Both the position numbers and the translations under genes were made by a program. The notes beneath the pieces were generated by a model that saw only the letters and a list, made by a program, of their open reading frames with translations, searched no databases and was not told the DNA's origin. A stretch of 35,089 nucleotides of DNA from a bacterium (GTDB lineage: Bacteria > Vulcanimicrobiota > Vulcanimicrobiia > Vulcanimicrobiales > Vulcanimicrobiaceae), in NCBI GenBank assembly GCA_021845615.1, contig JAJZVP010000009.1:1-35089 (forward strand). Direction: 5' to 3'. Of this stretch, positions 1-35,089 are shown in pieces (the first letter of the stretch is position 1; each line of letters opens with the position of its first letter).

Positions 1-164
1 CGGCGATGCAATTGCGCTACCTGCAGACCCTCACCGAGGTCGGCGGCGAACACAATTCGACGATCGTCTTTCCAATGCCGATCGATCTGATTAAGCCTTT
101 CCTCCAAATCGCGCAGAAGCACGCCGACGCGTTGACCACGAAACCGAACGGCGCTCCGGCGTAG
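1..164 (+). CDS. SPFH/band 7 (stomatin/slipin-like) protein, C-terminal end only
   Basis: The window opens inside a gene whose last 53 codons (frame starting at base 3, stop TAG at 162-164) encode a stretch with [10 protein letters not shown] followed by [10 protein letters not shown]. This pairing is typical of the end of the SPFH/band 7 domain of slipin and stomatin-like membrane-scaffold proteins, where a helical LxYLxTLxE segment precedes a strand with FPxPxDL. The N-terminal membrane anchor and most of the domain lie outside the window. Family membership is inferred from this short tail, so the exact subfamily is open. The stop is 35 bases before the next start, so the two genes could share a transcript. 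Confidence 0.6.
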
Positions 165-199
165 CGGCGCCCGCTCGGCGGCTGCCGAAGAAGGGGAGC

Positions 200-1960
200 A
201 TGGAGCAGCATCTCTCCGGGAATCCTCACGGCGGCGACCGTATCGCCGAAACGCTCGTCGCGCGCGGCGTACCCCGGTTGTATACGCTCTGCGGCGGGCA
301 CATTTCGCCGATCCTCACTGCCGCGAAGGCGCGCGGCATCCGCGTGGTCGACGTCCGCGATGAGGCGAGCGCGCTCTTCGCCGCCGATGCCGAGGGGCGC
401 CTCACCGGCATCCCCGGCGTCGCTGCGGTGACGGCGGGGCCGGGGCTCACCAACGCGATTACTGCAGTCGAGAACGCGCGGCTCGCGCAATCGCCGCTCG
501 TCCTTCTCTGCGGCGGCGTTCCGACCGCACTGCGCGGGCGTGGCGCGCTGCAAGATATCGATCAGCGCGCGGCGATCCTTCCGCACGTGAAACGGGCGAT
601 GCAGGTACGGCGCGTCGCCGATTTGCAGCCGGCGCTCGAAGCAGCTTTTGCTGCGGCGAGTGGCGGCGTTCCCGGCCCCGTCTTCCTCGAAGCGCCCGTC
701 GACCTGCTCTACGACGAGGCGACGATTCGCGGGTGGTACGCCGAGGCCTCGAGCAAGGGAAGCTCGCTTCCCGAGCGCGCGCAACGCTGGTACCTGCACC
801 GTCATGTAGAGCGGCTCTTCGCCGGCTCGCATCGCGCGCGTCAGCGTCAGAGCGAGATCGCGTCTCCGGAAGCGCCGCGTGCCTCGCAGGCGAGCCTTGC
901 AGCGGCGATCGCCGCGTTACGGCGTGCGGAGCGGCCGCTCGCCGTCGTCGGTAGTCAGGCGCTCTGCGTGCCCGCAAACGCGCAGCGCCTCGTTGACGCG
1001 ATCGATGCGTTGGGCATCCCGCTCTATCTTTCGGGGATGGCGCGCGGCTTGCTGGGGCGCGAACATCGCCTGCAAATGCGTCACAAGCGGCGCGAGGCGT
1101 TGCGCGAAGCGGATTGCGTGCTGCTCGCCGGCGTTCCCTGCGATTTTCGGCTCGGCTACGGCGGTGATATTCGGCGACGCAGCGGCGTGATTGCCGCGAA
1201 CCGCAGCCGTGCGGACGCCACCCTCAATCGAAAGCCGACGGTCGCCGCGATCGGCGACGCGGGAAGCTTTCTCGAGGAACTCGCTGCGGCGGGCGGGTGG
1301 GGCGAGGGGAGGCACGCCGATTGGATCGCGCGGTTGCGCGCGCGCGATGACGAACGCGAACGCGAGATTCTCGCTACCGCGCAAGCACGCGGCGAGTACG
1401 TAAACGTCGTCTCGCTCCTGAGATCGATCGACCGCATTGCGGGCGAGCGCGCGCTCTTCGTCGCCGACGGCGGCGATTTCGTTGCGACGGCTTCCTACGT
1501 GGTGCATCCGCGCGCGCCGTTGAGCTGGCTCGATCCCGGCGTATTCGGAACGCTCGGCGTCGGAGCGGGCTTCTCGCTCGCATCGGCGCTCGCTCGGCCC
1601 GAGAACGAGATCTGGGCGATCTTCGGCGACGGCGCCGTCGGCTATGCGCTCGCGGAGTTCGACACCTTCGTGCGGCATCGCATTGGGCTCGTCGCCGTCG
1701 TCGGCAACGATGCGTGCTGGTCGCAGATCGCACGCGAGCAGGTGAAGATGCTCGGCGACGATGTCGGCACGGTGCTCGCACGAACGGCGTACCACGAGGT
1801 CGCAGCCGGGTTCGGCGCGCTCGGTATCCTCGTGCGCGACGAAAGCGAGATCGAGCCCGCACTGCTCCGGGCGCGTGAGGCCGCGCGAAACGGCATCCCG
1901 GTTCTCGTCAATGTGTGGCTGGAACGAAGCGCGTTTCGCGAGGGCTCGATCTCGATGTAA
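200..1960 (+). CDS. Thiamine-diphosphate enzyme, HACL2/ILVBL-like (2-hydroxyacyl-CoA lyase or acetolactate-synthase-like)
   Basis: A 586-residue protein with the three-domain layout of the acetolactate synthase/oxalyl-CoA decarboxylase family. The N-terminal pyrimidine-binding domain carries the catalytic glutamate at E55 ([10 protein letters not shown]) and the AGPG turn near residue 79. The C-terminal domain has the cofactor-metal motif G476-D477-G478 with N503 about 25 residues on. From memory the segment FDTFVRH, then [10 protein letters not shown] and REQV, and the ending FREGSI match vertebrate ILVBL (HACL2) better than IlvB, so a 2-hydroxyacyl-CoA lyase type reaction (cleavage to an aldehyde and formyl-CoA) is as plausible as acetolactate synthesis. 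No IlvN-type regulatory subunit is nearby. The ATG at 200 is preceded by AAGGGGA. Cytoplasmic; substrate not determined. Confidence 0.85.
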
Positions 1961-1968
1961 GCCAGCCC

Positions 1969-1997
1969 TTGTTTGTTGCTCGCGAGGGTGTTATAAC
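1969..1997 (+). promoter_or_regulatory. Possible sigma-70-type promoter for the exported protein at 2035
   Basis: TTGTTT (1969-1974) and TATAAC (1992-1997) are 17 bases apart in the gap after the thiamine-diphosphate enzyme. The -10 element matches consensus at five of six positions; the -35 is weak. A start near 2004 would leave a leader of about 30 bases holding the GGAGG in front of the GTG at 2035. Confidence 0.4.
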
Positions 1998-2034
1998 CAA
2001 AGCAAGCAGCCGCGTGACGGCAGTTGGAGGCCCC

Positions 2035-3135
2035 GTGAGCAAGAGCGATGTCCGGCGCTTGGCCGCGTCCGTTGCCGCTGCGGCGACAATCGTGTTCCTA
2101 GCGGGGAGCGTGCCGCGTTCGAACGCGTTCGTTCCTACGACGATCTCTATCGTGCAGGCGATGGCCGGCGCGCTCGGCGGAAGTGCGCGAATCGCGCAGA
2201 TCCGGACGCTGTTCTTCGAATGGCACGTCCTCGACGGTCAGCAGACGCAGCAAGACGCCCGAGAATGGATGACCGCCGACGGTTACGATCGTTTGGAGGT
2301 GCTGACGACCGGTATGCAAGGCGCGCCGGTTTTGCGCGTCTTTACTCCGGGCGCGACCCGAGAGAGCGTATCGGTCACGGTGACGGCATCGAATCGCTAC
2401 GTGCCGGGATCGCGTGCGCGTGTCTGTTCGTCGCAGGCGACCGGTGCGCTCTGCGTTCTCCCGAACGAGCTCTTTTTCGATACCGTCACTCCCGGTGGCG
2501 CGCACCCCAGCGAACGCATTGCCGTGAGCGAGAGCGGCTATAACGGTGGGTTCGTCGAGAGCGATACCTGTGCGGGCATCGCGACGATCTCTGCAAGCGC
2601 TCCGGCGATCTCGCCGGGGGCGTATACGGTGACGCCTCGGCACAGCGGTACCTGTTCGATAACGTTCGCATCGTCATCGCCGCAGGGATGGGTGCTCGAA
2701 GGCGATCAGGGCTGGCCGAGTGGGAATAGTACGGGCGCGATGCAAGGCCCCGATCTCTCGCGCGAGATTTCCTATGTGTACTGGATGACCTTTGCCTATC
2801 TCCATGCGGGAGGTTTGCCGGGTTCGGTTCGCTACGTTCCCGTTCACGGCTCCGATGAATACGAACTCGAGATGCAACCGCAGGGCGGCGAGCCGATCGT
2901 TGCCGAGGTCGACGAAAAGACGTTTCTCCCCGACAAATTCGAGATCGGGAGCGATCCGATGAAAATGATCGTAACTCCAAGCGCTTGGAAGGCGACCGAT
3001 GGAGTGCTTTTCCCGACAAAAATGGACGTGCAACTCGATAATCTCGGGCTGCATATGGACTACGCACTCGTTCGCGCCCGTCTCAACGATCGCTTCAAAG
3101 CGTCGCTCTTCGTGCAACCGGTACCGGCTCTCTGA
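2035..3135 (+). CDS. Exported protein of unknown function with Ig-like insert and LolA-like C-terminal half
   Basis: I chose the GTG at 2035 (366 residues) because GGAGG lies at 2026-2030 and translation then begins with a classic signal peptide: MSKSDVRR, then a hydrophobic run ending in AGS. Earlier in-frame starts overlap the preceding gene and lack a ribosome-binding site. Residues about 150-225 contain a Ser/Thr-rich strand pattern (VSESGYNGGF, later YTVTP and GTCSITF) like a bacterial Ig-like repeat, with paired cysteines. The C-terminal 130 residues (YELEMQPQGG, FLPDKFEI, MDVQLDNLGL) have the alternating strands of LolA/outer-membrane lipoprotein sorting-like folds; this is a pattern impression only. 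Likely periplasmic or surface exposed. Function unknown. Confidence 0.7.
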   Translation: MSKSDVRRLAASVAAAATIVFLAGSVPRSNAFVPTTISIVQAMAGALGGSARIAQIRTLFFEWHVLDGQQTQQDAREWMTADGYDRLEVLTTGMQGAPVLRVFTPGATRESVSVTVTASNRYVPGSRARVCSSQATGALCVLPNELFFDTVTPGGAHPSERIAVSESGYNGGFVESDTCAGIATISASAPAISPGAYTVTPRHSGTCSITFASSSPQGWVLEGDQGWPSGNSTGAMQGPDLSREISYVYWMTFAYLHAGGLPGSVRYVPVHGSDEYELEMQPQGGEPIVAEVDEKTFLPDKFEIGSDPMKMIVTPSAWKATDGVLFPTKMDVQLDNLGLHMDYALVRARLNDRFKASLFVQPVPAL

Positions 3136-3161
3136 CCACTGCTATTATGAAAGGCTCGACG

Positions 3162-4448
3162 ATGAAACGTTTTTTCGCACTCTGCGCACTCGCACTCGCG
3201 CCCTCACTCGTTCACGCTCAGTCGCTCGGCGGTTCCTTTCGTCCCGCTTTCGTCGAAGGCAACATTCGCTCGGGAGAGACCGGGAAACCGTTGGTCGGAG
3301 CGAAGATCGACGTCGTTGGGGCGAAGCTTTCGAAAAAGGGAATCAAGGAGCAGGCCGGCTGCGGCGCCGGCTTTGCGATGAGCGCCGCGAACGGGAGCTT
3401 CGCGGTCGGCGTCGGAGAAAATAATCTCTGCGTTACCAAGAAACACCCCGTCAACGGCAGTTACTACGTCACGGTAGCAAAACGCGGCTACCTGCCGCAG
3501 ACACGGCTTATCGATTTTGGAAAAATCCGCGGAAACGAGGTTGGGCCACTGCAATTCATGCTGACGCCGACCCACGCGGCGATCGTCGGTCAGGTCTTCG
3601 TGGGTGGGAAGCCGTTGCCGTACGCCTACGTCTTCGTGGTGAAGAATCCTTACGCGTTCGTGCTGCACCCTCCCAAGGGACATCTTCCGGTGCTCGCGAG
3701 CGAGACCCCGATGATCCGCGCCGATGGTTATGGGAAATTTACTATTCCCATCTCGCCGGGCGACTATTACGTTTTGGCGAATAAGGCCGGGTATCAGCTC
3801 GCGACGAAAACGGTCAATCCGCTTGCAGTTCAAATGTACGCCCGACTGACCGCGAATCCGTACGCCGGCGCAATGATGAAATCGCGGCTCGCCGCGCTCG
3901 AGCAGCCGCAGCTCGGTGTCGCCGTGCACGTTCCCAACTTCGGGAATGCGGTGGCGAGCTTAAATATGATGGCTGCATCGGGTTCGGCAGCTTCCCGACA
4001 TCTGGTGTCGGTCAGGCAATTGGCCTTTCGACCGATCGAATTTCGGGTGAGCGGTGCGGCGCGCTCATCGCCGAATAATGTGTTGTTTTTCACCGCGCTT
4101 GGGGCGTATAACGCCGACACCGGCCGATACGAGCTCTCCATCGTACGCTCTCGCGTTCAACTCGGTGCGCGGAAAAGCGATCCGTTCGTTTCGCATATTA
4201 AGACCTTCAATATGTTGCTGTACGGAATTCCGTCGCGTGCCGGATGCCGTCATAAGCCCGGGTATATCGACGTCTACCACTGCGGAAACGCCATTTTCTC
4301 GTTTACCGACGAAACGGCTACTCCGGGGCGGCTCTATTACTATTACATTGAAGAAGCATCGCCCAACGTGGTGGGAACGAACGGACGCGTGAACGCCGTG
4401 CAGGCGGGCACGCCCTACTCGAACGGTGTGCCGATAGAGACTCACTAG
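3162..4448 (+). CDS. Secreted protein with two carboxypeptidase-regulatory-like (beta-sandwich) domains
   Basis: Translation from the ATG at 3162 gives 428 residues beginning MKRFFALCALALAPSLVHAQ, a textbook signal peptide cut after VHA. AAAGG at 3150-3154 sits seven bases upstream, so I prefer this over the in-frame ATG at 3147. Two repeats of the carboxypeptidase-regulatory type follow, at about residues 30-115 (GNIRSGETGKPLVGAKIDVV, later VAKRGYLPQT) and 130-215 (GQVFVGGKPLPYAYVFV, later YVLANKAGYQ). The C-terminal part (YYYYIEEASPN) resembles a fibronectin-III-like strand region. Such domains usually mediate adhesion or carbohydrate binding. It follows the exported protein at 2035 by 26 bases and may be co-transcribed with it. 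No catalytic motif is visible. Confidence 0.75.
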   Translation: MKRFFALCALALAPSLVHAQSLGGSFRPAFVEGNIRSGETGKPLVGAKIDVVGAKLSKKGIKEQAGCGAGFAMSAANGSFAVGVGENNLCVTKKHPVNGSYYVTVAKRGYLPQTRLIDFGKIRGNEVGPLQFMLTPTHAAIVGQVFVGGKPLPYAYVFVVKNPYAFVLHPPKGHLPVLASETPMIRADGYGKFTIPISPGDYYVLANKAGYQLATKTVNPLAVQMYARLTANPYAGAMMKSRLAALEQPQLGVAVHVPNFGNAVASLNMMAASGSAASRHLVSVRQLAFRPIEFRVSGAARSSPNNVLFFTALGAYNADTGRYELSIVRSRVQLGARKSDPFVSHIKTFNMLLYGIPSRAGCRHKPGYIDVYHCGNAIFSFTDETATPGRLYYYYIEEASPNVVGTNGRVNAVQAGTPYSNGVPIETH

Positions 4449-4502
4449 AAAAGCGCGTCGAATCTTCCTGCCGTTTTCACGCGTGGTGCCCAAAATAAAC
4501 CC

Positions 4503-5444
4503 ATGGATACGCGAACGAGGCGTCTAGCGACGGTAGCGGCAGGGTTTCTGCTGGCCGTTGCCGTGGCGTGGCTTCTGCGCCCGGCGCTGCTCGCTATCGT
4601 CCCGTCGGTGCTCTACGCGATTTTTACGTGGCCGTTGGTGCGGCGCTTGCGCAGGTTTTTCCCGAAGATCCTCGCCGTCGTCATTGCAAACGCCGCGCTC
4701 GCCGTGCTCGTCGGGAGTGCTTTGTTCTTCTTTGGGCCGATGCTCTACACCCAGGCAGTCGCGCTTATCGCGACGATCCCCGATGCGGCTCGTGCGACAA
4801 TATTGCAGGTCCCGCCGATGGTGCGCGAGCAAATCGGCGCGCTCTCCGGTGCCGCCCTAGCCGTGCTGCGTTCGACATCGGCGATTCTCGGTGCCGTCGT
4901 TTTGGCGCCGGTCTTCGCATCGTATCTTCTACTCGACGCATGGCGCTATCGTCGGGCAATTCTTTCAATCGTACCGAACGAGCGACGAGAGAGCCTGCGC
5001 GCGATGTTCGCGCAGATGTACGATGTCGTCGATGGATACGTTCGCGTACAGTTATTGATAAGCGCGATCGTCGGTTTGCTCGTGTTTCTCGTCCTGCAAA
5101 TTCTTGGAGTCCGTTTCGCGCTGGCGATCGGCATCGTTACCGCAGTGTTCGATCTCGTCCCCTATCTCGGCGGAATCGCCGCCTTCGTTCCATCGATTTT
5201 GCTCGCACTCGCTGCCGGCGGGGCGGCGAAGGCACTACTCGTCGCCGCTCTCCTCGCCATCGTCTTTGCATTCGAAGCGTACGTATTGTCCCCGACGCTC
5301 GTCGGCTCGCGTACGCGCCTGCCGAGCTCCGCAGTGATTCTCGCGCTTCTAATCGGCGGAGAACTCTTCGGACCGCTCGGGCTCTATCTCGCCGTTCCCG
5401 TGGTCGCGATGCTGCGTATCGCGCTCGCCTATGCGCGAGGATAG
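4503..5444 (+). CDS. AI-2E/PerM-family membrane permease
   Basis: A 313-residue integral membrane protein. The arrangement fits the AI-2E transporter (PerM/TqsA/YdiK) family: two N-terminal hydrophobic segments (about residues 8-40 and 55-80), an amphipathic central region (VPPMVREQIGAL), then a block of membrane helices including DLVPYLGGIAAFVPSILLAL near residue 217-236, a family-typical signature, and a final LFGPLGLYLAVPVVAMLRI. Members export small molecules or ions such as autoinducer-2 or Na+/H+; the substrate cannot be read from sequence. Its 3' end overlaps the P-type ATPase start by 14 bases, so the two are translationally coupled and may serve related transport tasks. No clear ribosome-binding site precedes the ATG. 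Confidence 0.85.
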   Translation: MDTRTRRLATVAAGFLLAVAVAWLLRPALLAIVPSVLYAIFTWPLVRRLRRFFPKILAVVIANAALAVLVGSALFFFGPMLYTQAVALIATIPDAARATILQVPPMVREQIGALSGAALAVLRSTSAILGAVVLAPVFASYLLLDAWRYRRAILSIVPNERRESLRAMFAQMYDVVDGYVRVQLLISAIVGLLVFLVLQILGVRFALAIGIVTAVFDLVPYLGGIAAFVPSILLALAAGGAAKALLVAALLAIVFAFEAYVLSPTLVGSRTRLPSSAVILALLIGGELFGPLGLYLAVPVVAMLRIALAYARG

Positions 5445-8013
5445 CCCTCCGCTCGAAGCGGAGGGCGCGACGGTGCACGGCCTGAGCTCCGTCGAGGCGG
5501 CGGAACGGCTCGGTCGCGAGGGACCCAACGAATTGCCGTCCGCGCGCCGGCGCTCGTGGCTCTGGATCGCCCTCGAGGCCGCGCGCGAGCCGATGTTTCT
5601 GCTGCTCGTCGCCTGCGGCGTCGTCTACGTGGTTCTCGGCGACCGTGCCGAGGCGGCGATGTTGTTGGCGTTCGTTGCCGTCGTCGTCGGCATCAGCATC
5701 TCGCAAGCCCAGAAGGCAGAGCGTACGCTCGACACCCTGCGCGAACTCTCCGCGTTCCAAGCGATCGTCATTCGCGACGGCGTCCAACAACGCGTCGCCG
5801 CGAAAGCGTTGGTTCGGGGCGATGCGATCGTGCTGCTCGAAGGCGATCGCATTCCCGCCGATGCCGTGCTGCTCGCCGGCAACAACCTGAGCGTCGATGA
5901 ATCGCTGCTGACCGGCGAGTCGGTCGCCGTTCGAAAAGCGGTCGCTTCGCCGATTTCGGAGCGGATGGCGCGGCCGGGCGGCGAGGATCTCCCGTTCGTC
6001 TACTCTGGAACGATGGTCGTCCAGGGCAAGGGCGTCGCGCGCGTCTTGGCGACCGGTCCGGCGACCGAGATCGGTTCGATCGGTAGCGCGCTTGCCGGAG
6101 TCGACGTCGAACCGACGCGCATCCAGCGCGAAACCGCGACGGTCGTGCGCCGCCTCGCCGTCGCGGCGCTGCTGTTGAGCGTGCTCGTCGCCGTCGCCTA
6201 CGGCCTCCACCGAGGCGACTGGCTGCGCGCGGTGCTGGTTGGTATCGCGCTGGCGATGGCGATTCTGCCCGAAGAACTTCCCGTCGTGCTCTCGGTTTTT
6301 TTGGGGCTCGGAGCGTGGCGCATCGCACAAAAAAATGTCTTGACGCGCCGCCTGCCGGCGATCGAAATGCTCGGCTCGGCGACGGTCTTGTGCGTCGATA
6401 AAACCGGGACGATCACCGAAAACCGTATGTCGGTCGTAACGCTCGCGGCGGCAGAGGGTTCGCTCTGTCGCTGCGACGATACGACGAACATCCCCGGTGC
6501 GTATCACGAGATCCTCGAATACGGCGTCCTCGCTAGCCATCGCGACCCCTTCGACCCAACCGAGCGCGCGATCGCCGATGCCTTGGAACATCGGCTACCG
6601 GGGAACGATCGCATTCACCGCGATTGGGTGCTCGCCGGCGAGTATCCGCTCTCGCGCTCCATGTTGGCGATGTCGCGCGTCTGGCTCCGCCCGGGGACGC
6701 GGCAGTGGGTCGTCGCGGCGAAGGGAGCGCCCGAAGCGATCGCCGATCTCTGCCATCTCTCACCCGAGCGCACGCGCGCGCTCGAAGAACGCGTCTCGGA
6801 GATCGCCTCCGACGGACTCCGCGTTTTAGGGGTCGCGCGGGCACTCTATCTCGGCGACCGCTTGCCCGAGGGGCAGCACGATTTCGAATTTGAATTCGTC
6901 GGATTGATCGGTCTCGCCGATCCGGTGCGGCCGCGCGTACCGGCGGCGGTCGCCGAAGCCTATTCGGCGGGGATACGCATCGTCGTCATCACTGGGGATT
7001 ATCCGGCGACCGCGGTGAGCGTCGCCAAAAGCATCGGCTTGCGTGCGCCCGAGCGATACCACACCGGCGTGCAACTCGATGCGATGGACGACGCGGCGCT
7101 CGCCGCCGCCGTCGCCGATACGAATATTTTCTGCCGCGTCGTTCCCGAGCAAAAGCTGCGCTTAGTCGAGGCCCTGAAAAGAAACGGGGAGATCGTCGCT
7201 ATGACCGGAGATGGCGTGAACGACGCCCCGGCACTCAAAGCCGCCCATGTCGGTATCGCGATGGGGGCTCGGGGCACCGATGTCGCTCGCGAGGCTGCCG
7301 CGCTCGTCCTACTCGACGACGATTTTGGTTCCATCATCGACGCAATCAAACTCGGGCGACGTATCTTCGACAACCTCCATAAAGCGATCGCGTTCGTCAT
7401 CGCCGCTCATATTCCAATCGTCGGCATGAGCCTGATCCCGGTGCTCTTCGGCATGCCGTTACTCTTGTTGCCAGTGCACATTCTCTTCTTACAACTCATC
7501 ATCGATCCGGCATGCTCGATCGCCTTCGAGGCCGAGCCGGCGGAAGAAGATAGCATGCGCCGTCCGCCAAGACCGGTCGGAGCCTCGTTGTTCGACCGCG
7601 CGCTCCTCGTCAACGCCGGGCTGCAAGGCGGCATCGCGCTTGCGGCGACGCTCTCGGTCTTCGTGCTCGCGCTCGCGCTCGGGCGCGACGAACGCGTCGC
7701 GCGGGCGCTCGCGTTCACCACGATGGTGCTGATAAGTGTCGCGCTGCTCTTTATCAATCGGTCGACCTGCGGCAGCGTGACCCGCGTCATTCGCGCACGC
7801 AATCCCGCGGTGACGATCATCGGCGTGGGAGCGCTGCTCTTTCTCGCGGCGGCCCTGACCGTCGCGCCGATTCGCGCGCTGTTCTCGTTCCAGGCGCTTC
7901 ACGGGCGCGATTTCGCGCTCTTGGGGGGCGCGTGGGCGGCGTCGATTATCGGGTTGCTCGCCCTGCGACTCCTCGTTGCTCTGCAGGGCGGGCGCCGTCG
8001 CTTCTCGTCCTAA
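5431..8013 (+). CDS. Cation-translocating P-type ATPase (P2-like, ion undetermined)
   Basis: An 860-residue P-type ATPase with all core motifs: actuator loop TGES at 161-164, the phosphorylated aspartate D323 in DKTGT, and the hinge GDGVND at 593-598. The membrane-helix-4 motif is PEELP (280-284), where SERCA-type calcium pumps have PEGLP and MgtA-type pumps have PEMLP. The N-terminus (HGLSSVEAAERLGREGPNEL) is the cation-ATPase N-domain rather than a heavy-metal-binding domain, and no CPC motif is present, which argues against a copper/zinc P1B pump. The C-terminal six-helix block (PVHILFLQLIIDPACSIAFE) fits P2 pumps. The ion is therefore probably Ca2+, Mg2+ or Mn2+ class, but this is inference. 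Its stop overlaps the convergent gene by four bases. Confidence 0.92.
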   Translation: MREDSPPLEAEGATVHGLSSVEAAERLGREGPNELPSARRRSWLWIALEAAREPMFLLLVACGVVYVVLGDRAEAAMLLAFVAVVVGISISQAQKAERTLDTLRELSAFQAIVIRDGVQQRVAAKALVRGDAIVLLEGDRIPADAVLLAGNNLSVDESLLTGESVAVRKAVASPISERMARPGGEDLPFVYSGTMVVQGKGVARVLATGPATEIGSIGSALAGVDVEPTRIQRETATVVRRLAVAALLLSVLVAVAYGLHRGDWLRAVLVGIALAMAILPEELPVVLSVFLGLGAWRIAQKNVLTRRLPAIEMLGSATVLCVDKTGTITENRMSVVTLAAAEGSLCRCDDTTNIPGAYHEILEYGVLASHRDPFDPTERAIADALEHRLPGNDRIHRDWVLAGEYPLSRSMLAMSRVWLRPGTRQWVVAAKGAPEAIADLCHLSPERTRALEERVSEIASDGLRVLGVARALYLGDRLPEGQHDFEFEFVGLIGLADPVRPRVPAAVAEAYSAGIRIVVITGDYPATAVSVAKSIGLRAPERYHTGVQLDAMDDAALAAAVADTNIFCRVVPEQKLRLVEALKRNGEIVAMTGDGVNDAPALKAAHVGIAMGARGTDVAREAAALVLLDDDFGSIIDAIKLGRRIFDNLHKAIAFVIAAHIPIVGMSLIPVLFGMPLLLLPVHILFLQLIIDPACSIAFEAEPAEEDSMRRPPRPVGASLFDRALLVNAGLQGGIALAATLSVFVLALALGRDERVARALAFTTMVLISVALLFINRSTCGSVTRVIRARNPAVTIIGVGALLFLAAALTVAPIRALFSFQALHGRDFALLGGAWAASIIGLLALRLLVALQGGRRRFSS

Positions 8014-8510
8014 CGGCGCCCGCCGTGGGGATGTGGGTGCACGCCGACGTTATCTCGCCCGCCGGTTCCGCTCTGCGCTTTGCCGTGATGCAGTGGACGG
8101 TGGCTATACTGTAGGTGCGCGGAGTCGATGCAGTACCCCGCCTCCGAAAGAATGACCGACTCGAGTTGCATCGAGGTTAACTCCAACTCCGCATCGACCT
8201 CGCTCAGGCGCGCGAGTAAGCGCTCGAGGGTGTGGCGAAGGCGCTCGTTCGCTACGAGCAGCCCGCGTGCGATGAGTTCGTCGACCATCGTCGTCGCCTC
8301 GAATGGGGTGAGCGGCACTAAGCGCCGCGCTTCGCCTTCGCCGATGCCGATAACGATCGATCGGCCGGCGGGGGCTTTCGGGTCGATCGCGATGCGGGCC
8401 TTGGTACGGTGCCGCCGCCCTAATTCGTCGTGGGTGCCGTCGACAGGGTGGACGCGTAGCCCAAAGCGCGCAAGCTCGTCGAGGGCATCGCTACCATGTT
8501 GCACGTTCAT
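8010..8510 (-). CDS. Unknown 166-residue protein with histidine-rich C-terminal tail
   Basis: A small cytoplasmic protein starting MNVQHGSDAL; AGGA lies about nine bases upstream. The first half looks like a beta-rich fold (RTKARIAIDPKAPAG, then RSIVIGIGEGEARRLVPLT), followed by a long helical stretch (about residues 80-115, NERLRHTLERLLARLSEVDA). The tail is unusual: HLQYSHRPLHHGK and, at the very end, VHPHPHGGRR, a potential metal-binding segment. It follows the nuclease/helicase by 42 bases on the same strand and its stop overlaps the convergent P-type ATPase stop. I do not recognise the family. The frame extends cleanly over the whole gap, which supports it being real. Confidence 0.55.
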   Translation of the reverse strand: MNVQHGSDALDELARFGLRVHPVDGTHDELGRRHRTKARIAIDPKAPAGRSIVIGIGEGEARRLVPLTPFEATTMVDELIARGLLVANERLRHTLERLLARLSEVDAELELTSMQLESVILSEAGYCIDSAHLQYSHRPLHHGKAQSGTGGRDNVGVHPHPHGGRR

Positions 8511-8552
8511 GGAAAAATCCTAAATGCCGCCGAAGAAGAGGCGATGAAGGTC

Positions 8553-16801: not shown

Positions 16802-17358
16802 TGCGAACGCGAACGCTGGCAGCGTTCGACGCTCGGGCTATCGCTCGGAAAGACCACGAACATGGTGCCACCCTTCACCACGATGTTGTTTCCATGGTGG
16901 AAAAAATTGAACGCGCCGATGGCGACACTGACGCCGGGAATCGGTATCGCACCGAGATAGCCGGGAAGATTCCCGGAGCTTCCGTTACGAACGAGATCGT
17001 TCGCGCGATGGTCGAGGACGACGCCGTAATGTCGGCCGTGCAATACGAAATAGCGCGGCTCGAGAACGAGCGTTCCCGAGACGCCGTTCCGCCCCGCCGG
17101 CGAGGCGACGGAGACGACGCCGTAGCCCACCGTATGCGTCGGAATGACGATGCCGGCGCCGGCGGTCACCGCATTGATGCTCTGAAAGCGAAAAAAATCT
17201 CCCGGGCGAGCGTTGCCCGAATCGATCGTATCGATCATTTCGACGGCGACCGGGGTGCACGGGTTGAGGCCGGCAAAGGTCGCGGCCGGGGAGACGCGCG
17301 GCGTTGCGACGAGCGCCGCAACGAGCGCTAGAGCCGAAAAGCGAAGAAAAACGCGCAT
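16798..17358 (-). CDS. Exported protein of unknown function
   Basis: A 186-residue protein with a clear signal peptide (MRVFLRFSALALVAALVA, cleavage after SPA or PAA). GAAGGG lies seven bases upstream of the ATG. The mature part is beta-rich and glycine-rich: DTIDSGNARPGDFFRF, then IVIPTHTVGYGVVSVASPAG and GVSGTLVLEPRYFVL. The order (a parameter strand, a GD loop, a P-x-G-x-V-G-x-G-V hairpin and a G-R/G-x-L strand) recalls small beta-barrel domains seen in secretion and pilus-assembly proteins, but I do not assign it. It is divergent from the Asn/Gly-rich secreted protein at 17476. Confidence 0.7.
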   Translation of the reverse strand: MRVFLRFSALALVAALVATPRVSPAATFAGLNPCTPVAVEMIDTIDSGNARPGDFFRFQSINAVTAGAGIVIPTHTVGYGVVSVASPAGRNGVSGTLVLEPRYFVLHGRHYGVVLDHRANDLVRNGSSGNLPGYLGAIPIPGVSVAIGAFNFFHHGNNIVVKGGTMFVVFPSDSPSVERCQRSRSH

Positions 17359-17411
17359 GCGATTGCCCTTCTCGCCATGGCCTCGCCGTTCCCTCGCTCT
17401 CGGCTACCCGT

Positions 17412-17458
17412 AACGAAGTGCGCGTCGTTCTTCGTTGATGGGGGGTAGGTACGACCTA
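17412..17458. promoter_or_regulatory. Two inverted repeats in the divergent promoter region of two secreted-protein genes
   Basis: AACGAAG (17412-17418) and CTTCGTT (17430-17436) form a perfect seven-base inverted repeat with an 11-base spacer. Ten bases on, TAGGT-ACG-ACCTA (17446-17458) is a second palindrome. Both lie in the 117-base gap between the starts at 17358 (-) and 17476 (+). They may be operators or, for the first, an RNA hairpin. Confidence 0.35.
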
Positions 17459-17475
17459 GCGAAGGAAACGCAATC

Positions 17476-18006
17476 ATGAAAATTTTCAAATCGACGCTCG
17501 GAGTGCTCCTCGCCTCCGCGATGCTCGTAGCCGGAAGCGCCGGATCCGCCCTCGCCGACGGCCACGGGCACGGCGATCGCGGGCGCGGCGGGCAGAACAA
17601 CTCTCAGAATGCTGGCAATCAGTACAACCAGTACGGCCAGAATTCGACGTCGGATGACGGCAACGGTGGTGGCGACCACGGCGGTAACAACGGTGGCGAC
17701 GACAACACGAACGGTGGCCCGCACGGGTGCATCAATCCCGCCGGCCACCAGCGCGGTTGGTGCAATCGCCAAAACAACCAGAATCAAAACGGCCAATACG
17801 GCCAGAACGCCCAGCTGCACGGTATCGTCACCGCGGTCAATAACGGACGCATCACGATCCTGCAAGGGCTGATCCCCATCACGTTCGATGCCACGTACGC
17901 CATTCAGAGCAACAATACGAACGGTGCGATCTATCCCACGCGATCGATCACCGCATACGGATACTACGACAACCAGAATCTCTTTCACGCCAACTCCATC
18001 CGTTAG
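17476..18006 (+). CDS. Secreted Asn/Gly/Gln-rich low-complexity protein
   Basis: A 176-residue protein with a signal peptide (MKIFKSTLGVLLASAMLVAG, cut near ALA-DG). The mature N-terminal ~85 residues are low complexity: DGHGHGDRGRGG, then runs of N, Q, G, Y and D (NQYNQYGQN, DDGNGGGDHGGNNGG), then PHGCINPAGHQRGWC with two cysteines. The C-terminal ~60 residues form an ordered strand-rich part (LHGIVTAVNNGRITILQ, ITAYGYYDNQNLFHANSI) resembling the small OB-like folds of DUF5666-type proteins. AAGGA precedes the ATG by about eight bases. It is followed by a strong terminator, so it is probably monocistronic. It could be an extracellular matrix or metal-binding protein; this is speculative. Confidence 0.75.
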   Translation: MKIFKSTLGVLLASAMLVAGSAGSALADGHGHGDRGRGGQNNSQNAGNQYNQYGQNSTSDDGNGGGDHGGNNGGDDNTNGGPHGCINPAGHQRGWCNRQNNQNQNGQYGQNAQLHGIVTAVNNGRITILQGLIPITFDATYAIQSNNTNGAIYPTRSITAYGYYDNQNLFHANSIR

Positions 18007-18027
18007 ATCGAGCGTTCCCACCAAACG

Positions 18028-18058
18028 ACGTCGAAGCGTTCACACGCTTCGACGTTTT
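18028..18058 (+). terminator. Intrinsic terminator after the Asn/Gly-rich secreted protein
   Basis: ACGTCGAAGCG (18028-18038) pairs perfectly with CGCTTCGACGT (18045-18055) over 11 base pairs with a six-base loop and is followed by TTTT. It starts 22 bases after the stop codon. The minus-strand side has only three T, so it is weaker for the convergent gene at 18101. Confidence 0.75.
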
Positions 18059-18100
18059 CGTCGCGCCCCTCGGCCGTCGCCCGGGCGGCCCTTCGGGGGA

Positions 18101-19519
18101 TTACGGTCGCGCGAATTCGATGCGGTCGTGCGCGTAGTCGAACGTGACGACGAACCTCGCCATCAACCCGCTGCCGATATGCCCGTCGCCGGCACTGTGA
18201 AGGTGCTCGGTCGCGCCGATCGCGAGGTTCGCAAGGTGGAGCGAGCCGAGGGTTACCTCGGCGATACGGCCGAGCCGCTCGACGCTGCTTCCTCCGACGC
18301 CGCGGACCGAGCGGCTCTGCACGATACGAAAGAGCGATGGGTGTCGGTGAAAAAAATCGGATCCGAGATTGATCGTCGATTCATCGCCGGTATCGATCAA
18401 TAGTTGCGATGGGGTCTTCGCCAGCATGACGGGGACCGTCGGGACCAACGAAAGAAATCGGAGCGGAATCCCACGCGACGGCGCGATCGGCGATGGGGGG
18501 TCGACGATAACGCGACGATGTGGACCGTCGATCGTCACGCGAGCCGACGCCAAAAAATCGGTGCCGAGGACGACGTCGTAGCGCGTGCCTTCGAGATCGG
18601 GAAGCACCACGTACGACGCCTTCGATAACGTTGCCGAGCCGATCTGCAGCGGCGGGGCCGCGACCAACTCGGTCAGGTAGCGCCCGATGCCCCGAACCTC
18701 GAAGGTCCCGATCGGTTCGAGGTGCAGTCGTTCCGCGAGTGCGAGCGTCATCGAGAGCCCCGAGTTGCCGCTATCGATGAGACAGCGAAGCGGTTTGCCG
18801 TCGATGCTGCAGTCGACGACGGGGAGCCGGGCGCGAGGGCGCCAGGCCAACACGACCGGTGCGGCGGCGAATGCGAGCGAGAGCGGATGCGGATCGATAA
18901 ACGGCGTGTCGAGAATGCGGATGTGGTGGAACGAAAGATAGGGCTTGCCGTCGCGAAGGATGCGCGCGGGCAGGTGCAGCGCCGCAACCTTTCGGTAATC
19001 GAAGAAGCCGTAGGTCGTGGAACCGATCACCGCGCGCGCGATCAATCCATTCCGCCGCACGCGGATCGTAAACGGCGCGATGCCGGGCGCGCGCACGTCG
19101 ATCGCCGCGCCCGGCCCGAGTTCGGATGGTAGGAGCGAGAGGCTTCCGCGAAATCCCGGGCGTAGGAATGCGTGCGAGAGTACGAGCAAGAGGGCGGGTT
19201 CGCTCGAGGTGACGTGCGGGGTGGCGATGGGGGCACCGTTGAGCGTGAGATCGTCGGCGGCGTCGCCGTGATAGAAGCGCCCGAGGCAGAGATCGTTGAG
19301 ACAGCGATGCAGCGCGAGCCGATCTCCGCTCGCCTCGATATGCGCGCGCGTCACGATCTCGCCGTCGGTGATATCGACGACGGCATCGATATGGGCCGAC
19401 CAGATCGGCCCCGAGGCGGCGCGCATCTGCGCGAGCAGCGGCGCGAGGCGCGCCGCGCGTGCCGGGGCCGGCGCCGAGAAGGCGAAAAGAAGGGCCAAGG
19501 TCGCAACGGCGAACCGCAT
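18101..19519 (-). CDS. Exported aspartic protease-like protein with two retropepsin-type halves
   Basis: Translation from the ATG at 19519 gives 472 residues starting with a signal peptide (MRFAVATLALLFAFSAPAPARA). Residues about 25-235 form a beta-rich N-terminal domain without a known motif. Two retropepsin-like (gag-type aspartyl protease) domains follow: the first has the catalytic triad D249-S250-G251 (LIDSGNSG) and the second D376-T377-G378 (LLIDTGDES). Each is followed by the expected hydrophobic-hydrophobic-G element (VVLGTDFL; GHIGSGLM). Having both aspartates in one chain would allow an intramolecular active site like pepsin, instead of a retroviral-type dimer. Likely periplasmic. 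Its start is six bases from the divergent start at 19526. Confidence 0.8.
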   Translation of the reverse strand: MRFAVATLALLFAFSAPAPARAARLAPLLAQMRAASGPIWSAHIDAVVDITDGEIVTRAHIEASGDRLALHRCLNDLCLGRFYHGDAADDLTLNGAPIATPHVTSSEPALLLVLSHAFLRPGFRGSLSLLPSELGPGAAIDVRAPGIAPFTIRVRRNGLIARAVIGSTTYGFFDYRKVAALHLPARILRDGKPYLSFHHIRILDTPFIDPHPLSLAFAAAPVVLAWRPRARLPVVDCSIDGKPLRCLIDSGNSGLSMTLALAERLHLEPIGTFEVRGIGRYLTELVAAPPLQIGSATLSKASYVVLPDLEGTRYDVVLGTDFLASARVTIDGPHRRVIVDPPSPIAPSRGIPLRFLSLVPTVPVMLAKTPSQLLIDTGDESTINLGSDFFHRHPSLFRIVQSRSVRGVGGSSVERLGRIAEVTLGSLHLANLAIGATEHLHSAGDGHIGSGLMARFVVTFDYAHDRIEFARP

Positions 19520-19525
19520 GCGGTG

Positions 19526-19837
19526 ATGTTCGAGCTTCTCGATAGCTATCTTCTTGAGAATTCCCCGGCGAAAGGGAGCGTCGTCGCTTCCCTCTTGGCC
19601 TCGCGGCCGAGCGGCGAGCACCTGCGACCGTTCATGGAAGGGATCGCTCGTTTGGGCGACCGGACCCCCGACCTGGCGTTGCTCGCGCTTCGCTTGGCGG
19701 CGGCGAACCTTCGCGCCGACGACGCGACGGTCTTGGCGCTCCGCGATGCGTCGCTACGCGCGCGTTCCGGCGACGCCGCCGCGCGCGAGAGCTATTTTAA
19801 AATTCTCCGCGGCGATGGAACGTCGTCGATACCGTGA
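19526..19837 (+). CDS. Unknown small helical protein
   Basis: A 103-residue frame from the ATG at 19526: MFELLDSYLLENSPAKGSVV, then SGEHLRPFMEGIARLGDRTP and a mostly helical remainder. Composition is ordinary for a soluble protein (Leu, Ala, Glu and Arg spread through predicted helices). No ribosome-binding site is visible, and only six bases separate it from the divergent protease start, so it would need a leaderless start or a promoter inside the protease gene. I do not recognise a family. It precedes the peptidoglycan-recycling genes on the same strand. Confidence 0.5.
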   Translation: MFELLDSYLLENSPAKGSVVASLLASRPSGEHLRPFMEGIARLGDRTPDLALLALRLAAANLRADDATVLALRDASLRARSGDAAARESYFKILRGDGTSSIP

Positions 19838-19858
19838 TGCGTTCATAGAGCACCAAAC

Positions 19859-20158
19859 GTGAAACGCTCCGCATTGCTCGTATCGTTCCTCCTCGCACTC
19901 GCACCGAGTGCCCTGTTGGCGCATTCGTCGCACACGCTCTCGTTCTCGGGGCGGCTCGTCGCGATTCACTACCAGCGGCCACGAATCGACGTGCGGGTCG
20001 GTGAGAAGACGCTCGAAGTAACGGTGACCCCCAATACCTCGATCCAGCGCTCCGGCAATTTCGCCACCCTCGCCAGCCTGCGGCTCGGCGACCGCGTCGA
20101 GGTACTCGCGGCTCGCTCCGGGAAGATGCTCGTAGCGCAATCGATCGCCGCGCACTGA
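19859..20158 (+). CDS. Small exported DUF5666-like protein
   Basis: A 99-residue protein from GTG 19859 with a signal peptide (MKRSALLVSFLLALAPSALLAHS). The mature part is a single small beta domain: FSGRLVAIHYQRPRIDV, LEVTVTPNTSIQ, LRLGDRVEVLAARSGKMLVA. The repeated pattern (G-x-V/L, a modified strand, VTPNTxI, LRxGDRVxV) is that of DUF5666-type OB-like modules. It is in the same reading frame as NagZ and stops 33 bases before the NagZ start. Role unknown; probably periplasmic. Confidence 0.7.
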   Translation: MKRSALLVSFLLALAPSALLAHSSHTLSFSGRLVAIHYQRPRIDVRVGEKTLEVTVTPNTSIQRSGNFATLASLRLGDRVEVLAARSGKMLVAQSIAAH

Positions 20159-20191
20159 CGTCACGTTCCTCCCTTCCGAGAAGGAGCCGTT

Positions 20192-21673
20192 CTGAGCGAG
20201 TTCGTCGACCTGGCAGAGGGTGTTCTCGCAGTCGGATTTCCGGGTTCAGAGCTCGACGCGACGAACCTCGGTGAATTTTCGTCGCGTGCCTACGGCGGCT
20301 ACGTCCTCTTCGCGCGGAACCTCCCCTCCCTGGAGCGCGCGCGGGCCTTAACCGACGCGCTGCGAGCACTGCGCCCCGACGATCCGATGCCGCTGATCGC
20401 GATCGACCAGGAAGGCGGCCGCGTCGCGCGCCTGCGCGAAGGGCTCGCCCCGATGCCGTCGATGATGGCGGTCGGAGCCGCCGACGACCTCGACCTGGCA
20501 CGACGGCTCGGCGAACAGATGGCGCACGATCTTCGGCGCATCGGAGCGAATCTCGATTTCGCACCGGTGCTCGATCTCGCCATCGATCGCGGAAGTACCG
20601 TCATCGGCACGCGCGCGTTCGGCGACAACCCCGAGCGCGTCGCCGATCTGGCGGGCGCCTTCGCAAGCGGGATGGGGCGGCGCGGTATCGTTCCGACCTT
20701 CAAGCATTTCCCAGGGCACGGAAGCACCGCCGTCGATTCTCACGTCTCGCTGCCGACGATCTCGCTCCCCACGACGCTGCTGCACGTGCGCGATCTCGGC
20801 CCTTTTTGCGATCTCCTACCGCACGCGCGTGCGGCGATGGTCGCCCACGTCGTCGTGGAATCGGTCGACGCCGAGCATCCCGCAACGCTCTCGGAGGCGG
20901 TGATGAAGAGCTTGTTGCGCGAGAGCTGTTCGTTTAACGGTGTCGCTTTTACCGACGATTTGGAGATGGGCGCGCTCGCTCGCTTCGGGACGATTCCGCA
21001 GCGCGCCGCGGCGGCGATTCGCGCCGGCGCCGACTGCGCGCTGATCTGCGAACGGCTCGAAGACGCGCTCCCGGCCGCACGCGAGATCGCCGCCACGATC
21101 GCGCGCGGCGAGATGCGCGAGTGGCGCCTGCGCGAGGCGGGTATGCGCATGCGCATGTTGCGCGCGACGCTGAGCGCGCCGATAGCGCTCGAGGCTCCGG
21201 GGCCGTTTCCCGATGTCGGCGCGACGATCGCCGCGCGCGCCGTCACCCGCGTTCGCGGCACGCCGCGGGCGCGCGCCGACGAGAGCGCGCTCGTGCGCTT
21301 CGGCGTCGCCGGAGATCTCGGCCCGGCCGCGCTCGGCGCGCTCGAGGCGCCCGCGCTGCATCCGGAGGATCCAGGCTCGGTGGAGCGCGTGCTCGACGCA
21401 TTGGCGAGTTCGGGGCGGCGCCCCGTGCTGCTCTCCTATCGCACGCATCTCGACGCCGCCGCGCGGAGCGCGATTCGTCTGATCGTCGAGCGCTTTCCCG
21501 AAAGCATCTTCGTTTCGACGATGGAGCCGTTCGATATCGAGGCGGTACCGTTCGTCGAGCACGCCATTTGCTGTTACGGCGACGATGCGTTGCACCTTCA
21601 CGCCTGTGCCGCCGCGATTTTTTCCGGCGCACCGACGAACGGAAAATTACCGGTCTCCCTCGCGCGTGGTTGA
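20192..21673 (+). CDS. nagZ: Beta-N-acetylglucosaminidase, glycoside hydrolase family 3 (NagZ), probable CTG start
   Basis: Removes GlcNAc from peptidoglycan fragments. With the CTG at 20192 the product has 493 residues. Family motifs: IAIDQEGGRVARL near 69-81, KHFPGHG at 171-177, the acid/base dyad D182-H184 (DSH) and the nucleophile region FTDDLEM (D255/D256). A C-terminal domain of about 150 residues beyond the catalytic barrel resembles two-domain NagZ of Gram-positive type rather than the ~340-residue E. coli form. The family-conserved N-terminal strands (VLAVGFPG, GGYVLFARNL) are in frame upstream of the first ATG at 20387, yet no ATG, GTG or TTG occurs back to the previous stop. AAGGAG (20181-20186) sits five bases before the CTG, which I take as the start. 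No signal peptide, so likely cytoplasmic. Confidence 0.88.
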   Translation: MSEFVDLAEGVLAVGFPGSELDATNLGEFSSRAYGGYVLFARNLPSLERARALTDALRALRPDDPMPLIAIDQEGGRVARLREGLAPMPSMMAVGAADDLDLARRLGEQMAHDLRRIGANLDFAPVLDLAIDRGSTVIGTRAFGDNPERVADLAGAFASGMGRRGIVPTFKHFPGHGSTAVDSHVSLPTISLPTTLLHVRDLGPFCDLLPHARAAMVAHVVVESVDAEHPATLSEAVMKSLLRESCSFNGVAFTDDLEMGALARFGTIPQRAAAAIRAGADCALICERLEDALPAAREIAATIARGEMREWRLREAGMRMRMLRATLSAPIALEAPGPFPDVGATIAARAVTRVRGTPRARADESALVRFGVAGDLGPAALGALEAPALHPEDPGSVERVLDALASSGRRPVLLSYRTHLDAAARSAIRLIVERFPESIFVSTMEPFDIEAVPFVEHAICCYGDDALHLHACAAAIFSGAPTNGKLPVSLARG

Positions 21674-22703
21674 TCGTTTCGAGGAGTGCGATGCGGTGCT
21701 TCGCGATGCGCTGGGGCGGCGCTTTACCGCCGCTGCGGCGCGCGTCGAGCTCCACGGGCGGGTCGTGTTCGAACGGGCGTACGGCCGTACGCGCGACGAC
21801 GAGCTCGGCCGACCGATCGCGATCGACGCGCGGTTCGATTTGGCCTCGCTCACCAAGCTCTTCGTCGCCACGGCCGCGCTCGATGCGATCGCGCGCGGCC
21901 GATTGACGTTGGACGGCGCGCTCGTCGAAACGATACCGGAGTGGAGCGATCTTCCGCACCGGGCGATTACGATGCGTCGCCTCCTCGCGCATACGTCGGG
22001 GATGCAATCCGGAGCGCACTATCGTGCGTTGCGCGATTTTTCGGTCGAAGCATTCGCGCTGACCGCCGATCTACACGGTAAGGTCGGGAGCGAGGTGCTC
22101 TATAGCGATCTCGGATTCATCGCACTCGGCATCGCGATCGCACGCCGCGAATCACGATCGTTGCAAGCGGTAGTCGAGGGATTGGTCGGGCGAGCCACGC
22201 TGGGTTTTCGGCCGCGCGCGCGGCAGTGGGGCGCGATCCCCGCAACGGAGTGCGATGCGTGGCGCGGACGCCTGCAAGGGCGCGTCCACGATGAAAAGGC
22301 GTTTCTCTGCGGAGGCGTCGCGGGACACGCCGGGCTCTTCGGGAGTGCGGCCGATGCGGCGTGGGTCGGCGAGCAATTTCTCGCGCCGCTCCACGGCCGA
22401 AAATCGCTATTGGATCGCTCGCTCGCGGAGGAAGCGCTCCGCGAGCAGGCTTTCGAACCGACGCTGCGCCGCGGGCTCGGATGGGCGTTGAAAACGCGCG
22501 ACGATAATTCGTGCGGGCCGGGCTTCTCGCGCGATTCCTTCGGACATACCGGTTTCACCGGAACTTGTATCTGGGTCGACCCGCAGCGCGATCTGACCGC
22601 GGTGTTGCTCGCGAATACGGTCTATTTCGGGCGCGAGGACGGCACCGATCTCCGGCGCGCGTTCTTTACCGGCGTGACCAACGCGGTGGATGCCGACGCG
22701 TGA
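21666..22703 (+). CDS. Serine beta-lactamase-family hydrolase (class C / DD-peptidase-like)
   Basis: A 345-residue penicillin-binding-type serine hydrolase starting at GTG 21666, which overlaps the NagZ stop by eight bases. The catalytic SxxK is S61-L-T-K64, the second element is Y146-S-D (usually YxN), and the third is H294-T-G (HTGFTG). GHAGLFGSAADAAW near residue 218 is common in the beta-lactamase/esterase EstB group. There is no N-terminal signal peptide, so a cytoplasmic role is likely. In a recycling operon a plausible job is trimming peptides or esters from muropeptides, but that is inference from context. Confidence 0.88.
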   Translation: MVDRFEECDAVLRDALGRRFTAAAARVELHGRVVFERAYGRTRDDELGRPIAIDARFDLASLTKLFVATAALDAIARGRLTLDGALVETIPEWSDLPHRAITMRRLLAHTSGMQSGAHYRALRDFSVEAFALTADLHGKVGSEVLYSDLGFIALGIAIARRESRSLQAVVEGLVGRATLGFRPRARQWGAIPATECDAWRGRLQGRVHDEKAFLCGGVAGHAGLFGSAADAAWVGEQFLAPLHGRKSLLDRSLAEEALREQAFEPTLRRGLGWALKTRDDNSCGPGFSRDSFGHTGFTGTCIWVDPQRDLTAVLLANTVYFGREDGTDLRRAFFTGVTNAVDADA

Positions 22704-23854
22704 TCGCACTCGGGATGATGAGCGGCACCTCGCTCGACGGTATCGACTGCGCGCTCGTCGACCTGCGCTCTCGGGGCGATGCCGTGATGGTGGGGGTGAT
22801 CGACGCGCGAACGTTCGCGTTCGACGGCGCGACTGCGGAGTTGCTCGCAGCGGTCGTGCGCTACGGCCGAAGCGACCTCGCCTCCGTCGCCCGCCTCCAT
22901 CGCTCGCTCGGGCTCGCGCATGCCGATGCCGCGGAGCGCTTTCTCGACGGGCGTCCGCTCGATTTTGCCGCGATGCACGGGCAAACGATTTTTCACGACG
23001 GCGCCGCCTCGGAGACGTTGCAGATCGGCGACCCGTTTGCCGTTCGAGAGCGCATCGGCGCGAGCGTCTGCTTCGATTTTCGGAGTGCCGATTGCGCGCT
23101 CGGCGGAGCGGGAGCGCCGCTGGTCCCCTACGTCGACGTGCTTCTGCTCGCCGATCCGTTTGAGAAGCGCGTCGCGTTGAACTGCGGCGGGATCGCCAAC
23201 GTCACGCTGCTCGCGCCGGGAGCCTGCCCCGAAGACGAGCGAATCGTCGCGTTCGATACCGGCCCGGGGAATATGTTGATCGACGCATGGATGTTGGAGA
23301 TCAGCGAGGGGCGGCTGGCGTACGATGAAAACGGCGAACGCGCGGCGCGCGGTACGGTGGATGCGCGCTTGCTCGCCTCGATGCTCGAGGAACCGTACTT
23401 TGCGATGACGGCGCCGAAATCTACAGGGCGCGAACGCTTTGGCGAGGCGTTTTTGGGACGCTTCCGCTCGTCGCTGCGCAGGCTCGAACTCGACGATGCG
23501 CTGGCGACGCTGCTCGCGCTGAGCGTCGAGAGCATCGCGCGAGCGCTCGAACTCCATCGCTTCGCCGACGCACGCGTGCTCTGCTCGGGGGGCGGGGCGC
23601 GCAACGGAGCGTTCTTGCGCGCGCTTGGGGAGCGGCTTTCGCAGGCGCGCGTCGAAACCAGCGACGCTGTGGGGATGCCGATCGATGCAAAAGAAGCGAT
23701 AGCCTTCGCCGTTCTGGGATACGAGACGCTGCGCGGACGGAGTGCGAATCTTCCGTCGGTGACGGGAGCGCGGAGGCGGAGCGTGCTCGGTGCCGTGGCG
23801 CCGCACGATCTCTCGGCGTTGCTCGCGAAAATGGCGATGGAGTGCGCGGGATGA
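22700..23854 (+). CDS. anmK: Anhydro-N-acetylmuramic acid kinase
   Basis: Phosphorylates and opens 1,6-anhydro-MurNAc to MurNAc-6-phosphate in peptidoglycan recycling. The 384-residue product begins at GTG 22700 in a GTGA overlap with the preceding stop. The N-terminus MIALGMMSGTSLDGIDCALV is the family hallmark. DFRSADCALGGAGAPLVPY (near 130-148), FDTGPGNMLIDAW (near 188-200) and CSGGGARNGAFL (near 295-306) are the other conserved sugar-kinase elements. Length is standard for AnmK (about 370-390). Its presence implies that lytic transglycosylase products (anhydro-muropeptides) are recycled. Cytoplasmic. Confidence 0.96.
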   Translation: MIALGMMSGTSLDGIDCALVDLRSRGDAVMVGVIDARTFAFDGATAELLAAVVRYGRSDLASVARLHRSLGLAHADAAERFLDGRPLDFAAMHGQTIFHDGAASETLQIGDPFAVRERIGASVCFDFRSADCALGGAGAPLVPYVDVLLLADPFEKRVALNCGGIANVTLLAPGACPEDERIVAFDTGPGNMLIDAWMLEISEGRLAYDENGERAARGTVDARLLASMLEEPYFAMTAPKSTGRERFGEAFLGRFRSSLRRLELDDALATLLALSVESIARALELHRFADARVLCSGGGARNGAFLRALGERLSQARVETSDAVGMPIDAKEAIAFAVLGYETLRGRSANLPSVTGARRRSVLGAVAPHDLSALLAKMAMECAG

Positions 23855-24747
23855 TCGTCGGAATCGATCTCGGCGGTAGTAAGAGCGTCGCGGTGCTTCG
23901 CGACGGCGGGCGAAGCGCGCGCGCCGAGGGGGGGCCGGCGAATCCTTCGGTCATCGGCCTCGACGGCGTGCGGGAAGTCTTGCGCGTCCTCGTCGGCGAT
24001 CTCGATATCGAACGGGAGCCCGACGCCGTCGTCCTCGGCGCTGCCGGTATTTCGAACCCCGGTCTCGCCGATGCGCTCGAAGCGACGTTGCGCGCGGCAT
24101 TTCCGCGCGCGCGCATCCGTTGCACGAGCGATGTCGAGATCGCGCTACGCGCGGCGATCCCCGATGGCGACGGCGCGGTGTTGGTGGTTGGGACGGGAAG
24201 CGCGGCGTACGGCGAGAGCGGCGAGCGACGGTGTGCGATCGGCGGCGGCGGCTATTTGCTCGGCGACGAAGGCAGTGGATTCGCGCTCGGTGCGGCGGCG
24301 GCTCGCCTCCTCTCGCGCTCGTACGACGGACGCGCCCCGCGCGATCGCTGGTTTGCCGACCTCGAACGCGTATTGGAGTGCGACGATCGTGCCTCGCTCT
24401 TCGCGAAGATCTATCGCACGCCGGTCCCGGTGGCGACGATCGCCGCGCTCGCGCCGCGGGTTCTCGCAGCCGCCGATATCGGCGAACGTTCGGCGGTAAA
24501 GATCGTTCAGGGAGCGGCGTTAGAACTCGCCGATCTCGTCCGCACGCTCTTACGGCAGCTCGATGCATTGCAACGTCCGATGACGCTCGCGCTCTGCGGC
24601 GGTCTCGTCCGCGAGAATTCGTTGCTCACGTTTTTATTCGAGACCCGTCTCTCCAACGAAGCCCCGTTGTTGAGCGTGCGAAAGTTCTCGGGCGAGCCCG
24701 TCGAGGGGGCGCTCGTGTTGGCGGAGCGTGCGAGCGCCGCGCGATGA
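23851..24747 (+). CDS. BadF/BadG-type amino-sugar kinase (N-acetylglucosamine kinase / MurK-like)
   Basis: A 298-residue ASKHA-fold kinase starting at ATG 23851 in an ATGA overlap with anmK. Phosphate-binding motifs are MIVGIDLGGSKS at the N-terminus and VLVVGTGSAAYGE near 111-123; LLGDEGSGFALG follows near 136, and ALCGGLVREN near 250. This is the arrangement of the BadF/BadG/BcrA/BcrD ATPase family, which includes human NAGK and clostridial MurK. In this operon it probably phosphorylates free GlcNAc released by NagZ, and perhaps MurNAc. Which sugar it prefers cannot be read from sequence. Cytoplasmic. Confidence 0.9.
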   Translation: MIVGIDLGGSKSVAVLRDGGRSARAEGGPANPSVIGLDGVREVLRVLVGDLDIEREPDAVVLGAAGISNPGLADALEATLRAAFPRARIRCTSDVEIALRAAIPDGDGAVLVVGTGSAAYGESGERRCAIGGGGYLLGDEGSGFALGAAAARLLSRSYDGRAPRDRWFADLERVLECDDRASLFAKIYRTPVPVATIAALAPRVLAAADIGERSAVKIVQGAALELADLVRTLLRQLDALQRPMTLALCGGLVRENSLLTFLFETRLSNEAPLLSVRKFSGEPVEGALVLAERASAAR

Positions 24748-25622
24748 GCGACGCACTTCCGGCGACCGAGGCGATCGCGCAACGGAGGGCGTTGGATACC
24801 CTCGAGATCGACGAGTGCGTCGGAGAACTCGTCGCCGTGCAATACCGCGCGATAGAAGCCGTCGAAGCGGCGCGCGGCGCGATCGCCGCCGCCGCGCGTG
24901 CCGCCGCCGATGCGATGGCGCGCGGTGCGACGTGGCACACGATCGGCGCCGGCAGTAGCGGACGGATCGCCGCACTCGATGCCGTCGAATTGCACCCGAC
25001 GTTCGGCCTCGAACGCGCTCGGCTCCGCATACATCTCGCCGGCGGCGAGGCGGCCTTTCTCGCCGCGATCGAGGGCGCGGAAGATGACGCCGAAGCCGGC
25101 GCGCGCGATCTCGGCTGCGTCGCTCCGGGCGACGTCGCGCTCGCACTCTCGGCGAGCGGGCGCGCCCCGTACGTGCGGGCCGCGCTGCGCACCGCGCGCG
25201 AACGCGGAGCGTTGACGATCGCGCTCGCGAACGACCGAACGGCACCGCTCTTTGCCGACGCCGCGTTCGCGATCTTTCTCGATACGGGGGCGGAGCCGCT
25301 CGCCGGATCGACGCGGGTCCTCGCCGGAACGGCGCAAAAAATCGCATTGAACGCGCTCTCGACGGCGGTGATGGTAGCGCTGGGAACGACCTACGAGAAC
25401 ATGATGGTCGACGTCGTCGTTACGAATGAAAAATTGCGCGATCGAGCCGAACGCATCGTGATGCGCGCGGTTCCCTGCGAGCGCGAACGCGCGCGGGGGC
25501 TCCTCGCCGATGCGGCGGGCGCGGTCAAGCTCGCGATTGCGATGGCGTGGCTCGGGGGCGACGCGGGCGGCGCGCGCGAGGCCTTAGCGCGCAACGGCGA
25601 ACGGTTGCGCGGCCTGCGGTGA
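24744..25622 (+). CDS. murQ: N-acetylmuramic acid 6-phosphate etherase
   Basis: Cleaves the lactyl ether of MurNAc-6-phosphate, giving GlcNAc-6-phosphate and D-lactate. The 292-residue product starts at ATG 24744 (ATGA overlap). The SIS-fold signature GAGSSGRIAALDAVELHPTF contains the catalytic glutamate E82; the second acidic patch is EGAED at 110-114. EPLAGSTRVLAGTAQKIALN and MMVDVVVTNEKL are further family motifs. Small departures from the usual E-C-P-P-T-F-G (here E-L-H-P-T-F-G) are notable but the key acid is kept. Together with AnmK this completes conversion of anhydro-MurNAc to GlcNAc-6-P. Cytoplasmic. Confidence 0.95.
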   Translation: MSDALPATEAIAQRRALDTLEIDECVGELVAVQYRAIEAVEAARGAIAAAARAAADAMARGATWHTIGAGSSGRIAALDAVELHPTFGLERARLRIHLAGGEAAFLAAIEGAEDDAEAGARDLGCVAPGDVALALSASGRAPYVRAALRTARERGALTIALANDRTAPLFADAAFAIFLDTGAEPLAGSTRVLAGTAQKIALNALSTAVMVALGTTYENMMVDVVVTNEKLRDRAERIVMRAVPCERERARGLLADAAGAVKLAIAMAWLGGDAGGAREALARNGERLRGLR

Positions 25623-27229
25623 GGTCGCCGCGCCGGACGCTCGTCGTAACGCTCGCCCTTTCATTGCTCTGCGCTGCGGTCGCGCGCGCCGCCGGCGCGC
25701 CGGTGCTCTTCGTCCCACTCGACGACCGTCCGGTAACGCGCCAACTTCCCGCCATGCTCGGCGCGATCTCCGGCGTCCCGGTTCTCGAACCGCGTCGCGC
25801 GCTCTTGGGCAACTACCTCCGCGCCGGCGATCCGGCGGCGATCGGGCGATGGCTCGATCGGGAGAGTGCGGAGCGAGGCTTCGGTAGCGCGGTGATCTCG
25901 ACCGATATGCTCGCCTATGGCGGGTTGGTCGCATCGCGCATTCCCGGCCCCGATTACGCGACCGCATTCTTTCGCTTGGCACCGATCGCGCGTCTGCACC
26001 GGCGCGATCCGCAGGCGTGGGTCGCGGCGTTCGCAACCGTCGTGCGGCTCGCGCCGACCGGGGTTCCGCCGATCGGCGCCGCAACGCATTTCTTCGCGGC
26101 GTACCCGGTGTGGAAATACATTCAACGCTACGCGAACCTTCCCGATCCGCTGCCGAAACGCGATGAAGCGTACGCCGAGCGCTTGCGAACGCTCGCGGGG
26201 CCGGCGACGCTCGATGCCTATCTCGCCGTGCGCGCGCGCAATCTCGCACTCGATCGCTCGCTGCTGCTCGCGACCGGAGCCGGAACGATCGATCGGCTCG
26301 TCATCGGGCAAGACGATGCGGGACGCGTCGGGCTGCACGTTCCGGAGCTCGCGCAGTTGCGCGCGATGGAGCGGCTCGACGTGCCGCCGGGGCGATCCTC
26401 GATCGAACCGGGCGCCGACGAATTAGGGATGGTGCTGGTCGCACACGCGATGGCGCGCGACGCAGGCTGGCGACCGCGTATCGCCGTCCGCTATTCGACG
26501 CCCTCCGGTGCGCTGGTTCGAGACCCGCTGGAATTCGAACCGATCGGCTCGACGATCGCTTCGCTCGTTCGGCTCGTCGGCGGCCGCGAGGTGCGGCGAC
26601 GGGCGGATATCGTTCTCGACGTGCGCGTGCCGCGGACGACGGCGAGCGAGGACGATCTCCTCGTCGCATCGATGCGTCGATCGCTCGCGCGTCGACGACG
26701 CATCGCATTGGTCGATCTCACGTTTCTCGATGGGAACGACGACGCGGAGCTCGCACTCATGCAGCGCCTGTTGCACGACGGGCTCGCCGCCCGTCTCGAT
26801 GCCTACGCTTCCTGGAACACCGATGCCAATAGCGTCGGAACCGCGCTCGCCGAAGCGGTCGCCGCCGGTGCCGGGCGACGCCTCGGCAGCTACGATCGGC
26901 GCGCGCACCTCACGTTCACCTTCGATCGCATTCTCGACGACGTCTATTTTCACGCATTGGTGCGCCCCGAACTCGAGCGCGCGCTCGCGGCCGAAGGTAT
27001 TCTCGACCACACCTATCTGCTACGCGCGATCGCCGCGCGAACGCAGCGCCTTGCGAGCGCCGCGCTCTGGCAGTACGCGCCGGGGCTCCTCGCCGCGCTC
27101 GCGCCGCGCGATCACATCGCCGCGTTGCGCATCACGCTTCCCTGGGATCGCACCTTCGAAACCGAGATCGATCCGGCGATCGCGCCGGATATCGTGCCTA
27201 CGCGCTCTGCGCGATCTCCTCGTCGCTGA
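25619..27229 (+). CDS. DUF4127-family exported protein, last gene of the recycling operon
   Basis: A 536-residue protein starting at GTG 25619 (GTGA overlap with murQ). The first 25 residues look like a signal peptide (RRTLVVTLALSLLCAAVARA). The family signature PLDDRPV is at 33-39, and STDMLAYGGLVASR (near 97-110), VIGQDDAGRVGLH (near 226) and SWNTDANSVGTALAEAV (near 398-414) are the conserved blocks I associate with DUF4127. No biochemical role is known to me. The conserved acidic DD/QDD and W-N-T-D motifs suggest a hydrolytic or metal-dependent enzyme; position suggests an extracytoplasmic step on peptidoglycan fragments. It overlaps the 3' end of the convergent radical SAM gene by 32 bases. 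Confidence 0.88.
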   Translation: MRSPRRTLVVTLALSLLCAAVARAAGAPVLFVPLDDRPVTRQLPAMLGAISGVPVLEPRRALLGNYLRAGDPAAIGRWLDRESAERGFGSAVISTDMLAYGGLVASRIPGPDYATAFFRLAPIARLHRRDPQAWVAAFATVVRLAPTGVPPIGAATHFFAAYPVWKYIQRYANLPDPLPKRDEAYAERLRTLAGPATLDAYLAVRARNLALDRSLLLATGAGTIDRLVIGQDDAGRVGLHVPELAQLRAMERLDVPPGRSSIEPGADELGMVLVAHAMARDAGWRPRIAVRYSTPSGALVRDPLEFEPIGSTIASLVRLVGGREVRRRADIVLDVRVPRTTASEDDLLVASMRRSLARRRRIALVDLTFLDGNDDAELALMQRLLHDGLAARLDAYASWNTDANSVGTALAEAVAAGAGRRLGSYDRRAHLTFTFDRILDDVYFHALVRPELERALAAEGILDHTYLLRAIAARTQRLASAALWQYAPGLLAALAPRDHIAALRITLPWDRTFETEIDPAIAPDIVPTRSARSPRR

Positions 27230-28370
27230 GATAGCAGCCGGGGTCGGATCCCCAGAGGTCGCCGGTCATGCCGAGCGAGCGGGCGCGAAAACCGCCGCCG
27301 CAGAGATCGAAGAAGTTGCAGCTCGCGCACCGTCCGTGAATTTGCTTCGAACGGTCGCGGAGTTCGGCGAGCGTTTCGATGCCGTCGTCCTCCCAAATCT
27401 CGCTGAATTTGCGGTCGCGCACGTTGCCGAGCGTGATCTGCTGCATGAATTGATCGGGATGCACGTTGCCGTAGAAATCGATATTTCCAATACCGCGGCC
27501 GGTCGAATGGCTCGCGCCGCCGTTCCAGAGTAGCATCTCGCGCGCTTTCGCGGCGCGCTGCGGTGAGGCGGCGGCGAGCGTCAGATAGGCGAACGGCGCA
27601 TCGGCGTGGTTGTCGACGGTGAGAATTTCGCGCGGGTCGCCGCGTTGGGCGAGATCGAGGGTTCGTTCGAAGATGCGACTGACCGCGCCGCGCGCCGCCT
27701 CGAGATCGAGCGTCGTCGCCGCGCGCCCGCGCCCGGCGGGAACGAGGTGATAGAAGCAGGCCCGTTCGATGCCCTCGCGTTCGATGAAGTCGAAGATCTC
27801 ATCGAGATCGGCGATCGTCTGTGGCGTTAACGTGAGGCGAAGACCGACCTTTTGCCCGACGGTGCGCAGTTCGCGAATCGCCTGGCGCGCGCGGTCGAAG
27901 GCGCCGGGGCGTCCGCGGAAGAGATCGTTGGTCGCGCCCATGCCGTCGAACGAGATGCCGACGTAGGTGAAACCGGTCTCTTTGATCATCTCGGCGCGTT
28001 TGCGGTCGATGAGGGTGCCGTTGGTCGAGAGCGTGAGTTTGAGCCCTCTGCTGCGTGCGTGGCGCGCGATCTCGAAGAGATCGGGGCGGGCGAGCGGCTC
28101 GCCGCCGGAGAGCAAGAGCGCCGGGATGCCGTAATCGGCGAGGTCGTCGACGAGTTTGAGCGCCTCCTCGTGGTTGAGTTCTCCCTCGTAGTGCTTCGCC
28201 TCGGAGTCGCTATAGCAGTGGACGCAGCGAAGATTACAGGTGCGCGTCACGTTCCAGACGACGACGGGGCGCCGCCCCCGGGCGCTCTTCTCTGCATCGT
28301 GGCCGCGGCCGTAGCGGTGGCCGTCCATCGGTTGTTCGAGGTCGCACAGAATCCGGGTGACGTTAAACAT
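27198..28370 (-). CDS. Radical SAM/SPASM enzyme, AhbC/NirJ-like
   Basis: A 390-residue radical SAM protein. The SAM-binding cluster cysteines are C45-C49-C52 (CNLRCVHC), followed by the GGEP loop (LLSGGEPLARPDLF). The C-terminal SPASM-type region (CASCNFFDLCGGGFRAR and DLWGSDPGCYL) holds cysteines for an auxiliary iron-sulfur cluster. The opening MFNVTRILCD and the ending DLWxxDPxCYLxDEE match, from memory, the AhbC (12,18-didecarboxysiroheme deacetylase) and NirJ proteins of alternative heme and heme d1 synthesis. No other heme genes are nearby, so another radical SAM role (peptide or cofactor maturation) is possible. GGGAG precedes the ATG by about seven bases, inside a predicted hairpin. 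It is the last gene of the methylmalonyl-CoA cluster. Confidence 0.85.
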   Translation of the reverse strand: MFNVTRILCDLEQPMDGHRYGRGHDAEKSARGRRPVVVWNVTRTCNLRCVHCYSDSEAKHYEGELNHEEALKLVDDLADYGIPALLLSGGEPLARPDLFEIARHARSRGLKLTLSTNGTLIDRKRAEMIKETGFTYVGISFDGMGATNDLFRGRPGAFDRARQAIRELRTVGQKVGLRLTLTPQTIADLDEIFDFIEREGIERACFYHLVPAGRGRAATTLDLEAARGAVSRIFERTLDLAQRGDPREILTVDNHADAPFAYLTLAAASPQRAAKAREMLLWNGGASHSTGRGIGNIDFYGNVHPDQFMQQITLGNVRDRKFSEIWEDDGIETLAELRDRSKQIHGRCASCNFFDLCGGGFRARSLGMTGDLWGSDPGCYLSDEEIAQSA

Positions 28371-28372
28371 GG

Positions 28373-28426
28373 GCTCTCCCTACAGCGGCGGTGTTGGAAC
28401 GATGGTAACGCCGCAATTGGGAGAGC
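28373..28426 (-). promoter_or_regulatory. Hairpin that would hide the ribosome-binding site of the radical SAM gene
   Basis: On the minus strand GCTCTCCC (28426-28419) pairs with GGGAGAGC (28380-28373), and inside it GCGGCG (28414-28409) pairs with CGCCGC (28390-28385), with four-base internal loops and an 18-base apical loop. The 3' arm contains the GGGAG ribosome-binding site and ends two bases before the ATG at 28370. This could be an RNA switch, a protein-binding leader or a DNA operator. Confidence 0.55.
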
Positions 28427-28455
28427 GTAAGAAGAACCTGAGAAGTGCAGGAGCC

Positions 28456-28860
28456 TTACGCGTGGTGCTCCTGCTGGCAGAGCTCGACGAGCACCCCGGC
28501 GGTCGAGGAGGGATGGATAAAGGCGATGAGGTTGCCGTGGGCGCCCTTGCGCGGCCGCTCGTCGATCATGCGGACGCCGCGCGCCCGAAGGGCGGTGATC
28601 TCGGCGACGAGGTCCTCGACCCGATAGGCCGTGTGGTGGAGCTTGCTCGCCGCCTCGCCGCGGAAGCGCGCGATCGGCGAGGTTTCGTCGAGCGGGCGGA
28701 GCAGCTCGATCGACGATTCGCCGGCGCGCAGGCCGACCGCTTCGACTCCCTGCTCGGCGATCGTCTCGCGATAGATCTGTTCGAAGCCGAGGCGCTCGGT
28801 GTAGATCGCGAGGGTCGCCTCGAGGTCGGCGACGACGATGGCGATGTGGTCGATCGTCAT
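28456..28860 (-). CDS. Methylmalonyl-CoA epimerase
   Basis: A 134-residue glyoxalase/VOC-fold protein that interconverts (2S)- and (2R)-methylmalonyl-CoA. Metal ligands are visible at H5 ([10 protein letters not shown]), the histidine of [11 protein letters not shown] (H75 or H76) and E126 (GVLVELCQ). [11 protein letters not shown]-like sequence ([14 protein letters not shown]) near 108-120 is typical of the epimerase. The length is standard. The ATG at 28860 overlaps the stop of the mutase subunit in an ATGA, so the two are translationally coupled. Ends in QQEHHA. Confidence 0.94.
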
Positions 28861-30437
28861 GCGAGGCTCTCTCGGGCGCGATAGGTACCGAAGATCTCGC
28901 GGAGGAGGTTGCAGATCTCGCCAAGCGTCGCCCCCGCGTCGACCGCTTCGACGAAATGCGGCATCACGTTCTCGTTCCCCGCGGCGGCGGCGCGAATCGC
29001 GGCGAGGCGTTCCGCGACGGCGGCGCCGTTCCGAGCGGCGCGGAATTTTTGGAGACGCTCCACTTGTTCGCGCTCCACGCGTTCGTCGATGCGTTGGAGC
29101 GCCGGAACCTCGGCGTGAATCCCATCGTCGACGAACGCGTTCACGCCGACGACGATCGCTTCTTTGCGCTCGATCGCCTGCTGGGCGAGATACGCCGAAT
29201 CGCCGATGCGGCTCTGCATCCATCCGCTCTCGATCGCGGCGATGCTGCCGCCGAGCGCGTCGATCTCGGCGATCGTCGCGCGCGCCGCTTCGATGAGTTC
29301 GTTGGTAAGCGTTTCCACGTAGTAGGAGCCGGCGAGCGGATCGACCACATCGGCGACGCCGCTTTCGTAGCCGATGATCTGTTGGGTGCGCAGCGCCAAT
29401 TTCGCACTCTGCGCGGTCGGAAGCGCGAGCGCCTCGTCCTGTCCGTTGGTATGCAAGGATTGCGTGCCGCCGAGAACCGCCGCCAACGCCTGGAGCGTAA
29501 CGCGGACGACGTTGTTCTCCGGTTCCTGCGCGGTGAGCGTCGAGCCGGCGGTCTGGGTGTGAAAGCGCAACATCTGCGAGCGCGGATCGCGGCAACCGAA
29601 TTCGTCACGCGTAATGTGCGCCCAGAGGTAGCGTGCCGCCCGGAACTTGGCGATCTCCTCAAAAAAGTCGTTGTGGGCGTTCCAGAAGAAGGAGAGCCGC
29701 GGTGCGATGCTATCGAGTTCGATTCCCGCGTCGCGCGCCGCCTGCAAATACGCCTTCGCGTTTGCGAGCGTGAAGGCGATCTCTTCGACCGCGGTCGAGC
29801 CCGCCTCGCGTATGTGGTATCCGCTGATCGAGATGGTGTTCCATTGCGGAACCTCGCGCGCGCAGTACGACATGACGTCGGTTACCAGGCGCATCGAAGC
29901 CTTCGGCGGATAGATATAGGTGCCGCGCGCCGCATATTCTTTCAACACGTCGTTTTGGATCGTTCCGCCGAGCCGGTCGAATGGAATTCCGCGCCGCCGA
30001 GCGACCGCGAGCAACATCGCAAGGAGGATCGAGGCCGGCGCGTTGATCGTCATCGAAATCGTGACTTCGTCGAGCGGAATATCGCGCAGCAAGCTCTCCA
30101 TATCGTCGATCGAATCGATCGCGACGCCGACCTTCCCAACCTCGCCGCGAGCGACGCCGGCATCGGAGTCGTGGCCGAGTTGGGTCGGCAGATCGAATGC
30201 GACCGAGAGCCCGGTCTGTCCGCGCGCGAGCAAATAGCGGTAGCGTTCGTTCGATTCGGCGGCGGTGGCGAACCCGGCATACTGACGCATCGTCCAGAGC
30301 CGCGTGCGATACTGATCGGCGCGAGTCGCGCGGCCGAAGGGAAATCTTCCCGGCTCACCGAGATCGTGCGCGACGCCTCGCGCCGCGTCGTAGAAGGGCT
30401 GAAGCGGAATCCCGCTAGCGTTGGTCGAGCGTGCCAT
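28857..30437 (-). CDS. Methylmalonyl-CoA mutase, large catalytic subunit without the B12 domain
   Basis: A 526-residue substrate-binding TIM-barrel subunit of the two-chain type of mutase, which isomerises methylmalonyl-CoA and succinyl-CoA. Conserved blocks include [19 protein letters not shown] (near 53-71), [50 protein letters not shown] and [10 protein letters not shown]. The family C-terminal cobalamin-binding domain with DxHxxG is absent, so a separate small subunit must be encoded elsewhere. It lies nine bases after the biotin carboxylase stop and overlaps the epimerase start. It could run in either direction: propionate use or supply of propionyl-CoA from succinyl-CoA. Confidence 0.96.
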
Positions 30438-30446
30438 GGCGTTCTT

Positions 30447-32192
30447 TCATTCCGCGAATGTCAGAATGGGCCGGTCCGCTTCGACCGTTCCTCCGACCTC
30501 GACGTGGATCTCTCCGATGCGCCCGGAGCGGTGCGCGCGAATTTCGTTCATCATCTTCATCGCTTCGATGACCGCGACGACATCGCCCTCGACGACCTCA
30601 TCGCCGCGCGCCGCGCGCAGCTCGATAACGACGCCGTGCATCGGCGCGAGAATATCGGAGCCGTCGTGAGCGGCGGTGCTCCGCGCCCGGGTTCTCGGCG
30701 CGGGCGCGCGACGGCTCGCCGTGCGTCCGTTCGGGAGCCCGTCGACGAGCCGCACGCGGAAGAGCTTGCCGTTGACTTCCACGCGGATATCCTCGCTCGC
30801 GGTCGCCGCGGGAGCCTCCGCCGAGGGCGTGGAGGGTGCCGCGGCGTTCTCGGCCCAGCGCTCCGTGAACGGTTCGAGGCTCGCAGTGCCGTAACTCGCG
30901 TCGGCGACCATCGGGGCGTCGCAGAGCGCGTGCAGCAACGGAAGCGTGGTCGGCAAGCCGCCGACCACATACTCGGAGGTCGCGCGTTTCATGCGTGCCA
31001 GCGCTTGCTCGCGCGTCGGCGCCCACACGATGAGCTTCGCAACCATGGAATCGTAATCCGGAGAGATCGTCATGCCGACGTGCGCCGCCGAATCGATGCG
31101 AATGCCGAGTCCGCCGGGTTCGCGATAGCGATCGATCGTGCCGGGCGTCGGGCGAAAATGTTGTGCCGGATCCTCGGCGTTGACGCGTCCTTCGATCGCC
31201 GCTCCGCGAAAGTGAATCTGCTCTTGCGCATATCCGAGCGGCTCGCCCGCCGCAACGCGAATCATCTCGCGCACGAGATCGATGCCGGCGATCTCCTCGG
31301 TCACGGTGTGCTCGACCTGAATGCGCGTGTTCATCTCGAGAAAGTAAAAATCGTCGCCGACGACGAGGCACTCGATCGTGCCGACGGAGTCGTAGCCGAT
31401 CGCTCGGGCGGCTCGCATGCCGGCGGCGCGCATCGCTTCGCGCGCACGGTTGGAGATCTGCGCGGGCGCCTCTTCCCAGAGCTTCTGATGGCGACGCTGG
31501 AGCGAACAATCGCGATCGCCGACGTGCAGGACGGTGCCGTGCTTGTCGGCGAGAATCTGCAGTTCGACGTGCTTGGGATTATCGAGGTAGCGCTCGGCGT
31601 AGACGACGGGATTTTTGAAGTACGCCTCCGCCTCGCGCACCGCAGTCGCGAAGGCGCTCTCAATATCGTCGAGCGTGCGGACGATCTTCAAACCCTTTCC
31701 GCCGCCGCCGCCGGAGGCTTTGAGGGCGAGCGGGAGGCCGTAGCGCTCGACCGCTTCGCGAACCGCCGCGACGTCGGCGAGCGGCTCGGTACCGCCGGGA
31801 ACGAAGGGCACTTTCGCCTTCGCCATCGCGGCGCGCGCTCGAAGTTTATCGCCCATGGCGTCGATCGCGTCGGGGTGCGGACCGATCCAAGTAAGTCCCG
31901 CGGAGATCGCACGACGCGCGAAGCCCGCGTTTTCTGCGAAAAAGCCGTAGCCGGGATGGATGGCATCGGCGCCGCTGCGGCGCGCGATATCGAGCAGCGC
32001 GTCGGCGTTGAGGTAGCTCTGCGCTGGCGAGGCACCGCCGAGAAAATACGCTTCGTCGGCGATGCCGACGTGTAAGGCGGAGCGATCCGGCTCGGAGTAG
32101 ACGGCGACGCTGCGAATTCCCATCTCGCGCAGCGTGCGCATGATGCGAATCGCGATCTCGCCGCGATTCGCGACGAGGACTTTAGAGAACAC
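30447..32192 (-). CDS. Acetyl-/propionyl-CoA carboxylase alpha subunit (biotin carboxylase plus biotin carrier)
   Basis: A 581-residue protein joining an ATP-grasp biotin carboxylase to a biotin carrier domain. It starts at GTG 32192 with FSKVLVANRGEIAIRIMRT. The ATP-binding glycine loop is KASGGGGGKGLKIV near 160, and the carboxylase signature FLEMNTRIQVEHTVTEE lies near 287. A linker rich in Ala, Pro and Arg (AAPSTPSAEAPAATASED) leads to the carrier domain with the biotinylated lysine K546 in EAMKMMNEI. The partner carboxyltransferase is probably the truncated gene at the right edge. Its start overlaps the stop of the short upstream gene by 11 bases. With the mutase and epimerase next door, propionyl-CoA is a likely substrate, and acetyl-CoA is possible given fabI. 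Confidence 0.95.
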   Translation of the reverse strand: MFSKVLVANRGEIAIRIMRTLREMGIRSVAVYSEPDRSALHVGIADEAYFLGGASPAQSYLNADALLDIARRSGADAIHPGYGFFAENAGFARRAISAGLTWIGPHPDAIDAMGDKLRARAAMAKAKVPFVPGGTEPLADVAAVREAVERYGLPLALKASGGGGGKGLKIVRTLDDIESAFATAVREAEAYFKNPVVYAERYLDNPKHVELQILADKHGTVLHVGDRDCSLQRRHQKLWEEAPAQISNRAREAMRAAGMRAARAIGYDSVGTIECLVVGDDFYFLEMNTRIQVEHTVTEEIAGIDLVREMIRVAAGEPLGYAQEQIHFRGAAIEGRVNAEDPAQHFRPTPGTIDRYREPGGLGIRIDSAAHVGMTISPDYDSMVAKLIVWAPTREQALARMKRATSEYVVGGLPTTLPLLHALCDAPMVADASYGTASLEPFTERWAENAAAPSTPSAEAPAATASEDIRVEVNGKLFRVRLVDGLPNGRTASRRAPAPRTRARSTAAHDGSDILAPMHGVVIELRAARGDEVVEGDVVAVIEAMKMMNEIRAHRSGRIGEIHVEVGGTVEADRPILTFAE

Positions 32193-32361
32193 GGGCGCCG
32201 CGGAGGCTCGCGCGAAGATCGTCGAAGCTGCGGTCGGGCTCGCGCGCGGCGCGACGCCACGGGGCGAGGGTCGGCTCGGAGCGTTCGGTTCGTCCCGCGT
32301 CTCCGAGCAGGACGGCGAGGATCGCCGCCGCTTCTTCCTGCGTGGGGGAGGGCGCGATCAC
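32182..32361 (-). CDS. Short epsilon-like subunit of acyl-CoA carboxylase (candidate)
   Basis: A 59-codon frame from GTG 32361 to TAA 32182 that exactly fills the space between fabI and the carboxylase alpha subunit. Its start overlaps the fabI stop (GTGA, four bases) and its end overlaps the alpha-subunit GTG by 11 bases, a coupled arrangement that supports translation. The product begins MIAPSPTQEEAAAILAVLLG and continues with TLAPWRRAAREPDRSF. The plan (a short PTxEExAAIxAxL helix, a linker, then W-R and a basic tail) is that of the epsilon subunits known beside actinobacterial acyl-CoA carboxylases. Those bridge the alpha and beta subunits. Assignment is by pattern and context only. Confidence 0.7.
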   Translation of the reverse strand: MIAPSPTQEEAAAILAVLLGDAGRTERSEPTLAPWRRAAREPDRSFDDLRASLRGARVL

Positions 32362-33149
32362 GCCGGGCGCTCCGGCGGCGGATACATGCCCATCGCATGG
32401 AAACCGGCGTCGACGAAGTGGATGTCGCCGGTGATCGCTGCGGCGAGCGGCGAGGCTAGGTAGACCGCCGTGTTGCCGACATCGTCGATGGTCACGTTGC
32501 GCCGCAACGGTGCGGTCGCCTCGACGACGTCGAGCATCTTCGTGAAGCCGCCGACCTGTCGCGCGCTCGCGGTTTTTATCGGGCCCGCCGAGATGCCGTT
32601 GACGCGAATGCCGCGCTCGCCGAGATCGAAGGCGAGGTAGCGGATCGACGCTTCCAACGCCGCCTTCGCGATACCCATCAGGTTGTAATTTGGAACGATC
32701 TGGGTCGCGCCGAGATAGGTCATCGCCATGATCGATGCGCCGTCGTTGAGGTGCTCGCGTAACGCTCGAACGAGCGCGATCAGCGAGTACGCCGAGACGT
32801 CGAGCGAGAGTGCGAAGCCGTCGCGCGTGGTATCGTAGACTTTTCCAACCAGGTCTTCTTTATTCGCGTAGGCGATCGAATGCACGAGAATGTCGAGCGA
32901 ACCGAAATCGCGCGCGAGCGCCTCGCTCATCGCGACGATCGACGCGTGGTCGCCGACATCGCAGGGAAGCACCGGGCCGCCGCCGAGTTCGGCGGCGAGT
33001 TTCTCAACTTCGTCGCGCACGCGTTCGCCTTGGTAGGAGAATGCGAGCCGCGCTCCGTGTTCGTGCATCTTGCGCGCGATGCCGGTAGCGATGGACCAAC
33101 GATTCGCGACACCCGTAATGAGGGCGCGCTTGCCTTCAAGAAGTTTCAC
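32358..33149 (-). CDS. fabI: Enoyl-[acyl-carrier-protein] reductase (NADH), FabI type
   Basis: Catalyses the last reduction of each fatty-acid elongation cycle. Starting at GTG 33149 the product has 263 residues. The cofactor loop is ITGVANRWSIATGIA (11-25). Active-site residues Y145, Y155 and K162 fall one position from the E. coli FabI numbering (Y146, Y156, K163), within MTYLGATQIVPNYNLMGIAK. SIAYANKEDLVG (91-102) and ISAGPIKT (186-193) are also diagnostic. Triclosan- and diazaborine-type inhibitors bind this fold. There is no ribosome-binding site before the GTG; a TATCTA seven bases upstream suggests a leaderless transcript. It is coupled to the short carboxylase subunit downstream. Confidence 0.94.
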   Translation of the reverse strand: MKLLEGKRALITGVANRWSIATGIARKMHEHGARLAFSYQGERVRDEVEKLAAELGGGPVLPCDVGDHASIVAMSEALARDFGSLDILVHSIAYANKEDLVGKVYDTTRDGFALSLDVSAYSLIALVRALREHLNDGASIMAMTYLGATQIVPNYNLMGIAKAALEASIRYLAFDLGERGIRVNGISAGPIKTASARQVGGFTKMLDVVEATAPLRRNVTIDDVGNTAVYLASPLAAAITGDIHFVDAGFHAMGMYPPPERPA

Positions 33150-33155
33150 GAATCG

Positions 33156-33187
33156 ATAGATAGCAGGGAGCCGCCGTTTCTCCCTGC
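33156..33187 (-). promoter_or_regulatory. Inverted repeat and possible -10 element at the fabI start
   Basis: On the minus strand GCAGGGAG (33187-33180) and CTCCCTGC (33170-33163) form a perfect eight-base inverted repeat with a nine-base spacer. TATCTA (33161-33156) follows and is seven bases before the fabI GTG. The repeat would sit at the -35 to -12 region, a typical operator position. No U tract follows, so it is not an intrinsic terminator. Confidence 0.45.
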
Positions 33188-33207
33188 CGCACGTGCCGTC
33201 GGGGAGG

Positions 33208-33903
33208 CTAGAGCGAGGTTTGCAGGAGCGTGAAGCCGCGTTCCTGCACCGCGTGAACCGCCCAAACCCCCGCCGGCACGACGGTCGCACGCGGAACGAG
33301 ACCTTGGGTTAGGCGCGCGTAGGTCGTCCCCGGCGATTCATCGATGAGTCCCGCGAGATTCATCGAGAAGCCGTAGAGTGCGTTGTTGCACACGTAGAGT
33401 TGCAGGCGGGTCTGCGCGAGCAGTGCGTCGATCGAGGTAAGATCGTCGGGGCGTGCGCCCGCTGCGGCGTGCAGCGCAGGGTTCCCGGAGCCCGGCTGGA
33501 GCACCGATGGTAGGCTCGCGCGAATCCAGGCTGGAAGCCGCGTCGCCGACGGAATGAAGATCTCGTTCCAAATTGCATCGTTGAATGCCAGTGCGATAGC
33601 GACGTGGTAGAGCACGGCAACCGGAAAGATCGTTGCCAGGGGAGTCCCGATCGTCTGATAGGCGCTCATCGTATTTCCGACGGCATCGAAGACGTCGCCA
33701 TGTTCGACGAGCTTCGATGCGAAGAGGTGACGGTGCGTCGCCGGGGTGCCGAGCGTCCTCTCGAACGAGGAGAGATCGAACTGTAACGGCGGCATTGTGG
33801 CGCCCGTCGGTGCCGCGGAGGCGGCGTGCGGCGATTCGAACAACGGCGCGAGTGCCGCCAACGCAGCGCTAACCGCGATAAAATCCTTACGCGAACTCAT
33901 CAT
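33208..33903 (-). CDS. Exported protein of unknown function with Tat-like signal
   Basis: From the ATG at 33903 (or the adjacent ATG at 33900) the product has 231 residues. The N-terminus MMSSRKDFIAVSAALAALAP resembles a twin-arginine signal with R-K in place of R-R (SRKDFI) before a hydrophobic core. The mature part is mostly helical: FDLSSFERTLGTPATHRHLF, then AVLYHVAIALAFNDAIWNEI and LQLYVCNNALYGFSMNLAGL. I do not recognise the family. The export signal and bundle-like helices are the only clues. It lies 58 bases upstream of fabI on the same strand, with an inverted repeat between them, and is divergent from the YciI-like gene. Confidence 0.65.
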   Translation of the reverse strand: MMSSRKDFIAVSAALAALAPLFESPHAASAAPTGATMPPLQFDLSSFERTLGTPATHRHLFASKLVEHGDVFDAVGNTMSAYQTIGTPLATIFPVAVLYHVAIALAFNDAIWNEIFIPSATRLPAWIRASLPSVLQPGSGNPALHAAAGARPDDLTSIDALLAQTRLQLYVCNNALYGFSMNLAGLIDESPGTTYARLTQGLVPRATVVPAGVWAVHAVQERGFTLLQTSL

Positions 33904-33979
33904 GGGAGGCGGCGTTCGCGCCATCGCCGCTCGAGCCTGTTGGGATGGCCGTCGGAGCCGCGCGGCGAAGGGAACGGCC

Positions 33980-34273
33980 ATGTACTTGTTGTTATCGCGC
34001 TATACCAAGCCGCTCGCGGAGGTCGATCGGCACGTCGTCGCTCATCGCGCATTTCTCGACCGCTATTACGCGTCGGGAGATCTGATCGTGTCGGGACCGA
34101 TGGAGCCGCGCGAGGGTGGCGTGATCGTCGCCAATACGATGTCGCGCGTGAAGCTCGATGCGATCCTCGCCGAAGATCCGTTCGTGCGAGAGGGCGTGAG
34201 CGAGTATCGCGTCATCGAATTCCACGCAGCCCGCCGGCACGCGGCGCTCGCAGAAATCGTCGCGCTGCAGTAA
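33980..34273 (+). CDS. YciI-family protein
   Basis: A 97-residue dimeric ferredoxin-like-fold protein of the YciI family. Start ATG 33980 has AAGGGA about seven bases upstream. Diagnostic elements are the opening MYLLLSRYTKPLAEVDRH, the conserved HRAFLDRYYASGDLIVSGPM with its histidine and GPM turn, and EDPFVREGVSEYRVIEF near the end. Function in the family is mostly unknown; a His-Asp pair has been suggested as an active site. Cytoplasmic. The neighbours on both sides are on the opposite strand. Confidence 0.9.
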   Translation: MYLLLSRYTKPLAEVDRHVVAHRAFLDRYYASGDLIVSGPMEPREGGVIVANTMSRVKLDAILAEDPFVREGVSEYRVIEFHAARRHAALAEIVALQ

Positions 34274-34283
34274 CGCCGGAGCG

Positions 34284-34817
34284 CTACGGGAGGGGCTCGG
34301 CCTCCGCGATCGCCGTCGATTCGATCGCTTCGATCGCTTCTTGGGGATCCATGCGTTCGCGCAACTCGCGCACCTCGGGGTCGTAATGCGTCGGAATCGA
34401 GGGCAGATCGCGGCGCAGCTCGTCGAGCATCTCGATGAGCTTTGCGACTTTGCGCTCGGTGAGGAGATTGATCTGCAGGTCGAGCCGGTTGCGGAGCACC
34501 GCGATCTGCGTGAGGCGATGCTCGGTCGTGAGGATCAAGACCGTCATGAGCAGGGCGGTGAGCGTGACCAGCCCTTGCAGCCAGAAAAACGGCGGCGGAT
34601 CGGGCGCCGGCCCGCGCGCGAGGTGAAGCAACGTATTGCCTCCCACCCAGAGGACGACGAACCCGACGATCCCGTAGACCGTGCGCGGCTGACCGATGCG
34701 CCTCGTGACGCCTTCGATCCAGCGTTGGTGCCCGGAGAGATCGTTTTCGGCTCGTCGTTCGAGATCGGCGATCGATTCGATCGCTTCGTCGATCGGCCGC
34801 TGCGTTGGTTTCGTCAC
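34284..34817 (-). CDS. DUF1003 membrane protein
   Basis: A 177-residue protein starting at GTG 34817 with GGGAG five bases upstream. Two transmembrane segments (about residues 47-66, YGIVGFVVLWVGGNTLLHL, and 76-96, FFWLQGLVTLTALLMTVLIL) are flanked by a soluble N-terminal helix and a C-terminal helical tail with DLQINLLTERKVAKLIEMLD. This is the DUF1003 layout, where a D-x-x-I-N-L motif follows the second membrane helix. Function unknown; some relatives sit beside divalent-cation transporters. It is 10 bases from the convergent YciI-like stop. Confidence 0.88.
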   Translation of the reverse strand: MTKPTQRPIDEAIESIADLERRAENDLSGHQRWIEGVTRRIGQPRTVYGIVGFVVLWVGGNTLLHLARGPAPDPPPFFWLQGLVTLTALLMTVLILTTEHRLTQIAVLRNRLDLQINLLTERKVAKLIEMLDELRRDLPSIPTHYDPEVRELRERMDPQEAIEAIESTAIAEAEPLP

Positions 34818-34865
34818 GAGGCTCCCATGATACCCAGGAGCGCTCGCGACGAAACAACCGTGCCG

Positions 34866-35089
34866 TTAGAGCGGGATATTGCCGTGCTTGCGTTTCGGAC
34901 GATCGACGCGCTTGTTTTCGAGCATCGTCAGGGCGGCGGCGACGGCGCGCCGGGTGGAGCGCGCCTCGATCACGTCGTCGATATATCCGCGTTGTGCCGC
35001 GATGTACGGGTTGGCGAAACGGTCGGTATATTCGTCGATGAGCTCGGCCATCTTCGCCGCCGGATCGCTCGCGGCGGCGATCTCGCGCC
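34866..35089 (-). CDS. Acyl-CoA carboxylase carboxyltransferase (beta) subunit, C-terminal end only
   Basis: The gene runs off the right edge. The visible 74 codons encode AAKMAELIDEYTDRFANPY, then AAQRGYIDDVIEARSTRRAV and the ending RPKRKHGNIPL. FANPYxAAxRGYIDDVIxxxxTR and the terminal RKHGNIPL are hallmarks of propionyl-/acetyl-CoA carboxylase beta subunits (PccB/AccD type). It moves the carboxyl group from biotin to the acyl-CoA. It is the expected partner of the alpha subunit at 30447, although four genes lie between them. The stop is 48 bases upstream of DUF1003 on the same strand. Confidence 0.93.
   Translation of the reverse strand, partial: REIAAASDPAAKMAELIDEYTDRFANPYIAAQRGYIDDVIEARSTRRAVAAALTMLENKRVDRPKRKHGNIPL

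Follow-up and report, generated by a model that had tools for sequence, protein, structure and literature searches.

A peptidoglycan-recycling operon ending in a predicted exported DUF4127 protein, probably an undescribed amino-sugar enzyme

The locus described here raises the question of what a DUF4127 protein might be doing at the end of an operon for peptidoglycan recycling. The window, a stretch of bacterial DNA of 35,089 nucleotides, carries six genes in a row, nagZ, a PBP4B/AmiE-like serine hydrolase gene, anmK, a MurK-like kinase gene, murQ and a DUF4127 gene (Table 1), and all five junctions overlap, by 8 bp between nagZ and the serine hydrolase gene (21666-21673) and by 4-bp GTGA/ATGA overlaps at the others (22700-22703, 23851-23854, 24744-24747 and 25619-25622). 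An earlier sequence-only reading of the window had given this set, this order and five overlapping start-stop junctions, all of which were confirmed, each of the six genes being found with a family profile match. Its operon start at 19526 required correction, as that position opens a 103-aa ORF and the probable start of nagZ is a CTG codon following GGAG at about 20192, in a context conserved in the same-genus genome G052. In a window this rich in GC a start-stop overlap says little by itself: of 520 plus-strand stop codons, 46 share bases with the start of an ORF of at least 250 aa. The weight therefore rests on conservation of the operon. The gene order was repeated in the compared loci from the same family and the same order, and G052 has the same overlap type at four of the five junctions. 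The radical-SAM gene directly 3′ of the operon was present in only 1 of 12 loci from the two families of the window's order, f1 and f2 (L132, same genus). Since the operon order is kept and this downstream gene mostly is not, the linkage outlasts general synteny. The overlaps, the families and the conservation across the order support the earlier proposal of a coupled peptidoglycan-recycling operon.

Table 1. Positions of the operon genes and of two small upstream ORFs, with the matches on which the names rest
Feature	Position	Strand	Basis
103-aa ORF, possible 5′ companion of the operon	19526..19837	+	no Pfam match
99-aa DUF5666-like ORF, possible 5′ companion	19859..20158	+	signal-like N-terminus
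nagZ, GH3 beta-N-acetylglucosaminidase	20192..21673	+	PF00933 222.6 bits; NF003740 242.5 bits vs cut-off 207
serine hydrolase, beta-lactamase family, PBP4B(YfeW)/AmiE-like	21666..22703	+	PF00144 137.3 bits vs 27
anmK	22700..23854	+	PF03702 332.6 bits vs cut-off 24; 3cqy_A 1.4e-65
BadF-type sugar kinase, MurK-like (MurNAc/GlcNAc kinase)	23851..24747	+	PF01869 91.6 bits vs 31.5
murQ, N-acetylmuramic acid 6-phosphate etherase	24744..25622	+	NF003915 291.2 bits vs cut-off 168
DUF4127 (PF13552), 536 aa	25619..27229	+	PF13552 315.8 bits vs cut-off 27, full-length match

The catalytic-loop motif of NagZ reads KH(F)PGHG...DSH, and the KHFPGHG...DSH region of the window protein was aligned with its best solved relative, 3tev_A (4.3e-55). 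Catalysis by NagZ involves an Asp-His dyad according to an excerpt of PMC6403190. The serine hydrolase, in which SLTK was read as the SxxK motif, is a putative muramoyl-peptide amidase, homologous only to PBP4B as it scores 92.6 vs 385 bits on the equivalog model NF002968. Neither of these two proteins has an evident signal peptide. AnmK just misses its best NCBIfam equivalog (375.5 vs 387), and MurQ misses the narrower TIGR00274 (229.7 vs 302). The best solved relative of the BadF-type kinase is an N-acetylmuramic acid/N-acetylglucosamine kinase (8zo3_A, 9e-26), homology from which MurNAc or GlcNAc is predicted as its substrate.

The recycling cluster of B. subtilis reads murQ-murR-murP-amiE-nagZ-ybbC in the excerpted text of PMC5061867. 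As in the window, murQ and nagZ are found together with an N-acetylmuramyl-L-alanine amidase gene, and the last gene encodes a separate protein, that of ybbC (of unknown function in that excerpt) there and DUF4127 here. In contrast to the NagZ and AmiE of B. subtilis, which act outside the cell in the same excerpt, both counterparts here are without an evident signal peptide; the operon of the window includes anmK and lacks murP and murR, and a NamZ-type gene is encoded at another locus. The E. coli murQ-murP-yfeW genes likewise combine homologues of MurQ (41% identity) and of the serine hydrolase (YfeW/PBP4B, 26% identity, 9e-28), whereas no nagZ, anmK or DUF4127 gene is found in the E. coli stretch compared. 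A cytoplasmic serine hydrolase, earlier singled out as an oddity, is thus not odd in such a setting, being a YfeW/PBP4B homologue with parallels in E. coli and, in the excerpt of PMC5061867, in the B. subtilis amiE found with murQ and nagZ.

The sequence-only reading had expected DUF4127 genes of other genomes to be associated with anmK, murQ and nagZ, an expectation that stood within the window's order and failed outside it. Of the 87 genomes of the order (f1 and f2) with both among the matches listed, 81 have DUF4127 on the strand of anmK and within 6 kb of it on the downstream side. The rest of the class (f3) has the operon without an adjacent DUF4127 gene, which is found 8.6-17 kb from anmK in three of three genomes. 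Among other classes of the phylum, DUF4127 and anmK shared a contig in 0 of 17 genomes carrying both, and 12 genomes had DUF4127 without AnmK among the matches listed; two genomes with weak DUF4127 matches outside the listing (G125 and G139) were entered as AnmK only in this count. Among DUF4127 loci from many phyla (the best 80 of 407 relatives), anmK was found at none and a nagZ homologue at four. The link of DUF4127 to peptidoglycan recycling is genuine but confined to a single order, and on these counts a role as a general peptidoglycan-recycling gene is rejected.

Family-wide, the partners of DUF4127 are genes of N-acetylhexosamine (HexNAc) and ManNAc catabolism. The 80 loci, the best of 407 relatives found by a WNT-motif pattern, were confirmed with one query. 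Neighbours were counted over one representative per family, and group labels were taken from record titles; at least six of the loci (L032, L033, which is titled Bacillota, L039, L041, L043 and L073) seem to be genomes of the window's own phylum, as judged by identical contigs, loci or tree rows. Neighbours at the 80 loci included NanE (25), ROK kinases (26), RpiR (21), ABC permeases (29), substrate-binding proteins (28), the FAD_oxidored family PF12831 (28), Gfo/Idh proteins (21) and xylose-isomerase-like TIM proteins (10). In 78 Paenibacillaceae genomes, 18 of the 26 high-scoring DUF4127 genes had NanE no more than 6 kb away, and usually no more than 400 bp, and none of the 18 genes of a second, lower-scoring type had it nearby. 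Annotated DUF4127 clusters occur with NanE and RpiR, or with nagZ, GH20-like and ABC genes; in an acidobacterial MAG the end of a GH20 gene meets the start of the DUF4127 ORF, and Bacteroidota loci carry GlcNAc 2-epimerase, MFS and SusC/D genes. The TIM-barrel partner that we call TIMx, considered as a possible NanE, gave a confident model (pLDDT 92) of the phosphate-binding type, with TrpA, ThiE, RPE, KDPG aldolase and others among the structure matches listed and NanE not among them. An annotated plasmid locus of Alkaliphilus, on the other hand, has DUF4127 and no sugar genes at all. That locus, the confinement of the recycling linkage to one order and the lack of any known DUF4127 activity would suit a protein whose place in the operon reflects nothing but shared regulation, with a function unrelated to amino sugars such as binding or envelope assembly. 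We find this very unlikely, given that the association with HexNAc genes recurs in distant phyla and in the independent 78-genome sample, and that the protein has invariant acidic and basic residues, several of them at strand ends.

Because the family elsewhere sits among amino-sugar catabolism genes, DUF4127 is probably an undescribed amino-sugar enzyme. Of the earlier suggestion that it acts on cell-wall sugars, amino sugars survive as the likely field, and a tie to recycling genes beyond one order does not. The reading that we prefer, at a probability of roughly one half, is that the recycling operon has been extended by an exported amino-sugar enzyme which cleaves an N-acetylhexosamine glycan and so feeds the GlcNAc-6-P pool that recycling also supplies, the chemistry being inferred. 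Turnover products would reach the cytoplasm by a route other than a detected AmpG; NagZ would take off GlcNAc and the PBP4B/AmiE-like hydrolase the peptide, AnmK would convert anhydroMurNAc to MurNAc-6-P, the MurK-like kinase would phosphorylate GlcNAc or MurNAc, and MurQ would yield GlcNAc-6-P, which a NagA-like enzyme from another locus would deacetylate. Outside the cytoplasm, DUF4127 would cleave an N-acetylhexosamine-containing glycan or glycoside, probably from the envelope or scavenged, and plausibly containing ManNAc, a specificity that we infer. The freed sugar would be imported and phosphorylated, and a separate FAD oxidoreductase-BadF kinase-NanE locus would bring it to GlcNAc-6-P. 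Co-expression of DUF4127 with murQ would then be explained because both deliver GlcNAc-6-P.

All 17 genomes of the window's order that were examined encode NanE, the window's own included (G000:C72), and all 17 also encode FAD_oxidored. In 16 of them the two genes share a contig, and a BadF-type kinase lies between them in both loci read. DUF4127 is not adjacent to NanE in the window's genome, where NanE, the FAD oxidoreductase and the kinase are at another locus; two genomes (G024 and G044) have DUF4127, and NanE was not found in them. The ManNAc-type NanE/ROK/ABC/RpiR clusters of Bacillota share with this genome the DUF4127 family, NanE, a BadF-type kinase and FAD_oxidored, and differ in that their DUF4127 proteins are mostly cytosolic and lie inside the catabolic cluster, whereas that of the window is exported and lies in a recycling operon. 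As in the earlier reading, no AmpG was detected: at an E threshold of 1e-5 the permease model TIGR00901 had no match in any of 21 genomes, with responding controls that included E. coli, the window's own assembly being 81% complete. Absence of NagA holds for the window only: a NagA-like gene, though under the TIGR00221 cut-off, is found at G000:C130 and in 20 of the 21 genomes, so a missing NagA is rejected as a clue to an unusual route. As an uptake candidate, the MFS gene at 11836-13257 had no homologue in 21 related loci, most of which have little sequence upstream of the operon.

The protein itself retains all 21 columns that are invariant in a 54-sequence alignment, among them D35, D233, D267, D366 and five arginines, which suggests an enzyme; several of the acidic and basic invariants are at strand ends. 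Its signal-like N-terminus, together with a tree in which the copies of the class (f1 and f3 sampled) fall in an exported clade with Bacteroidota, Acidobacteriota and Verrucomicrobiota (97% SH-aLRT), supports the earlier prediction of export; the tree leaves out f2 and L033, L063 and L087 of the 80 loci. By a crude home-made hydrophobicity rule, signal-like N-termini were found in 9/9 copies from Bacteroidota, 4/4 from Acidobacteriota, 2/2 from Verrucomicrobiota, 10/16 from the window's class (the other six failing the test) and 2/37 from Bacillota. The structure model is confident (pLDDT 89), yet it could not be matched with confidence to a known fold: Foldseek returned no PDB match at E 0.001 or better (best E 2.2e-3 at TM 0.19), the best VIA match (Z 9.2) spanned just 115 residues in a single part of generic flavodoxin-like type, a profile run against PDB sequences had no hit under E 0.1, and BFVD gave one unnamed viral relative (A0A346TNQ6, E 5.6e-29). 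The search proposed earlier for a glycosidase or amidase fold around the PLDDRPV and WNTD motifs gave a negative or undecided answer, with no confident match to a solved structure by Foldseek or VIA. Pfam assigns PF13552 no function, and in the literature searched we found no mention of DUF4127 or PF13552, nor anything on N-acetylmannosaminidase or on PF12831 together with glycoside.

A predicted fold unlike any solved glycosidase would also suit a protein other than a hydrolase: one that works alongside the FAD oxidoreductase (PF12831) in an oxidative or eliminative sugar route, or one that epimerises or isomerises HexNAc derivatives. FAD_oxidored is among the commonest partners in the best 80 of 407 loci and is found throughout the f1/f2 genomes examined, and the Gfo/Idh and xylose-isomerase-like neighbours point the same way. 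We nevertheless consider it quite unlikely, as exported DUF4127 copies would be apart from the FAD enzyme, which is presumably cytoplasmic, no motif for cofactor binding could be discerned in DUF4127 and many DUF4127 loci are without FAD_oxidored.

Alternatively, the substrate of DUF4127 in this order might be peptidoglycan, in line with the earlier suggestion of an extracytoplasmic enzyme feeding the pathway; it could, for instance, be exo-acting and trim muropeptides or the ends of glycans prior to their uptake. The B. subtilis NamZ (ybbC), encoded beside nagZ and amiE, is believed to act in this way. Such a role would fit the last gene of a recycling operon that overlaps murQ, is linked to it order-wide and has a predicted exported product, and the many invariant arginines would be in keeping with an acidic sugar substrate, MurNAc for instance. 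However, the family occurs mostly without recycling genes, both at the best 80 of 407 loci and in the 12 genomes of other classes in which AnmK was not among the matches listed. The DUF4127 protein matches only PF13552 and not the NamZ family PF07075, and a true NamZ_N gene (PF07075) lies outside the operon at G000:C124, with NamZ in 15 of 21 genomes; the trimming job therefore already has a candidate, and DUF4127 as a substitute for a missing NamZ is weakened. We regard action on peptidoglycan as unlikely.

PF13552 is spread over many phyla, and its gene context points to a concrete field that can be tested, the catabolism of N-acetylhexosamines (with NanE, FAD_oxidored and kinases), to which the window operon adds a system with an exported member translationally coupled to peptidoglycan recycling. 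Were the preferred reading, cleavage of a HexNAc glycan, true, DUF4127 would represent a new carbohydrate-active enzyme family and may explain envelope-sugar salvage in bacteria without a detected AmpG. A bolder version, which we advance only tentatively and hold to be doubtful, is that DUF4127 founds an undescribed carbohydrate-cleaving family with a two-part alpha/beta fold that differs from those of solved glycosidases, acting alongside a 2-epimerase and a FAD oxidoreductase of PF12831 on ManNAc-type or acidic HexNAc glycans, and that one order has coupled this pathway to peptidoglycan recycling, merging the salvage of the wall with that of other envelope glycans.

The two small ORFs in front of nagZ could share the operon transcript. 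The DUF5666-like ORF matches PF18914 with E 2.1e-5 and 25.2 bits, under the cut-off of 27. Both are conserved 5′ of the operon in two of the related loci compared, G052 and G026, where homologues of the 103-aa ORF have 84% and 51% identity, respectively.

The sequence-only reading had proposed six translationally coupled peptidoglycan-recycling genes, starting at 19526 and ending in the gene for an exported DUF4127 protein (PF13552). The gene arrangement was confirmed, with all families identified and all five junctions overlapping, the first by 8 bp and the remaining four by the 4-bp GTGA/ATGA. The claimed extent held for the operon genes but not for the start, since 19526 begins a 103-amino acid ORF without a Pfam match, which is followed by a DUF5666-like ORF, both upstream of nagZ. 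These two ORFs are kept upstream in two related loci and may be on the same transcript as the operon. No ATG, GTG or TTG lies early enough to cover the segment of nagZ that aligns with solved NagZ structures, and judging from sequence nagZ probably starts at the CTG at 20192-20194, after a GGAG; both elements are kept in the same-genus genome G052, while in other genera an ATG or GTG is found close to this position.

Genes of the recycling operon in the window
Gene	Position	Strand	Basis
nagZ	20192-21673	+	profile matches
serine hydrolase, PF00144	21666-22703	+	profile matches
anmK	22700-23854	+	profile matches
BadF-type kinase	23851-24747	+	profile matches
murQ	24744-25622	+	profile matches
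DUF4127	25619-27229	+	profile matches

By homology, the NagZ, MurQ and AnmK assignments are secure. The BadF-type kinase is called MurK-like because its nearest solved structure is an N-acetylmuramic acid/N-acetylglucosamine kinase (8zo3). The serine hydrolase is homologous to E. coli YfeW/PBP4B (26% identity, 9e-28), whose gene comes after murQ-murP in MG1655. We take B. subtilis AmiE to belong to this same family, and the simplest reading of the window's protein is a putative cytoplasmic muramoyl-peptide amidase in the role of AmpD. B. subtilis amiE, an N-acetylmuramyl-L-alanine amidase gene, is found together with murQ and nagZ (PMC5061867). We rate this part of the finding as ordinary. NagA had been thought missing, which proved wrong, as 20 of 21 genomes carry a NagA-like gene; NamZ_N was found in 15 of the 21, the window's own among them, and AmpG in none.

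Of 148 genomes of the phylum searched for PF13552 and AnmK, 126 contain the former and 123 the latter. In 78 of the 84 genomes of the window's family listing both, and in 3/3 of the order's other family, DUF4127 follows anmK in the same orientation at a distance of at most 6 kb; five of the six exceptions have the two genes on separate contigs and one (G061) has 11 kb between them. The distance is 8.6-17 kb in 3/3 genomes from the rest of the class, where members lacking the DUF4127 link retain nagZ-hydrolase-anmK-(BadF)-murQ. Among 12 fetched loci of the order, murQ and DUF4127 overlap or are at most 72 bp apart in nine, with gaps of 0.8, 1.1 and 2.3 kb in the others. A radical-SAM gene directly downstream of the operon was found in only one of the 12, so the murQ-DUF4127 linkage is not mere synteny. 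That gene's product in the window (27198-28370, minus strand, convergent with the operon) is a radical SAM/SPASM protein closest to the NirJ1/AhbC heme-modifying families, below cut-offs; further on (28857-32192, minus strand), a methylmalonyl-CoA mutase gene adjoins a biotin carboxylase gene.

The link to recycling is not general, however. The two genes share a contig in 0/17 genomes from other classes of the phylum that list both (12 further genomes have DUF4127, AnmK being unlisted), and among the best 80 of 407 DUF4127 loci found by a genome scan, which are thus no random sample, recycling genes are nearly missing (anmK 0, PBP4B-like gene 0, nagZ 4). ABC permeases recur as partners in 29 of these 80 loci, substrate-binding proteins in 28, PF12831 FAD oxidoreductases in 28, ROK kinases in 26, NanE in 25, and Gfo/Idh and RpiR regulators in 21 each; the partners were named by Pfam except ROK, ABC permease, substrate-binding and SusC/D, which were named by recognition. 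A TIM barrel of phosphate-binding type without a Pfam family, TIMx, occurs in 20 of the 80 loci and in 9/20 loci belonging to the other classes of this phylum; it is often immediately 5' of DUF4127 (a copy lies at L033:2079-2801, and there are others). Near TIMx and DUF4127 or nagZ we also observed a family of ~390-490-amino acid proteins with a conserved RANHxGVxDxSxSP (loci L036, L040, L042, L046, L048, L054, L076, L088, L035, L057 and L060), the single copy searched full length (L042) having no Pfam match.

The proposal that DUF4127 belongs to amino-sugar metabolism fared better, with NanE, ROK, GH20 and GlcNAc 2-epimerase recurring beside it. The Bacteroidota cluster runs GlcNAc 2-epimerase, MFS, DUF4127, SusC, SusD (epimerase in 5/9 loci), and in an acidobacterial locus the end of a GH20 gene meets the beginning of the DUF4127 ORF. 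By NCBI annotation, Carnobacterium and Priestia plasmids carry NanE and MurR/RpiR at DUF4127, a Deinococcus plasmid carries nagZ, a GH20-like domain and ABC genes, and an Alkaliphilus plasmid locus has no sugar genes. As a less biased test of the NanE association, 78 Paenibacillaceae genomes were searched: 21 have both genes, 2 DUF4127 only, 20 NanE only and 35 neither (Fisher p ~1e-5, uncorrected for kinship). NanE is within 6 kb of 18 of the 26 high-scoring DUF4127 genes, and a second, lower-scoring type (~199-253 bits, 18 genomes) is near NanE in 0/18.

In the window's order, all 17 genomes examined, from two families, contain NanE as well as FAD_oxidored, and the two share a contig in 16; NanE is in 0/4 genomes of the sister family f3. 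In the window's genome (G000) and G052 a BadF-type kinase ORF, called by eye from sequence, lies between them, and upstream of this trio (G000:C72, L165; G052:C14, L166) are a membrane-protein-like ORF, an M20 peptidase and a hydantoinase/oxoprolinase-like gene. The window's genome thus has the partner set of DUF4127, but divided between two loci, with NanE, FAD_oxidored and the kinase unlinked from DUF4127.

Homology, gene order, overlaps, kept linkage and partner statistics are what the analysis shows; the mechanism that we propose is inferred. In the cytoplasm, imported turnover products would be turned into GlcNAc-6-P by NagZ, AnmK and MurQ together with the amidase-like hydrolase and the MurK-like kinase. 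DUF4127, as an exported protein, would cut an N-acetylhexosamine glycan whose product could enter the same pool via a kinase and NanE. ManNAc is suggested as the sugar, as a lead, because NanE and GlcNAc 2-epimerase accompany DUF4127. No description of the DUF4127/PF13552 family was found in the literature searched; the operon with DUF4127 would represent a new form of peptidoglycan recycling, its last gene having a testable candidate function.

A tree of 95 sequences, built by a quick method and with long branches present, splits a mainly cytosolic clade from an exported one with 97% SH-aLRT; the exported clade holds Bacteroidota, Acidobacteriota, Verrucomicrobiota, part of Armatimonadota and the window's class. 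The split agrees with a crude signal-peptide rule, which was positive for Bacteroidota 9/9, Acidobacteriota 4/4, Verrucomicrobiota 2/2, the window's class 10/16 and Bacillota 2/37. The AlphaFold model of the window's DUF4127 is confident (pLDDT 89.3, pTM 0.91). From its strand and helix order it appears to consist of two parts, each Rossmann- or flavodoxin-like, and several of the invariant residues (Asp, Arg and WNT) sit where strands end; an acidic sugar would suit this Arg-rich set and is a further lead to the substrate. The model has no confident match among solved structures. A predicted viral protein, BFVD A0A346TNQ6, has the DUF4127 fold (E 5.6e-29, TM 0.77).
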